DNA of 64,000 nucleotides, taken from positions 1-64,000 of the forward strand of contig JAUSPN010000045.1 of assembly GCA_030656555.1 (NCBI GenBank), read 5' to 3'. The notes below the pieces were generated by a model, which made no database searches, was not told where the DNA came from, and worked only from the letters and a program-made list of their open reading frames with translations. A program made the position numbers and the translations under genes. Within the stretch, counting starts at the first letter, position 1. Every line of letters starts with the position of its first letter. Below, piece by piece: positions 1 through 64,000 of the stretch. Origin of the DNA: Candidatus Desulfaltia sp. (GTDB lineage Bacteria; Desulfobacterota; Desulfobacteria; Desulfobacterales; ETH-SRB1).

Positions 1-428
1 ACGTAAAGAAGAACGACAGCAAAAATTATTTTAATCAGAGTTTGGGACAACTCATCCTTGCCCCCTCAGGAGGCAAGGCAGTTTCATCCCCTTCCAGGGG
101 TTATTCCAAAGCCAGCCCCTCTGGGGTTGGATATTTACTTATTTGAAAGCTAAATTCATCAGGTGTTAAGATGAAGCATTTAATTGTCATATCAATCTCT
201 TAACACTTAACACCTAACACTTAACACGTTTCGTGAAAAATGGTTTTTTGACTTTTTACGAATGCATCATCCTTATATCCTTTGCAAACATCAAGTTTTA
301 TGTTATTTATTTAAAATTAGCTCCAAAAAAGTTGATAGGATCATAAGGATTCAAGAAGTCAGGGGGTCTAATCCTTGAACCTTTGAACCTTTGAACCTTT
401 GAACCCTGAACCTTTGAACGATTATATT

Positions 429-1205
429 ATGTCACATATTATATGTATAGCCAACCAGAAAGGCGGCGTGGGCAAAACTACCACGGCAATTAATCTGTCG
501 GCAGCCTTGGCTGTTTCGGAAAAGAGGACCCTTTTAGTTGATTGTGATCCGCAGGGTAATGCTACAACTGGAATCGGGCTGGATAAAAACTCTATTGATA
601 AAACCTTGTATCATGGCTTAATCGGCAAAGCCACCGCAAAGAGTCTTGTCGTAGACAGCGAAATAGATTGTTTAAAGGTTATTCCTTCACGCGTAGAGCT
701 TATAGGGTTTGAAGTCGAAATGATGTCCGAGCCAAATCGTGAAACTGCTTTAAAGAATCTTCTTGCCCAGCTTGTTGATTCCTTTGAATATATCATTATA
801 GACAGCCCGCCCTCTTTAAGCCTTCTTACAGTTAACGCTTTGACGGCCGCCGACTACATGCTGATTCCACTTCAGTGCGAGTTTTATGCATTGGAAGGGC
901 TTGGACAGCTTTTACAAACGGTACGGCGCGTCAAGCAAAACCTTAATCCAAACCTTAAAATCGCCGGTATTCTTTTAACCATGTTTGACAAGAGAACCAA
1001 TCTCTCGCAGCAGGTTGCCGAAGAGGCGGAAAAACATTTTAAGAATCTGTTATTTAAAACTATTATTTACAGAAATGTGCGTTTGGGAGAGGCCCCAAGT
1101 TTTGGCAAGCCTATATTGCTTTATGATGCTGTTTCAACAGGAGCGCAAAACTACTTTAATCTGGCAAAGGAGATAATGGGAGCGCAATGCAAAATAAAAA
1201 AATAA
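429..1205 (+). CDS. parA: Chromosome partitioning ATPase ParA/Soj
   Basis: CIANQKGGVGKTTTAINLSAALA deviant Walker A; adjacent parB; start chosen at MSHIICIANQ rather than the longer ORF start at 399. Confidence 0.95.
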   Translation: MSHIICIANQKGGVGKTTTAINLSAALAVSEKRTLLVDCDPQGNATTGIGLDKNSIDKTLYHGLIGKATAKSLVVDSEIDCLKVIPSRVELIGFEVEMMSEPNRETALKNLLAQLVDSFEYIIIDSPPSLSLLTVNALTAADYMLIPLQCEFYALEGLGQLLQTVRRVKQNLNPNLKIAGILLTMFDKRTNLSQQVAEEAEKHFKNLLFKTIIYRNVRLGEAPSFGKPILLYDAVSTGAQNYFNLAKEIMGAQCKIKK

Positions 1206-2095
1206 AAAAAGAGGCCGGTTTGGCCCCGAAAAAGCGCGGGAAACTGGCTTTGGGAAGAGGCCTTGACTCCCTTCTCCCTGATATTAATACTGTTGAGAAT
1301 AGTTCAAAAGAGTATTTTCTGTGTGATATCGGACTAATTCGTTCAAACCGGTATCAGCCACGCCTGCAGTTTTCCAAAGATCAGCTGGATGAATTGAGCC
1401 GCTCAATCAAAGAGCAGGGAATGATTCAGCCTCTTTTGGTCAGAAAGGACGCAGCCGGTTATGAGCTTATCGCCGGTGAAAGACGCCTCCGTGCTTCTAA
1501 AATAGCAGGGCTTGATAAGGTGCCGGTTGTTATAAAGGATATCTCAGATGAAAATATGCTGGAGATTTCCATTGTTGAAAATATTCAGCGTGAGGACTTA
1601 AATGCTATGGAAGAGGCCGAAGCATACCATCGTCTCATTGCCGAATTCAATTTTACGCAAGATCAGGTTGCGCTGCGTGTAGGGAAAAGCAGGCCGGCTA
1701 TAGCTAATTTTTTGAGGCTAAGGCAGTTACCTGAAGAAATAAAATCCAGCATAATGGATAATAGTTTGGCCATGGGACATGCAAGAGCTTTGCTTGGCGC
1801 CGGAACATCGGCACAGCAAAGGGCTGCATGGCGGGCCGTTGTTTCAAAAGGGTTGTCGGTCAGGGAAACCGAATCCCTGGTAAAACAATTGAAATCAGAA
1901 AAGAAAAGCCCAAAAAAGTCTAAGCCGGGTTCGGAAGAAATATATCTTAAAGATCTTGCAGAGGATTTTTCGCGTTGTTTAGGCACCAAGGTACAGATCA
2001 AAAAACATGGGCAAAAAGGAAAGGTTGTAATCGATTTTTACACAAATGATGATCTCAACCGCCTGATCGGCCTTTTCGCAACCGTTCACGGTTAA
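1187..2095 (+). CDS. parB: Chromosome partitioning protein ParB
   Basis: GRGLDSLLP N-terminus, IRSNRYQPR, GERRLRASKIAGL, VENIQREDLNAMEEAEAY motifs; overlaps parA end. Confidence 0.95.
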   Translation: MQNKKIKKEAGLAPKKRGKLALGRGLDSLLPDINTVENSSKEYFLCDIGLIRSNRYQPRLQFSKDQLDELSRSIKEQGMIQPLLVRKDAAGYELIAGERRLRASKIAGLDKVPVVIKDISDENMLEISIVENIQREDLNAMEEAEAYHRLIAEFNFTQDQVALRVGKSRPAIANFLRLRQLPEEIKSSIMDNSLAMGHARALLGAGTSAQQRAAWRAVVSKGLSVRETESLVKQLKSEKKSPKKSKPGSEEIYLKDLAEDFSRCLGTKVQIKKHGQKGKVVIDFYTNDDLNRLIGLFATVHG

Positions 2096-2143
2096 CCGTT
2101 ACACCTTTTTAAACACATATAACCTAAAGTGATCGGTTTCAGG

Positions 2144-2358
2144 TTTAGAGTTCAAGGTTCAAAGGTTATAGCCTACTGATATACTTAACTTTATAACACA
2201 ATACTCAGATTAGTCTCTTTCACCCATTGGGTGAAACACAACATGCGCCCCTATCAGGGCCTTCGGCCACCTTTAGCCAATGGCTAATAGCCAATAGTCA
2301 AAGGTAAAGCGAAGCTTTCCAGGGCTCTTCAACCTGGAACCGTGAACCGCTCAACCCA
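2144..2358 (+). repeat. Dispersed intergenic repeat, copy A
   Basis: agagttcaaggttcaaaggttatag..cttaactttataacacaatactcagattagtctctttcacccattgggtgaaac..cttcaacctggaaccgtgaaccgctcaaccc. Confidence 0.8.
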
Positions 2359-2367
2359 GGTATAAAT

Positions 2368-2889
2368 ATGTCCATTCATATTATTATAGATGGCTATAAT
2401 CTTATTCGACAGTCAGCCAGGCTAAGCGTTGTTGACAGCAGGGATATACAGTCAGGCAGAGAGGCTTTGCTTGAGACTCTTGCTGAATACAGAAAAATAA
2501 AGCAACACAAAATAACGGTAGTTTTTGATGGGACAAATGCTCCTTCCTTTTCACGGCGCGGAGAAAAACTAAATGGAGTCAAAATACTATTTTCCCGTAA
2601 TGGAGAGTTGGCCGATACCGTGATTAAGAGCATGGCGGCTGTGGAAAGAGAAAAGGCTTTAATTGTCAGCTCTGATCTGGATATTGTAAGTTATGCTGAA
2701 TCTCAGGGCGCTGCCACTATAAGCTCGCCGGAGTTTGAAGAAAAGGTGACAATGGCTGCGTCCATTGATGCCAATGTATCCGGCATGGAAGATAACGGTG
2801 GCTGGGTTCCGACAACCAAAAAAAAGGGGCCCAGCAGACGTTTGTCAAAAAAAAAGCGGCAAAGCAGAGTCAAGATAAACAAACTTTAA
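2368..2889 (+). CDS. NYN/YacP-like predicted RNA-binding nuclease domain protein
   Basis: IIIDGYNLIR start, VVFDGTN, SSDLDIVSYAESQGA acidic residues typical of NYN_YacP family. Confidence 0.75.
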   Translation: MSIHIIIDGYNLIRQSARLSVVDSRDIQSGREALLETLAEYRKIKQHKITVVFDGTNAPSFSRRGEKLNGVKILFSRNGELADTVIKSMAAVEREKALIVSSDLDIVSYAESQGAATISSPEFEEKVTMAASIDANVSGMEDNGGWVPTTKKKGPSRRLSKKKRQSRVKINKL

Positions 2890-2968
2890 TCATCAGGTGT
2901 TAAGTGTTAGGTTAAAGCAATACCTCTGAACCGTGAACCGACAACCGCGAACGGATACAAGAGTTAAT

Positions 2969-3388
2969 ATGAAACAGATATGTGTAATTGACGGACAGGG
3001 TGGCGGCATAGGAAGCGCTATCATTAAAAGGCTCAAGGAGTTGCTTAAAGAGACTGTTGAAATTGTCGCATTGGGAACAAATGCGATTGCAACGGCTCAG
3101 ATGCTGAAGGCAAAAGCAAATAGAGGCGCTTCCGGAGAAAATGCCATTGTTCAGACAGTAAAACAGGTAGATATTATTATTTGTCCCATAGGTATAATTA
3201 TTGCCAATGCCATGATGGGGGAGGTCACACCAAAAATTGCCGAGGCAGTAGCAAGCAGCCCGGCAAAAAAAATGCTTATTCCTCTTTCCAGGGAAAATAT
3301 TGAAATTGTGGGAATATCTTCTGCCCCGCTACCGCATCTTATTGATACGCTTATAGAGAAAAATTTAAAACACTTTTTGAATGATTGA
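2969..3388 (+). CDS. DUF3842 family protein
   Basis: MKQICVIDGQGGGIGSAIIKRLKE N-terminus characteristic of this family; internal Met preferred over 2933. Confidence 0.75.
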   Translation: MKQICVIDGQGGGIGSAIIKRLKELLKETVEIVALGTNAIATAQMLKAKANRGASGENAIVQTVKQVDIIICPIGIIIANAMMGEVTPKIAEAVASSPAKKMLIPLSRENIEIVGISSAPLPHLIDTLIEKNLKHFLND

Positions 3389-3753
3389 TTAATCAGCCTA
3401 AACCATTACCCATGGTAGTGGTAGCATAAAAAGGTTTTACCGTTACAGTAATTAGTTAAGAGTGCCTAAAGTGCACTAAAGTGCCTAAAATGCCTAAAGT
3501 TAAGGAATCCTGCCATTTATAACTGCCTGCCGGCAGGTGGGTTCCTCTATGCCCTCAATGCACTGGCAAGAGAGTGATTGCAAATCCTTGTGTCTTTGGT
3601 TATCAATCAACACGCCGAAGGCGTACCATAACTTTAGGCAATTTAGCTCACTTTAGGCACTTAACAGTCTGTCAGAGTACCTTTGAGGACTAATATAAAC
3701 AAGTCACCTTCTATGGGGGTGGTAATTTAATTAGAAAATAAGGAATAAATGCC

Positions 3754-3939
3754 ATGTGTGAAGCAAATGTTTATATGATTAAAGGAGAAGAGGAAGAGAT
3801 GATTATGGAGGCTGTTGATACAGTCGAACCCGAAGATGATGGTCTCAAATTAACCAGCATATTCGGAGAACAGAAATTCTTGAATGCCCGCATACATTCG
3901 CTCGCCCTTGTAGATCATAAGATTTTCCTGAAAGAATAA
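3754..3939 (+). CDS. CooT family small nickel-binding protein
   Basis: 61 aa, MCEANVYMI start with Cys2 and LTSIFGEQKFLNARIHSLALVDHKIFL; abuts ispH. Confidence 0.7.
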   Translation: MCEANVYMIKGEEEEMIMEAVDTVEPEDDGLKLTSIFGEQKFLNARIHSLALVDHKIFLKE

Positions 3940-5667
3940 ATGAAAATATTAATCGCTAAGACCGCCGGCTTCTGTATGGGCGTTCGCAGAGCGGTTGAAA
4001 TAGCTCTGAATACCCCCGGCAAACATATAGAACCTATTTGCACTTATGGCCCCCTTATCCATAACTCCCACGTCCTGAGCCTTTTAAAGGGAAAAGGAAT
4101 ATCTGTATTAGATCATATTCCGGAGCATGGAACAGGCACTGTTATTATAAGGGCTCATGGAGTCCCACCTCAAACAAAAGAGAGCCTTGAAAAAGCCGGT
4201 TTTAATGTCGTTGATGCCACATGCCCTCGTGTTATTAAAGTACAGAACATAATTCATAAACATGCAAAGATTGGCTATTCATCAATAATTATCGGAGACC
4301 AGGATCATCCGGAGGTTATCGGTTTGCTCGGTTATGCGATGGGAAACGGATGTGTTGCAAACAGCATTAAACAACTTGATTCTCTGCCGGCATTTGAAAA
4401 GGCTATACTCGTAGCTCAGACAACTCAGGATGTTCTTTTTTTTGAAGAGATTAAAAAATGGGTGGGGAGTAAATTTCCGGTTTATAAGATTTTTGATACA
4501 ATTTGTGATTCAACTTCAAAGCGGCAGGTTGAAGTTAACTGTATGGCAAAATCTGTAGATGCGATAATAGTGGTTGGGGGCCGTAACAGCGGAAACACGA
4601 AAAGGCTTGCCGAGATTGCATATAGGTCTGGTAAACCTGCATATCATATTGAATCAGAAACGGAACTTGATATGAAGAGTCTGGCTTCAGCTAGATGTAT
4701 AGGCATAACATCCGGTGCTTCCACGCCTAACTGGATCATCAAAAGGGTTTACAGGGCTCTCGAGGGGTTGTCGTTTAAAAAGGAGAAGATCTGGCGCAGG
4801 ATTCTTTTTTCCATTCAGCGTTTGCTTCTTTTGACAAATATCTATGTGTCCCTTGGGGCAGGGTGTTTATGCTATGCCTGCGCCCAACTTCAGGGGATTG
4901 GGATATTTTTTCCGCATGTTTTTATATCTATATTGTATATTCAATCAATGCATATATTAAACAACCTGACGGGAAACAAGGCAGACCTTTACAATGATCC
5001 GGGCAGAGCATCTTTTTATAGCAAAAACAAACTGTTTCTTGCGATTTTGTCTTTGGTCGCCGGCGGTTCCGGACTGATTACAGCTTATACCATGGGATTG
5101 ATGCCTTTTTTATTCCTTCTTGTAATGAGTATAATGGGGCTTTCTTATAATTTAAGGCTCATACCTGATTGTTTTACGGGTGTGAGGTACAGAAGAATAA
5201 GGGATCTCCCGGGTTCAAAAACCATTCTTATTGCTCTGGCATGGGGGATCGTTACATCCCTGTTTCCGTTTTTGTCTGTATCCGGGGGAATAGACGCGGG
5301 TTCAGTATTGGTATTTATATGGTCAACATCTATTGTATTTGCAAGGACCGCCTTTTTCGATATTCTTGACATGCAGGGAGACAGAATCGTGGGCAAGGAG
5401 ACAATCCCAATTCTGTTGGGGGAAAAGGGTTCGTTGCGCCTTTTAAAGGGTATACTGATAATTATTATAGCTGTTTTAGTCCTGTCAAGCGCATTTCATA
5501 TTCTCTCCAGCCTTGGCTTTATTCTTGCCGTAATCCCGATTTCCATGTTTTTAGTTTTTTCAGCTTATGAAAAAGGTTATATGCTGCCAGGCATCAGGCT
5601 TGAATTTCTGGTCGAAACCCACTTTATCCTTGCGGGAGCCATTACCTTTTTATGGTCAGTAGTTTGA
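3940..5667 (+). CDS. ispH: Fusion of 4-hydroxy-3-methylbut-2-enyl diphosphate reductase (IspH) and UbiA-family prenyltransferase
   Basis: N-terminal GFCMGVRRAVE, ATCPRV, DTICDSTSKRQ Fe-S cysteines; C-terminal multi-TM region with NNLTGNKADLYND and FFDILDMQGDRIVGKETIPILLG UbiA Asp-rich motifs. Confidence 0.9.
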   Translation: MKILIAKTAGFCMGVRRAVEIALNTPGKHIEPICTYGPLIHNSHVLSLLKGKGISVLDHIPEHGTGTVIIRAHGVPPQTKESLEKAGFNVVDATCPRVIKVQNIIHKHAKIGYSSIIIGDQDHPEVIGLLGYAMGNGCVANSIKQLDSLPAFEKAILVAQTTQDVLFFEEIKKWVGSKFPVYKIFDTICDSTSKRQVEVNCMAKSVDAIIVVGGRNSGNTKRLAEIAYRSGKPAYHIESETELDMKSLASARCIGITSGASTPNWIIKRVYRALEGLSFKKEKIWRRILFSIQRLLLLTNIYVSLGAGCLCYACAQLQGIGIFFPHVFISILYIQSMHILNNLTGNKADLYNDPGRASFYSKNKLFLAILSLVAGGSGLITAYTMGLMPFLFLLVMSIMGLSYNLRLIPDCFTGVRYRRIRDLPGSKTILIALAWGIVTSLFPFLSVSGGIDAGSVLVFIWSTSIVFARTAFFDILDMQGDRIVGKETIPILLGEKGSLRLLKGILIIIIAVLVLSSAFHILSSLGFILAVIPISMFLVFSAYEKGYMLPGIRLEFLVETHFILAGAITFLWSVV

Positions 5668-5832
5668 GAAATTGAGGGATTGAAAAAAATGAACATTGAA
5701 CGGATTAAAAGACGAACGTCGAACATCGAACATCGAACGTCTAACATCGAATTTTGAATAAGGAATTCTGCCAATTTTAATCCACAGATTACGCAAAACA
5801 TTCAATATTCAATCGACAATATTCAATTGAAA

Positions 5833-5905
5833 GAGCAGAGCGATATCATTATTCGACGTTCGACGTTCAAAGTTCGATGTTGGACGTTTATCTTTCTTTC
5901 ATATA
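5833..5905 (+). repeat. About 72-bp dispersed repeat, copy A
   Basis: gagcagagcgatatcattattcgacgttcgacgttcaaagttcgatgttggacgtttatctttctttcatata matches 13784-13857. Confidence 0.8.
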
Positions 5906-6513
5906 ACCGGTTCTGTGCCGGACAGGAGCCGTTTAATATTGTCTGTGTGGCGGAAAAAGATAAAGCTTGTGGTTATAAGGCCGCATGCTGTTAAGGGAAT
6001 GGAATGGCTTGTCAGCCAGACAGCCACAGGCAGAACGGCCGCGCCTGAAAGGGATCCTGCAGACACACGTCTGGACAGAAACATAAACAGGACAAATGTT
6101 AAAATGGCGACAAGACATGCTATTGGTGAAATTATTATAAAGCAACCGGCCGCGGTTGCGACCCCTTTTCCACCCCCTTTAAATTTCATATAAACAGGAT
6201 AAAGGTGGCCTGAAAAAGCGGAAAGGGCGACAATGGACAGATAGATTTCACCAATTAATTTATCAGCCCCTGCCATAACATATATAACAAGACATACCGG
6301 AAGAGCCCCCTTTAATAGATCGCCGGCAAGGGTGAAGGCTGCCGGCATTGTCCCTGCAACCCGCCGGACATTTGTGGCTCCTATATTTTTGCTTCCTTTT
6401 TGTCTTATATCTATAGAGGCAAATTTTTTAGTTAAAATAAGACCGCACGGGATGGATCCAAGTAAATATGCAAAAACAGAAAGTCCAAAAAGTATAAGAA
6501 TTTCCAGGCACAT
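5899..6513 (-). CDS. plsY: Glycerol-3-phosphate acyltransferase PlsY
   Basis: LLGSIPCGLIL, GSKNIGATNVRR, GHLYPVYMKFKGGGKGVATAAG, FFRHTDNIKRLLSGTE. Confidence 0.95.
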   Translation of the reverse strand: MCLEILILFGLSVFAYLLGSIPCGLILTKKFASIDIRQKGSKNIGATNVRRVAGTMPAAFTLAGDLLKGALPVCLVIYVMAGADKLIGEIYLSIVALSAFSGHLYPVYMKFKGGGKGVATAAGCFIIISPIACLVAILTFVLFMFLSRRVSAGSLSGAAVLPVAVWLTSHSIPLTACGLITTSFIFFRHTDNIKRLLSGTEPVI

Positions 6514-6565
6514 ATTTTTTATGATTAAACTTTTTAAGGTTTGATGAAGTGATAAAAAAGGAAAG

Positions 6566-6638
<73 letters not shown>

Positions 6639-6697
6639 TAAAAATAAAAGATCAAGAATCTTTAAAAAGCTTAATATTAAAGAAGCTGAGATTTTTG

Positions 6698-7450
6698 TCA
6701 AGAATTTTTTATTCCCATATCTCCAAAAAGATACTGAATTAAAACAGATGCTGCAATTGCAGCTGTTTCGGCTCTTAAAATACGGGGGCCAAGTGTGGTG
6801 GTAATAAACCCACAGGCCCTTGCTTTTTCAATTTCTTGTGATGTAAACCCGCCTTCCGGCCCAATCATGATAAATATATTATTAAAACGCCTGTCAGGTT
6901 GTGGCAATGCTAAATTAATCGGTTTTGACTCATTCTCCCAGAAAGCGATTTTCAGTATGCTCTGCATGCTGATATTTAATATATCTTCAAATGATACTGT
7001 CGGCCCGATTTCCATTATACGACCTCGATCGCACTGTTTGAGGGCTTCCTTTGAAATTTCTTTCCATCGGTTTGTGCGATCAATGAGCCGTTTATTATCC
7101 GGTCTGGGAATAGAACGCTTAGAGATAAAGGGCACCCATTTTGTTATCCCAAGTTCAGTAAGCGGTCTGACAAGGTTGTCCATTTTCCTTTGTTTTAAAA
7201 AAGCCTGGGCTACAATAATTTGAACAGGCGATTCGGTTGTTGATGGAAAAGTTCTGATTATCGACACATTAACGCTGCCTGCGGATAAAGATATGATCCT
7301 GGCTTCGTATTCATTGCCGGCGCCGTCAAAAAGAGTTATTATATCTCCTGGCTTTAGCCGCAGAACCTTTTTAATATGTTTTGCATCAGTGCCGCTGACA
7401 ACAGATATAGGCCTGGTTGCCTCTGGTTGTTTGATAAAAAAGCGTCTCAT
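6698..7450 (-). CDS. rsmE: 16S rRNA (uracil1498-N3)-methyltransferase RsmE
   Basis: HIKKVLRLKPGD, IIVAQAFLKQRKMDNLVRPLTELG, IGPEGGFTSQEIEKA, LGPRILRAETAAIAA. Confidence 0.95.
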   Translation of the reverse strand: MRRFFIKQPEATRPISVVSGTDAKHIKKVLRLKPGDIITLFDGAGNEYEARIISLSAGSVNVSIIRTFPSTTESPVQIIVAQAFLKQRKMDNLVRPLTELGITKWVPFISKRSIPRPDNKRLIDRTNRWKEISKEALKQCDRGRIMEIGPTVSFEDILNISMQSILKIAFWENESKPINLALPQPDRRFNNIFIMIGPEGGFTSQEIEKARACGFITTTLGPRILRAETAAIAASVLIQYLFGDMGIKNS

Positions 7451-7837
7451 AGTTTTACGCCTCGGAATTTCTATAACTTAGACTCGACTACTCGACCAAT
7501 TTTATGTAACCTAAAATGAGCGATTAGCCATTAGCTTTTAGCTATTAGTCGAACTATATCAAGATGTTATTAAACAATAACATTTCACCCGATGGGTGAT
7601 TAATAAATAATTATACAAATACATATTTCATAAGAGCTAACGGCTAATTGCTAACAGCTAATCGCTTAACTTAGTGTAAATGTTTTTTTAAAGAAAAGCA
7701 AATATCTTAAGGTGAAGTTTCATTTTTTTAATGACTTAACCTTGACATGTTATATGCTGTATGATAATTTAAAAAATAAAGATTTGTTAAATATTTCGCA
7801 ATGATATACAGTAATTTTTTATTGCGAGGGGGGTAAT

Positions 7838-8329
7838 ATGAATTATGAAAATAGTCCTAATCAGGGCGTAGAAATGGCACAGCCGCTGGAAGATGAAGAG
7901 ATTATAGAGCTTACGGATGAGGTTGTAGATGCCTCAGAAAACGGAATGGAACCAGGCGAATTTGAAGATACTGTTGAATTTTACGAGCTTGAAGATAAAA
8001 AAGAAGACAAACCGATAGCGAGACCAGCAGATGACAACCTTGCAACCAGTATCAGCGCTGATAATGTTCTTGATAAGGAAATAAGCGGTGATCAGAATAT
8101 GGCTGATAGATTTGCTGATTTACCGGGAATGGATTTAGAGCCGGAAATCGAGGTATTAGAGGATGCACACGAAGAGGTTTCGTTGTCTCATGAGCGTCTT
8201 GAGGAGACTTTAGAGCGAGTTGTTGAAAAAATGTTTTCTGAAAAGATTGAGAAGATGCTTGCCGAAATGATTGAAACTGCGGTTTCAAGGGAAATAAAAA
8301 GTATAAAGGAAAAACTGCGAGACCTTTAA
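7838..8329 (+). CDS. Hypothetical acidic protein with C-terminal coiled-coil-like segment
   Basis: ORF with good RBS (gaggggggtaat) and acidic repeats EDEEIIELTDEVVD; no recognisable domain. Confidence 0.55.
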   Translation: MNYENSPNQGVEMAQPLEDEEIIELTDEVVDASENGMEPGEFEDTVEFYELEDKKEDKPIARPADDNLATSISADNVLDKEISGDQNMADRFADLPGMDLEPEIEVLEDAHEEVSLSHERLEETLERVVEKMFSEKIEKMLAEMIETAVSREIKSIKEKLRDL

Positions 8330-8392
8330 AAAGTTATCGTTATTGAAGCTCCCCGCCGCAAGTAGCGGGGAATGCGCTTGCTTTTGCGGTTC

Positions 8393-8470
8393 AACCACAG
8401 ACCCACACCGACGAGCATTGACTTTTCCGTTTTAGGCGGATCTGTGCTTGCCTGTGTGGGTCTGTGGCTC
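8393..8470. repeat. Long inverted repeat upstream of valS
   Basis: ccacagacccacac ... gtgtgggtctgtgg perfect 14-bp arms. Confidence 0.7.
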
Positions 8471-8502
8471 TAAGAAATAATTTAATTAAGGAAGACTGGG
8501 AT

Positions 8503-11196
8503 ATGAGTTCTGATCTGCTCGACAAGGGGTATAAGCCAAATGATGTGGAAAAATACTGGTACGATTTTTGGGAAAAAGAGCAACTCTTTGCCGCTATTGA
8601 GGAAGACGGGCAAAAAAGCTATTCAATTGTAATTCCCCCGCCTAATGTTACAGGGGTTCTTCACATGGGGCATGCTCTAAATATTACCCTGCAGGACATT
8701 CTTTGCCGTTTCAGGAGAATACGGGGGGATAATGTTCTATGGATGCCTGGAACCGACCATGCAGGGATTGCAACACAGAATGTTGTTGAAAAAAAGCTTG
8801 CAAACGAGGGGCTTGATCGCCACAAGCTTGGCAGAAAGAAATTTATTGAGGCAGTATGGGAATGGCGCAGCGAGTACGGCAGCGCAATTATAAATCAGCT
8901 CAAGCGTCTTGGAGCTTCATGTGACTGGAAGCGTGAACGCTTTACAATGGATGAAGGATTGTCGCTGGCGGTACGCAAGGTTTTTGTGCAGCTTTACAAT
9001 GAAGGCCTTATTTATAGAGGAAACTATATTACCAACTGGTGTCCGCGTTGCCAGACGGCGCTTGCTGAAATTGAAGTGGAGCATGATGATCACAACGGCC
9101 ATCTTTATTATATCCTCTATCCTTTTGAAAAAGGATCGGTTGAAGAAGGACACGGCGGAATAGTTGTTGCGACCACCAGGCCTGAAACTATGTTAGGTGA
9201 TACAGCGCTGGCCGTTAATCCTGATGATAAACGATATCAGGGTATTGAGTCTGACATGGTGATTCTTCCGCTTGTGAACAAGCCTATACCCATAATCAGG
9301 GACGGATATGTTGATATGGCATTCGGCACAGGCGGTCTCAAGGTTACTCCGGCTCATGATCCAAACGACTTTGAAATAGGAAAACGCCACAACCTTCCGA
9401 TTATCAAAGTTATTGGTGATGATGGGTTAATGACGTCTGAGGCCGGTAAATTTGAAGGTCTTGACAGGTTTAAATGCAGAGATGCTGTAATAAAAGAGCT
9501 TAAAGAGACAGGGCTGTTGAAAAAAGTTGAGCCATATAATCACAGCGTTGGTCATTGTTACAGATGCAAGACCGTTGTTGAGCCTAATCTGTCTTTACAG
9601 TGGTTTGTAAAGACCGGGCCGCTTGCGGAAAAAGCAATAGAAGCAGTTAAAAAGGGGGATACAAAAATCATCCCTGAAATATGGACAAAAACTTATTTTG
9701 AGTGGATGAATAACATCAGGGACTGGTGTATATCACGGCAGATATGGTGGGGGCATCAGATTCCCGCATGGACATGCGAAGATTGCAGGGAGCTTATTGT
9801 TGCTCTTGATACTCCTGAATCCTGTCCAGCCTGCAAAGGAACAAAGCTTGTTCAGGAAACAGATGTGCTGGACACCTGGTTTAGTTCTGCGCTGTGGCCG
9901 TTTTCCACAATGGGATGGCCGGAAAAAACACCTTTGTTGAAAAAGTTTTATCCAACATCTGCTCTTGTTACCGGCTTTGATATACTTTTTTTCTGGATTG
10001 CCAGAATGATGATGATGGGTATCCATTTTATGGGTGATGTGCCGTTCAAAGATGTGTATGTGCATGCCCTTGTACGTGATGTTGAGGGCAAAAAGATGAG
10101 TAAGTCAAAGGGGAATGTTATTGATCCTCTGAGCGTGATCGATAAATATGGAACCGATGCATTCCGCTTTACTTTGGCGGCTTTTGCTGCACAGGGACGG
10201 GATATTAAGATGTCCGAAGACAGAGTTGAGGGATACCGTCATTTTATAAATAAGCTCTGGAATGCTGCACGGTTTGCTTTTATGCATATAACCGAAGAAA
10301 ATTCAAAACCTTTCAGCCTTCAGTCTTCAGCCGGCAACCTTTCTCTTCCCGACAGGTGGATTTTGTCCAGGCTTAATTTTGTTACAGTAAATGTTGCCGA
10401 AGCTATTGACACCTATAGATTTAATGATGCGGCAGGCGCTCTTTACAGGTTTGTGTGGCATGAGTTCTGCGACTGGTATCTGGAGGCGATAAAGCCCTCA
10501 TTATATGGAAAACAGGGGGAGGACAGACGTCAGGCAACGATGAATGTGCTCTGGTTTGTTTTGCATGACGCACTTATACTGCTTCATCCGTTCATACCCT
10601 TTGTAACCGAGGAGATCTGGCATAAACTTCCTGGAACGCGGGGTTCTATAATGAAAGCCTCATTTCCTTTAGACAGACCGGATGCCGCTAATTATCGACG
10701 CGATAATGATGCTGAATCAAAAATGGAACTTATCGCCGGAATAATAACAGGAATTAGAAATATCAGGGGCGAGATGAATATTGCCCCGTCATTACTGCTT
10801 GATGTTTCAGTTCAATCACAGGATGAAAAAACACAGGAAGCGCTTAATCAGCATAGAGACATTATAATAAATCTTTCCGGTTTAAAAACCCTTTTAGTCG
10901 AGTTGCCGGGTGAAAAGCCGAAGAGGGCGGCAACAGCGGTCGTCGAGACCGCCACTATTTATGTTTTACTTGAGGGTATGATTGATTTTGCCAAAGAAAT
11001 CAATCGGCTTGAGAATGAGGTGAGCAAGTTGACAAATGAACTGACGGCTGTATCCGGGAAATTAAGCAATGAAAAGTTCATTAACAAAGCACCCGGGGAT
11101 ATAGTTGAAAAGGTTAAAGAAAAGCAGAGAATCCTTCTTGAAAAACAAGGGAAACTAAAGGCAAATATAGAGAAGATAAAAGAGGTTGCAAATTGA
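8503..11196 (+). CDS. valS: Valyl-tRNA synthetase
   Basis: PPPNVTGVLHMGHALN, WMPGTDHAGIATQ, DVLDTWFSSALWPFSTMGWP, KMSKSKGNVIDP motifs. Confidence 0.97.
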   Translation: MSSDLLDKGYKPNDVEKYWYDFWEKEQLFAAIEEDGQKSYSIVIPPPNVTGVLHMGHALNITLQDILCRFRRIRGDNVLWMPGTDHAGIATQNVVEKKLANEGLDRHKLGRKKFIEAVWEWRSEYGSAIINQLKRLGASCDWKRERFTMDEGLSLAVRKVFVQLYNEGLIYRGNYITNWCPRCQTALAEIEVEHDDHNGHLYYILYPFEKGSVEEGHGGIVVATTRPETMLGDTALAVNPDDKRYQGIESDMVILPLVNKPIPIIRDGYVDMAFGTGGLKVTPAHDPNDFEIGKRHNLPIIKVIGDDGLMTSEAGKFEGLDRFKCRDAVIKELKETGLLKKVEPYNHSVGHCYRCKTVVEPNLSLQWFVKTGPLAEKAIEAVKKGDTKIIPEIWTKTYFEWMNNIRDWCISRQIWWGHQIPAWTCEDCRELIVALDTPESCPACKGTKLVQETDVLDTWFSSALWPFSTMGWPEKTPLLKKFYPTSALVTGFDILFFWIARMMMMGIHFMGDVPFKDVYVHALVRDVEGKKMSKSKGNVIDPLSVIDKYGTDAFRFTLAAFAAQGRDIKMSEDRVEGYRHFINKLWNAARFAFMHITEENSKPFSLQSSAGNLSLPDRWILSRLNFVTVNVAEAIDTYRFNDAAGALYRFVWHEFCDWYLEAIKPSLYGKQGEDRRQATMNVLWFVLHDALILLHPFIPFVTEEIWHKLPGTRGSIMKASFPLDRPDAANYRRDNDAESKMELIAGIITGIRNIRGEMNIAPSLLLDVSVQSQDEKTQEALNQHRDIIINLSGLKTLLVELPGEKPKRAATAVVETATIYVLLEGMIDFAKEINRLENEVSKLTNELTAVSGKLSNEKFINKAPGDIVEKVKEKQRILLEKQGKLKANIEKIKEVAN

Positions 11197-11359
11197 GATT
11201 TTTGAAAAAGGTTCAAAGGTTCAAGGTTCAGAGGTTCAAAGGTTGATGCCCTATGGCATTAACCCAATGGAACCAAATAATAGTAAAAAAAGCGCGAAGC
11301 GCTTAACCGTGAACCGTTGAACCGTTGAACCCCGAACCTTAAAAATTAACGAGGTCTGC

Positions 11360-12184
11360 ATGTATTTAATACAAGGTTTGATTGAAACAGCTCTGAAAGA
11401 GGATATCGGGTCAGGTGATATTACTACGGATAATCTTGTCGCACATGATGCAGGAGGACATGGTGTAATTATTGCCAAGGAAAAGGCTGTAATTGCCGGG
11501 CTTGATATTGTTTACCGGGTTTTTGAACAGCTTGATCCGAAAATTATTTTCAGGCCCGAGTGCAAAGATGGCGATACTGTTATGGATGGCGGAATTATTC
11601 TAAAGGTTGAGGGAAAACTTCGAAGTCTTCTGGTCGGTGAACGAACCGCTTTAAATTTTTTGCAGCACCTTTCCGGAATTGCCACACATGTACGTTCATA
11701 TGTGGATAGACTTGAAAATAAAAAGGTTCGCCTTGTTGATACACGTAAAACAACGCCGGGATTGCGAGTTTTAGAAAAATATGCTGTTCGTGTAGGCGGA
11801 GCCTGTAATCACAGAATGGGACTTTATGACGGTGTTTTGATTAAGGATAATCACATAGCCGCTTGCGGCGGTATAACAAAGGCTGTTAAGCACATCAGAA
11901 ACAAAGTTTCTCATCTTATTAAAATAGAGGTCGAGGTTTCCAGTCTGGACGAAGTAAAGGAAGCTGTAACGGCCGGCGTCGATGTTATCATGTTGGACAA
12001 CATGGACATAGGCAGGATAAAACAATCAATTAAACATATTAACGGAAGAGCTTTGGTCGAAGTTTCCGGTCGGATAACGATAGAAAGCCTTAATCGTCTG
12101 GCAGATATTGGTGTGGATATTATCTCTATTGGAGCCCTTACGCACTCGGCAAGAAGCGTGGACTTGAGTATGCGTATTGAGTAA
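11360..12184 (+). CDS. nadC: Nicotinate-nucleotide pyrophosphorylase (carboxylating)
   Basis: GDITTDNL, ERTALNFLQHLSGIAT, DTRKTTPGLRVLEKYAVRVGGACNHRMGLYDGVLIKDNH. Confidence 0.96.
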   Translation: MYLIQGLIETALKEDIGSGDITTDNLVAHDAGGHGVIIAKEKAVIAGLDIVYRVFEQLDPKIIFRPECKDGDTVMDGGIILKVEGKLRSLLVGERTALNFLQHLSGIATHVRSYVDRLENKKVRLVDTRKTTPGLRVLEKYAVRVGGACNHRMGLYDGVLIKDNHIAACGGITKAVKHIRNKVSHLIKIEVEVSSLDEVKEAVTAGVDVIMLDNMDIGRIKQSIKHINGRALVEVSGRITIESLNRLADIGVDIISIGALTHSARSVDLSMRIE

Positions 12185-12207
12185 GGGATTAAGGGATTCT
12201 ATTGATT

Positions 12208-13122
12208 TTAATTCCTAAATTCGCAATTAAGCGAAGCGACCTTGTTTCTACCATTTTCTTTGGCAATATACATCGCTTTATCCGCTCTTTGAACAAAGCT
12301 TGAAATTCTTTCATCAGGGCGATATTCTGTGATACCTATACTTATAGTTACTTTAACTATATTGCCGGATATCGGCATAAATTTTTCATTTCCCATTAAA
12401 TCTTTTATTCTTGTTGCGACAATAAGCGCTTCTTCGCATTTTGTTTCCGGAAGGATAACAGTAAATTCTTCTCCGCCATATCTATAAGCGGAGTCCATCA
12501 TTCTAAGACAAGATTTGATTATCTGACCGAGTCTAATCAGAACCTTGTCACCTTGAAGGTGCCCGTAAGCATCATTGTATTTTTTAAAATAATCAATATC
12601 TAAAAATAAAAGTGAAAGTGGATGCTTGTAACGCCCGCGCCTGTAGACTTCTGAGTCCAATTGTTTGTAAAAGTGCCTTGAATTATAAAGTTGTGTCAGT
12701 TCGTCGGTTATTGCAAGCTCTTCAAGCTTTTTCAGCATTATTTTGCGTTCTTTTCTGAGCTGTCTTTCTTTAAATACTCTTTTTAGCCTCAGCAGCAGCT
12801 CCTCAAGGCGCATTGGTTTAAAGACAATATCGCTTGCGCCTTTGGTGATTACCTCTTCATAAGAGTATTTATCGCCATAACCGGTCATCATGATGACATC
12901 TGTATCATAGGTTTCATTTATTAACTCTGTAAGTTTGAAACCGTCTATTCCCTGCATTATTATATCGGTTATTACAATGGAAATATCAGTTGTTTTCAAT
13001 AATTCAAGAGCTTCCTCGCCGCTGGAAGCAGTGAAAACATTGAACCCTGACAACCCTATGAAATCATGTATAGCTTCTCTAATAGTTGTGTCGTCGTCTA
13101 CTATTAATATATTTGTATTCAT
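12208..13122 (-). CDS. Response regulator with GGDEF diguanylate cyclase domain
   Basis: REC domain ILIVDDDTTIRE...VITDIIMQGIDGFKL; GGDEF domain DELTQLYNSRHF...RYGGEEFTVILP. Confidence 0.92.
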   Translation of the reverse strand: MNTNILIVDDDTTIREAIHDFIGLSGFNVFTASSGEEALELLKTTDISIVITDIIMQGIDGFKLTELINETYDTDVIMMTGYGDKYSYEEVITKGASDIVFKPMRLEELLLRLKRVFKERQLRKERKIMLKKLEELAITDELTQLYNSRHFYKQLDSEVYRRGRYKHPLSLLFLDIDYFKKYNDAYGHLQGDKVLIRLGQIIKSCLRMMDSAYRYGGEEFTVILPETKCEEALIVATRIKDLMGNEKFMPISGNIVKVTISIGITEYRPDERISSFVQRADKAMYIAKENGRNKVASLNCEFRN

Positions 13123-13239
13123 TTTTAATTAACCGCCATGATGATTTAACAGCAATAATTAGCATCCAGGTTGACATTATTAAGAAAAATCTGATAGAAA
13201 TGTTATCTTTTTAAATTTGACTTTTTAAGAGTTGATCAA

Positions 13240-13475
13240 TTTTGACAAGCTCGTAAAAAGTCGGATTCATCGAATGTGTCATTCCCGCCTGCCAACGCCT
13301 GAGACAGCATTCAGCTTATATGCCAGCATCTTTGGCAATGGCGGGCAGGTCGACCGCAGGGAGAAATCTCATCTTTTCAATAGGTTGCAGTAAGATTTCT
13401 CCTGTCGTCGAAACAAGGATTTCTCGTTTCACTCGAAATGACAGGCTAAAGGGACTTTTTACGAGCTTGTCAAAG
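13240..13475. repeat. MITE-like element with 22-bp perfect terminal inverted repeats
   Basis: tttgacaagctcgtaaaaagtc at the left end and its reverse complement gactttttacgagcttgtcaaa at the right end. Confidence 0.7.
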
Positions 13476-13783
13476 ATGACGGTTTAATAAAAAAACAAAA
13501 AGGCCATGATGAAATGAGAGATTACTATAACACTTCAGTATGATCTGGCAATAAGAAAAGCCAATTTTGTCAATAGCTAATTTAAATGAGGATGATCTCA
13601 TCTTTTGCAAACAACAGCAACCTTGCAGCGTGTGAACTATTGCGATTTTTCTGTTGACCACGCCTGTTGTTTTTTCTTATTCTTAAATTTACGAAAAAAC
13701 CGAACAGTCAATTTATATGTCTTTCTGCCTTAACTCATAAACAATTGAATGTTTGTTTTTTTCATTTTATGTTGGAATAATTT

Positions 13784-13857
13784 GAGGAGCGGAGCGACAT
13801 CATTATTCGACGTTCGATGTTCAATGTTCGATGTTGAACGTTAATCTTTTTCATATA
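13784..13857 (+). repeat. About 72-bp dispersed repeat, copy B (abuts glycerate kinase start)
   Basis: gaggagcggagcgacatcattattcgacgttcgatgttcaatgttcgatgttgaacgttaatctttttcatata. Confidence 0.8.
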
Positions 13858-13859
13858 TC

Positions 13860-15230
13860 ATGAACTCTAAAATAAAAAATATTGCTGGAATGAGAAAAGA
13901 TGCTGAAAAAATCTTTTATTCAGGGCTGCGTGCTGTTAATCCCGGCCTTGCTGTAAAAAGATATTGCAAACTTGAAAACAACCATCTTTTTGTCGCTGAT
14001 TTGAGTTACGATCTTTCTGAATATAAAAATATCTTTGTAATCGGAGCTGGAAAAGCAACAGCCCCCATGGCCGCAGAAATAGAAAACATTCTTGGAAGCA
14101 GGGTTACAAAAGGCATCATCAACGTCAAATACGGGCATACAAGCAAACTTGCTCGAATCAAACTGATAGAGTCAGGGCACCCGGTTCCGGATAAAAACGG
14201 GCGACAGGGCGCCGAAGCTATTATCGATCTTGCAAACAATGCGGGTGAAGATGATCTGGTTTTATGCCTTATTTCAGGCGGTGGTTCCGCACTGCTTCCC
14301 CTCCCCTGCCCTGGCATCACATTAAAAGACAAACAGGATACGATAAAAATACTTCTTTCCTGCGGAGCGGCTATACACGAAATTAATGCGTTAAGAAAGC
14401 ATGTTTCCATGATAAAAGGAGGAAGACTGGCTCAAGCCGCCCACCCTGCATCGCTCGTATCACTGATACTTTCAGACGTTGTCGGTGATAATCCGGATGT
14501 TATCGCATCAGGGCCCACTGTACCGGATTCAAGCAGTTTCGACGATTGCATGAAAATTATTGACAGATACAATATCCGAGAAAAATTGCCAAAACCTGTT
14601 GTAAAACATATAAAGGAAGGGATTTCGGGCATGGTCCCGGAAACACCTAAGGCAGGCGATCCTGTCTTTGAAAAAGCACAGAATATAATTATAGGCAGTA
14701 ATATTGAAGCCATATCAGCGGCAAAGAAAAAATCCAAAAGCCTTGGTTATAACACTATTGTTCTTTCCTCCATGATCCAGGGCGACACAACCCATGTGGC
14801 GCATGTTCACAGCGCCATAGCCGGAGAAATAATTAAAACAGGCAATCCAATTCCCTCGCCTGCGTGCATCCTTTCCGGCGGAGAAACTACTGTAATTGTC
14901 AGTGGGAAAGGGATTGGGGGAAGAAATCAGGAGTTTGCGCTGGCCGCAGCAATAGATATTGCCGGCGCAAAAAATATTGTCGTTCTAAGCGGAGGCACAG
15001 ACGGCACAGACGGACCCACAGATGCCGCAGGAGCAATAGCTGATACAAATACTTTATCAAGAGCCATGGCCATGGGGCTTAATCCCGGCTATTTTCTGGC
15101 AAACAACGACTCTTATCATTTTTTTCAAAAACTTGGCGATCTGCTGATAACCGGCCCGACAAACACAAATGTTATGGATTTGAGGATAGTGCTCGTGGCT
15201 ATTTCAACTGAAAACGGACCGGAACTCTAA
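13860..15230 (+). CDS. Glycerate 2-kinase / hydroxypyruvate reductase-like (MOFRL family)
   Basis: VIGAGKATAPMAAEIE, LISGGGSALLPLP, LSDVVGDNPDVIASGPT, LSGGTDGTDGPTDAAGA. Confidence 0.92.
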   Translation: MNSKIKNIAGMRKDAEKIFYSGLRAVNPGLAVKRYCKLENNHLFVADLSYDLSEYKNIFVIGAGKATAPMAAEIENILGSRVTKGIINVKYGHTSKLARIKLIESGHPVPDKNGRQGAEAIIDLANNAGEDDLVLCLISGGGSALLPLPCPGITLKDKQDTIKILLSCGAAIHEINALRKHVSMIKGGRLAQAAHPASLVSLILSDVVGDNPDVIASGPTVPDSSSFDDCMKIIDRYNIREKLPKPVVKHIKEGISGMVPETPKAGDPVFEKAQNIIIGSNIEAISAAKKKSKSLGYNTIVLSSMIQGDTTHVAHVHSAIAGEIIKTGNPIPSPACILSGGETTVIVSGKGIGGRNQEFALAAAIDIAGAKNIVVLSGGTDGTDGPTDAAGAIADTNTLSRAMAMGLNPGYFLANNDSYHFFQKLGDLLITGPTNTNVMDLRIVLVAISTENGPEL

Positions 15231-15813
15231 CCCACATATCAAGCTTTTTATCCCCTTTCATTCCAGGTTCAAAAAGCCACACCTTTACTGATTCTATTGC
15301 TTTTCTGTCTAAAATTGAATAGCCGCTGGAAGTAAATAACCGAAGATCGCCTACCCTTCCATTTCGGTCAACCAGAACATCGAGAACCACGGTGCCCTGA
15401 TAACCTCTTTTTCTTGCTATCCTGGGATATTTTGGAAGCGGATTTATTCTGTATAACGGAATCGCCTTTCTATCTGCTTTTTGATATGTTGAATCAAAAT
15501 CCTGATAAATAATCTCTTCTGGGGCTTCAGATTCTTCAAAGATTACCTTCTCCGGTTCAACAGGAACCCTGACCATTTTTTTGGATATCAGCGGCTTTTT
15601 CTGCGATTCCGGATTTAAAACACTTTTAGCAGGAGACTTTTTTACATCTGATTTCGGCTGTATCACCTGTGGCTGCAGATATGCCAGTGTCATGGTAATA
15701 GCCCTGGTCTCCGGCCTGTATACATGCTTCTTCTTAAGACAATCAAACTCCATTCCAAAAAGCAAACCGTGTATCCCAATTGCCAGCACACCAGCAAATA
15801 TTATTGGTCTCAC
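15199..15813 (-). CDS. tonB: TonB family energy-transduction protein
   Basis: N-terminal hydrophobic anchor; C-terminal PLPKYPRIARKRGYQGTVVLDVLVDRNGRVGDLRLFTSSGYSILDRKAIESVKVWLFEP TonB domain. Confidence 0.9.
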   Translation of the reverse strand: MRPIIFAGVLAIGIHGLLFGMEFDCLKKKHVYRPETRAITMTLAYLQPQVIQPKSDVKKSPAKSVLNPESQKKPLISKKMVRVPVEPEKVIFEESEAPEEIIYQDFDSTYQKADRKAIPLYRINPLPKYPRIARKRGYQGTVVLDVLVDRNGRVGDLRLFTSSGYSILDRKAIESVKVWLFEPGMKGDKKLDMWVRVPVRFQLK

Positions 15814-15815
15814 AG

Positions 15816-16223
15816 CTATTGGTCCGCCTCCGCCTGCAGAGAAATCCTATTTATGCCTGCCGTTCTGATACAATCCATGACCTTGAAAAGTTTCTGGTAT
15901 GACAGGTTCCGGTCAGCGAAAAGAAGGACTCCGGCAGCAGCATTCCCTTTGACCGCTCTCTTTAACGCTTCTGTCAAATTATCCAGGCCAATCGCTTTTT
16001 TATCAACAAAAACCGTTCCATCAGCTTTAACCGTCACAGACAAAACCGTTGTTTTATCGATCTTTGCGGTGGAAGATGAAGGAAGAATAACCGGCAAACC
16101 GCGATGCACGGCCATAGATAACATTGCATATATGAAAAACACCAGAACCAGAAAAACAATATCAATAAGGGGAAGCATTTCAATGCGAGCCTTTCTGTTT
16201 GTTTGAAGGCCGAGTTTCATCAT
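15816..16223 (-). CDS. exbD: Biopolymer transport protein ExbD/TolR
   Basis: RKARIEMLPLIDIVFLVLVFFIYAMLS TM with conserved Asp; exbB upstream, tonB downstream. Confidence 0.9.
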   Translation of the reverse strand: MMKLGLQTNRKARIEMLPLIDIVFLVLVFFIYAMLSMAVHRGLPVILPSSSTAKIDKTTVLSVTVKADGTVFVDKKAIGLDNLTEALKRAVKGNAAAGVLLFADRNLSYQKLFKVMDCIRTAGINRISLQAEADQ

Positions 16224-16849
16224 GTATCTCCCTTTTGTGCGGCTGAACTCTGCACCAGTTTTTCATATACTATCTCCAGGCTGGTGGCGTATTTTTCTAT
16301 TGAAAGAACGGCATTTTCAACCCGGGAATTAAAGTAATTGTATGGAAAAACCGAAAGGATAGCAATGCCAAGCCCTGCTGCTGTTGTAATCAAAGCCTGA
16401 GCTATTCCCGCTGTAACAGCACCAGGATGTTCAATGCTGGTTGTCCCCAATACGTCAAAGGCTGTAATAATTCCGAGCACCGTGCCGAAAATACCCAGCA
16501 AAGGAGCCACGGTAATCATAGTATCCATCACCCCCATATATCTGCGCATCAGCTTGATCTCTTCGGCGCCGGCCGATTCCATAGCTTTGGTCATGGAAAA
16601 TTCACGATGCAGAATACCTGTTATTAGAATCCTTATAATATAGTCTTTTGATCCAGTTGTCTTTTCTCTAACCGCCTCCCAATCCCCTGTTCTACAAAGT
16701 TCAAGGACTTCATCCACAAGAGGCTGGTCGCGGCTCATGTTCACTCTAACCCAGAAAATTATCTTTTCTATGATAACGGTCATCACAATGACTGAACAGG
16801 CTAAAAGCGGATACATTACCGGCCCGCCGCTAATAAATATTTCCAGCAT
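16220..16849 (-). CDS. exbB: MotA/TolQ/ExbB proton channel family protein
   Basis: MYPLLACSVIVMTVIIEKIIFW, TVAPLLGIFGTVLGIITAF, GIAQALITTAAGLGIAI; start at MLEIFISGG. Confidence 0.9.
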   Translation of the reverse strand: MLEIFISGGPVMYPLLACSVIVMTVIIEKIIFWVRVNMSRDQPLVDEVLELCRTGDWEAVREKTTGSKDYIIRILITGILHREFSMTKAMESAGAEEIKLMRRYMGVMDTMITVAPLLGIFGTVLGIITAFDVLGTTSIEHPGAVTAGIAQALITTAAGLGIAILSVFPYNYFNSRVENAVLSIEKYATSLEIVYEKLVQSSAAQKGDT

Positions 16850-16912
16850 TATTCCTCCAATCAATAAAATCCAGTGTTTAGGGTTCAGGTTATGCTTGCC
16901 GGTATCATTGTA

Positions 16913-17097
16913 GTTCACATTCCGATATATCAAGAAAGCAATGCTGATCCCGGGTAATTTTTTCAGATTTCAAGATGTTGATCCTTTTCTTGAATGTGGG
17001 GCCAGATACCACAAAGGTAAGGTGTCCTTCAATCCTGACTCTTTACTGACTCTTTCCTCCCATTCCCTGTGCTCTTCAAGATCGATATCCCCAAATT
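16913..17097 (-). pseudogene. Internally deleted remnant of a DUF71/COG2102-like gene (paralogue of 39568..40248)
   Basis: ttcacattccgatatatcaagaaagca..gggtaattttttcagatttcaagatgttgatccttttcttgaat matches 39581-39666; then jumps to a segment matching about 39896-39960 (cccattccctgtgctcttcaagatcgatatccccaaat). Confidence 0.8.
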
Positions 17098-17122
17098 AGA
17101 CCGTCTTCAGCAACTTCACCTC

Positions 17123-17638
17123 TTATTTCTCAATCCCATCCCTTGCCTGCACACCCTTATGATAGTAGTGCTTGATCTCCTTCATCTCCGTTACCAGATC
17201 AGCCTCTTTGATAATCCGAGGGTCTGCCATCCTGCCGGTAATAACCAGTTCGACATCTTCCGGCCTTGCATGGATAAAGTCCAGTAGATCCTCTACGGAA
17301 AAGAGATTATAATAAGTGGCGATATTGGCCTCATCAAGAATAATCATCTGATACTTGCCGGAGTACATGATTTCTTTGGCCTCTTTGAGCCCTTCCTGCG
17401 CGGCTTGAATATCTTCCTTATCCGGGTCTTTGTTAATAAAACAGTCCCTGCCGTATTGTTTTAATGTAATAAACTCTGACAGCTTTGCCAGGCTATTGAG
17501 CTCACTGTACTTCATCCCCTTGACAAACTGGGCGACATATACTTTTAAGCCGGCACCGGCGGCACGTAGAGCAAGCCCGAAAGCAGCAGTTGTTTTGCCT
17601 TTACCATTGCCTGTGTAAACCTGGATGTATCCCTTCAT
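17123..17638 (-). CDS. cobO: Cob(I)yrinic acid a,c-diamide adenosyltransferase (copy 1)
   Basis: MKGYIQVYTGNGKGKTTAAFGLALRAAGAG P-loop start, ILDEANIATYYNLFSVEDLLDF, VITGRMADPRIIKEADLVTEM. Confidence 0.93.
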   Translation of the reverse strand: MKGYIQVYTGNGKGKTTAAFGLALRAAGAGLKVYVAQFVKGMKYSELNSLAKLSEFITLKQYGRDCFINKDPDKEDIQAAQEGLKEAKEIMYSGKYQMIILDEANIATYYNLFSVEDLLDFIHARPEDVELVITGRMADPRIIKEADLVTEMKEIKHYYHKGVQARDGIEK

Positions 17639-17713
17639 CACTTCCTCCAAACAATTTCTTTTTTTCATCAGTGGAGAAAAATTGAACTTTTCCTCCACTG
17701 ATAATTATAGGAA

Positions 17714-19717
17714 CTAAAACACAAAGGAAATGCCACCCTTTCCGGTAATCCCTGGTTGCGGGTAATAACCACCCCACGATATAACCGAATGCTTTTCGTC
17801 TATAAGATTTTCGACACCCAAAAATGCAGATATTTTAAAATTACCAAATTCGGGTCTATAGAACAGAAAAAGATCATACAGTGTATAATCTTTCATTTGT
17901 TCAGAAGTGTTTGCTTTATCGCCGCCTTGATAACATTTCCCTACATATCGCATCTCGGGACGTAACGTAAAGGCATAAGGAAGGTGTATCTCCAGACCTG
18001 CATTGGCCATTTCCTTTGGGACTAAGAACATTTTCTTGCCGTTGTATTGTCCGCTCGTGAATTCTGCGTCATGATAGGTAAAATTACCATAGAATTTGCC
18101 CAGTTTCTCTAATTTATATGAAATGGAAAACTCAGCTCCTTCATGCCTTGTCTTGTCTAGATTTTCGTTCCGCGATGTTGAGTTATTGTATACAATCTCA
18201 TCTTCCATGTTGATTCTAAAAAAAGTTAACCCAATCTTCATGTTCTCAATAGGATTAAACTGAGTACCTACTTCAGTACTTTCCCCTTTTTCTTTCTCAA
18301 GATCAGTTAAAAACTGGTCTGATCCATACCCGGAATAAGCCGCCTGCTCGTCAAGAAACGGGTATCGATATACCGTAGCATATTTTGCAAACACATTTGA
18401 ATTTTTTCCGATTAGATAAACCAGGCTTGCTTCATAAGCTTCCCCTTTATGAATTTTCTTGTCATCAAAAACTGTTGAACCATCCAACATTTTTGTTTCT
18501 TTGCCTTTTATTTTTGTTCTTTCACCCCGGCATCCTATATTCAACATCAGTTCATCGAAAATATTAAATTCATCACGAATATAGTATCCCATACTTTCCT
18601 TAGCTAATTCAGCCTCATGAGTTTTATTTTGTTTTTCCTTATCACTGAATTTATCTTTATCCAGTGTCTCATAATAATAATCAAATCCTAAAATCATTTT
18701 ATTTTTGTGACCGAAAAATTCTTCTTTATAAATATATCTTGGGGTTACACCATAGGTGTTAATGTCTGTAACAGAATATGTACCCCACGATTCCATATCA
18801 GCCGTAATATCTTTCTTGCCATACATAAAGTTAATGTTGAAATTTCCAAAATCTCCAAGAAAAGATTCCATTTTTAAATTAGCATTGACATATTCATTTG
18901 ATCCATCATCATTTAAGTTGCCGACCTGCTTTGGATTTTCTTCTTTTTGTGCTTTTGTAAGTGAACCCGGCAAATCAAAATCTGTTCGATTAAATGAAGC
19001 TCCAAAAGAAACATTAAAATAATCGCTTGCATCATAACCCAGATTTAACCCAGCTCCCTTTGATGCAAACTTTGACCTCTCTCTATAGCCAAATGTTTTC
19101 TGATTTTCACCTGTCAGGGCATACGAAAGCCTGTCGTAAGAGCCGGTTATTCCGACTCTCTCATCATGCAGACCATAACTTCCGGCTATAACCGAAACAT
19201 TCACATCAGGTTTCCCTTCACCTCTTTTTGTGATGATATTAATCACACCAGCAACAGCAGAGTCACCATACAGAACACTGCTCGCGCCTCTGACAACTTC
19301 TATTTTTTCAATGTTACTAACAGGTATTTGAAGCCAGTTTACACCTGCCATGTCAGGTCTGTTCAGCCTTCTGCCATCCAGCATGATCAGGGTTTTGCCG
19401 AATGGATTATCTCCTCCAAAACCACGCATGTCTATATATGCCTGTGAAGGGTTACCACTCCAACTCACAAAATTAATACTTCCTAAGTTTTCCAAAACTT
19501 CTACAATACTTGCAGCTCCGGATTCCTCAATATCTTTCGCCGTAATAACACTTACATTCGCCGGAATCTTGCGAATCTCTTCTTTATCCCTGGTTGCGGT
19601 AACCACCACCTCTTCCATTGTTACAACAGCCCCCTCTTCCTGCGCAAAAATCGGTACAGGTAAGGCAAAAAACATAAATACTAATAATACTGCCGCACAA
19701 CTTGACAACTTCTTCAT
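17714..19717 (-). CDS. btuB: TonB-dependent outer-membrane receptor, BtuB-like
   Basis: Signal peptide; TMEEVVVTATRDKEEIRKIPANVSVITAKDIEESGA TonB box/plug; IEKIEVVRGASSVLYGDSAVAGVINIITKRG; B12 riboswitch upstream; start at MKKLSSCAAVLL. Confidence 0.9.
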   Translation of the reverse strand: MKKLSSCAAVLLVFMFFALPVPIFAQEEGAVVTMEEVVVTATRDKEEIRKIPANVSVITAKDIEESGAASIVEVLENLGSINFVSWSGNPSQAYIDMRGFGGDNPFGKTLIMLDGRRLNRPDMAGVNWLQIPVSNIEKIEVVRGASSVLYGDSAVAGVINIITKRGEGKPDVNVSVIAGSYGLHDERVGITGSYDRLSYALTGENQKTFGYRERSKFASKGAGLNLGYDASDYFNVSFGASFNRTDFDLPGSLTKAQKEENPKQVGNLNDDGSNEYVNANLKMESFLGDFGNFNINFMYGKKDITADMESWGTYSVTDINTYGVTPRYIYKEEFFGHKNKMILGFDYYYETLDKDKFSDKEKQNKTHEAELAKESMGYYIRDEFNIFDELMLNIGCRGERTKIKGKETKMLDGSTVFDDKKIHKGEAYEASLVYLIGKNSNVFAKYATVYRYPFLDEQAAYSGYGSDQFLTDLEKEKGESTEVGTQFNPIENMKIGLTFFRINMEDEIVYNNSTSRNENLDKTRHEGAEFSISYKLEKLGKFYGNFTYHDAEFTSGQYNGKKMFLVPKEMANAGLEIHLPYAFTLRPEMRYVGKCYQGGDKANTSEQMKDYTLYDLFLFYRPEFGNFKISAFLGVENLIDEKHSVISWGGYYPQPGITGKGGISFVF

Positions 19718-19760
19718 TTTCTTATTTCTCCTTTTCCCTCGGTTAGAGTTGTTGTTTAAT

Positions 19761-19910
19761 CCGTCAGATAAGTCTCCTGGCTTGCGGCAATTCCTACTCT
19801 CCACGCCTTCCCAATTTCCATTTTGGAAATCAGTGGCATTTAAGTGGGTTTTGTTCCGCCTACAGTTGCGGGGCAGCGCCGGCATCTGACCGGCTTCCTT
19901 GATCTGACAG
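19761..19910 (-). promoter_or_regulatory. Cobalamin riboswitch 1 (btuB-proximal)
   Basis: Minus strand: CTGTCAGAT..GGAAGCCGGTCAGATGCCGGCGCTGCCCCGCAACTGTAGGCGG..GCCACTG..GGGAAGGCG..AAGCCAGGAGAC..ATCTGACGG (closing P1 helix). Confidence 0.93.
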
Positions 19911-19915
19911 ATTGC

Positions 19916-19957
19916 AAAAAAAATCCCCAAACCGATATTAAATCGATCCGGGGATGT
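19916..19957 (-). terminator. Intrinsic terminator between the two tandem riboswitches
   Basis: Minus strand ATCCCCGGATCGATTTAATATCGGTTTGGGGATTTTTTTT. Confidence 0.85.
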
Positions 19958-20065
19958 CCCTTTTTTATCCTCCGAACTTCCGGCATATTTCAGTCCACGA
20001 AAGCTATGCCTTTGAAGACATTTAAAAAGCCAACTAATAAAAGCCTTTTAAAAGTCTTTCCGTCT

Positions 20066-20246
20066 GCTTAGGCAGGTCTTCTGACTCTCCCGCCTTTTTA
20101 ACAGCCTTCCCATTCCTGTCTTGCGAAACAGTGGCGTGTGTTGCTAAAAAGGTTCCCTCTCTAATAAAAAAGGGCGAGATTACAGCGGCGGGCCCGTCCC
20201 TGATTTACACAGGGTTCCCTATTAAGCTCAATATGAGCGCCTAAAC
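20066..20246 (-). promoter_or_regulatory. Cobalamin riboswitch 2 (distal, tandem)
   Basis: Minus strand TTTAGGCGCTCATATTGAGCTTAATAGGGAACCCTGTGTAAATCAGGGACGGGCCCGCCGCTGTAA...GCCACTGTTTCGC..GGGAAGGC..GAGAGTCAGAAGACCTGCCTAAG. Confidence 0.95.
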
Positions 20247-20253
20247 TATATTT

Positions 20254-20390
20254 GTAATCGTTCACGGTTGTCGGTTCACAGTTCACAGTTTTTTCAATGA
20301 ACTATGCAACGATTGAAGCATTTTGGATATTGATTTCAACCGTGAACCGATAACTGTAAACCGTAAACAGTTACCTATATCTTCTAAACT
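20254..20390. repeat. GTTCACGG-word inverted-repeat hairpin in the leader upstream of riboswitch 2
   Basis: gttcacggttgtcggttcacagttcacag ... aaccgtgaaccgataactgtaaaccgtaaacag; absent from the otherwise matching leader at 48320-48375. Confidence 0.65.
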
Positions 20391-20488
20391 ATTTATATTA
20401 TGGAATCAAGATTTTTTATGTCTTAACAGAATTACTCGGGTTTCGCGCCCTTAATTTCTATCAATGTCAAGTCGGTAAAGGGCTGAAT

Positions 20489-21301
20489 TCAATTTTCAAA
20501 CGGGCCGCTGTTCGAGAACTTCTGTGGTACCAGCGTAATGCGTGGGAATTTACCGATCGGGCTCTCATCCACCAGCAGCGTACAGCCGTAAGCTTCCTCC
20601 AGCGCCTGAAAAGTAAGCACCTCATCCGGCCGTCCCATACTTACGATTTTCCCCTTGTTGATCAGGAGCAAACGGTCGCCATACATAGCCGCAAGATTCA
20701 CGTCATGCGACACCATGATAACTGTAACACTCTTTTCTTTCTTCAACCTTTCCATCAAATCCATCACCCTGACCTGATGAGCAAGGTCAAGAGATGCTGT
20801 CGGTTCATCCAGAAGTATGATCTCAGAATCCTGGCAGATTGCTCTTGCGATAAAAACTCGCTGCCTCTCCCCTCCGCTCAACTGATCAAGCCTGCGACGA
20901 GCCAGATGCTCCACTCCTGTAAAAGCCATAGCATGCTCTGCAATTTTTATATCCTTCTCTCTCTCCAGTCCTAGTAAACCAAGATATGGTGAACGGCCCA
21001 TAAGCACCAGTTCACTTACTGTAAAAGGAAAATCTACCTGAACCATTTGCGGGACAAAAGCAATAGTTTTTGCCAAAACCTTTCGGGTATAGGACCGTAT
21101 GGATTGGCCCAGGATCTCCAATTGAGCTCTTTGAGGTTTTATAATTCCCGAGATAGTCTTCAGCAGGGTGGTCTTTCCTGAACCATTGGGCCCGATTATG
21201 ATGAAAAAATCACCCTTTTGGATAGAAAAGGAAATATCTTTCAAAACAGGGCCGTTCCCGTAAGAATAACTCAGGTTTTTTATATCGATCGCTGTACTCA
21301 T
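20489..21301 (-). CDS. btuD: ABC transporter ATP-binding protein, BtuD/FecE-like
   Basis: GPNGSGKTTLLKTISG Walker A, LSGGERQRVFIARAI signature, ILLDEPTASLDLAHQ Walker B; next to permease and SBP. Confidence 0.88.
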   Translation of the reverse strand: MSTAIDIKNLSYSYGNGPVLKDISFSIQKGDFFIIIGPNGSGKTTLLKTISGIIKPQRAQLEILGQSIRSYTRKVLAKTIAFVPQMVQVDFPFTVSELVLMGRSPYLGLLGLEREKDIKIAEHAMAFTGVEHLARRRLDQLSGGERQRVFIARAICQDSEIILLDEPTASLDLAHQVRVMDLMERLKKEKSVTVIMVSHDVNLAAMYGDRLLLINKGKIVSMGRPDEVLTFQALEEAYGCTLLVDESPIGKFPRITLVPQKFSNSGPFEN

Positions 21302-21488
21302 AGTTTGTCGCTGGTTGCTGGTTTATTTTGGAGCAAGGCATCCGTGATGCCGTCCGTGTTACGCAAACATGGTTTGCTTGATCCATAGTTGTTGCTTGTT
21401 ACTTGTTACTTGTTGCTTTGAGCTTTCAGCTTTCAGCTTTTAGCTTTCAGATTTCAGATTTTTTTGCTTTCAGGCTTTCAGCTCATCC

Positions 21489-22505
21489 CTACTTGCGCAG
21501 ATCGGATCTTTTCAGCAGAAAGATAAAAAGAGGCGCTCCGATCATAGCGGTAATTACACCGGCAGGCATTTCGCCCTGTTCAGGGAGGACTCTTGCCAGT
21601 AAATCACAAAAAACCATGTAAGCTCCTCCACCCAGCATACATGCAGGAACAAGCACCCTGTGATCCGGGCCAAAAAGAAGCCGCAACAGATGCGGAATAA
21701 CCAGCCCAACAAAACCGATGAGGCCGCAATGACAAACCGTGGCGCTCACCATAAACGAAGTGGCAACAAGAAGGGTCACGGTCACAAATTTTATGTTTAC
21801 ACCCATTGTCTGAGCCATTTCTTTTCCCAAAAGAAGCAGATTCATGGAGTTGGAAAGGCAGAAAATCAGAACAAAACATGGAAGGATACTCGCAGCTAAT
21901 ATCCCGACCTGACTGATATCAGCCGTAGAAAGATCACCCATGAGCCAGAACATAATATTATGAAGTCTGGAGTCGTAAGTCATGGAAACAAGAAACATGA
22001 TGATTGCAGAACAGAAAGCATTGATCATCACACCGGATAAAAGCAAAGAATCTTTTTTCAGAATCGTCCGGCCTGAAGAGATGAGAAAAATCAAAAGAAG
22101 CGTGGCCATGCTTCCTGCAAAAGCCGTAAAGCTCACACCTGGAAAACGGGATAATCCCATTAGTATGCCGATTATAGCTCCTACTGCAGATCCTCCTGAA
22201 ATACCAAGGATATAAGGTTCTGCCAGAGGATTTCGAAGCAGAGCCTGAAAAACAAGTCCTCCGAGAGAAAGAGTCGCTCCGATTAGAGCAGCTAAAACTA
22301 CGCGTGGAAAGCGGATGCGCCAGATAATAGTAGTCAGCATGGAATCTGCCTCTCTTGCTCCTGACAGGGATTGCCAGACAGCCTTCACTCCGTTTTCTGA
22401 TGACCCTAAGGAAAGCCCCAAAAACATGGCTCCAAGAAGCAGAAGCAGTAAAAGAAATGAAACAGTAAAAAGACGTTTCAAAAGAAATGGTGTTTTCGGA
22501 TTCAT
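21489..22505 (-). CDS. btuC: FecCD-family permease, BtuC-like
   Basis: IIWRIRFPRVVLAALIGATLSLGGLVFQALLRNPLAEPYILGISGGSAVGAI, GFVGLVIPHLLRLLFGPDHR. Confidence 0.9.
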   Translation of the reverse strand: MNPKTPFLLKRLFTVSFLLLLLLLGAMFLGLSLGSSENGVKAVWQSLSGAREADSMLTTIIWRIRFPRVVLAALIGATLSLGGLVFQALLRNPLAEPYILGISGGSAVGAIIGILMGLSRFPGVSFTAFAGSMATLLLIFLISSGRTILKKDSLLLSGVMINAFCSAIIMFLVSMTYDSRLHNIMFWLMGDLSTADISQVGILAASILPCFVLIFCLSNSMNLLLLGKEMAQTMGVNIKFVTVTLLVATSFMVSATVCHCGLIGFVGLVIPHLLRLLFGPDHRVLVPACMLGGGAYMVFCDLLARVLPEQGEMPAGVITAMIGAPLFIFLLKRSDLRK

Positions 22506-23407
22506 TGTTCTTCCTCAAAGAGTTCAGGATGAATCAATCGCACCAGAAGTTCAAGGGCATCAATTAGTCGTGGGGTGGGGCGATCAAAAAGATCGGAATC
22601 GACAAGGAAAATAGACTTGTTTTTAACAGCAGGCAAATCAGGCCAACGGCTCCACTCCGCCTTGACACGTTCAAATGCCCTGTCTTTTGCCATAGAAGTA
22701 ATTATAAAGACATCAGGAGAAAGAGCAAGAACCTGCTCACGGCTAAACCGTGGATAAGAGACGGGGCCTTCTGCAAGGTTTTTTCCTCCAGCAAGCAGAA
22801 TAAGTTCATGGATAAACGTATGGGTGCCGGCGGAAACAATCGGGGATGTTCCAATCTGATAAAAAACTTTTGGCCTGTGAACGGCTTTTGCAATTAGAGA
22901 CTTCACCCGATCAATCCTGGAATGCATATCCCAAACCAGATCTTTTGCTCTTTCATCGGCACGCAGAAGATTGCCGATTTCAATGATCGTCTCAATCACT
23001 GCATTCAGATCTCTGGGATCAACCACGTAAACCGGTATCTTCAGAGACTCAAGCCTCTTAACCACTTCCCTGGGATTTCCGTCTTTGGTGGCAATACAAA
23101 GGTCCGGCCTTAAAGCTACAATTCTCTCCAGATCAAGACGAATATATGAGCCCACCTTCGGCAGCTTAGTCGCTTCGGAAGGAAAATCACTATACATAGT
23201 CACACCTTTCAAGCGATCTTCCTGCCCAAGAGCAAAGATAATCCCAGTGATGCTCGGCGCCAGCGAAACAACCCGTTGCGGGTCATCCGGAGCTGCAACC
23301 TGTCGTCCTGACTGATCAGTCACATCTCTGGCTGCCGATTGCCCCCTCGTCAGGAATAAAAGCGCAATAACAACCAGCAAAATGATAATTGAACATCTCT
23401 GTTTCAT
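22502..23407 (-). CDS. btuF: Cobalamin-type ABC transporter substrate-binding protein, BtuF-like
   Basis: Signal peptide; DQSGRQVAAPDDPQRVVSLAPSITGIIFALGQEDRLKGVT; overlaps btuC start. Confidence 0.88.
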   Translation of the reverse strand: MKQRCSIIILLVVIALLFLTRGQSAARDVTDQSGRQVAAPDDPQRVVSLAPSITGIIFALGQEDRLKGVTMYSDFPSEATKLPKVGSYIRLDLERIVALRPDLCIATKDGNPREVVKRLESLKIPVYVVDPRDLNAVIETIIEIGNLLRADERAKDLVWDMHSRIDRVKSLIAKAVHRPKVFYQIGTSPIVSAGTHTFIHELILLAGGKNLAEGPVSYPRFSREQVLALSPDVFIITSMAKDRAFERVKAEWSRWPDLPAVKNKSIFLVDSDLFDRPTPRLIDALELLVRLIHPELFEEEQ

Positions 23408-23516
23408 CTAATAATCCAAGATATTGGCTAAAGAGAAAATTCTCCGGCATCCGTTCATGCTTTGAAACCTTTGCATAACCTCCACTTTTGCCCAATTTTT
23501 AGTAGAGTTCTGGGTT

Positions 23517-24269
23517 TTAATCCCCTAATCCCTCAATCCGCGCGTAGCGTTGTTTTATTTTTTCAAACTCTCCGCACGTCATCTTTTTTTCAGGACATTT
23601 CCCCAAACGCACACACTTCGGACCCGCCCCATTAAAGACGCTTGGACATGCCTCACGCGCAAGCATCAGCATCTGGTCTGCTACGCCGCGGATTTCCCAC
23701 TGGGCGCGCAGGCAGAGCCTTTCTTCAAAAAAATGCAGGAGTACCCTGGCGTTCATGGTCATCAGGATTTTGGTCTCACAGGCATTTGGAAGCACATAGC
23801 GCGCATCCTCATTGCTCGATTCTCCACTGCTTCCCAAGGCCTCGTTGAGTCTGGCATAACGTCCAGCCAGGTATTCCATAGTCTCCTCAAAGTACCTTTC
23901 CGCATCTACCTCTGCGCCATTATCTCTAATCTTCTTTCCTTTAAACTGCGGCGGCATGACATAATCAAAACCACCATGTGTTACGTATCGCTGGCTCCGC
24001 TGAGAATAGCTGGCCAGCCTGTGCCGGACAAGCTGGTGGGTCATTGCCCGTGATACGCCCTCGATATAAAATGTAAAAACAGCATGCTCAATCGGACTCA
24101 TATGCCCCATATTACGCAACATTCCAACAAACTTCTCTGCCTGGCCAGGATCCTGGTCAAAAATCGTTTCCGTGTCTTTTGCATAACAAAGCCTGGCAGC
24201 AGAAGCGATCAGCTCGCCGGGAGCGCCGGTATAACGGATCAATTGCACTCTTGCTTTGGTTTTTTTCAT
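23517..24269 (-). CDS. thyX: FAD-dependent thymidylate synthase ThyX
   Basis: HMSPIEHAVFTFYIEGVSRAMTHQLVRHRLASYSQRSQRY (ThyX RHRxxSxxxxSxR motif). Confidence 0.95.
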   Translation of the reverse strand: MKKTKARVQLIRYTGAPGELIASAARLCYAKDTETIFDQDPGQAEKFVGMLRNMGHMSPIEHAVFTFYIEGVSRAMTHQLVRHRLASYSQRSQRYVTHGGFDYVMPPQFKGKKIRDNGAEVDAERYFEETMEYLAGRYARLNEALGSSGESSNEDARYVLPNACETKILMTMNARVLLHFFEERLCLRAQWEIRGVADQMLMLAREACPSVFNGAGPKCVRLGKCPEKKMTCGEFEKIKQRYARIEGLGD

Positions 24270-24283
24270 ACAATCACAATTCC

Positions 24284-25360
24284 TTATTTTGCAACCCTTT
24301 TTAACTTTTCGACAAGAATCATATTCTGTTCATGTTTTTTGACAGCTACACGAAAATAACGGTCTCCCATGCCCTGAAATGTGCTGCAATCCCTTATCAG
24401 CACCCCGTTTTTTGCCAGGCTGTCTCTAAGCTCCCTGGAATTTAAGCTGATTCTGTTATCCATGAACACGAGAAGAAAGTTCGCCACACTTTTATAGGTC
24501 TTAAGGCCTGGGATCTCACTTAGTGCCGCCATTAAAAACTCTCTTTCATCTGTTACATATTGCCTTGTATCCATGATATAGTCCCTGTCTGAAAGAGCAG
24601 CAGCAGCAGCTTTTTGTCCAAGAGAATTAACCGCCCACGGTGGTCTGGTTTCCCTGATTTTTGCAATACATGGCATGGAACCAATCACATAGCCTATCCG
24701 CAGGCCTGGGATAGCAAAAAATTTCGTCATCGATCTTAAAACTATCAGATTGGAAAACCTTAAAACCTCTTTTTTTACAGACCCCTGCTCTGCAAAATCT
24801 ATAAAAGCCTCATCAATTACGAATAATGTTTCCGCTTCCTGCGCACAAGCTATAATGCTGCAAAGATTTTCCTTTGACATAAGAACACCGGTAGGGTTTG
24901 CGGGATTGCAAAAATAGACGATATCAAAACCATCTCTTAATCGTTTACAAAGCCGGGCAATATCAACGGAAAAATCTTCTTTTTCATCTGTCTGGAAGTA
25001 TGAAACTTTTGTGCCGACCATCTTAAGGCCCTTTTCGTATTCACTGAAGGCAGGTGTAACAATAAGGGCTTTTTCAGGTTTGAACAGGATCGGTATCCAG
25101 TATATAAATTCGGTAGAACCGTTCCCCGCAAGGATATAATCACGACTAATGCCATGGTATTCCGATAACCCTGAAACAAGATCAAACGAATCAATATCAG
25201 GATAGTTCAATATGAAATCAAATTCTTTAATTATCGTTTCTTTTAACCTTGGCGGATAGTCAAGCGGATTGATACTTGCGCTGAAGTCGATGATTTTATC
25301 TTCATCGATTCCGTATCTTCGGGAAATCTCACAGATGTTTCCGCCATGATCTCTTTTCAT
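24284..25360 (-). CDS. cobD: L-threonine-O-3-phosphate decarboxylase / PLP aminotransferase (CobD/CobC-like)
   Basis: HGGNICEISRRYGI, DFSASINPLDYP, NPANPTGVL, LRSMTKFFAIPGLRIGY PLP lysine; follows cbiB; start at MKRDHGG. Confidence 0.88.
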   Translation of the reverse strand: MKRDHGGNICEISRRYGIDEDKIIDFSASINPLDYPPRLKETIIKEFDFILNYPDIDSFDLVSGLSEYHGISRDYILAGNGSTEFIYWIPILFKPEKALIVTPAFSEYEKGLKMVGTKVSYFQTDEKEDFSVDIARLCKRLRDGFDIVYFCNPANPTGVLMSKENLCSIIACAQEAETLFVIDEAFIDFAEQGSVKKEVLRFSNLIVLRSMTKFFAIPGLRIGYVIGSMPCIAKIRETRPPWAVNSLGQKAAAAALSDRDYIMDTRQYVTDEREFLMAALSEIPGLKTYKSVANFLLVFMDNRISLNSRELRDSLAKNGVLIRDCSTFQGMGDRYFRVAVKKHEQNMILVEKLKRVAK

Positions 25361-26304
25361 CATTGAACCATCCATAGAACGGCCATACAAACAAAGGTCA
25401 TCAAAAGAGATGAGAAAAACATGATAATCCATGCTTTTTTTACATCATCTCTGTCTATTTCTTTTATCTTCTCGCCAATCGTGGGCTTGTTGGTAACTTC
25501 TCCAAAATATTGAATCTTGCCGCCAAGCTGTATGGCAAGGGCACCGGCTGCCGCGGCCTCCGGTATGCCGCTGTTGGGGCTTGAGTGGTTTTGGCCGTCT
25601 CTTTGCATAATTTTCCAGGAATCCCTCCAGTTTAATCTCAGAATGAAAGCGACTATTATGATAATGAGTCCCGTCAGTCTCGACGGTATCCAGTTCCATA
25701 TATCGTCCATCTTTGCGGAAAACCAACCGATATCTCCGTATCGTTCGTTTTTGTATCCAACCATTGAGTCGAGGGTGTTGACCGCCTTGTATGCCATGGC
25801 CAGGGGTACTCCTCCGATGGCAAGGTAGAACATGGGAGCAATAATGCCGTCGGACAGGTTTTCCGATACCGTTTCAATAACGGCGCGCAGGATTTCCTCC
25901 TCGCTCAGGTTTCTCGTATCCCTTCCCACAATCATGGAAAGGTTTTTTCGTGCTTCTACAATATTTCCGTTGTTCAATGCATCGATCACAACTCTGCTTT
26001 CATCAAAGAGGGATCTTGTCGCCAGTGTCATGGAGGCGAGCAGGATTGTTATAATAGCGCCGAACCAGGGGTTGATAAAGTAACATCCTTTCACTATCCC
26101 CCAGGCTATGAAATAAACCGGGATAACGACGGCGAACCACAGAATAATCCCACTTTTCTTTTCATTGAGAAAGGAACAGCGACGAAATTTATCCTCCAAA
26201 AACCTTACGAATTTCCCGATGATGACCACGGGGTGTGAAAACCAGCGTGGATCGCCGATTATTATGTCCGTTATATAAGCTCCCAGGAAAATTGTCGGTG
26301 TCAT
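25360..26304 (-). CDS. cbiB: Adenosylcobinamide-phosphate synthase CbiB
   Basis: IIGDPRWFSHPVVIIGKFVRFLED, LSEEEILRAVIETVSENLSDGIIAPMFYLAIGGVPLAMAYKAVNTLDSMVGYKNERYGDIGWFSAKMDD. Confidence 0.95.
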   Translation of the reverse strand: MTPTIFLGAYITDIIIGDPRWFSHPVVIIGKFVRFLEDKFRRCSFLNEKKSGIILWFAVVIPVYFIAWGIVKGCYFINPWFGAIITILLASMTLATRSLFDESRVVIDALNNGNIVEARKNLSMIVGRDTRNLSEEEILRAVIETVSENLSDGIIAPMFYLAIGGVPLAMAYKAVNTLDSMVGYKNERYGDIGWFSAKMDDIWNWIPSRLTGLIIIIVAFILRLNWRDSWKIMQRDGQNHSSPNSGIPEAAAAGALAIQLGGKIQYFGEVTNKPTIGEKIKEIDRDDVKKAWIIMFFSSLLMTFVCMAVLWMVQ

Positions 26305-27170
26305 TATTTATATTTCTCTAAATAGCCCCGGGGGGTTATCATAAAGTCACCAGACTGAAAGGTGGTGCTGTTTCCCACAATGATAATAGTCTGCATGTCC
26401 ACATCATGACTGTCCATATTAGAAAGGGTAGAAATGTTTACCTTTTGACCCTCGCGCATAGCGGAAAAAACGATCCCTGCGGGCGTTTCCGGTTTTCTAT
26501 ATTTCAAGATGATCTCTTTTGCCGAGGAGAGCTGCCAGTTTCTTTTTTTGCTTTTGGGATTGTAAAGGATGATGACAAAATCACCCTGCGCCGCCTTTTC
26601 GATACGGTTTTGAATCACTTCCCAGGGGGTAAGAAGATCACTCAGGCTAACTGAAGCAAAATCATGCATCAGAGGCGCCCCCAACAGGGAAGCAGCCGCC
26701 GTAAATGCAGGAATCCCGGCAATAATCTCCAGGAGAACATCGGAGTTCCCCTCTTTTTTATCTTTCAGCCACGCTATATCGATATTTCGTTGAGCGGCCA
26801 TTTCCAGAACCAGACCGGCCATGCCATATACCCCTGAATCCCCGCCAGAGACAAGGGCTACCTTTTGACCCGCCATGGCTTCATCCAGTGCCCGATTGAC
26901 CCTTTTTATCTCGTCTCGCATCCCGGTAGAAATAATCTTTTTACCTTCTAAAAGTTCGCCAATCAATTCGATATATGTCCTGTATCCAATCACTATCTGA
27001 GCTCTCTGAAGAGCTTCTCTGGCCTTTGGGGACACATGTTCCAGGTCACCCGGTCCGGTTCCTACAATGTAGAGCTCACCCGGGCCACGGCCACGGTCAT
27101 GTTTTTTAATATCTGCTTGGGAATCAGTAGCCGTTCGGCCGCCGCCGAAAGAAGAACTGCCGCTTCGCAT
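26304..27170 (-). CDS. cbiH: Precorrin-3B / cobalt-precorrin-3 C17-methyltransferase CbiH/CobJ
   Basis: GELYIVGTGPGDLEHVSPKAREALQRAQIVIGYRTYIELI, ALVSGGDSGVYGMAG; overlaps cbiG 3' end. Confidence 0.92.
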   Translation of the reverse strand: MRSGSSSFGGGRTATDSQADIKKHDRGRGPGELYIVGTGPGDLEHVSPKAREALQRAQIVIGYRTYIELIGELLEGKKIISTGMRDEIKRVNRALDEAMAGQKVALVSGGDSGVYGMAGLVLEMAAQRNIDIAWLKDKKEGNSDVLLEIIAGIPAFTAAASLLGAPLMHDFASVSLSDLLTPWEVIQNRIEKAAQGDFVIILYNPKSKKRNWQLSSAKEIILKYRKPETPAGIVFSAMREGQKVNISTLSNMDSHDVDMQTIIIVGNSTTFQSGDFMITPRGYLEKYK

Positions 27171-28174
27171 ACACCCTCCGTACCTGTATATTTTTTGACC
27201 ATCTGAGATGGATTCTCGAGACCCTTTATAGAACTTAACTCTTTTGATGAAAAATAATGTATGGGAATATTCAATGTTTCTCCCAGCTTTATGAGGCCTT
27301 CTTCATCTTTTTTTAATTCTATCGTAGCCAGATTGCGAAGGCTCTTCATTGAAAGTTTAAATTTTTCGAAGACAGTTTCAAGACCGTCTTTGAGTTCCTG
27401 AAAATCCGTTCCCCGGTTGCACCCGATTCCTGCGACGAGAGAAGCAGGTCTCATAACGAGAAACCCTGCACGCGGAGTTGCGAGTTGATCACCAACATAA
27501 ACGGCTGGATCTTTTTCAATGTTTCCCCGAATTGGCAGAACATCCTCAAAAATCTCAATAAATGGAATGTTCTCATAAAAAGGGCTTATAACCTTCATGG
27601 GATCGATCAGATAAATTTTCTTGTTTTCCAGCAATGCTAAATTCAGTACCTTGATAGAATCCGGATTTTCTATACAGAGATCTTTCTCAACTGCCGCGGT
27701 ATCGAATGCCTTGACTCCGTGGACATCGGTGGCCGTGGTAATTACAGGCGTTGCCCCAAGAATTTTAGCGACTTTTTGAGCTAAGTCATTGGCGCCTCCA
27801 AGATGACCGGATAGGAGGCTTATTACATACTGTGCTTTTTCATCGATGACCACAACCGCGGGATCGTGTATTTTGTCCTGCAGCAGGGGTGCGATGACCC
27901 GTACCACGATCCCTGTGGCCATGATAAATATATGCCCTTCGTAATCGTGAAAAACTTTATGAACACGGGCCTGGAAATGCTGAAAACCTTTAAAAGGGGA
28001 ATCTCCGTTGATCCGGCGCTCCGGGCCATATCCATCAGCGTCTTTTAGTGAATCAACGATAACGAAGGCCTTTTTCAGGCCCTCTGTGGTCAGTGCCCAC
28101 ACGGCAAATCTGGCTCGGTTCCTTGTTGGTTGCTTCATGTAAGTTTCTTTACACGGACAAACAAGTTTGTCCAT
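27062..28174 (-). CDS. cbiG: Cobalt-precorrin-5A hydrolase CbiG
   Basis: GIVVRVIAPLLQDKIHDPAVVVIDEKAQYVISLLSGHLGGANDLA; C-terminal VAGIGCNRGTDFQEL. Confidence 0.93.
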   Translation of the reverse strand: MDKLVCPCKETYMKQPTRNRARFAVWALTTEGLKKAFVIVDSLKDADGYGPERRINGDSPFKGFQHFQARVHKVFHDYEGHIFIMATGIVVRVIAPLLQDKIHDPAVVVIDEKAQYVISLLSGHLGGANDLAQKVAKILGATPVITTATDVHGVKAFDTAAVEKDLCIENPDSIKVLNLALLENKKIYLIDPMKVISPFYENIPFIEIFEDVLPIRGNIEKDPAVYVGDQLATPRAGFLVMRPASLVAGIGCNRGTDFQELKDGLETVFEKFKLSMKSLRNLATIELKKDEEGLIKLGETLNIPIHYFSSKELSSIKGLENPSQMVKKYTGTEGVCEAAVLLSAAAERLLIPKQILKNMTVAVARVSSTL

Positions 28175-28207
28175 GCCACCGCCCCCAGCAATGAGGAAAA
28201 GTTTTTT

Positions 28208-28987
28208 TCATGGCTTTCTATATTTATGGGAAAAGTTTCTGTCATATAGCTTCGATTTCTTCTTAAGATCCTTCACACTTGCGTCGAGAAATTTTCCCAC
28301 AATGATGATGGCATGATCTTTGATGTTTTCTTTTCCGATCCGGTCGGCCATATCGCCTATACTGGTACGGATAATCTTTTCCTCCGGCTGGCTTACCCGA
28401 TAAGCTACAACGGCGGGAGCCGTCTTTCCGTAGCATTTTCCCAGAATGGAACATACTTCCTCAACCTTCGAGACACTAAGATAGATGGCCATAGAAGTCT
28501 TATGGGAGGCAAGCTTCTCCAGGGATTCATCTTCAGGAACCGGTGTCCTGCCGGCCACACGCGTGAAAATGAGAGACTGTGATATCTCGGGAATCGTGAA
28601 CTCCTGCCCCATGGCAGCTGCGGCAGCAAAGGCCGCCGTTACACCCGGAATGATTTTGAAAGGTATTCTTTCCCTTTCCAGTTCGGCAATCTGTTCCTGA
28701 ATGGCGCCATACAGACCGGGATCTCCGGTATGAAGACGAACAACCTTTTTCCCTTTCCCGTGTGCATCAACCATTTCAAAGACAATCGTCTCCAGGTCCA
28801 GGCCGGCGCTGTTTATCTTTCTGGTCTCTGGACGTGCCCAAGCCAAAACCTTTTCAGGAACCAGCGATCCGGCATAAATAATCAAATCGGCTTCTTGAAG
28901 CGCTTTCATGCCTTTTACTGTGATGAGTTCAGGATCACCAGGACCCGCTCCCACAAATAAGACGGGGTTCTTCTGTTTTCCCTCCAT
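28208..28987 (-). CDS. cbiF: Precorrin-4 C11-methyltransferase CbiF/CobM
   Basis: VLFVGAGPGDPELITVKGMKALQEADLIIYAGSLVPE, RLHTGDPGLYGAIQEQ; start at MEGKQKN. Confidence 0.94.
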   Translation of the reverse strand: MEGKQKNPVLFVGAGPGDPELITVKGMKALQEADLIIYAGSLVPEKVLAWARPETRKINSAGLDLETIVFEMVDAHGKGKKVVRLHTGDPGLYGAIQEQIAELERERIPFKIIPGVTAAFAAAAAMGQEFTIPEISQSLIFTRVAGRTPVPEDESLEKLASHKTSMAIYLSVSKVEEVCSILGKCYGKTAPAVVAYRVSQPEEKIIRTSIGDMADRIGKENIKDHAIIIVGKFLDASVKDLKKKSKLYDRNFSHKYRKP

Positions 28988-28989
28988 TT

Positions 28990-30210
28990 TCACACCTTTG
29001 TTCCTGTTATGATCCAGACAGGGTTCAGCGCCTCCAGTCTTTCTCCCCACGGCATTTCTTTCCCCCTGCTGACCTGAAGTTGAACTACATCCGTTCGTAA
29101 CCCCATTTCTGTAAATGTAGAACGAACACGCTCAATATTGTCAAGTAATATTGTATTTACAACCATTAAACCGTCACTCTTCATATAAGAAACCGCTTTT
29201 TTAATGATCTTTACAAGGTCTTTGCCTCCTCCGCCTATAAAGATTCGATCCGGCCTTGGCAGGTCATTTAACCCTTCCGGTAAATGCGAGTGAATGACCC
29301 GCACGTTCGTTACTTGAAACTGTTTTATGTTCTTCCTGATCTGTTCGACTCGCTCAGGTCTTTTTTCAACGCAAATGACCATCCCGTCCTTAACCAGCAA
29401 CGATGCCTCAATAGAAACCGATCCGCTGCCTCCTCCCAGATCCCACAGAACATGATGGGGAAACAAGCAAAGCCTGGCAATGGCAACGGCCCGCACCTCT
29501 GTCTTGGTAATTAAACCCTTTTCATGTGCATACGTATCTTCAGGCATACCAAAATAGGCCACGGGCATTTGCCGGCGCTGATTACCCGCCCTGATGATAA
29601 TAACAATATTGAGCGCTGCAAACTCTTTGCCGGCCGCTTCCTGGGGCGAATACCATGCAAAATGTTCATTCGAACTCCCTAAATTTTCAAAAATGCAAAC
29701 CCGCAAATTGTCTTGACCCATTTCGATCAGCACTCGGGCCAGCCAGGCAGGTGTTCTTTTAGAGTCGGTAAAAACCGCCACCTTATCCTTTTTTATGATT
29801 GCATCGAAAACATCTTTCTCTGATTTTCCCCCGTGAAGACTCACCACGACTGCATCGTGCCAGGAGAGCTTTATGCGGCTGAACGCGGCGGCAGCCACGG
29901 AAATGTTCGGATGTATAACAACATTGTCCTCCCCCAGATATTCCACCAAAGACGGCCCGATCCCGAAAAAATTCGGATCACCCGAACCAATAACCACTAC
30001 GCTCCTGTTTTGCATCCGGTCATTAATCTGTTCAAAGACCTTTTGGATATTTCCTGTTATCAGCAATTTTTCTCCGGGATAGTCCTTAAAATACCCGAGG
30101 TGACGCCGCCCTCCCACCAAGACGTCTGATTGCCGGATAATTTCTCGATGTCTCTCTGTCAGATCCTCAAAGCCAAGACCGATTCCGATTACATGTACAG
30201 GGTTCATCAC
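28990..30210 (-). CDS. cobL: Precorrin-6Y C5,15-methyltransferase, CbiE-CbiT fusion
   Basis: VHVIGIGLGFEDLTERHREIIRQSDVLVGGRRHL (CbiE); LFPHHVLWDLGGGSGSVSIEASLL (CbiT SAM motif). Confidence 0.93.
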   Translation of the reverse strand: MMNPVHVIGIGLGFEDLTERHREIIRQSDVLVGGRRHLGYFKDYPGEKLLITGNIQKVFEQINDRMQNRSVVVIGSGDPNFFGIGPSLVEYLGEDNVVIHPNISVAAAAFSRIKLSWHDAVVVSLHGGKSEKDVFDAIIKKDKVAVFTDSKRTPAWLARVLIEMGQDNLRVCIFENLGSSNEHFAWYSPQEAAGKEFAALNIVIIIRAGNQRRQMPVAYFGMPEDTYAHEKGLITKTEVRAVAIARLCLFPHHVLWDLGGGSGSVSIEASLLVKDGMVICVEKRPERVEQIRKNIKQFQVTNVRVIHSHLPEGLNDLPRPDRIFIGGGGKDLVKIIKKAVSYMKSDGLMVVNTILLDNIERVRSTFTEMGLRTDVVQLQVSRGKEMPWGERLEALNPVWIITGTKV

Positions 30211-30234
30211 AACTGTCCTCCCCAGGCATAGAGT

Positions 30235-31017
30235 TTATTCATTGCTTTCTGAACCTTCCGGTTGCCTCAAAATATATGTATCCATAAGCCAGCCTTTTTT
30301 CTTTTTAGCCTCTTTTCTTATCTTTTTAAGATCCTCGATTATATCTTTTAGCTTCCCCGAAAGCAGGATTTCATCATCAGTCCCCAGATATCCACCCCAA
30401 TAAATGTCAATATCCGTATCCTTAAAATGCTTAAAGGTAGAATAAGAATCCAACAATACTACAGTATTTATAACCTCAGCAGGTGAGTATTCTTTCAGTT
30501 TTCTGCCCGTTGTAATTACGATAGTCTCCCCTATACGGTTTAAGGGAATTTTATGCTTTTCTGCTAATATCTGAACGCTGGTTATTCCTGGTATCACCTC
30601 ATACTCAAAATTTACTGCTCCTTGTTTAAGGATATGCTGTAGAATTTCTAAATGTCCATCATATAGCGATGGATCGCCCCAGACAAGAAAGGCGCCGTTT
30701 TCACCATCTTTCATCTTGCTTTTAATCAATTCAGTAATAACTTCTGCTTTTTGCCCGCGCCATGTCTTAACCCCTTCCTTATATAACTTACCGCTTTTTT
30801 TACGTTCAGAAATTTTCGCAGTCACAACCCTGTATGTCCCTCTGTCCAGATATCTTTTTAATATCTCCTTTCTTATCTTTACGAGATCCTCATGTCCCTT
30901 CTTTTCCCTCTTTTCAAGAAGGAAGAATACATCTACTTTTTTCATTGTGTTTATCGCCTTGACAGTAAGATAATCAGGATTGCCAGGCCCAATTCCAATA
31001 AGATATATTTTCTTCAT
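30235..31017 (-). CDS. cobF: Precorrin-6A synthase (deacetylating) CobF-like C1-methyltransferase
   Basis: IYLIGIGPGNPDYLTVKAINTMKKVDVFFLLEK, GAFLVWGDPSLYDGHLEI, YEVIPGITSVQILAEKHKIPLNRIGETI. Confidence 0.85.
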   Translation of the reverse strand: MKKIYLIGIGPGNPDYLTVKAINTMKKVDVFFLLEKREKKGHEDLVKIRKEILKRYLDRGTYRVVTAKISERKKSGKLYKEGVKTWRGQKAEVITELIKSKMKDGENGAFLVWGDPSLYDGHLEILQHILKQGAVNFEYEVIPGITSVQILAEKHKIPLNRIGETIVITTGRKLKEYSPAEVINTVVLLDSYSTFKHFKDTDIDIYWGGYLGTDDEILLSGKLKDIIEDLKKIRKEAKKKKGWLMDTYILRQPEGSESNE

Positions 31018-31036
31018 CTCTCTCCTTATTAAGGCT

Positions 31037-31167
31037 ATTGGTAACTACTCAGGTTGTCAGGTTCAAAGTTCACAGTTCACGGTTAAAAGAGTCCCAATCA
31101 AATTGATTCTCTTCCTTTAACCGTTGAACCTTGAACCGTGGAACCGTGAACCTGAGTAGTTACCAAT
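31037..31167. repeat. Large inverted repeat between cbiC and cobF-like
   Basis: attggtaactactcaggtt / aacctgagtagttaccaat perfect 19-bp arms enclosing GTTCACGG/CCGTGAAC word arrays. Confidence 0.85.
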
Positions 31168-31170
31168 TTT

Positions 31171-31791
31171 TTATTTAAACTGTTCGCCTGCAAGATGGGC
31201 TAAGGCGTTTACCGCGCTGACGGCTGTCGAAGATCCCCCCTTGCGGCCACAATTCGTTATATAAGGGCATTTTGACCCTAAAAGTCTTTCCTTGGATTCA
31301 GCGGCATTGACAAACCCTACGGGAAAGCCGATGATCAGCGCCGGACGGGCATTATCCTCTTCCACGAGGTCAAAGAGACGCAGCAGAGCCGTTGGTGCGT
31401 TTCCAATAACGTATATTCCACCTTTCATCATATCGACTGCCAGCTCCACGGCGCTCTCGGCTCGTGTTTTTTGATTTTTTTCCGCCATGGAAACAGTTTC
31501 AGGATCATTTATCAAACAATAAACCTCACAACCGAAAGGATTCAGCAGCTTTTTATTGATGCCCGCCCTCACCATCTCCATATCTGTTATGATTCTACAG
31601 CCGGATTTGATGGCATTAATTCCCGATGCGATCGCCTCGGAGTGAAACCTGACCGATGACAGATAATCAAAGTCTGCTGTGGCATGAATCATTCGCCGAA
31701 CAACGTTCCATTGATCAGGCGGAAATCCGTGATCTCCTGCCTCGCTTTCAATAATACGAAAACTTTCCTGCTCGATCTCATTCGGTTTCAT
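31171..31791 (-). CDS. cbiC: Precorrin-8X methylmutase CbiC
   Basis: SFRIIESEAGDHGF, VVRRMIHATADFDY, IGNAPTALLRLFDLVEE, GFPVGFVNAAESKERL. Confidence 0.95.
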   Translation of the reverse strand: MKPNEIEQESFRIIESEAGDHGFPPDQWNVVRRMIHATADFDYLSSVRFHSEAIASGINAIKSGCRIITDMEMVRAGINKKLLNPFGCEVYCLINDPETVSMAEKNQKTRAESAVELAVDMMKGGIYVIGNAPTALLRLFDLVEEDNARPALIIGFPVGFVNAAESKERLLGSKCPYITNCGRKGGSSTAVSAVNALAHLAGEQFK

Positions 31792-31848
31792 TTATGTGCC
31801 CCTCCTTCAGGAATTGCGTCGAGCGCTTCGTTGACATGATCAACGTAA

Positions 31849-32907
31849 CTACTTCAACATATTTACCCACAAAACAAAGATCAGGCCGACGATAATCAGA
31901 CTGCCGATTCTTAGAGCCTGAGTGGCCAGCATAAGATAGATACCTGTTCCCGGCCTGAAAATACCCATATAATAGGGCATCTGATGTCTAATGGCCCTTA
32001 CCGGCGCGGCAATAATGTTTCCCAGTAGAAGCGCTAAGACAACCTGGAAAAGATTGAGAGTTCCCACATCCAACATAGCTCCCGCTGCCGCATACCCTGA
32101 CGTCGATTCGGCCACCAGGCTGAAGATCACAACGGACATGGCCTCTATGGGGATAAAAGTACCGGTGATTACATTAGCCAACAATTTTCGTAACCAGAGG
32201 AAAAACCCCATGTCAGAAATCACTGCGATAATAAGATAGACAGGTAAAACAATTATAAGAATGCTGATTAATCGAGATCTGAACGTTTTACCCGTTTCCT
32301 TTAGCAAATCCTTCCATTTCTTCTTTATCGATTTCTTTCCATGGTAATATCCTGGCGATTCAGGGAGCATAAAACGCGAACAGGTAAGCACTGCTGCCAG
32401 CCTCAGTAAAGCTGCACAGAAAGTAAGAAGAAGATATATACCCCCTGCCCATTTCACAAGGGGAATCAGTATAAAAAATGTTGTTGGCAAGTGTAGGAAA
32501 AAAGAAGGGAAAGTATTCAAGAGGACACCAAGGGTCATTTCCCTCCGGTTTATACTGCCATCTTTATAAAAAGACATTAGCATGGATAGGGAGGCAGTGC
32601 CTGAGAAAAAGGCCGTGGAAAATACTGCCCCCATCTGCTGCGAAAGATGCCCCCAGCGCATAAATGGACGGGCCATAACAGCCAGACGATCTGTCCACCC
32701 CATACCTTCGATGATCTGACCGGCAAAGAGGCCAATGGAGATGAACACCGTCAGCCTTATCAGTGGCAGTATCAGCCTTTTCCAGAGGTTTATCGGGTCA
32801 TTGAAAGCTCCCGCGGCATCCATAGAGCCACTCATCAGGGCCATAAAGGCACACGCGGTCAGAAGGGGCAGAAGGATATAAAGAAAGAGAGGGAACTTCC
32901 TTTTCAC
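31849..32907 (-). CDS. Nucleoside-recognition (Gate)-type membrane protein in cobalamin operon
   Basis: Polytopic; FSTAFFSGTASLSMLMSFYKDG, LLNTFPSFFLHLPTTFF, ESTSGYAAAGAMLDVGTL; lies between cbiL and cbiC. Confidence 0.7.
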   Translation of the reverse strand: MKRKFPLFLYILLPLLTACAFMALMSGSMDAAGAFNDPINLWKRLILPLIRLTVFISIGLFAGQIIEGMGWTDRLAVMARPFMRWGHLSQQMGAVFSTAFFSGTASLSMLMSFYKDGSINRREMTLGVLLNTFPSFFLHLPTTFFILIPLVKWAGGIYLLLTFCAALLRLAAVLTCSRFMLPESPGYYHGKKSIKKKWKDLLKETGKTFRSRLISILIIVLPVYLIIAVISDMGFFLWLRKLLANVITGTFIPIEAMSVVIFSLVAESTSGYAAAGAMLDVGTLNLFQVVLALLLGNIIAAPVRAIRHQMPYYMGIFRPGTGIYLMLATQALRIGSLIIVGLIFVLWVNMLK

Positions 32908-33620
32908 CCTTGAATCTCCTTTTTGACCAAAAGGAGCGAGAGATAAGTGGGAACCATGTCAGGGCAGTCTTTCAGGTTCCGGGTTATTTTTTCCCCATCA
33001 AGTCCGCACCGGGATACAAGCACAGAATCGCCGGCCAGGTTCAGACGATTCAAGGTATCCAGTATCTCCCTGTAATTTTTGTATACCTTGAGCATGACCA
33101 CGTTCTGCGTATTGTCGATCACTTTCTTCAACTCCCGGGCTCCGAGAGCTCCTGAAATCACGGTAAAGGATTCCTCCCCCTCAGCTAAAACCCGGCAGGC
33201 GGCCGCAGCCGCGGCCTGGTATGAGGTAATGCCGGGGACTATCTTGACAGGAATATCAGGGTATGTCTCCTTTATGGTGTGCATAATGTAACCAAAGGTG
33301 CTGTAAATCATGGGGTCTCCAATGGTGATGAAGGCCGCGTCTTTCCCCTCTCTGAGGACACCGGCCACCCTTCCGGCATTTTCCTTCCATGCGGTTGAGA
33401 GTATCCCTTTGTCGCGGGTCATGGGAAACCCGAGGCGCACCACAGGAACACCTTTCTTGAGATGAGGAGCGACAATCTCCATAGCCAGTGAATAACTATT
33501 TTTGGTGGAGGCAGCAGCAAACACAACCGCTACACTGCTTAAAGTTTTCACGGCCTTCAAGGTAATGAGATCAGGATCTCCCGGGCCCACACCTATTCCA
33601 TACAGGATTCCGCTTTGCAC
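32904..33620 (-). CDS. cbiL: Precorrin-2 / cobalt-factor II C20-methyltransferase CbiL/CobI
   Basis: LYGIGVGPGDPDLITLKAVKTL, AAFITIGDPMIYSTFGYIMHTI, KIVPGITSYQAAAAAACRVLAEGEE. Confidence 0.93.
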   Translation of the reverse strand: MQSGILYGIGVGPGDPDLITLKAVKTLSSVAVVFAAASTKNSYSLAMEIVAPHLKKGVPVVRLGFPMTRDKGILSTAWKENAGRVAGVLREGKDAAFITIGDPMIYSTFGYIMHTIKETYPDIPVKIVPGITSYQAAAAAACRVLAEGEESFTVISGALGARELKKVIDNTQNVVMLKVYKNYREILDTLNRLNLAGDSVLVSRCGLDGEKITRNLKDCPDMVPTYLSLLLVKKEIQG

Positions 33621-33624
33621 TCTG

Positions 33625-35049
33625 TTATTCCTCCTTATAACTCAGCTCTTTTGCCTTTGAAATAATTTGAAAGAGTTCCTTGCCTGATACCGGGTTGTCC
33701 GGCAGAAACTCCCCATCCTTGTTCAGCTTCACGATATTTAACCCTGCCACTGTTTGAATTTGATTAAACAGTGGATGAGACTCATGAACGTCTTTTATAG
33801 CAACAGATTTCGCATCGGGAAAGTCAAAATACACAAACAGGGAGTACGCCATGTCACCCCTTTTTGCCGGCATATCCGGATGAAATTCATATTTGCCGAT
33901 ATCATCAAACAATCCTCTGGAAACAGCGGTCTCAATAAATTTATACTCATTTCCGGCATAATCCACATCCTTGAAGTCCCCATATTTATGTTTAATGTCT
34001 GGTTTTTTCAGGATATCATGCCTGTAATCCGGAGTCTTTAAGGGAATATTCATTATTTTAATGAACATTTCCGCGAATTCAGCCCTGGTAATGATCGATT
34101 TTTCTTTAAGCGGGGTTACATCATTGAATCTTTCGGGGTATAAAATTCTCCCTGTTTCATATATCCCGTCCAACAACCGCAGTGTGGGGCGCGATACGAT
34201 CTTTTCATCGATTATGTAAATTTTCCCCTCCCTTACCGCCTTGATGGCTCTAAACCCCCCTTCCTCCATAATACGTCTCACCTTTGCGCGATTCATGACC
34301 CCTCTCTGCGCAAGATAGACATCTATTTCCTTTGCATGGGATAAAATGCGCTCCTTGCCATAAGCCGCGATATTGGTTCCTCTTACAGCCTTTGCGTCAG
34401 CGGCGACATTTATGCCGCCTGCGCTCTTTAAGGCAAAGATGGCAATGGAGGATGGAGAGAATGTCTTCATCTTGCTGTGAATAGCCTCAAAGTAAACCTT
34501 TTTTCGCTCTGAGAGCGGGATCGCCTTTACAAGGGAATTGATCTCGCGAATCCCGGCCTGAAATTGCCCTATCATCTTCTGGGCCTGGATCTCCCTTCCC
34601 GTTAACCTTCCCAGATTCTTCCAGTATGAATAGACCTCCTCCATCGTGTTTGGCTGCAATGAAACGACCGTGATCCCCGCTTTTTGAAGCTTTGCTGTCA
34701 GGTTTTTGTATCCCTGTGCGATCATCGGTCTTATCAGGACCAGATCAGGACGGGCAGCGATGAATTTTTCCGCATCATCATGATAGCTGAATATCGGTTT
34801 GGTCATTGCCTGCGGAGGGTAGGCCTCATTTTCAGATACCCCTGTTATTTCCCGGTCAAGACCGAGAGAAAACAGATTCTCCGTATGCGCGCCATAGAGA
34901 GAAATTATCCTCATGAAAGGTTCTTTTACGGTAATTCTGCTCCCCGATTCATCAGTAAAACTATTACTCTCTCCCTTTCCAGAAGCAACAGAAGCTGCCG
35001 CTAAAACCGATATTATAACGACCAAAACAGCAAATATCTTTTTCCTCAT
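33625..35049 (-). CDS. ABC transporter substrate-binding protein (BtuF/FepB-like) with C-terminal SLH-like region
   Basis: Signal peptide; FTDESGSRITVKEPFMRIISLYGAHTENLFSLGLDREITGV; C-terminal ITRAEFAEMFIKIM..YGDFKDVDYAG..FHPDMPAKRGDMAYSLF..IKDVHESHPLFNQIQTVAGLNIVKLNKDGEFLPDNPVSGKELFQII. Confidence 0.85.
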   Translation of the reverse strand: MRKKIFAVLVVIISVLAAASVASGKGESNSFTDESGSRITVKEPFMRIISLYGAHTENLFSLGLDREITGVSENEAYPPQAMTKPIFSYHDDAEKFIAARPDLVLIRPMIAQGYKNLTAKLQKAGITVVSLQPNTMEEVYSYWKNLGRLTGREIQAQKMIGQFQAGIREINSLVKAIPLSERKKVYFEAIHSKMKTFSPSSIAIFALKSAGGINVAADAKAVRGTNIAAYGKERILSHAKEIDVYLAQRGVMNRAKVRRIMEEGGFRAIKAVREGKIYIIDEKIVSRPTLRLLDGIYETGRILYPERFNDVTPLKEKSIITRAEFAEMFIKIMNIPLKTPDYRHDILKKPDIKHKYGDFKDVDYAGNEYKFIETAVSRGLFDDIGKYEFHPDMPAKRGDMAYSLFVYFDFPDAKSVAIKDVHESHPLFNQIQTVAGLNIVKLNKDGEFLPDNPVSGKELFQIISKAKELSYKEE

Positions 35050-35843
35050 ACCGAAGCCCCTCTTTTAAATACCACCTGTTTTGAATTTGAATACCGGTCA
35101 AAATATATCCTGGACTCCACTTTAAAGACATCTTTTACATTCTGTTCGTTTAAAACATCATCTATATTCCCCCCTGAAACCATTCTGCCTGATTTCATAA
35201 AGATCAACTCATCACAGTAAGCCGCGGCCAGGTTCAGGTTATGCAGCGCGGCAATAACAGTTCTCTTTTTCAGCCTCACACCATCCGCCACGATATCCAG
35301 AATGTTTAACGTATACTGGATGTCCATATTGGATGTGCCTTCGTCCAGTATCAAAACAGGCGTGTCCTGGGCAAGGGCCCTTGCAAAAACGACCCGCTGT
35401 TTCTCTCCCCCGCTCAGTTCCGTAATATATTTATCCTTGAACCTGTTAATCTCCATCTTCTCCATTATTTCATCCACGATCTTTAAGTCTTCGGTTGAAG
35501 GAGAAGCAAACCTCGGGATATGGGGGTGCCGACCCATAAGGACTATCTCTTTGACAGAAAAGGGGAAATTAATATAAAAATCCTGGGGAACAAGGGCTAT
35601 CTCCTTTGCCAGTTTTCTTCTCGTATATTCCTTTATGTCTCGTCCCAGGTATTTAATCGTTCCTGATTCGGGCGCTTTGTTTTGAATCAAAAGATCGAGA
35701 AAGGTCGTTTTGCCGCATCCGTTAGGCCCGACAATACCATAAAATTTCCCCTGTTCTATGGTTAAAGAAAGATTATCCAGTGCCCTGTTTTTCCCGTAAC
35801 AAAAAACGATATCCCTGACTTTAAAAACCGTTTTTCTATCCAT
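35046..35843 (-). CDS. ABC transporter ATP-binding protein (FecE/BtuD-like)
   Basis: GPNGCGKTTFLDLLI, LSGGEKQRVVFARALAQDTPVLILDEGTSNMD. Confidence 0.9.
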   Translation of the reverse strand: MDRKTVFKVRDIVFCYGKNRALDNLSLTIEQGKFYGIVGPNGCGKTTFLDLLIQNKAPESGTIKYLGRDIKEYTRRKLAKEIALVPQDFYINFPFSVKEIVLMGRHPHIPRFASPSTEDLKIVDEIMEKMEINRFKDKYITELSGGEKQRVVFARALAQDTPVLILDEGTSNMDIQYTLNILDIVADGVRLKKRTVIAALHNLNLAAAYCDELIFMKSGRMVSGGNIDDVLNEQNVKDVFKVESRIYFDRYSNSKQVVFKRGASV

Positions 35844-36897
35844 CGGTTCTTCCTATACGTCTCTTTCTGAAAATATAGCAGAAAAAGGGGCCGCCAATAA
35901 GAGCAGTCAAAACGCCTATCGGTATTTCCCTTGGCAAAACAGCCCTTGTTATTGTATCAGCACACAAAAGGAGGATAGCGCCCACCAGGACAGAGGCAGG
36001 AATCAACCTTCTGTTATCCGGTCCCACAAAGAAACGCATTAAGTGGGGAATGATAAGGCCCACAAAACCGATAATACCTGAGACCGAAACACATACGGCA
36101 GTGATCAGAGATGCGGTTATCAGAAGTATTACCCTTACTTTATTTGTCTCAATACCCAGAGAACCGGCAGACCGGTCGCCCAATGACATTATATTCAGAT
36201 CACGGGCAAAGAAGATGCAGATTGAAAATCCGATCGATACAAACACTAAAGTCAAAAAAACATCGGCCCAGGTCTTTGAACCAAAACTGCCCATCAACCA
36301 GAATATTATAATTGAGACCTGTTCATCGGCCACATATTTTAAAAAGCTTATCCCCGCGGATAATATTGCCGCGACAATAATACCGGATAATATCAAAGTG
36401 TGGGAAGATGCCTGGCCATTGAAAGAGGATAAAAACATCACCGCAAAAAGGGTGGCAACCGCTCCGATAAACGCAAATAACGGCACAGAATAAATCCCCA
36501 GAAAGGTTATATCGAGAAGCAAAGCGATGGACGCGCCAAAAGCGGCCCCGGCAGATATCCCCAGCGTATATGGATCGGCTAAAGGGTTTAACAAAATGCC
36601 CTGAAAGATTGCTCCCGCGATTGAGAGGCCCGCGCCCACGATGGCGGCAGTCAGAATACGCGGCAACCTGACCTCCGATACAACGTATGGGAAAACCGTG
36701 TCTATTCCGTTTAACAATTCATGATTGCCGGTTATTTTAGAAACTATTATCCTTATCACCTCAAAGGGGGATATCTTTAAGTATCCCATCCCTGTTGAGA
36801 GTATAACCACAATAAAAAGAAAGACCGCCAGCAAAAGGGTTTGGCCCCCCACTCTCATGGAGGCAGAAGGCGCAAACCCATCTTTTTTCGTCATCAT
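35836..36897 (-). CDS. FecCD/BtuC-family permease
   Basis: VRLPRILTAAIVGAGLSIAGAIFQGILLNPLADPYTLGISAGAAFGA, GFVGLIIPHLMRFFVGPDNR. Confidence 0.92.
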   Translation of the reverse strand: MMTKKDGFAPSASMRVGGQTLLLAVFLFIVVILSTGMGYLKISPFEVIRIIVSKITGNHELLNGIDTVFPYVVSEVRLPRILTAAIVGAGLSIAGAIFQGILLNPLADPYTLGISAGAAFGASIALLLDITFLGIYSVPLFAFIGAVATLFAVMFLSSFNGQASSHTLILSGIIVAAILSAGISFLKYVADEQVSIIIFWLMGSFGSKTWADVFLTLVFVSIGFSICIFFARDLNIMSLGDRSAGSLGIETNKVRVILLITASLITAVCVSVSGIIGFVGLIIPHLMRFFVGPDNRRLIPASVLVGAILLLCADTITRAVLPREIPIGVLTALIGGPFFCYIFRKRRIGRTDG

Positions 36898-37878
36898 CTA
36901 CAGCCCAATCTGATTATCCCGGGCAACATCTTTCAGGTGCTGAATGAAGATCTTTCCGATTTCAGAACTTTCACCGAGTCCATGGATTACGGTGACAACC
37001 TTAATCCCCTTCGACTTGATGGTTGTCTTCCAGGAATCATCTTCATCGCCGGCCATGTCGTTATTGGCATGGTCGCCGGCAACTATCATTAAAGGTTTTA
37101 ACACAACGTTTCTTATCCCGTCTTTAACCAGACCCGCGACAACATAATCAAGGGAGGGAAAGCCTTCAACTACGCCCACATATGCGGGTGTTTCAGGATA
37201 CATTTTTCTTAAGGTTTCCTGAAATTCTATATACGCTCCTGTAGATAACACCTCATTCCCGTGCCCCATGTAAACCAGGGCCGCTTTATTTTTCCTGGCC
37301 AGCTCTACGTCGGCCTTAAGCGCTTTTGCGGCAACTTCCAGGTCTTTATAGTAAGGGTATTCGTCTCCCTTCTTCCCCAACAACGGCCTGCCCAGAACTA
37401 TTTTCTTGAAAGGCTTATGCTTGGTTCTAACCGCAGCAATAGAATCCAGGCCTTCCACACACGACTTCAAATCCAGGTACTCCTCACCTTCAAAAACATG
37501 GGTGGGCTGTACAATGATTGTAGTATAACCTTCATCTTGCAGGCCCGTTATGGTAGCAAGGGGTCCTTTAACATACAGGATCTCTTCGGAAATATTTTTG
37601 TTTTCCTTCAGGAATTTCTCATCATTCTGCCTTGCATGCCAGATGTTCCTGATAATGTAAGAGGTAAAAGCCAGTTTTACCTTCACCCCGGGAAAGGCAT
37701 CCTGAACCTGTTTTTGAATACCTGTAATGGCCGCCATCGCCGAAGGATAACTTGTGCCGAACTGGGCCAGGACAATCGCTTTCTTCTCCTTTTGAGCCTC
37801 CATTGCAAAAGAAGAAACAACCAGTGTCAGAGACATGGCTATCACCGCAAAGATCAAACCTAACTTCTTCATAATCAA
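36898..37878 (-). CDS. cbiK: Exported sirohydrochlorin cobaltochelatase, CbiK-like (CbiKP type)
   Basis: Signal peptide MKKLGLIFAVIAMSLTLVVSSFAMEAQ; AIVLAQFGTSYPSA, VQPTHVFEGEEY, YMGHGNE, MIVAGDHANNDMAG. Confidence 0.9.
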   Translation of the reverse strand: MIMKKLGLIFAVIAMSLTLVVSSFAMEAQKEKKAIVLAQFGTSYPSAMAAITGIQKQVQDAFPGVKVKLAFTSYIIRNIWHARQNDEKFLKENKNISEEILYVKGPLATITGLQDEGYTTIIVQPTHVFEGEEYLDLKSCVEGLDSIAAVRTKHKPFKKIVLGRPLLGKKGDEYPYYKDLEVAAKALKADVELARKNKAALVYMGHGNEVLSTGAYIEFQETLRKMYPETPAYVGVVEGFPSLDYVVAGLVKDGIRNVVLKPLMIVAGDHANNDMAGDEDDSWKTTIKSKGIKVVTVIHGLGESSEIGKIFIQHLKDVARDNQIGL

Positions 37879-37898
37879 AACCTCCTTTAGATTTACCC

Positions 37899-39068
37899 TT
37901 AAAACTCTATCGCCACTCTGGCAAAGACCTCATCCACAGTATCATCAACGGTACTGCCGGCTGCCTTTTCGTAGTTGCTCCTGCGATACTCAAGCATAAG
38001 TGTGGTTGTAAAATTATCTTTTTCAAAGAGTTTATAGTTTGCGCCTACTGAGTACCTGTTCTCCAGACTTCCGTCCTGATTGCCGCTTTTGTCATCGTCA
38101 AAGGCCTCATACCTGAGTGCTATCTCTAAGGGATCTATAACCTGACATGCGATTGCGCCAAACCAGGCCGATTCCTTGTATTCCTTATTGTCTGGCGCAT
38201 TCTTTTCCCTTTCGAGAGCGGCAACGTACTCGGCATCGAAGGTAAAGATACCGATCTGGTATTCTATAGTTCCGCCTGCCGTCTCATTGCGGCTTCCCTG
38301 TCCGGGTTCCGAATCAAAATAGGTACTGAGATTCAACCCCTCTATCGGCGCTATGGAAACATTTAAAACATAGGAATCAACATTATCCGTCGGATCGGGA
38401 TTGGGAGCGGGATCTCTTGCCCAACCGTAACTTGCTCCCGACAATTTATCCGCCAGTACCTCACCCTTGTAAACTGTAGCTGACATATCAAGCCCCAGCA
38501 AATCGGGTGTAAATCCTATGGTGGCGCCTGATTTGGCAACCTCATAGCAATCCTTGGTGATGGGATCACTGATTAAATGGCTGTTGAACACGCCAAAGGG
38601 CTGGCCTCTCTTGCCGCCTACAAAATACAGGGGAAACCCCTCTTTCTGTATGGTAATCGTCGCCTCATCCCAGAAGACCCTGTCATTAGTACCATCATCA
38701 AGGTTTTCGCCCTTGAGAACGAAATTACCAGTCACCCACTCGTGAAATTTTGCCTCGACCCCAAGCTGCACTGTTCCGATATCGAGGTTAGAGGTGGAAT
38801 CGCTGTTTGCAACTGTAGTACTGCTCGGATCCTTATAGGTATAATCCAGTTCAATGGCTCCGGTTATGGTTATATTTTCACTTAGTTTACCGAGTATATC
38901 CTTCTGTTCCTTTTCCTGCTTCTCAACCTTTCCTTCAAGTTGCTCAATGCGCTGCTTTAACTCCTCCAATTCGCTCTGGGCTGAGACAGAACTCAGCGGC
39001 AGAAAGAAAAAGAAACAGAAGAGGATTGAAAATAATACAAACAAATTGATTTTGTTCTTGCCAAGCAT
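37899..39068 (-). CDS. Outer-membrane porin resembling LbtU family, with coiled-coil N-terminus
   Basis: Signal peptide ..LPLSSVSAQ; SELEELKQRIEQLEGKVEKQEKEQKDI coiled coil; ITITGAIELDYTYKD; alternating beta-strands and terminal FARVAIEF. Confidence 0.65.
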   Translation of the reverse strand: MLGKNKINLFVLFSILFCFFFFLPLSSVSAQSELEELKQRIEQLEGKVEKQEKEQKDILGKLSENITITGAIELDYTYKDPSSTTVANSDSTSNLDIGTVQLGVEAKFHEWVTGNFVLKGENLDDGTNDRVFWDEATITIQKEGFPLYFVGGKRGQPFGVFNSHLISDPITKDCYEVAKSGATIGFTPDLLGLDMSATVYKGEVLADKLSGASYGWARDPAPNPDPTDNVDSYVLNVSIAPIEGLNLSTYFDSEPGQGSRNETAGGTIEYQIGIFTFDAEYVAALEREKNAPDNKEYKESAWFGAIACQVIDPLEIALRYEAFDDDKSGNQDGSLENRYSVGANYKLFEKDNFTTTLMLEYRRSNYEKAAGSTVDDTVDEVFARVAIEF

Positions 39069-39189
39069 AAAAACCTCCTTTCCTCCCTCGAGGAATGTGG
39101 TGAAAGTTCAGGTTTCGTCCAGGTCTCAACGAAACCGACAAAATCCGTCCAGAACCTCTCAATTCTCACCCCCTTTCTTCATAACTCAT

Positions 39190-39229
39190 AAAAAAAATCC
39201 CCGAACCGATATGAAATCGACCCGGGGAT
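39190..39229 (-). terminator. Intrinsic terminator between B12 riboswitch and porin gene
   Basis: Minus strand AATCCCCGGGTCGATTTCATATCGGTTCGGGGATTTTTTT. Confidence 0.85.
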
Positions 39230-39289
39230 TGCCCTTTTTAATCCTCAGATTCTTAACGCTTAGCCCCCTGTCCACGAGGTTGCCAAACA

Positions 39290-39463
39290 ATGTTTCAGGC
39301 AGGTCTTCTGGCTCTCGGATCATCCTACTTGCCGCGCCTTCCCACCCAGCTTAAACTGGACAGTGACATTTTTACGGCGTTCGTCCCCGATTACAGCGAC
39401 GGGCTCGCTCCCGATTTTCACGGGATTCCCTTTTGTGCCTTAATGGCACCCGAAACTAAGTGT
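39290..39463 (-). promoter_or_regulatory. Cobalamin riboswitch 3 (upstream of porin-cbiK-ABC operon)
   Basis: Minus strand AAAAGGGAATCCCGTGAAAATCGGGAGCGAGCCCGTCGCTGTAATCGGGG..GTCACTG..GTGGGAAGGCG..GAGAGCCAGAAGACCTGCCTGAAACA. Confidence 0.95.
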
Positions 39464-39567
39464 TTATGCTACTCATTTCCTCGAATATGTCAATGAAAAA
39501 ACATAACTACTCGGGTTCACAGTTCAAGGGTTCAAGGTTAGAGAGCCCTTATTGCTGTTTTTATATT

Positions 39568-40248
39568 TCATTTTTCTGCCAATTCACATTCCAATATGTC
39601 GAGAAAGCAGCGCTTATCCCGGGTAATTTTTTCAGATTTCAAGATGTTGATCCTTTTCTTGAATATGGGTCCCGATAATACAAAAGTATGGTACTCTCCG
39701 CCTTCGCCGGAAATATCAACTCCTTTGATTTTCGAGATATCCAGCACAAAATCATAATCAATCATGCGCCCCAGCCATTCCGGACCCAATACATCTTTTT
39801 TTGTAGCCACAACAATAGCTTTGAACCCAGTTTCTATCAGCTCTTTTATGAGGTTTTCCCTGTTCTTTTCTCCCCACAGGGGCAAGATGGCTTCCATCCC
39901 TGATTCTCTGCTGACCCTTTCCACCCATTCCCTGTGCTCCTCCAGATCGATGTCCCCAAATATTCCTGCCTCAATCCCTTGATCTTTCAAGCCGAACAGA
40001 GCCTTTTTGAATTCTACTTCGTATGTTTCCCAGGAACTTCGAGGCTGAACTATTGCAAGATCCATTGCCTCGGCTTGCAATCGCAGGACGCTCGTCCTGA
40101 TACCATGGGATCGAGTTGTCTCGCCGTTTTCAGCCACCATGTTTAAGAGATGGGTTACATGAAAATCTTTCATCGCCCTGTAATACGAAAGAGCCGCATC
40201 TTTTCCTCCGCTCCACGAAACAAAAGCCTTTACTTTACTTCTTTCCAT
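39568..40248 (-). CDS. DUF71/COG2102 ATP-pyrophosphatase (Dph6-like fold; B12-associated subgroup likely)
   Basis: FVSWSGGKDAALSYYRAM PP-loop, GDIDLEEHREWVERVSRESGMEAILPLWG, DISGEGGEYHTFVLSGP. Confidence 0.85.
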   Translation of the reverse strand: MERSKVKAFVSWSGGKDAALSYYRAMKDFHVTHLLNMVAENGETTRSHGIRTSVLRLQAEAMDLAIVQPRSSWETYEVEFKKALFGLKDQGIEAGIFGDIDLEEHREWVERVSRESGMEAILPLWGEKNRENLIKELIETGFKAIVVATKKDVLGPEWLGRMIDYDFVLDISKIKGVDISGEGGEYHTFVLSGPIFKKRINILKSEKITRDKRCFLDILECELAEK

Positions 40249-41177
40249 CCAGCAACCTCTCCGCAGACTTTACAGTGAAAAGCTCTTTGATTCATACCAG
40301 CACCGCAACACTCACATATTTTTTGTCCCTTTTCAGGAGCGGGAATTTCTCCAACCACATCCTTATAAATACGGTAATAATAGAAATGTTCCTTGTTCCA
40401 GAATCTTATTGGAAAATCCTTCTTTGCTTTTTCGAACTCTTCATTCGATATCTTTGCTTCAACAACCTTTCTAAGTTCCGTCATGCCGGAACCGTATTCC
40501 AGAGCCCTCTTGCTCTGCCAAAGTACTTCTTGCGGCAACACACCTTCAAAAGCCTTTCTCAGAATCCACTTTCCCCAGGTTTTCCCGTTTTCTCTTCTGA
40601 TCTTAAGATCAACATCAATACCTTGACTGAAATCCATAAACTCTTTATCCAGAAAAGGTTGTCTTATATCGATTCCAATGGCTTTCCCGATTTTATTCGA
40701 ACTAAACTGCATGGCAGTGTACATTCTATTCATGTATTCTTCCAAATTTTTTATTTTCAACATGAAATCGTAGCCCGCAAAGATTTCATCGCTTCCATCG
40801 CCTGTTATCATGCCGTTGGCACCCATATCTTTCGCACATTTGAGTCCCAGATAGGCTGTCACATCGTTAGGGATGGCTGGATCAAAACTCTCCAGTATCT
40901 TTATGACTTCAGGTATAGCAGCGATGGCTTCTTCAATTTTCACAGTCTTGTGATAATGATCCAGTTTGAGAAAATTCGCCACCTTTTCAGCGTAATACCG
41001 ATCCTCTCCGTGCAATTCAAGCCCGACAGAAATGGTCTTACTGCCTTCAGAATAAGCAGCCACAAGGGCGGAATCAAGCCCGCCGGAAAAGAGTATCCCT
41101 TCCGCCTGATTTCTGCTGACTGCTTTTGCAAACCTTCTTTTCAGTTCGCAAAAAAGAGGCCTCTCATCTTTTTTCAT
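40230..41177 (-). CDS. Asparagine-synthase-like PP-loop protein lacking the glutaminase domain, with C-terminal zinc ribbon
   Basis: GILFSGGLDSALVAAYSEG, GANGMITGDGSDEIFAGYDFM, IRQPFLDKEFMDF; C-terminal CECCGAGMNQRAFHCKVCG. Confidence 0.85.
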   Translation of the reverse strand: MKKDERPLFCELKRRFAKAVSRNQAEGILFSGGLDSALVAAYSEGSKTISVGLELHGEDRYYAEKVANFLKLDHYHKTVKIEEAIAAIPEVIKILESFDPAIPNDVTAYLGLKCAKDMGANGMITGDGSDEIFAGYDFMLKIKNLEEYMNRMYTAMQFSSNKIGKAIGIDIRQPFLDKEFMDFSQGIDVDLKIRRENGKTWGKWILRKAFEGVLPQEVLWQSKRALEYGSGMTELRKVVEAKISNEEFEKAKKDFPIRFWNKEHFYYYRIYKDVVGEIPAPEKGQKICECCGAGMNQRAFHCKVCGEVAGWKEVK

Positions 41178-41277
41178 ACCTCACCTAAATCAGTTTAACC
41201 TTGAACCTCTGAACCGTGAACAGTTACACATGAACATATCCTTTCACCTTTTAACTGCTCCTGACATTTGTGATAAG

Positions 41278-41464
41278 CTACTTTTTCATTCTTTCTGCTA
41301 AAGCAGCAGTTAGATTCATAATCTTCTCACCGGTTTTTTCATTCAATAACCCCATACCACAGGAAGAGGTAAATAGTGAGTTTTTCAAAATCTGTGTTAC
41401 CGCAACAATGAAGCCCTATCAATATATCTTCCCGCTCATTTGTAAAATCAATGAGGTCATTTAA
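41278..41464 (-). pseudogene. Detached 3' remnant of the MetE-like methyltransferase gene at 42864..43520
   Basis: Minus-strand frames read LNDLIDFTNEREDILIGLHCCGNTDFEKLT and, after a frame change/deletion, ILKNSLFTSSCGMGLLNEKTGEKIMNLTAALAERMKK*. Confidence 0.75.
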
Positions 41465-41913
41465 TCAAGCTTGCCTAAAATACTAGAGGCATTTTTTAAC
41501 TTTACCTCGCCGGTCAGATTTTTACGCAGGCGCTCCTCATCGCTTTTTGTAGTAGCGGCATTTACTACAAGCATCCATTTATTTAAAGAAATTCTGTAAG
41601 CAACCAGATCATCAATAATCCCTCCCTGCGCATTAAGAATAAATCCGTAACGGCAGGAATTTAAAGGCATACTTTTGAGATTTACTGTTAATAACATATC
41701 GAGATTGCTTTTATTTAAATCAGCCTCAACCTCAAACTCTCCCATATGGCAGATATCAAAGAGCCCGCAACTTTTGCGCGTCCAGTTATGCTCTTCAATA
41801 ATACCGCTATATTGAATAGGCATAAGCCAGCCGCCAAAAGGGGCCATCTTTACCCTTAAACTTTTATGCTTTTCAATAAGGAGGGTTGAATTGAGGTTTT
41901 GATTCTCTTCCAT
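41461..41913 (-). pseudogene. gcvT: 5' fragment of glycine cleavage T protein (aminomethyltransferase)
   Basis: KMAPFGGWLMPIQYSGIIEEHNWTRKSCGLFDICHMGEFEVEA, LNAQGGIIDDLVAYRI; ends at 150 aa, far short of a full GcvT. Confidence 0.85.
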
Positions 41914-42876
41914 CTATAGGTAAGCGCCGTCCTTAAGATACCCGCAATAATCTTTTACCGCTTCTTCCAATGCCATAAATTTACGGGCATACCTGGCTGC
42001 CTTTACTTTGTCCATCTTTGCCTGCGTAAAATACTGGTATTGATTCTTGATATTTTCAGGCATTTCAATATATTCGATAACCGGCTTTATGCCAAGCGCC
42101 GAAAACATCGCCAAGGCAACATCATTCCAGCTGCGCGCCTCTCCTGTCCCTAAGTTATATATGCCGGCCTTCTGCGGATTCTTATAAAAATAATACATTA
42201 CCTCAATTGCATCTTTTACATAAATAAAATCCCTCTTCTGATCTCCTTCCTTATAATCACTGCGGTAAGATTTGAACAAACGCATAGGTATGCCGCTTTT
42301 TAAATCATTAAAACGCTTGCAGATTATGCTCATCATATCTTCTTTGTGGTATTCATTGGGGCCAAAGACATTAAAAAATTTGAAACCCACCATCTTCTTT
42401 ATAAGATTATTCTGCAAGACCCACAAATCAAAAAGCTGTTTTGAATAACCGTACATATTTAAAGGTTTTAAGGAAGGAGCGAGGCTGTCTGCATCATCAT
42501 ACCCTAAAGCGCCGTCTCCGTAAGTGGCTGCGGAGGAAGCATAAATAAAATCTGCTTTCTGGTTAAAAGCCCATGCAGCAAGGCGCTTGGAATATTCATA
42601 ATTATTCTTTAAAAAATAAGCGGCATCATCTAAGACTGTTGAGCTGCAGGCGCCTAAGTGGATAATCTTCTTAACCCCCTTTATCTTGCCTGCCTCAAGA
42701 ACCTGCAGGAATTCATCCTTTTGGATAAAATCTGTGAATTTCTTTCCCAAAAGGTTCTTCCACTTAGGGCCCTTGTCTAAATGGTCTACGACAATAATGT
42801 CAGAGATGCCTTTTTGGTTAAGCTTCCACAAAAAACAGCTTCCGATAAATCCTGCGCCGCCGGTTAAGATAACCAT
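41914..42876 (-). CDS. hldD: ADP-L-glycero-D-manno-heptose 6-epimerase
   Basis: MVILTGGAGFIGSCFLWKLNQKGISDIIVVDHL, GACSSTVLDDAAYFLKNNYEYSKRLAAWA, YASSAATYGDG, FFNVFGPNEYHKEDMMSI. Confidence 0.93.
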   Translation of the reverse strand: MVILTGGAGFIGSCFLWKLNQKGISDIIVVDHLDKGPKWKNLLGKKFTDFIQKDEFLQVLEAGKIKGVKKIIHLGACSSTVLDDAAYFLKNNYEYSKRLAAWAFNQKADFIYASSAATYGDGALGYDDADSLAPSLKPLNMYGYSKQLFDLWVLQNNLIKKMVGFKFFNVFGPNEYHKEDMMSIICKRFNDLKSGIPMRLFKSYRSDYKEGDQKRDFIYVKDAIEVMYYFYKNPQKAGIYNLGTGEARSWNDVALAMFSALGIKPVIEYIEMPENIKNQYQYFTQAKMDKVKAARYARKFMALEEAVKDYCGYLKDGAYL

Positions 42877-43520
42877 TTAACCTCCTTTATTTTTATAGTT
42901 ATGACCTTCTTTCTTTCAAGAGGCAGATATGCCGAGCCAAAACTGGCTAAATACGGCTCATCGTAAAAAATAACTGGTATTTTGCCTGTTTTTTTTATCT
43001 CCTTTGCCTGCCATATCCCCTTCATGGCAAGACCCTTTAGAATAACATCGGACATCACATCATCGTGAATAAGAGCCCTTCCATTTTTTCCCTGGATTGA
43101 AGATAAAAATGTAATAGGCCCTATAACCTGCCCCTTAATGAATTGGTTCTGTTTGTTTTTTGATTTCTCAAGTAATGCGTAAAATCCTTTTGCGTAATCT
43201 GAAGTTATCTTAAAATATTCATAAGAGTCATGGATCAGATGGTCATAAAACTCCAACAGTTTTTCTTCTTTGTTTACAGAATCGTCATAGTAAATATGTT
43301 CTTTCTCTAAATTAGATTTAAGGCATGGCAGGTTTTTGCTACACTGTAGAAACATATTTTCTCTTGCATCTATTTTGGTAACCTGGGGACAGTAAGGTAT
43401 GTCTGGAAATTTATTGAGTATCAATTCGCAAATATAATCAACATCTTTATGAGGCACACTACCAATTCCTGTAACCTTGCAATCTACATTTAAAAGCCTG
43501 TTTACCATAGTATTCTGCAT
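42864..43520 (-). pseudogene. 5' part of a MetE-like (core-MetE/UROD-type) methyltransferase gene, truncated
   Basis: VTGIGSVPHKDVDYICELIL, QFIKGQVIGPITFLSSI, PVIFYDEPYLASFGSAYLPLERKKVI then junction with hldD leader. Confidence 0.75.
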
Positions 43521-43526
43521 TTATAT

Positions 43527-44954
43527 TTATCCCTTCTGATCTTGATTAGTGGCATATTTTACCTCGCATCTTCTTTTAACCGGAGGGCCAAACACAACTT
43601 TAGCCATCTCTTTTATATGCGCTGGTGTAGTTCCGCAACAACCACCTATTATGTTCACACCTGAATTCTTAAAATGCTCAGCATATTCTCTAAAGTATTC
43701 AGGATTTACCGAACATTCAGAAGAACCATCCCTATATCGAGGCAATCCTGCATTAGGCTGAACTGAAACCATACCTGTAAATGAACTGGGAATAGATTTT
43801 AAAAGTTCGAGCATCTTCCGTGGACCTAAAGAGCAATTTAATCCAACTACATCAGCGCCAAGGCGTTTTAACTCTTCAAACGATTCTGCTAATTTATCGC
43901 CGTAAACAGTCTTTCCTTCATCGGTAAAAGTCACCTGGCATATTATCGGGATATCGGCTATTTCTCTACACACAAGAACTGCCTCTTTTGCTTCTAAAAA
44001 ACTTGCCATAGTCTCTAACATTATAATGTCAACACCACCATCTATAAGGGCTTGGATTTGTTCGCTAAAAGCGTTATGGGCTTCAACAAGAGACAATTTG
44101 CCATACGGGCTTATTGACCTTCCTAAAGGACCAACTGAGCCTGCCACAAATACTCTGCCCCCTGAAGATTCTTTAGCAATCCTTGCTCCCGCAAGATTTA
44201 TTTCTCTAACCTTATCAACCAATCCATATTCAGCCAGCTTAAATTTATTTGCGGCAAAGGTATTGGTTTCTATCATTTTAGCTCCAGCTTCGATGTATTC
44301 CTCATGAACTTTCTTCACGATTTCTGAATCAGTAAGATTCAGGGATTCGCAACAAATTGAAGCATCAAAACCTTTGGTTATTAAATATGTTCCCATCGCG
44401 CCATCGGCAAGTAAAACCTCTTTGCTTAATGCCTCAAGGAATCCATTGCGTTTCCTTTTTCCTGTTTTAGTTTCTTCCCGGATTTCTTTATCAAAATAAT
44501 ATCCTCTTTTTAAATTCTCATCCCTGACGTTTTCATATTCCTTATCCACATCAATTTTTCTTTCCCTCAAGAGCCTTTCCATCATTTCAACGCTATGCTC
44601 AAAATCCACAAATTCGTTAAGCCATATTCCAGGCTTATCTTCATTTCCCGCCATTTTTGTCTTAAAGTCATTGAATTCCTGGTTAATTTTATCAAACTGC
44701 TCTGTAAACCCATAGGCAGTTTTAATTCTTGGGAAGCGAAAAAAGCTTGATAACGTTTCCTTAAAATGTCTTTTAAAGATTAGTTTATCTACATACCAGA
44801 ATACACAGGCAAGGCAAAATTGATTCAGTAGAAAGGCAGGAATTGTGTGTATTCCAATGATATCAGAAAATAAAAACTGAACCATTGCTCCTGCAATACC
44901 TGACATAATTACCCATCTTCCAAAAACATAAAAAACCCACTCTCGAGAAAACAT
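43527..44954 (-). CDS. Homocysteine S-methyltransferase domain fused to an N-terminal two-helix membrane segment
   Basis: N-term GRWVIMSGIAGAMVQFLFSDIIGIHTIPAFLLNQFCLACVFWYVDKLIF; C-term LADGAMGTYLITKGF, ETNTFAANKFKLAEYGL, GLNCSLGP, GGCCGTTPAHI Zn ligands. Confidence 0.88.
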   Translation of the reverse strand: MFSREWVFYVFGRWVIMSGIAGAMVQFLFSDIIGIHTIPAFLLNQFCLACVFWYVDKLIFKRHFKETLSSFFRFPRIKTAYGFTEQFDKINQEFNDFKTKMAGNEDKPGIWLNEFVDFEHSVEMMERLLRERKIDVDKEYENVRDENLKRGYYFDKEIREETKTGKRKRNGFLEALSKEVLLADGAMGTYLITKGFDASICCESLNLTDSEIVKKVHEEYIEAGAKMIETNTFAANKFKLAEYGLVDKVREINLAGARIAKESSGGRVFVAGSVGPLGRSISPYGKLSLVEAHNAFSEQIQALIDGGVDIIMLETMASFLEAKEAVLVCREIADIPIICQVTFTDEGKTVYGDKLAESFEELKRLGADVVGLNCSLGPRKMLELLKSIPSSFTGMVSVQPNAGLPRYRDGSSECSVNPEYFREYAEHFKNSGVNIIGGCCGTTPAHIKEMAKVVFGPPVKRRCEVKYATNQDQKG

Positions 44955-45014
44955 TTTATCCCTGCCTCCTTGTTTTTTTAGCCAATTCTACTTTTTTTAA
45001 TGCAGCTAAAGATC

Positions 45015-47297
45015 TCATCTTCTTTCTTTAAGATCTTTTCTTACCTGTTTAACTGCAAACGCCATATTTTTTAAACTTGGTTTTACTTCTTCCCATTTTC
45101 TTGTTTTTAAACCACAATCAGGATTTATCCACAACTGTTTCTGGGGAAGCACTTCAAGCAGCGCATTGATTTGTTTAACTATTTCATCAATTCCCGGGAC
45201 TCTTGGAGAATGGATATCATAAACTCCAGGCCCCACTTCTTGTTTATAGCCAATTGCCTTAAAGACTTTAAGAAGTTCATTCCCACTTCTGGCGGTCTCT
45301 ATTGAAATGACGTCAGCATCCATTGCTTCTATAGTCTTTATGATATCATTAAACTCGCTGTAACACATATGCGTGTGTATTTGAGTTTCCATTTTAGCCG
45401 GACTAACAACGATTTTAAAGCTTCTTACAGCCCACTCCTCATAATCAGGAATATTATCCTTTCTTAAAGGATATCCCTCTTTAAATGCTGCTTCATCAAT
45501 CTGAATGATTTTAATTCCAGCATTTTGAAGATCAGTTACTTCATCACTTAAAGCAACTGCGATCTGCTCTGAAACAACACTTCGCGGCAAATCATCCCTT
45601 ACAAAAGACCAGTTTAAAATCGTAACCGGGCCTGTAAGCATTCCTTTTACAATCTTTTCAGTTTTACTCTGAGCATATGTGATCCATTTAACAGTCATAG
45701 GCTCAGGCCTGCTGATATCTCCATAAATTACAGGAGGTTTTACGCATCTGCTTCCATAACTTTGAACCCATCCGTTTTTTGTAAATCCAAATCCATCGAG
45801 CATTTCGCCAAAATACTCGACCATATCATTCCTCTCCGGTTCACCGTGCACCAACACGTCAAGTCCAATTTCTTCCTGAAAAGCAATACAATTATCGATA
45901 TATTCTTTAATCCCGGTTTCATAAAATTCTTTTGAGATGTTGTTATTTTTATAATCTCTTCTTAATTTCCGAATTTCCGGTGTTTGTGGAAAACTGCCGA
46001 TTGTAGTCGCAGCCAGTTCAGGATATTTTAAAACAGCTTTCTGAGCTTTTATTCTGTCTTCAAATTTATCGGTTCTTTCCTTTTTTACAAGATTTTTCAA
46101 TCTGGACTGGACCGCGTTATTGTGGATTTTTAAGGAAACTCCTTTCTTTTCAATCACATCTTTGTTGGCAATTGCTTTTTGTTTATCTCCTTCACATAAT
46201 TTTACACCATGAAAAAGTTTGGAAATCAAATTAACTTCATCAAGTTTTTCCATTGCAAATGATAACCAGGTTTTTAAATCGTCATCTAAATTATCTTCGT
46301 ATTTCAGAGAATATGGCACATGCAGAAGTGAACAGCTGCTTGATACGATTATATTTTCCTTGTTGACCTTTTCTGAAATTTTATTTAACAGCGCTATGCT
46401 TTTTTCAAAATTATTTACCCAGATATTTCGTCCATCGACGACTCCGGCAATCAGCTTTTTATCTTTTAGAGTTTCAATTCCATTAAGATTTTGTTTTCCG
46501 TATATAAAATCTAAACCAATCCCCCATATTGGAGTATCGATTAAAATATTTGTGGCTTCATTTGAATGCTCAAAATAGGTTGCAACTATGATTTTTACAT
46601 TGTCCGCGCATTTAGTTAATTCAGAATAAGCTTTTTTTAATAGATTTAATTCATTTGAACTTGTATCTTTAACAAAAACAGGTTCATCAAACTGAACATA
46701 AACATTATCATCCAACTCGCTGATCTGTCTTATCAGCTCCTTATATATCGGAAGAACTTTATCAAACAATTGATATGTGCCACCTGTTTCATCAACTCTC
46801 TTTGACAGCGCTAAAAATGTAACAGGCCCTACTATATTTATTTTTGTTTTTATACCGATCTCTTTTGCTTCATTATATTCGTCTAAAATTTTATCTGCAT
46901 TTAAACTGTATTCATCTTTACTGCTAAGCTCAGGCACAATGTAATGATAATTTGTGTTAAACCATTTTGTCATTTCCATGGCGACACAATCTTTATTGCC
47001 TCTTGCCATTGTAAAATAGCGCTCCGTTTCATCGGCAATACTTCGAAATCTCTCTGGAATAGCGTTCAGCATAATAACGGTATCCAGCATATTGTCATAC
47101 CAGCTAAAATCGTTACTGCTGATTAAATCAATTCCTGACTCTTTTTGATAATTCCAATGTCTGATTTTGAGTTCGTGTGAAGTTTTTTCAAGCTCAGACA
47201 GGCTGATTTTTCCTGTCCAGAAACTTTCTAATGCTTTTTTTAATTCTCTTTGTTCTCCAATCCTGGGAAATCCTGTTATACTTGTTTTAATCTCCAT
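45015..47297 (-). CDS. metE: Cobalamin-independent methionine synthase MetE
   Basis: GFPRIGEQRELKKALESFWTGKIS; ATTIGSFPQTPEIRKLRRDYK; VHGEPERNDMVEYFGEMLDGF; C-terminal WINPDCGLKTRKWEE. Confidence 0.96.
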   Translation of the reverse strand: MEIKTSITGFPRIGEQRELKKALESFWTGKISLSELEKTSHELKIRHWNYQKESGIDLISSNDFSWYDNMLDTVIMLNAIPERFRSIADETERYFTMARGNKDCVAMEMTKWFNTNYHYIVPELSSKDEYSLNADKILDEYNEAKEIGIKTKINIVGPVTFLALSKRVDETGGTYQLFDKVLPIYKELIRQISELDDNVYVQFDEPVFVKDTSSNELNLLKKAYSELTKCADNVKIIVATYFEHSNEATNILIDTPIWGIGLDFIYGKQNLNGIETLKDKKLIAGVVDGRNIWVNNFEKSIALLNKISEKVNKENIIVSSSCSLLHVPYSLKYEDNLDDDLKTWLSFAMEKLDEVNLISKLFHGVKLCEGDKQKAIANKDVIEKKGVSLKIHNNAVQSRLKNLVKKERTDKFEDRIKAQKAVLKYPELAATTIGSFPQTPEIRKLRRDYKNNNISKEFYETGIKEYIDNCIAFQEEIGLDVLVHGEPERNDMVEYFGEMLDGFGFTKNGWVQSYGSRCVKPPVIYGDISRPEPMTVKWITYAQSKTEKIVKGMLTGPVTILNWSFVRDDLPRSVVSEQIAVALSDEVTDLQNAGIKIIQIDEAAFKEGYPLRKDNIPDYEEWAVRSFKIVVSPAKMETQIHTHMCYSEFNDIIKTIEAMDADVISIETARSGNELLKVFKAIGYKQEVGPGVYDIHSPRVPGIDEIVKQINALLEVLPQKQLWINPDCGLKTRKWEEVKPSLKNMAFAVKQVRKDLKERR

Positions 47298-47334
47298 TTA
47301 CTTCTCCTTTTTGTTTACGCGACAAAATTGATTT

Positions 47335-47442
47335 TCAACTATCATAGTATTCGGACTTTTAGCTCGTCATCATATGACCTCTAAACACCGTAGCGCGACT
47401 GTGTCTGATTCTCACAGACTTCCCCATTTCTATGATAGTTGC
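47335..47442 (-). promoter_or_regulatory. Compact cobalamin riboswitch-like leader 5 (metE)
   Basis: Minus strand CAACTATCATAG..GGGGAAGTCTGTGAGAATCAGACACAGTCGCGCTACGGTG..AAAAGTCCGAATACTATGATAGTTG; perfect 12-bp closing helix; metE downstream. Confidence 0.82.
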
Positions 47443-47484
47443 GAGTACACTTTCCATAAGAAAGTTTTCATTCTTATACATATA

Positions 47485-48000
47485 TTACTTCTCAATCCCC
47501 TCCCTTGCCTGCACGCCCTTCTGATAGTAATGTTTGATCTCCTTCATCTCCGTTACCAGGTCAGCCTTTTCGATAATCCGAGGGTCTGCCTTTCTGCCTG
47601 TAATAACCAGTTCAACATTTTCCGGCCTTGCCTGTATGAAATCCAGCAGATCATCTACGGAAAAGAGATTATAATAGGTGGCAATATTGGCCTCATCAAG
47701 GATGATCATCTGATACTTGCCGGAGCACATAATCTCCTTGACCTCTTTAAGACCTTCCTGCGCGGCTTGAATATCTTCCTTCTCAGGTTCTTTATAGATA
47801 AAGCAGTCCCTGCCGTATTGTTTCAGTGTAATAAACTCTGACAGCTTTGCCAGGCTATAGAGCTCACTGTACTTCATTCCCTTGACAAACTGGGCAATAT
47901 ATACTTTTAAGCCTGCGCCGGCGGCGCGCAGAGCAAGTCCGAAAGCCGCAGTTGTTTTGCCTTTACCATTGCCTGTGTAAACCTGGATGTATCCTTTCAT
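47485..48000 (-). CDS. cobO: Cob(I)yrinic acid a,c-diamide adenosyltransferase (copy 2)
   Basis: Near-identical to copy 1 (roughly 15 differences in 171 aa by eye); same P-loop start MKGYIQVYTGNGKGKTTAAFG. Confidence 0.93.
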   Translation of the reverse strand: MKGYIQVYTGNGKGKTTAAFGLALRAAGAGLKVYIAQFVKGMKYSELYSLAKLSEFITLKQYGRDCFIYKEPEKEDIQAAQEGLKEVKEIMCSGKYQMIILDEANIATYYNLFSVDDLLDFIQARPENVELVITGRKADPRIIEKADLVTEMKEIKHYYQKGVQAREGIEK

Positions 48001-48038
48001 CACTTCCTCCAAACAATTTATAACCTTCCGACGTATAT

Positions 48039-48076
48039 AAAAAAATCCCCGAACCGATATTAAATCGATCCGGGGA
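48039..48076 (-). terminator. Intrinsic terminator between B12 riboswitch and cobO copy 2
   Basis: Minus strand ATCCCCGGATCGATTTAATATCGGTTCGGGGATTTTTTT. Confidence 0.85.
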
Positions 48077-48136
48077 TGTCCCTTTTTTCCTTTGGATCTA
48101 CTAAGGCCTATTTCCAGTCCTCGAAGATAAAGCCCA

Positions 48137-48326
48137 TAGCTCAGGCAGGTTTTCTGACTCTCCCTCCTTATTAGCAGCCTTCCCGCTCCAAGCTGATTAG
48201 AACAGTGGCATCTTATTGCTAAAAAGGTTCCCTTTTTAAATAAGAAAAAAGAGGAGGATTACAGCGGCGGGCCCGTCCCTGATTTACACAGGGTTCCCTA
48301 TTAAGCTCAATATGAGCACCTAAACT
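48137..48326 (-). promoter_or_regulatory. Cobalamin riboswitch 4 (cobO copy 2)
   Basis: Minus strand TTTAGGTGCTCATATTGAGCTTAATAGGGAACCCTGTGTAAATCAGGGACGGGCCCGCCGCTGTAATCC..GCCACTG..GGGAAGGC..GAGAGTCAGAAAACCTGCC; near copy of riboswitch 2. Confidence 0.95.
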
Positions 48327-48381
48327 ATATTTATTTTTTTAAACTATTTATATTATGGAATCAAGAATTTTTTCTGCAATC

Positions 48382-48517
48382 AAGCTTGACAATCTCGTAA
48401 AAAGTCCAAAAATACGTCATTTTGAGCGAAGCAAAGCAATCTCGTATAAGATAAGTGCTTATATTTATTAGATTGGCAATAACTTGGAAAATGACTTTTT
48501 ACGAGTTCATCAAGCTT
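48382..48517. repeat. MITE-like element with imperfect terminal inverted repeats
   Basis: aagcttgacaatctcgtaaaaagtc ... gactttttacgagttcatcaagctt; shares CTCGTAAAAAGTC terminus with 13240-13475. Confidence 0.6.
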
Positions 48518-48564
48518 CAAGTGTGATTAAATTTAAAGAAGGCAGCTGTTTAATGGTTTAAATT

Positions 48565-50118
48565 TCAAACTTTGTTTATGATCTCAGCCACAGGGAGTGT
48601 AACTATATCCATAAACTTAATGTATCTTTTATCGGCAGGATCGAGCAGATCCATGACACGCGAGTAAGTACTTTTGACGAATATATCCTTGCCATGCTCT
48701 TTACGCATGATACCAAAATCAATATTATTGAGTTCTTCATGGCTCAGTTTGTTTAGAAAATTTTTTGTTGCCCAAATGGATCCAAAACGTGCTAAATCGG
48801 ATAACCTGCCGGCATAATTGATGGTATCCCCAAGTGCTGTATATTCTATTACCGAAGTGCGTATGCTCCCAAAAAATTCTTTGCCTTCATTAATACCGAT
48901 GTTCAGATAAAGGGCGTTCGTCCATTTTTTACGCAGTTTCCATTCATTGCTAAATTCAGTCATTTTTTTCCTCAGTTCAAGAGCACAATTAATGGCATCT
49001 AAAATATAATTAGATCCTGGTTTCTTTATAAAGTAATACAAAAATCCATCACCTGAATGCTTACCATGAATACCCTGGTGTTTTTCAAAGGAAACTGCCA
49101 AAGTTTTCCAGAGCTGATTAATTAACTCAAAATATTCGAAAGGGGGCAACTCTGCACTGATTTTAACTGAATCTTGAATATCCGCCACAAGCACACAGAG
49201 TGAAACCATAGAAGGCATGCGTTGTCCAAGCAATTCATTTATTACTCTTTGTCGGTTAAATAATAATTGCCTTATCTCGTCATCATCGCTATCAGAAGGA
49301 ATATATACAAAGAATATACCTTCTCTAAAAAACAAGGTATAGATTTCATATTGTTCCACCGATTCATTCTGCTTAACAAATTTGATATGATTTTTGTTTA
49401 CGACGTTTTCTGCAGAAGTTGGATGGTCATCGTAAATCTTTTCTAAAAAGCTGACAGTACTTTCAGAAATCCCATCATATAGCTCTGGTATAATATTTTT
49501 AGGAAATATGGGCTTTAAAGATGCCAGGTGGAAAGTCACTATTTCCTCCCAGTTCCGAACATTGCTGTGGAATTCCCAATCAAATAGTAATTTAAAAACG
49601 TTTCTCGATTCTGAATCATCTATTAATCTTATCGGACGTTTAAAAATCTGATCCTCGGCTTCGCGATTTATCCACTCTATTTCAAAGTTTCGGTTGATTA
49701 AATAAGCCGGAGACTTAATATTTTCTAAAGTTAATTTTATAACTTCGTCAGCGGCTCTAATACTCCTGTTGGGTTTTTCTGATACAGAAGTCCTATCCTT
49801 TTTGAGTTGGTTTTGGACTGTGTGATTGTCCTTGGTGGATTCATCATTTAACGGCATATTTATAAAGCTCTTCACGATTTCATCCATAGATCGCCCCTCC
49901 TGTTTTAGACGCTTTACTATCTCGATACGTTCAAATACAGTTTTGGGAAAGTGTCCGATTCTCTTTGTACTTTTTTGTGTATAAGCTGGTTTCTTAACAA
50001 CAGGCTTTGGTATAATACCAGCCTTAATGTAATTATTAAGTGTTGCTCTTGAAATATCTGTTTTTAATAGTATTTGTTTGCTTGTAACCCAATTTTCGTC
50101 GTCTGAATTAAACATCAT
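48565..50118 (-). CDS. MerR-type HTH + PAS/MmyB-like sensor + class III nucleotidyl cyclase
   Basis: N-term WVTSKQILLKTDISRATLNNYIKAGIIPKPV..GHFPKTVFERIEIVKRLKQEGRSMDEI; C-term VLVADIQDSVKIS..GIHGKHSGDGFLYYF..YTALGDTINYAGRLSDLA. Confidence 0.8.
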   Translation of the reverse strand: MMFNSDDENWVTSKQILLKTDISRATLNNYIKAGIIPKPVVKKPAYTQKSTKRIGHFPKTVFERIEIVKRLKQEGRSMDEIVKSFINMPLNDESTKDNHTVQNQLKKDRTSVSEKPNRSIRAADEVIKLTLENIKSPAYLINRNFEIEWINREAEDQIFKRPIRLIDDSESRNVFKLLFDWEFHSNVRNWEEIVTFHLASLKPIFPKNIIPELYDGISESTVSFLEKIYDDHPTSAENVVNKNHIKFVKQNESVEQYEIYTLFFREGIFFVYIPSDSDDDEIRQLLFNRQRVINELLGQRMPSMVSLCVLVADIQDSVKISAELPPFEYFELINQLWKTLAVSFEKHQGIHGKHSGDGFLYYFIKKPGSNYILDAINCALELRKKMTEFSNEWKLRKKWTNALYLNIGINEGKEFFGSIRTSVIEYTALGDTINYAGRLSDLARFGSIWATKNFLNKLSHEELNNIDFGIMRKEHGKDIFVKSTYSRVMDLLDPADKRYIKFMDIVTLPVAEIINKV

Positions 50119-50365
50119 AACAGCAACCTATGTTTTTACTTTATTAACTGTCTAACTCACTGTCCCTGTGTCTAAATAAATCGTCTGTATTTTCTCTGTT
50201 TATACACTAAAAAATAGTTTGTCAAGTATTATTTATACTGTATAATTAAAGGTAAATTCCGGGGATATACTTTGACCACGTAAGAGTTGATGAACCAGCA
50301 AAGAAGTTATTAATGAGAGAAAGAAGCGGGTTGGCTAAAGATGCGGCCTGTTGGTTTACAAAGGT

Positions 50366-51448
50366 TTATTCCTTGCCGGTGACACCGGCTTCTTCAAAAG
50401 TAAGCATGTCTGTAAAAATACGCACAGCGCCTTCAATTATACACATAGCAAGCGCACCGCCGGTACCTTCTCCAAGGCGCATGCCAAGATCGAGAATCGG
50501 TTCAAGCTTAAGATGCTTCAACATCAACCTGTGGCCAGGCTCTTCCGAGCAATGCCCGGCGAACAGGTAATCCACAACCGCAGGACAAAGTGCGTGGGCG
50601 ACAAGCGCGCCGGCAGTTGAAATAAATCCGTCAATTACTACAGGTCGTTTATGATATGCACCGGCCAGAATGCACCCTGCAATGCCGCCGATCTCGAAAC
50701 CTCCGAGTTTTGAAAGAACATCGAGGCCGTCTTTCCTGTTTGGCTGATTTATCTCGATTCCTTTGCGTATCGCTTCCTGCTTTCTGAAAAGACCTTTATC
50801 ATCCACACCTGTACCGCGGCCGACCATCTCTTCTATGAGACTACCTGTAAGTACTGTCCCGATGGCAGCAGAAGGGGTAGTATTGCCTATTCCCATATCA
50901 CCTGTGCCAAGAATCTGTACCCCTTTATTAAAAAGACCGGCGGCCAGTTGAAACCCTGTTAATATGGACTTTCCCGCCTCTTCACGGGTCATGGCAGGTC
51001 CCCGGGAAAGATTGGCAGTGCCTTTTGCCACCTTTTTTATAAAAAAACGATCCCTTCCGTTTAGTGTGGCAGGATCAATATCGGAAACAACACCCATATC
51101 AACTACAAAAACATCAGCATTAACCTGACCTGCAAGAACATTAATGCCTGCGCCATTGTTTAAAAAGGTTTTTATCATCTCGCCTGTTACTTCCTGGGGG
51201 AAAGCGCTTACCCCTTCCTTCACAACGCCGTGGTCTCCGGCCATGACCATAAATGCTTTGCGCTCTATAGAAGGTTTAAGGGTTTCTTGGATACCGCATA
51301 AACGTTCCGATATGTCATGCAGCCTTCCAAGAGCCCTGGCAGGCATCAGCAGTTGAGCCGTTCTCTCACGCGCCTTTTTTATCCATTTTTCATCAACAGG
51401 TATAATCTGTTTTACAATCTCAACCAATCCGATATCTTCTGAAACCAT
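50366..51448 (-). CDS. cobT: Nicotinate-nucleotide-dimethylbenzimidazole phosphoribosyltransferase CobT
   Basis: FMVMAGDHGVVKEGVSAFPQEVTGEMIKTFLNNGAGINVLA, GTGDMGIGNTTPSAAI, GLDVLSKLGGFEIGGIAGCILAGA. Confidence 0.95.
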   Translation of the reverse strand: MVSEDIGLVEIVKQIIPVDEKWIKKARERTAQLLMPARALGRLHDISERLCGIQETLKPSIERKAFMVMAGDHGVVKEGVSAFPQEVTGEMIKTFLNNGAGINVLAGQVNADVFVVDMGVVSDIDPATLNGRDRFFIKKVAKGTANLSRGPAMTREEAGKSILTGFQLAAGLFNKGVQILGTGDMGIGNTTPSAAIGTVLTGSLIEEMVGRGTGVDDKGLFRKQEAIRKGIEINQPNRKDGLDVLSKLGGFEIGGIAGCILAGAYHKRPVVIDGFISTAGALVAHALCPAVVDYLFAGHCSEEPGHRLMLKHLKLEPILDLGMRLGEGTGGALAMCIIEGAVRIFTDMLTFEEAGVTGKE

Positions 51449-51658
51449 TTTCTCTCAACCTTCCAACTATTTTAGGTTCTTCTCCAATTTGGCTGGAGAA
51501 GAGGGTTTAAGGAGATAACCCACTTGTTTTGCCTTAATTAACTACAAATAACCGGGAGATGATCCCAAATTAATAAAAAAAATATAGGTCAATATGAAGA
51601 TGGGTTGGCTTATGTGGTGCAATTTGAAGTGAAATCTATCCCTCTCGTGAACCTTTCT

Positions 51659-53275
51659 CTACATATCTATTTGTTCAGAAAACATTTCCTTTTTTGCGTA
51701 GTCATAAAAAAGACGTTCTTTGATAAACAGATCATAAATATCCGAATCAATATGCTTATCCTTTTTCATATACTCCATGATTTTTATCGCAAGGGAGAGA
51801 TTTATAGGTTGTTTATATGGTCTGTCCTTGGCAGTCAGCGCTTCAAAAATATCAGCAATGACCATAATACGCAACTGAAAAGGCATTTCCTTTGCCGTCA
51901 GACCTCTTGGATAGCCTGATCCATCAAGTTTTTCATGGTGTGATGCAGCGTATTTTGGCACATTTGCCAGTTTTTTGGGAAAGGGGATCTGTTTTAATAT
52001 CTTGAGAGTCATTTCGGCATGGTTTTCTACAATTTTGCGTTCTTCCTCGGTTAGAGTTCCTTTGCGAATGCACAGATTCTTTACCTCGTCCTCAGTAAGA
52101 TAATAATGTTCTTCGTTGTTTAGTGAATAGGTTTTTTTTGCGATATTTTTAACTCTTTTGATTTTGTCATCATCCATAAATTCTTTTGTCTTGTTACATT
52201 CTTTGATAAAATCAAGTTCATCATAGAGCGTTTTTATTTCATCGCCAAGGACCTGCTCAATGCGTTTTATTTTATCCTTGGAATTTTCTTCGTTTATCAG
52301 CAATTCAATTTTCTGCTTCAAATATCTCTTTTTAATTAAGCCTGCTATAAGATTAAATCTGGTTTCAATAAGAAATATACGATCATATATGGTTTCAAGT
52401 TTTGTTGACTTGTCAACCACGTGCTCAGGCGTAGTGATTTTGCCCACATCATGCATCCATGCTGCAAGCCTTAGCTCTTCAATTTCATCTTCATTAAAAT
52501 AAATATCTTTAAACGGACCATCATGAGATTTGTTTATTTCTTCTGCAATCATCATGGTAAGAAAAACTACACGCCTTATATGGCCTCCTGTGTATGGAGA
52601 CTTTTCGTCAATAGCTGTGGCAATGCTTTTTATAAAGGAATAGAATAAATTTTTCAGATCATGGATGAGTTGTGTATTGGTCAAAACAATTGCGGCCTGC
52701 GAAGCAAGGGAAGCGATCAGGTTTACATATTTTGCAGGGAATGACACCACCTTGCCTGTTTTAATATTCTTGGCATTTAATAACTGCAACACGCCAATAA
52801 TATCATTTTCATGATTTTTCATTGGAATAACGAGCATGGACTTTGATCTGTAGCCTGTGGTTGCATCGTATTTTCTCGGGCCGGTAAAATCAAACCCTGA
52901 TGCTTTATAGACATCCGGTATGTTGATGGTTTCACCTGTAAGAGCAGTATATGATGAAACATTGGAATGATTTGGACGTCCATTTATATAAAGAGGAACT
53001 TTCGGCAGGGTAATTTTGTTCCCGCTTGTTCCTCCCATCCTGATTTTCATGGAGTCATTCTGCATTATCTCAAAACTAAGATGCAATTTATCGCCATCGA
53101 CCGTATACAATGTTCCTGCATCAGCATTTGAAAGATCTCTGGCTTCATCAATAATCATTTCCAGCAGCTTGTTGATATTTTTTTCACCAGACAGTGCCAG
53201 CCCTATCTCGGCAAGCTGTTTTATCTGCTTTTGCTGGTTGTTGATTTTCTGATCAAAATCTGACGAAGATGTCAT
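51659..53275 (-). CDS. GAF domain + HD-GYP phosphodiesterase-like protein
   Basis: GAF: RDLSNADAGTLYTVDGDKL; HD-GYP: SPYTGGHIRRV, AAWMHDVGKITTPEHVVDKSTKL, YAASHHEKLDGSGYPRGL. Confidence 0.92.
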   Translation of the reverse strand: MTSSSDFDQKINNQQKQIKQLAEIGLALSGEKNINKLLEMIIDEARDLSNADAGTLYTVDGDKLHLSFEIMQNDSMKIRMGGTSGNKITLPKVPLYINGRPNHSNVSSYTALTGETINIPDVYKASGFDFTGPRKYDATTGYRSKSMLVIPMKNHENDIIGVLQLLNAKNIKTGKVVSFPAKYVNLIASLASQAAIVLTNTQLIHDLKNLFYSFIKSIATAIDEKSPYTGGHIRRVVFLTMMIAEEINKSHDGPFKDIYFNEDEIEELRLAAWMHDVGKITTPEHVVDKSTKLETIYDRIFLIETRFNLIAGLIKKRYLKQKIELLINEENSKDKIKRIEQVLGDEIKTLYDELDFIKECNKTKEFMDDDKIKRVKNIAKKTYSLNNEEHYYLTEDEVKNLCIRKGTLTEEERKIVENHAEMTLKILKQIPFPKKLANVPKYAASHHEKLDGSGYPRGLTAKEMPFQLRIMVIADIFEALTAKDRPYKQPINLSLAIKIMEYMKKDKHIDSDIYDLFIKERLFYDYAKKEMFSEQIDM

Positions 53276-53595
53276 CTTCTTTAAATCTCCACCTGATTAA
53301 CAAGGCATGTTTTTTAATGAAGCTTGTACCAAATAGTTGACAGTCTTTCAAGGATCATCGGAAATTATTTTTACGTTTTTAATGAGTTCTTTGGCTTCTT
53401 CTTCAGACACATCGAGGTTTTACATCTGATTTGTTTTGACAACATGAATTACCTTCTAAATTCGCCTAAAATGTTGATAGCAACGACTGAATTAAAGATT
53501 ACCCGCCGCCCCGCTGGAATGAGATCTCCGCTTTGCTCCGACAAGCTGCGAGGAATGCGCTCGTTTTTGCGGTTCAAATGATTTTAATGGCTCAA

Positions 53596-54441
53596 TCAGG
53601 ATATAAGTTTTGATATTTTTCCGGCAATATCGGCGAAAGCTTTTGTTACCGGAGAATCTTTATATTTTTTCTGAAAGGAAACACCTGTATCACCGCATGA
53701 CACAACATTAAGATCAAAGGGAATTTTACCTAAAAAATTTATTCCTGCTGTTTCAGCAGTTTTCTCTCCACCACCTGATCCAAACAGATTATGTTTTTCA
53801 CCGCAATTGGGGCATGTAAAACCGCTCATATTTTCTATAAGACCAAAAATCTCCATCTTTACGGTTTTACAAAAACTGATTGATTTCCTGACATCTGCAA
53901 GAGCTACCTCTTGCGGTGTGGTTACTATGATTGCGCTGGCATCGGAAATAGTCTGGGCAACGGAAAGAGGTTCGTCACCTGTTCCAGGAGGAGAATCGAT
54001 AATCAAAAAATCAAGTTCACCCCATTCAACATCGGCAATAAACTGTCTGATCGCAGAATGTTTGATCGGACCTCTCCATATTATCGCATCGTCCTTATTT
54101 AAGGTTAAAGACTCTACTGATACAGCCTGGAGGTTTTCAGAAAAGCTCATAGGTATAAGCTTCTGCTTCTGGTTCAGGGTCAGCATCCCTTCAAGGCCGA
54201 GCATTCTGGGAATATCAGGACCGTGCAGATCAACATCCATAATTCCAACCTTATAACCTTTGTCGGCAAGGGCTATGGCAAGGTTAACAGACACGCTCGT
54301 CTTTCCCACACCGCCTTTGCCGCTCATAACAATAAGCTTATTTTTTATTTTTTTTAGAGATTCCTCTATCAGAGCATCATGATCAGATTTTACTCGTTCC
54401 TTTTTAGCCGCGCTACAACTTTTTTTATTAATTATTTCCAT
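53596..54441 (-). CDS. mrp: Mrp/NBP35-family Fe-S carrier P-loop ATPase
   Basis: VMSGKGGVGKTSVSVNLAIALADKGYKVGIMDVDLHGPDIPRMLG; GLIENMSGFTCPNCGEKHNLFGSGGGEK. Confidence 0.93.
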   Translation of the reverse strand: MEIINKKSCSAAKKERVKSDHDALIEESLKKIKNKLIVMSGKGGVGKTSVSVNLAIALADKGYKVGIMDVDLHGPDIPRMLGLEGMLTLNQKQKLIPMSFSENLQAVSVESLTLNKDDAIIWRGPIKHSAIRQFIADVEWGELDFLIIDSPPGTGDEPLSVAQTISDASAIIVTTPQEVALADVRKSISFCKTVKMEIFGLIENMSGFTCPNCGEKHNLFGSGGGEKTAETAGINFLGKIPFDLNVVSCGDTGVSFQKKYKDSPVTKAFADIAGKISKLIS

Positions 54442-54515
54442 TATACCTCTCCTGTATTATTGACTAAAAAAGAAAAGCGCCGCAAATGCAGCGCCTAACC
54501 ACCTGAAATCATTGG

Positions 54516-54589
54516 TCGGGGCGAGAGGATTTGAACCTCCGGCTTCCTGCTCCCAAAGCAGGCGCGCTACCAGGCTGCGCCACGCCCCG
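54516..54589 (-). tRNA. tRNA-Pro(TGG)
   Basis: Minus strand CGGGGCGTGGCGCAGCCTGGTAGCGCGCCTGCTTTGGGAGCAGGAAGCCGGAGGTTCAAATCCTCTCGCCCCGA; anticodon TGG. Confidence 0.95.
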
Positions 54590-54639
54590 ATAATAGATCG
54601 GTTTTCCTATCACGCTTTATCTATTCGCGCAAGTTATAA

Positions 54640-55419
54640 TTATTGATTTTTTTCTGACAAAAAAATGTCTATTGCCTTGCTTATTGCCTTCGCAAATTCA
54701 GACAAAATTTGTGTGTCACACAACTTTTTCTCTTCACCCGGGTTGCTTATGTATCCGATTTCAATAAGTATGGCAGGCATATCCGCCCCTGACAGCACTA
54801 CAAGCGGCACCCCTTCTATCCCGGTTTCCATATGTTTTATCATGTCATTAATATGGGTTTGTGTTAATTTAGCCAGAGCTCTGCTTCTCGTTATATGCCT
54901 TTTTTGAATATCATCCCAGGTTGTCGGATCGTTGTCTGGGCTATAAGTCTCTGATGTTGCGCCGTTAAAAGTTATATCAGTATCCGACATTTCTTTGAAA
55001 TAATATACGGTTATTCCACTTGCTTTATGAAGAAAACTTCCACCAACATGTATGCTGACAAACAGGTCTGCTCCCATATGGTTTGCAACGGCAGTTCTGT
55101 CCGGTATGCTAAGCAGATAATCATCTGTCCTGGTTAAAGACGTTCTGTACTTACTCCCAAGTTCGTCTGCAATCATTTTGGCAAGATTTAGAGTTATTGT
55201 CTTTTCAAACGTTCCGTCCGCTCCCCGGGCGCCTTTGTCATGCCCCCCATGTCCAGGGTCTAAAACAATAATCTTCTTTTCGCCGTAAAATAAATCAAGC
55301 TCTGCATTTCCATTGGTCGCTATAAAGCATATAGACATTAACAAACAGATTATTAAAGCAAATAATGGTTTCATCTGATTTGGTATAATAATATTAAAGA
55401 TAAAAGACAAGTGAATCAA
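54640..55419 (-). CDS. N-acetylmuramoyl-L-alanine amidase (AmiC-like)
   Basis: IVLDPGHGGHDKGARG, SLTRTDDYLLSIPDRTAVAN, FVSIHVG, LIEIGYISNPGEEKKL. Confidence 0.92.
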   Translation of the reverse strand: MIHLSFIFNIIIPNQMKPLFALIICLLMSICFIATNGNAELDLFYGEKKIIVLDPGHGGHDKGARGADGTFEKTITLNLAKMIADELGSKYRTSLTRTDDYLLSIPDRTAVANHMGADLFVSIHVGGSFLHKASGITVYYFKEMSDTDITFNGATSETYSPDNDPTTWDDIQKRHITRSRALAKLTQTHINDMIKHMETGIEGVPLVVLSGADMPAILIEIGYISNPGEEKKLCDTQILSEFAKAISKAIDIFLSEKNQ

Positions 55420-55546
55420 TTTTGCCTTGACACATATATGATGAATTCGTAAAAAGTCAAATTCTTCATATATTGTTTGATAATATTTTTATGATTATAT
55501 ATATTATTAAATTAAGGATTTTGCAACCGGCTTTAATCTATAACAT

Positions 55547-55732
55547 GGGTTAAGCGGTTCAACGTTCACGGTTCCCGGTTGAAAAGCCCTAACTCACTGT
55601 TAAGAAAAGGATAACGCGGCAATAGGAACGCATATTATGTTTCACCCAATGGGTGAAAGAGACTAATCTGAGCATTGTGTGTTATAAAATTAAGGATGTC
55701 AGTGGTCTATAACCTTTGAACCTTGAACCCTG
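55547..55732 (-). repeat. Dispersed intergenic repeat, copy B (inverted relative to copy A)
   Basis: Reverse complement reads agggttcaaggttcaaaggttatag..ccttaattttataacacacaatgctcagattagtctctttcacccattgggtgaaac.. Confidence 0.8.
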
Positions 55733-55752
55733 AAAATGGAACCGATCCCTTA

Positions 55753-55839
55753 GCGAGAGTGGCGGAATTGGTAGACGCACTGGACTTAGGATCCAGCTCT
55801 GGAAGCAGAATGGGAGTTCAAGTCTCCCCTCTCGCACCA
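55753..55839 (+). tRNA. tRNA-Leu(TAG), CCA encoded
   Basis: gcgagagtggcggaattggtagacgcactggacttaggatccagctctggaagcagaatgggagttcaagtctcccctctcgcacca; anticodon TAG. Confidence 0.95.
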
Positions 55840-55867
55840 GTTAAAAATAAAATGAGAAAGGAAAATT

Positions 55868-57205
55868 ATGCAAGTTACCGTAGAAGATATTAACAGTGTA
55901 AAAAAGAAACTTCATATTGAAATCCCAAATGATGTGGTTGTCAAGGAACTTGACCAAGCGTATAAAAACCTCAAAAAAACCGCAAAAATAAAAGGTTATC
56001 GCCCAGGCAAAACGCCCCGCTCGGTTCTGGAGAGATTATTTAAAAAAGATGTGCATTCAGATGTATCATCTAAATTACTTCAGGACTCATTAATTAATAC
56101 AATCAAGGAAAAAGATCTTAAGGTTATTGGAACCCCGAAAATTGATCCACCTGAACTTAATGCAAAAGAACCTTATAAATATGATGCAATAGTCGAGGTA
56201 CAACCGGAAATTGATGAACTCGATTTTAAAGGGTTAAAACTCAAAAAGACTCTGTACAGAGTAAGTGATGAAGAAATGTCTGTGCAACTCAAGATGCTGC
56301 AGAAAAATATGGCTCAGAAAAAGACTGTCGAAGAAGCTCGGCCGGTTCAAAAAGGGGATTTTGCCCTCATAGATTATGAAGGTTTTAAAGATGGAAAACC
56401 ATTTGTCGAGACCCAAAAGACGGAAAACTTTACATTAAAGGTCGGTGATAGTCAAATTTTCAAGGGATTTGATGAACAACTGATCGGAATGAAGCCTGGT
56501 GAAAATAAGGAGATAAATATACATTTCCCTGAAGACTATTTTAATAAGGAACTGGCCAGTCTTGATATAAACTTTCATGTTAAACTCAATGAAATCAGAG
56601 AAGAGATACTCCCTGAAATAAACGATGAATTTGCTAAGAATTTCGGTAAATATGAAACATTGGATCAACTGAAAAATGCAATTTCTGATAACCTGAAGCA
56701 GGGGTATGAAAAAAGAACCGAGCATGAGATTAACGAACAGATCTTTACGGCACTGATAGCAAAAAAGGGGTTTGAAGTGCCGGATACAATGGTTGAATAT
56801 GAGCTAAACGGTATCATGTCAGACATTGAAAGGTCTTTTGCTCACAGCAATACCTCAATGGAAGATCTGGGCCTTTCGAAAGAAAAGCTTTCAGAAAAAT
56901 ATCAGGATACGGCAATAAAACAGGTTAAGCGACATTTAATATTAAACAAGTTGATTGAGCAGGAAAACCTGACCCTTTCTGATGAAGAAATTAATAACGG
57001 CTTCGAGGATATGTCCAAAGTTTTTAATAAACCGCTTGAAGAAATAAGCAACTTTTATAAACAGAACGAGGACAATCTGGAATTATTTAAAAATACACTC
57101 CTTGAAAAAAAATCAATTAAGCTTATTATTGAAAATAGCATTATTGAAAATGTTGAACCGGAAGCTGAGCAGGAAAAAGATGAACCTAAGGACGAGGCTA
57201 ATTAA
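55868..57205 (+). CDS. tig: Trigger factor
   Basis: VKKKLHIEIPNDVVVKELDQAYKNLKKTAKIKGYRPGKTPRSVLERLF; upstream of clpP-clpX-lon. Confidence 0.96.
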   Translation: MQVTVEDINSVKKKLHIEIPNDVVVKELDQAYKNLKKTAKIKGYRPGKTPRSVLERLFKKDVHSDVSSKLLQDSLINTIKEKDLKVIGTPKIDPPELNAKEPYKYDAIVEVQPEIDELDFKGLKLKKTLYRVSDEEMSVQLKMLQKNMAQKKTVEEARPVQKGDFALIDYEGFKDGKPFVETQKTENFTLKVGDSQIFKGFDEQLIGMKPGENKEINIHFPEDYFNKELASLDINFHVKLNEIREEILPEINDEFAKNFGKYETLDQLKNAISDNLKQGYEKRTEHEINEQIFTALIAKKGFEVPDTMVEYELNGIMSDIERSFAHSNTSMEDLGLSKEKLSEKYQDTAIKQVKRHLILNKLIEQENLTLSDEEINNGFEDMSKVFNKPLEEISNFYKQNEDNLELFKNTLLEKKSIKLIIENSIIENVEPEAEQEKDEPKDEAN

Positions 57206-57267
57206 ACGTCTCGAAATTTCTACAAATGTAAGCAAAGCGAACTAAGTTTTTTGAAAGGAGAATGTTC

Positions 57268-57885
57268 ATGCCGTTAATACCGATGGTTATAGAACAGACC
57301 AGCAGAGGGGAGCGGGCATATGATATTTATTCAAGGCTTCTCAAGGATAGAATAATTTTTCTCGGCTCTCCGATGAATGATGAAATTGCAAATCTTTTAA
57401 TAGCCCAGCTACTGTTTCTTGAATCTGAAGATCCTGAAAAGGATATAAATTTTTATATTAATTCACCGGGCGGAGTTGTAACAGCGGGCCTTGCTGTATA
57501 TGACACAATGCAATATATTAAACCTGCTATTGCCACGGTATGTATTGGCCAGGCCGCCAGCATGGGGGCACTTTTACTCGCCGCAGGCTCAAAAGGGAAA
57601 CGATATTCTCTTCCCAACTCGAGGATTTTGATCCACCAGCCAATGGGCGGATTCCAGGGACAAGCATCTGATATTGCTATACAGGCCAAAGAAATACTTC
57701 GCATGAAAGATACCTTAAATAATATACTGATGTTTCACACAAACAAGGACTTAGAGCAAATAGGCATTGATACCGACCGCGATTTTTTTATGTCCGGTGA
57801 ACAAGCAAAAGAATATGGAATCATAGATCACGTGATCACCAACAGGGATGATTTTGATCAAATAAAAAAGACGGGGGAGGCGTAA
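57268..57885 (+). CDS. clpP: ATP-dependent Clp protease proteolytic subunit
   Basis: [61 protein letters not shown]. Confidence 0.97.
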
Positions 57886-57886
57886 A

Positions 57887-59131
57887 ATGGCAAAAAAAGG
57901 GGATTCAAACAACAATCTCTTCTGCTCGTTTTGCGGTAAAAAACAGGCTGAGGTTGCAAAGTTAATTGCAGGACCCGCAGTCTATATATGCGATGAATGC
58001 ATACGATTGTGCAGCGAAATAATCGCTGAAGAAACTGAAAAAAAGAGGACCGACATTGAGCAAAACTTTACTCCAAAAGAGATTAAAGCCATGCTTGACG
58101 ATTATGTGATTGAACAGGACAGGGCAAAAAAAATCCTCGCCGTCGCTGTCTATAACCATTACAAAAGGCTTTATACCAAAGTTACTGTGGGAGATGTTGA
58201 AATACAAAAAAGCAACATCCTGATTATTGGGCCAACCGGATGTGGCAAGACCCTGCTGGCTCAAACCCTTGCCAGGTTTTTAAATGTCCCGTTTACAATA
58301 GCTGATGCTACAAGTCTGACGGAAGCCGGCTATGTTGGTGAAGATGTTGAAAACATCATACTTTCTTTGCTCCAGAATGCCAATTATGATGTGAAAAGAG
58401 CGGAACGCGGCATTGTTTATATTGATGAAATTGATAAGATTGCGCTTAAATCGGACAACCCTTCCATTACACGGGATGTTTCAGGTGAAGGGGTTCAGCA
58501 GGCATTATTAAAAATCATTGAAGGAACTATCGCCAGTGTGCCTCCCAAAGGAGGAAGAAAGCATCCTCAGCAGGATTTTCTCAAGGTCGATACCTCTAAT
58601 ATTCTTTTTATTTGCGGAGGAACTTTTAACAGTCTCGAAAAGATAATTCAGCGGCGTTTAGGATCCAAAATTATGGGCTTTAGCGCCAACATCAGCAAAC
58701 AAAAGGATAAAAAAATCGGTGAAACCCTGCAGATGGTTCAACCTGAAGACCTGATCAAGTATGGGTTGATTCCTGAATTTCTCGGTCGCCTGCCTGTTAT
58801 AACAACTCTTGACGAACTGGATGAATCTTCCTTAATTAAAGTGTTGCTGGAGCCTGCAAACGCCCTGATCAAGCAGTTTAAAAAGCTTTTTGAAATTGAG
58901 GGTGTAACCCTGAGATTTACAGACAGCGCTCTTTCAGCTGTTGCAAAGGAGGGTTTGAAGCAAAAATCAGGAGCTCGAGGGCTTAGATCTGTTCTGGAAA
59001 ATTGCCTGTTGGACATAATGTATGAAATTCCTTCCATCAAAGACGTAAAAGAATGTGTTGTTGGTGAAGATGTAATTTTAAACAAGGAAGAGCCTATTCT
59101 TCTGTATGAACAAACAAAAAAACGGGCTTAA
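57887..59131 (+). CDS. clpX: ATP-dependent Clp protease ATP-binding subunit ClpX
   Basis: Zn finger [56 protein letters not shown]. Confidence 0.97.
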
Positions 59132-59143
59132 GCATAAAAATTT

Positions 59144-61591
59144 ATGATTAATTTAAAAAAAACATTAAAAGATGATGAACCAGTGTCGTCAAGGTTAATT
59201 CTCCCCCTGTTGCCTCTGAGAGATATTGTGGTCTTTCCCCACATGGTTGCACCGCTATTTGTTGGACGCGCAAAGTCTGTACAGGCCCTTTTCGATGCAA
59301 TGAATCGCGATAAAAAGGTTTTTCTTGCCACCCAGGAAAAGATGGACATTGACAATCCTCGCCCACAAGATATTTCTTCAATCGGCGCCATTGGAGATGT
59401 ACTTCAACTTCTCAGACTGCCTGATGGCACGGTAAAAGCATTGGTTGAGGGACAATCCAGGGCCCGTATTGTTCGTTTTATTAAAAATGAAGACTTTTTC
59501 CTTGTAGAAATAGAACCTATCATTGAATCTGAAATATCAACTCCTGAGAGCGTGGCTCTGAACAGAGCCGTTATTCAAAGTTTTGAAGAATATGCCAAAT
59601 TAAATAAGAGCATTTCAAAAAATCTGGTGGATAATGCCGCTTCCATTTCTGACATTTCACAGTTAGCCGATACCTTGGCAACCCATTTTTCTTTTAAAAT
59701 GAAGGATAAACAGCGTTTACTGGAAACAACATCACCCTCAAAACGGCTTTCCCTTCTCCTGGACCTTATAAAGATGGAAATAGATATCTTCGGGATGGAT
59801 CAAAAGATAAAGAAACGGGTTAAGAAACAGATGGAAAAGACCCAGAAGAGCTATTATCTGAATGAACAGATGCGCGCTATTAAAAAGGAGATGGGAACTG
59901 ACGAAGGCGCTGTTGATGAGTTGCAGGAGCTTGAAACGCAGATTAAACGAAAAAGAATGTCAAAAGAGGCTGCAGGCAAAGCCAGACAGGAATTTAGAAA
60001 GCTCAAGATGATGACTCCGATGTCTGCCGAAGCAACTGTTGTTCGAAACTATATTGAATGGATAATCAGCCTCCCCTGGTTCGAACAAAGCAAAGTGCGT
60101 AATGACATCGAAGAGGCTGAAAAAATTTTAAACGAGGATCATTACGGGCTGAAAAAGCCCAAGGAACGTATACTGGAATATTTAGCCGTTCAATCGCTGG
60201 TCAAAAAGATAAGGGGGCCCATACTATGCTTTGTCGGGCCACCAGGCGTTGGAAAGACTTCGCTGGCAAAATCTGTTGCAAGGGCTACAGGAAGAAAATT
60301 TGTACGCCTTTCTCTTGGCGGTGTGAGAGATGAGGCTGAAATACGCGGACACAGGCGTACTTATATCGGCGCTATGCCCGGAAAAATAATTCAGTCATTA
60401 AAAAAGACTGGTGTGAACAATCCGGTCTTTTGTCTTGATGAAGTTGATAAAATGAGTATGGACTTCAGGGGTGACCCTTCTGCCGCACTTCTCGAGGTGC
60501 TTGATCCTGAGCAAAACTTCAGCTTCAACGATCACTATCTTGATATGGATTATGATCTTTCAGACATACTTTTTATAACCACAGCCAATACTTTGCCGGA
60601 TATACCGCTTCCATTGCAGGACAGGATGGAAATAATACGCCTTGCAGGCTATACCGAATATGAAAAATATAATATTGCCAAAGAGTTTCTTGTTAAAAAA
60701 CAGTTTAAAATGAATGGACTTGAAGATAAGGATGTTAAATTTTCCAAAAATTCGATCCTTTATATTGTGCAGCGATATACACGTGAATCGGGTGTCAGAA
60801 ATCTCGAGCGTGAGATATCTTCTATCTGCCGGAAGATTGCGCGCGAATTTGTAAAAAATAAAAACCGCAACACACATAATATTACAATAAAGTCGGTTGA
60901 AAAACATTTAGGGCCGCCCCCGTTCAAACATGGTCAGCTTGAGGATAAGGATCAGATCGGCATTGTTACAGGACTTGCCTGGACGCAGGTAGGAGGAGAG
61001 CTCCTTTGCATTGAGACCCTGATTATGCCGGGAAAAGGAGATCTTATCATGACCGGCAAATTAGGCGATGTCATGAAAGAATCCGCCCAGGCAGCAGTAA
61101 GTTATATCCGTTCACGCGCTGACAGCCTTATGATTGACAATAAGTTTTATAAAAAATGCGATATCCATATACATGTTCCAGAAGGAGCCATTCCCAAGGA
61201 TGGACCTTCAGCGGGCATTTCAATATGCACATCTATTGTGTCAGCCCTTATTAGAAAACCAGTATATCGTGATATCGCCATGACCGGTGAAATAACCCTG
61301 CGTGGCCGTATTCTTCCCATAGGAGGGTTAAAGGAAAAAATTCTAGCCGCTCATAGAGGAGGTATTAAAAAGGTTATTATCCCAAAAGAAAACGAAAAAG
61401 ATATCAAAGATATACCCCACTCTATATTAAAACAGATAGAAATTATATTAATAGAAAACATGGATGATGTACTATCCAATGCCTTAATACTTAATAAGGG
61501 TGATACCCTGTTTAAAAAGGATTATATATCTTATCAGATAATGCCCGAAAATCCGCCCGAAAAACCAGAGGGCAGGTCAGCTTTAATTTAG
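59144..61591 (+). CDS. lon: ATP-dependent Lon protease
   Basis: [89 protein letters not shown] catalytic Ser. Confidence 0.97.
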
Positions 61592-61692
61592 GTTTAATCT
61601 TGACATTATTTTATTATATTGTTAGCAGTATTTTTTCTCGACGAGAAAACCACATGTCGGGAATCTTTAAAAGGTTTCAAGGTGTCTCATAA

Positions 61693-61768
61693 GGGCGGGT
61701 AGCTCAGTTGGGAGAGCATCGGCCTTACAAGCCGAGGGTCACAGGTTCAAGCCCTGTTCCGCCTACCA
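61693..61768 (+). tRNA. tRNA-Val(TAC), CCA encoded
   Basis: gggcgggtagctcagttgggagagcatcggccttacaagccgagggtcacaggttcaagccctgttccgcctacca. Confidence 0.95.
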
Positions 61769-61843
61769 CAAATGGCCTATAGCCATTTACCTGTAGCCAA
61801 TAGCTATTAGCTGTTAGCTGATGACAAAAGCAAAGCTTTTCTT

Positions 61844-61920
<77 letters not shown>

Positions 61921-61955
61921 TTTTAAACCTGCCGCTTATTTTATCTTATTGACCA

Positions 61956-63311
61956 ATGAAAAAAATCCTAAACCCCGAAGAAATTATTAATTCACATATC
62001 ATAACCCCTGGAACAAGGATCTATTGCTCCGGCAATGCTGCAACTCCCCAGTTTTTGTTGAAATATATCTGTGAAGATACATCCATTAAAGATATTGAAA
62101 TGTTGGGCGTGCTTCTTCTTGGAGAAATAGACGAGTTGTTCAGTGAAGAAACCTGTTCGAGAATCACTCATAGGGTTATCTTTAATGGTCCACATTCAAG
62201 GCAAGCTGTAAACAACGGATGGGCAAAGTACCAGTTGCTCCACCTGTCAGACATACCCAGACAGTTAAAAGGATACCTGAAACCTGATATGGTTTTCGTG
62301 TCTGTCAGTGGTCCAGACAACGGGGGAAATTTCAGCTTGGGAACATCGGTCGAGGGTGTACTCGCTGCGGTTCAAATCGCAAAAGAGAATAACGGGATAG
62401 TAATTGCGGAAAGAAATGCGAGAATGCCTTTTGTGATGGGCTCAACAATTCACGAAAAAGTTATCGATTACCTTGTCGATTGTGATTACGATCTGCCCAT
62501 AAGCCCGGTGAAAAAACCGGACGACCGGTCAAAAAGGATCGCTGATCTGATCGCTCAATTGTACATCCATGATGGAAGCACTTTGCAGTATGGAATCGGT
62601 GAGGTACCAGAAGCAGTTACAAATTCGATTATTGATAAAGGCGTTAAGGATTTAGGGATCAGGACGGAGTTGTTTGCAGATGCCATGGTAAAACTTGTTG
62701 AAAAGGGGATTGTAACAAACAAGTACACAAATAACCATTTTTCAATCGCCACACTTTTTTTATCTGGAAACCGTGGTGGGTATAACTGGTTTGACTATAA
62801 CAGCTCCGTGCAAAGCAGGCCTTCAGACCAGACGAACAGCATCCTGAACATTGCCAATCAGCCGAAAATGGTGGCGGTAAACAGTGCCATCGGTGTTGAC
62901 CTGCATGGCAATATATGGGCGGACTCGCTGTATGCCAGACAGATATACAGCGGCGTTGGTGGACAATCCGATTTCTTGAGGGGAGCCTATTTGTCCAATG
63001 GAGGCATTCCGATAATCGCTATGAAATCAACCACACGAAAAGGTGTGTCCAAGATTATGGATCAGTGTCCTAAAGGGATCACGACCACGGCTATTGCCGC
63101 CGACCCGGTTATTATTGTTACCGAATATGGAGCTTTTGATCCCAGAGGATTAAGTATTACCGAGCATGCTATCGGGATTGCCCATCTGGCGGAACCTGAA
63201 ACCAAAGAGAAATTGCTGAAAGATATTTTTGACCGGGGTGTTTTTCTCAAGCCATCAAAAAGATTCCAAAAAGACAAGCCAAAGGGGTTTTTCCCTTACG
63301 AAAGACTTTAA
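61956..63311 (+). CDS. Acetyl-CoA hydrolase/transferase family protein
   Basis: TPGTRIYCSGNAATPQFLLKYI, LQYGIGEVPEAVTNSI, GVGGQSDFLRGAYLSNGGIPIIAMKST, VTEYGAFDPRGLSITEHAIGIAHLA. Confidence 0.9.
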   Translation: MKKILNPEEIINSHIITPGTRIYCSGNAATPQFLLKYICEDTSIKDIEMLGVLLLGEIDELFSEETCSRITHRVIFNGPHSRQAVNNGWAKYQLLHLSDIPRQLKGYLKPDMVFVSVSGPDNGGNFSLGTSVEGVLAAVQIAKENNGIVIAERNARMPFVMGSTIHEKVIDYLVDCDYDLPISPVKKPDDRSKRIADLIAQLYIHDGSTLQYGIGEVPEAVTNSIIDKGVKDLGIRTELFADAMVKLVEKGIVTNKYTNNHFSIATLFLSGNRGGYNWFDYNSSVQSRPSDQTNSILNIANQPKMVAVNSAIGVDLHGNIWADSLYARQIYSGVGGQSDFLRGAYLSNGGIPIIAMKSTTRKGVSKIMDQCPKGITTTAIAADPVIIVTEYGAFDPRGLSITEHAIGIAHLAEPETKEKLLKDIFDRGVFLKPSKRFQKDKPKGFFPYERL

Positions 63312-63338
63312 AGAGGTTGTTTTTTACAAATTTAAACA

Positions 63339-64000
63339 TTATTTGCTATCACGTACCGGTAATGCCCGGTGATAGAGCGCGATAGACTCGTAGGTCCAGC
63401 TCTGCTTGCCATTGGTAAAACGGAAGTAGGCGGCCCCGTCATTGCCCCTAAGTGATGTCCACGGAGAGCAACATGTAAGATGTATTAAAGGATTTATGCG
63501 AAGTTGATCGCCGGTTTCACAACAATCTTGAGGATATCCATCCGTATTTACATCATAAAGGCTCACTAACTCATCAATAGTCGGCAGCCGCCAGTCCGTA
63601 TAGCCTCCAGCACGGTAATTATCACAGTATCTTTTTGCATCATGCCAGGTTATATCTTCACCATTATCTCTTGCCGCCCACATGAGACCTGTTTTAGTAT
63701 CCAGCGATATCCCTTTATTACCAGCTATGAAGCTGCCTTCCCTACCGATAATTTTTCCTATTTTAAGTTCAAGTTTTCTTAGTTTGTCTCTTTCCTGCCT
63801 TCTTTGTTTTTCAAAATAGGCTTCGAGCTTTTTTGTATGTACTGAATCGGGGTAATAAGCCTTCAACCTCTCAAATGTATCTGTCGGATCGTTTGAAAAA
63901 CCCCATACAACCTGGCAATACATCGCCTCAGCAACCGTATTATCGTTTTTGCTGCTTTTTATTATATTATCGATTATTCCTTTTGCTTTTTTCCCCTTTC
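63339..64000 (-). CDS. DUF1566 (Lcl C-terminal) domain protein, 5' end beyond window
   Basis: DTKTGLMWAARDNGEDITWHDAKRYCDNYRAGGYTDWRLPTIDELVSLYD; frame stays open to the window edge upstream of the ORF-track Met at 63923. Confidence 0.75.
   Translation of the reverse strand, partial: KGKKAKGIIDNIIKSSKNDNTVAEAMYCQVVWGFSNDPTDTFERLKAYYPDSVHTKKLEAYFEKQRRQERDKLRKLELKIGKIIGREGSFIAGNKGISLDTKTGLMWAARDNGEDITWHDAKRYCDNYRAGGYTDWRLPTIDELVSLYDVNTDGYPQDCCETGDQLRINPLIHLTCCSPWTSLRGNDGAAYFRFTNGKQSWTYESIALYHRALPVRDSK

Follow-up and report, generated by a model that had tools for sequence, protein, structure and literature searches.

On its reverse strand, the analysed stretch of 64,000 nucleotides from Candidatus Desulfaltia sp. 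(hereafter the window) carries an adenosylcobalamin (B12) riboswitch and an intrinsic terminator, the latter likely representing the expression platform of the riboswitch. They are followed by a cassette coding, in this order, for an LbtU-type porin, an exported CbiK, a FecCD permease, an ATPase and a substrate-binding protein (SBP) (Table 1). A first-pass annotation of this DNA had named both regulatory elements ahead of the porin as well as the five same-strand, tightly packed genes, all of which were confirmed by the covariance model, the terminator stem with its T run, family profiles and intergenic gaps. These gaps amount to 26, 0, -8 and -4 nt from the porin via CbiK, FecCD and ATPase to the SBP, and to +4 nt from the SBP to CbiL; the transcription unit therefore extends past position 33625. 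Thus, the initially proposed operon span (33625-39463) is too short, and the cassette forms the head of a longer corrin operon (CbiL, Gate protein, CbiC, CobF, CbiET, CbiF, CbiG, CbiH and CbiB). Elsewhere, the window encodes BtuB and BtuFCD as a distinct corrinoid-uptake set.

Table 1. Features of the riboswitch-headed operon in the window.
Feature	Position	Strand	Evidence
Adenosylcobalamin (B12) riboswitch aptamer	39281..39468	-	RF00174, 107.5 bits (covariance-model gathering score 31.5 bits), 5.7e-26
Intrinsic terminator	39196..39230	-	15-pair stem, then T run; stem retained in fold
LbtU-type outer-membrane porin	37899..39068	-	NCBIfam NF033652, 120.6 bits (cut-off 90); Pfam Porin_4 cut-off also exceeded
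Exported class II chelatase CbiK, 324 aa with signal peptide	36898..37872	-	PF06180, 260.6 bits (cut-off 26.2 bits)
FecCD-family ABC permease	35836..36897	-	PF01032, 322.7 bits
ABC ATPase	35046..35843	-	PF00005
SBP with C-terminal SLH domains and His55 (ISLYGAHTEN)	33625..35049	-	Peripla_BP_2 and 2 SLH
CbiL, factor II C20-methyltransferase	32904..33620	-	TIGR01467, 238.7 bits (cut-off 163)
Gate-domain membrane protein	31849..32907	-	PF07670, 27.4 bits (below 29.6)
CbiC	31171..31791	-	PF02570, 276 bits
CobF-type C1 methyltransferase	30235..31017	-	TIGR02434, 315.5 bits (cut-off 195.8)
CbiET, CbiF, CbiG, CbiH, CbiB (remaining corrin operon)	25360..30210	-	

Among the downstream genes, the CobF-type gene occupies the slot held by CbiD in a congener, and CbiD was not found in this genome. 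CbiL acts on the cobalt-loaded product. The Gate-domain protein is probably a candidate cobalt permease of the CbtX type (COG3366), its gene position with cbiK matching that of CbtX (Rodionov 2004, PMC545781). Sharing of the operon with this CbtX-type permease points to an additional entry of Co2+ into the cytoplasm. CbiMNQO was rejected as cobalt importer of this genome, since its sole CbiM-family gene is located in the NikK-porin-NikMLQO operon.

The porin is 43 % identical to the paralogue encoded in the latter operon. Further paralogues were found in loci for nickel (NikK-porin-NikMLQO) and for ferrous iron (FeoB): in nine genomes examined, the paralogous porin is located inside the NikKMLQO operon or adjoins it at NikK, and one genome possesses three near-identical copies adjacent to its operons for Ni, Fe and CbiK. 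LbtU-type loci had CbiK, Nik, NicO or Feo neighbours in 14 of 18 cases, and no siderophore genes were recognised around these 18. With paralogues in uptake loci for Ni and Fe(II), this porin is best interpreted, on gene context, as a pore for Co2+ or transition metals. Despite the siderophore-derived family name, the context within the order is Ni, Fe(II) and CbiK and not siderophore genes, on which ground a siderophore channel was rejected. Uptake of either cobalt or a tetrapyrrole had been proposed initially, of which the former gains support and the latter does not. The NikKMLQO nickel operon resembles the present cassette in its porin and differs in containing a nickel ECF importer in place of CbiK and FecCD. 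The link of the porin paralogues to Ni and Fe(II) is new here, and a family named for siderophores appears to represent an outer-membrane pore set for Ni, Fe(II) and Co. LbtU is not mentioned in the cable-bacteria nickel paper. A PDB sequence search with the porin retrieved nothing useful, and its AF2 model, built on a 3-row alignment, had a pLDDT of 34.

The first-pass annotation correctly identified CbiK but placed its start at a TTG (37878); the ATG at 37872, preceded by the Shine-Dalgarno sequence AAAGGAGG, is the true start codon. The N-terminus MKKLGLIFAVIAMSLTLVVSSFA, judged by eye and by a hydropathy rule, is a typical signal peptide, as had been noted before. With the NCBIfam equivalog SiroCoChCbiK (NF047852), CbiK scored 169.4 bits, below the cut-off of 400. 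The top PDB match was CbiKP of D. vulgaris (2xvx/2xvy/2xvz), with H154/E184/H216 of which the metal-site H/E/H of the window protein aligns. The catalytic His/Glu/His triad is retained in 118 of 121 exported homologues, including all 18 members of the clade to which the window CbiK belongs. In a quick tree, this exported clade (18 rows, SH-aLRT 100) stands apart from that of CbiKP. The haem-ligand positions are altered in the window protein (His96 to Leu, His103 to Glu), and within its clade His96 occurs in 2/18 and His103 in 0/18 sequences. We take H96/H154/E184/H216 to be the CbiKP numbering, which agreed with the PDB chain alignment, and H103 presumably is the second haem histidine, judging from the alignment and the two histidines in the title of Lobo 2017.

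Among solved structures, those of P. gingivalis FetB and of CbiKP are closest to CbiK, and the FetB/IhtB locus (PDB 9b86) likewise combines an exported CbiK homologue bearing the same metal-site residues with metal/tetrapyrrole uptake. Haem acquisition, either by a cassette akin to Iht/Fet, which has been linked to haem iron or to the exchange of metal, or in line with the haem-binding role proposed for CbiKP, is nevertheless very improbable: the P. gingivalis locus is a haem system, whereas here a metal-linked type of porin is encoded, a B12 riboswitch is in control, corrin genes are co-transcribed, and the haem histidines are missing in the window CbiK and mostly in its clade. The similarity of the SBP fold to haem SBPs (see below) would fit such a role.

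It is equally hard to credit that the signal peptide is not decisive and some CbiK is retained or made in the cytoplasm for biosynthesis there. Such a pool would be in accord with the Met that directly follows the predicted cleavage site of the window protein and its close relatives, and with the loss of the signal peptide in three relatives. However, this Met is lacking from most other exported CbiK proteins, and those of Clostridia are lipoproteins; a cytoplasmic isoform initiated at the inner ATG was discarded, as this codon has no Shine-Dalgarno sequence and the Met is not general.

All three importer components scored below the equivalog cut-offs of the vitamin B12 importer BtuCDF. BtuC was the nearest NCBIfam family of the permease (295 bits, cut-off 461) and corrinoid ATPase PRK09536 that of the ATPase (251 bits, cut-off 537), while the SBP reached 33 of the 234 bits demanded by the BtuF equivalog. 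Of 30 relatives of the SBP, 29 retain His55, a residue absent from BtuF. Foldseek with the AF2 model (pLDDT 90) ranked 4m7o first, followed by iron, haem and BtuF SBPs, such that the matches bind iron, haem and B12 alike. The two SLH domains had been absent from the first-pass annotation.

In this 100 %-complete genome, neither a cytoplasmic CbiK/CbiX, the finding of which is the main one among the refutations named initially, nor CobN was found. Since the exported CbiK is the only detectable enzyme of its kind, cobalt may enter the B12 precursor outside the cytoplasm. Among the order's near-complete genomes with exported CbiK, cytoplasmic CbiK/CbiX is likewise lacking in about 18 of 44; 16 of these 18 carry CbiC (corrin-making) and none CobN. 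Ten corrin-making Clostridia-type genomes possess only lipoprotein CbiK and no CbiX, nine of them also lacking CbiM. B12 riboswitches are present at exported-CbiK loci in both Desulfobacterales and Clostridia. FecCD neighbours are more frequent with exported than with cytoplasmic CbiK (41/46 versus 4/10; 9/18 versus 3/26; shared ancestry ignored), the three in the last count being signal-less members of an otherwise exported clade. Where exported-CbiK loci of the order have flanks long enough to judge, about half are without a FecCD neighbour.

At the sequence level, the parts, the export signal, the intact metal ligands, the B12 control, the co-operonic corrin genes and the lack of any further CbiK/CbiX/CobN are evident. 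The interpretation we tentatively prefer, with a confidence a little short of half, is that of a B12-repressed cobalt-capture module heading the corrin operon, with periplasmic insertion and re-import. Co2+, a cargo we infer from the paralogue contexts, would pass the outer membrane via the metal-type LbtU porin; a sirohydrochlorin-type tetrapyrrole would be passed outward, and exported CbiK would bind Co2+ and insert it in the periplasm; the His-bearing SBP together with FecCD/ATPase would import the cobalt-tetrapyrrole, which CbiL, encoded by the next gene, would methylate. Outward passage, site of insertion and importer substrate are more conjectural than this cargo, and extracytoplasmic cobalt insertion may plausibly be the biosynthetic route. 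Counting against periplasmic insertion, no sirohydrochlorin exporter was identified, the CbtX-type permease shares the operon, FecCD neighbours are missing from about half of the loci as given above, CbiK lies beside the FecCD cassette without a signal peptide in G053, G134 and G170, and congener G061 has a cytoplasmic CbiK in addition. The original interpretation is partly upheld: its parts and the export of the chelatase hold, and it gains support from the intact metal ligands, from the lack of any other CbiK/CbiX/CobN and from the recurrence of the exported-only state in many corrin-making genomes, whereas the porin cargo is revised. The broader proposition, that cobalt for de novo B12 is inserted outside the cytoplasm here and in numerous further bacteria (Desulfobacterales-type, Clostridia), with sirohydrochlorin moving out, being loaded by CbiK and returning through FecCD, is possible yet doubtful; if true, the exported route would replace both the cobalt importer and the cytoplasmic chelatase.

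Somewhat unlikely is a salvage function, in which external tetrapyrroles or early corrinoids have their metal loaded or exchanged by exported CbiK and are imported by FecCD, and de novo insertion proceeds in the cytoplasm by a Met8/SirC-type protein or non-enzymatically, with Co2+ supplied via CbtX. This genome indeed encodes a cytoplasmic Met8/SirC-type protein of 221 aa next to HemA, which could insert cobalt; spontaneous insertion is possible as well. The CbtX-type gene within the operon, the separate cytoplasmic CbiK or CbiX of many relatives and the porphyrin metal swapping proposed for the related FetB point in the same direction. Conversely, BtuB and BtuFCD already serve corrinoids, the operon runs directly into CbiL, and some Clostridia with exported-only CbiK are also devoid of a Met8/SirC-type match.

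The porin paralogues in metal loci and the conserved metal ligands would also suit metal capture without chelation, CbiK being a periplasmic Co2+ chaperone that feeds the SBP/FecCD or the CbtX-type permease; the lack of CbiM in 9/10 exported-only Clostridia-type genomes and the exclusively Nik-type ECF of the window's genome agree with it. We consider it improbable, as conservation extends to the full catalytic triad, which looks as though catalysis has been retained, and as the substrates of FecCD systems characterised to date are mostly chelates, corrinoids or haem, molybdate being an exception.

B12 is taught to be made in the cytoplasm, and the reason for the export of a cobaltochelatase by sulfate reducers has been a standing question since the discovery of CbiKP. 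Genomes with exported-only CbiK make this question directly testable by a single gene deletion. If the preferred capture-and-insertion reading is true, a biosynthetic intermediate also acts as a cobalt chelator made by the cell itself, and this would account for the separation of cobalt from nickel and iron. No paper on the word "cobaltophore" was found in a literature search.

The novelty assumed initially is reduced by the B12-regulated cbiK, ABC and cbiL cluster of Desulfovibrio, noted in 2004 (Rodionov 2004, PMC545781); D. vulgaris CbiKP is also covered by Lobo 2017, as cited in PMC8587615. The D. vulgaris cbiK-btuCDF-cbiL cluster shares with the present one the exported CbiK, B12 riboswitch, FecCD-type importer, CbiL and a nearby CbtX-type gene. 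In contrast, the window CbiK belongs to another exported clade, lacks the haem histidines and sits behind an LbtU-type porin, and its SBP bears SLH domains; moreover, the Desulfovibrio relative L011 retains a cytoplasmic CbiK, which this genome lacks. The HmuS/CobN-like de-chelatase loci of Bacteroidota (PMC12583661) also employ a chelatase-type enzyme in tetrapyrrole uptake, yet of an unrelated class that is absent from the window's genome. In congener G061, a CobN-like gene is located downstream of a B12 riboswitch.

Behind a B12 riboswitch and a terminator, genes for an LbtU-type porin, a class II cobaltochelatase (CbiK), a FecCD permease, an ABC ATPase and a substrate-binding protein (SBP) follow each other in this order on the minus strand, separated by gaps of +26 to -8 nt, as the first-pass annotation had described. 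CbiK starts at the ATG at 37872 (preceded by AAAGGAGG), comprises 324 amino acids and bears the clear signal peptide already noted there. Of the proposed operon 33625-39463 the cassette held, its end at 33625 did not: CbiL starts 4 nt past the SBP, and the transcription unit is thus longer than the cassette. Downstream of CbiL, the unit encodes a membrane protein with a Gate domain, then CbiC, a methyltransferase of the CobF type, CbiET, CbiF, CbiG, CbiH and CbiB, followed further downstream by a second, ordinary BtuF-BtuC-BtuD set, two B12 riboswitches in tandem, and genes for a TonB-dependent receptor and a CobO-like protein. A 2004 study (PMC545781) predicted CbtX and a cbiK-btuCDF-cbiL cluster under B12 control in Desulfovibrio, and exported CbiKP is a solved, characterised protein (PMC4063343).

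Coordinates of features in the window and in related loci
Feature	Location	Strand	Remark
B12 riboswitch	39468-39281	minus	107.5 bits
Terminator	39230-39196	minus	strong
ABC SBP with SLH domains	33625-35049		
CobF-type C1 methyltransferase	30235-31017		315 bits
Tandem B12 riboswitch pair	19750-20259		about 107 nt between; upstream of TonB-dependent receptor
NikK-porin-NikMLQO operon	L192 4268-9307 = G000:C13:8267-13306		window's genome
Second LbtU-type porin	G000:C13:9528-10523		between NikK and NikM
Congener locus with cytoplasmic CbiK	L113 6954-15543		G061

A cytoplasmic CbiK or CbiX elsewhere in the genome, named beforehand as a finding that would overturn an extracytoplasmic role if it carried all the flux, was looked for in the 2.73-Mb, 100% complete genome: profiles PF06180 and PF01903 matched solely the operon's own CbiK, and PF02514 (CobN) gave no match. 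The congener (G061) possesses an extra cytoplasmic CbiK adjoining a CobN-like gene and a TonB receptor; the window holds BtuB and BtuFCD at this position instead. The congener's locus comprises, after a B12 riboswitch, the TonB receptor, small membrane proteins, the CobN-like protein (1313 aa), the cytoplasmic CbiK and ExbB/ExbD/TonB, and resembles HmuS/BtuS loci of Bacteroidota.

Across 146 genomes of the order, a script count of exported CbiK (51) was raised to 54 genomes by hand correction of five entries: the proteins at L170 and L120 are cytoplasmic, so that G148 and G155 carry both kinds, and the list was extended by the window's genome, G061 and G093. Among the 44 that are at least 90% complete, 19 lack cytoplasmic CbiK/CbiX, 18 of them safely, since G177 has a contig-end CbiK fragment of undefined kind. 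CbiC is present in 16 of these 18 (exceptions G081, G101), CobN in none. Ten Clostridia-type genomes (G013, G014, G016, G018, G020, G022, G023, G024, G029, G035; completeness values not given) have CbiK as lipoprotein only, with CbiC present and CbiX absent; nine of the ten lack CbiM and four a Met8/SirC-type match. Corrins are made without any CysG-N/Met8/SirC model match in G018, G023, G024 and G035, which bears on the source of sirohydrochlorin. No census of genomes with exported CbiK only was found in the literature searched.

Upon B12 shortage, expression of a pore for Co2+, of the exported cobaltochelatase and of an importer for the chelate would be switched on. In the simplest model, cobalt would be inserted in the periplasm and the product re-imported, and CbiL, encoded by the next gene, would act on cobalt-factor II, of which it is the first user. 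This candidate route, which supposes sirohydrochlorin outside the cytoplasm and a cobalt-loaded substrate of the importer, is held tentatively, at slightly less than even confidence. The main reservation concerns the Met8/SirC-type protein encoded near HemA: such proteins can be bifunctional (yeast Met8p) or dehydrogenases only (SirC), and as far as sequence can tell it can be either.

The solved proteins most similar to the window's CbiK are D. vulgaris CbiKP, P. gingivalis FetB and Salmonella CbiK. By alignment, it has the equivalents of all three cobalt ligands of CbiKP (H154, E184, H216), which are kept in 118 of 121 exported homologues; metal capture without chelation is improbable. At the positions of the haem ligand H96 and of H103, taken as the second haem histidine, it has Leu and a residue other than His, respectively. 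H96 occurs in 2 and H103 in none of the 18 members of its clade, as against H96 in 32 of the 43 CbiKP-clade members; a haem function is less probable still. The literature searched contained no CbiK clade mostly devoid of haem histidines. In a quick tree (119 rows), exported CbiK forms three groups (window type, CbiKP type, Clostridial lipoproteins), next to a separate clade with cytoplasmic members only. One lineage within the CbiKP type has lost the signal peptide; dual localisation of CbiK is likewise given a lower probability than metal capture. Many exported CbiKP-type chelatases (L086, L089, L105, L106, L109 and others) carry a Gly/His-rich stretch (AGHGH...) immediately downstream of the signal peptide that may bind metal at the N-terminus; the window's CbiK lacks this stretch. 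The Clostridia-type loci L015, L018, L019, L029, L034 and L046 encode exported proteins of 577-715 aa in which two CbiK units are fused in tandem; several of them are lipoproteins.

The genome's second LbtU-type porin is part of a nickel operon. Porins within NikK-NikMLQO operons were detected at L192 (the window's genome), L193, L194, L200, L202 and L203; by genome, a porin inside the Nik operon or adjoining NikK was seen, besides the window's genome, in G061, G123, G054, G177, G097, G072, G160 and G111. G054 encodes three nearly identical porins, located at Nik genes, at FeoB and at the CbiK-FecCD operon; the CbiK- and Nik-linked porins of G177 are sisters (100/100), and the window's porin groups with Nik-linked porins of its own genus. 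Overall, the porin accompanies CbiK or genes for Ni or Fe(II) uptake in 14 of 18 loci examined. It is best explained as a metal pore, because different metal importers recruited one porin repeatedly; this suggests that the CbiK cassette is a metal (cobalt) system at the outer membrane, and the LbtU family, named for siderophores, may comprise metal pores. Of the two cargoes earlier proposed for the porin, cobalt is thereby favoured over a tetrapyrrole; a siderophore reading is rejected on genomic context. The literature searched revealed neither an LbtU-type porin ahead of CbiK nor a link of this porin type to Ni, Fe and Co importers.

A FecCD permease lies near exported CbiK at 41 of 46 collection loci versus 4 of 10 for cytoplasmic CbiK, and at 9/18 versus 3/26 in the order (both comparisons uncorrected for kinship). 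B12 riboswitches were found at 10/10 Desulfobacterales loci searched and 7/8 others. Permease and ATPase are closest to BtuC and a corrinoid ATPase, yet far under curated cut-offs. With a separate BtuF-BtuC-BtuD set and TonB-dependent receptor, among others, corrinoid uptake is already served by other genes; salvage by the cassette is the likeliest alternative to the candidate route, yet rather unlikely. The SBP family shares the motif ISLY(G/S)AHTE, its His conserved in 29 of 30, and the BtuF-type SBPs compared have SL.P..T(E) without His; no SBP with such a His signature was found in the literature searched. In the predicted structure, this His directly follows an early N-lobe strand and could be a metal or ring ligand. 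The two C-terminal SLH domains, also present in Clostridial relatives, would tie the SBP to the cell wall.

The CobF-type enzyme, of an aerobic-pathway family, is encoded within an anaerobic operon with CbiG. The window's genome has no CbiD, which the congener encodes at this very position; CobF looks to stand in place of CbiD, and L003 has CobF as well.
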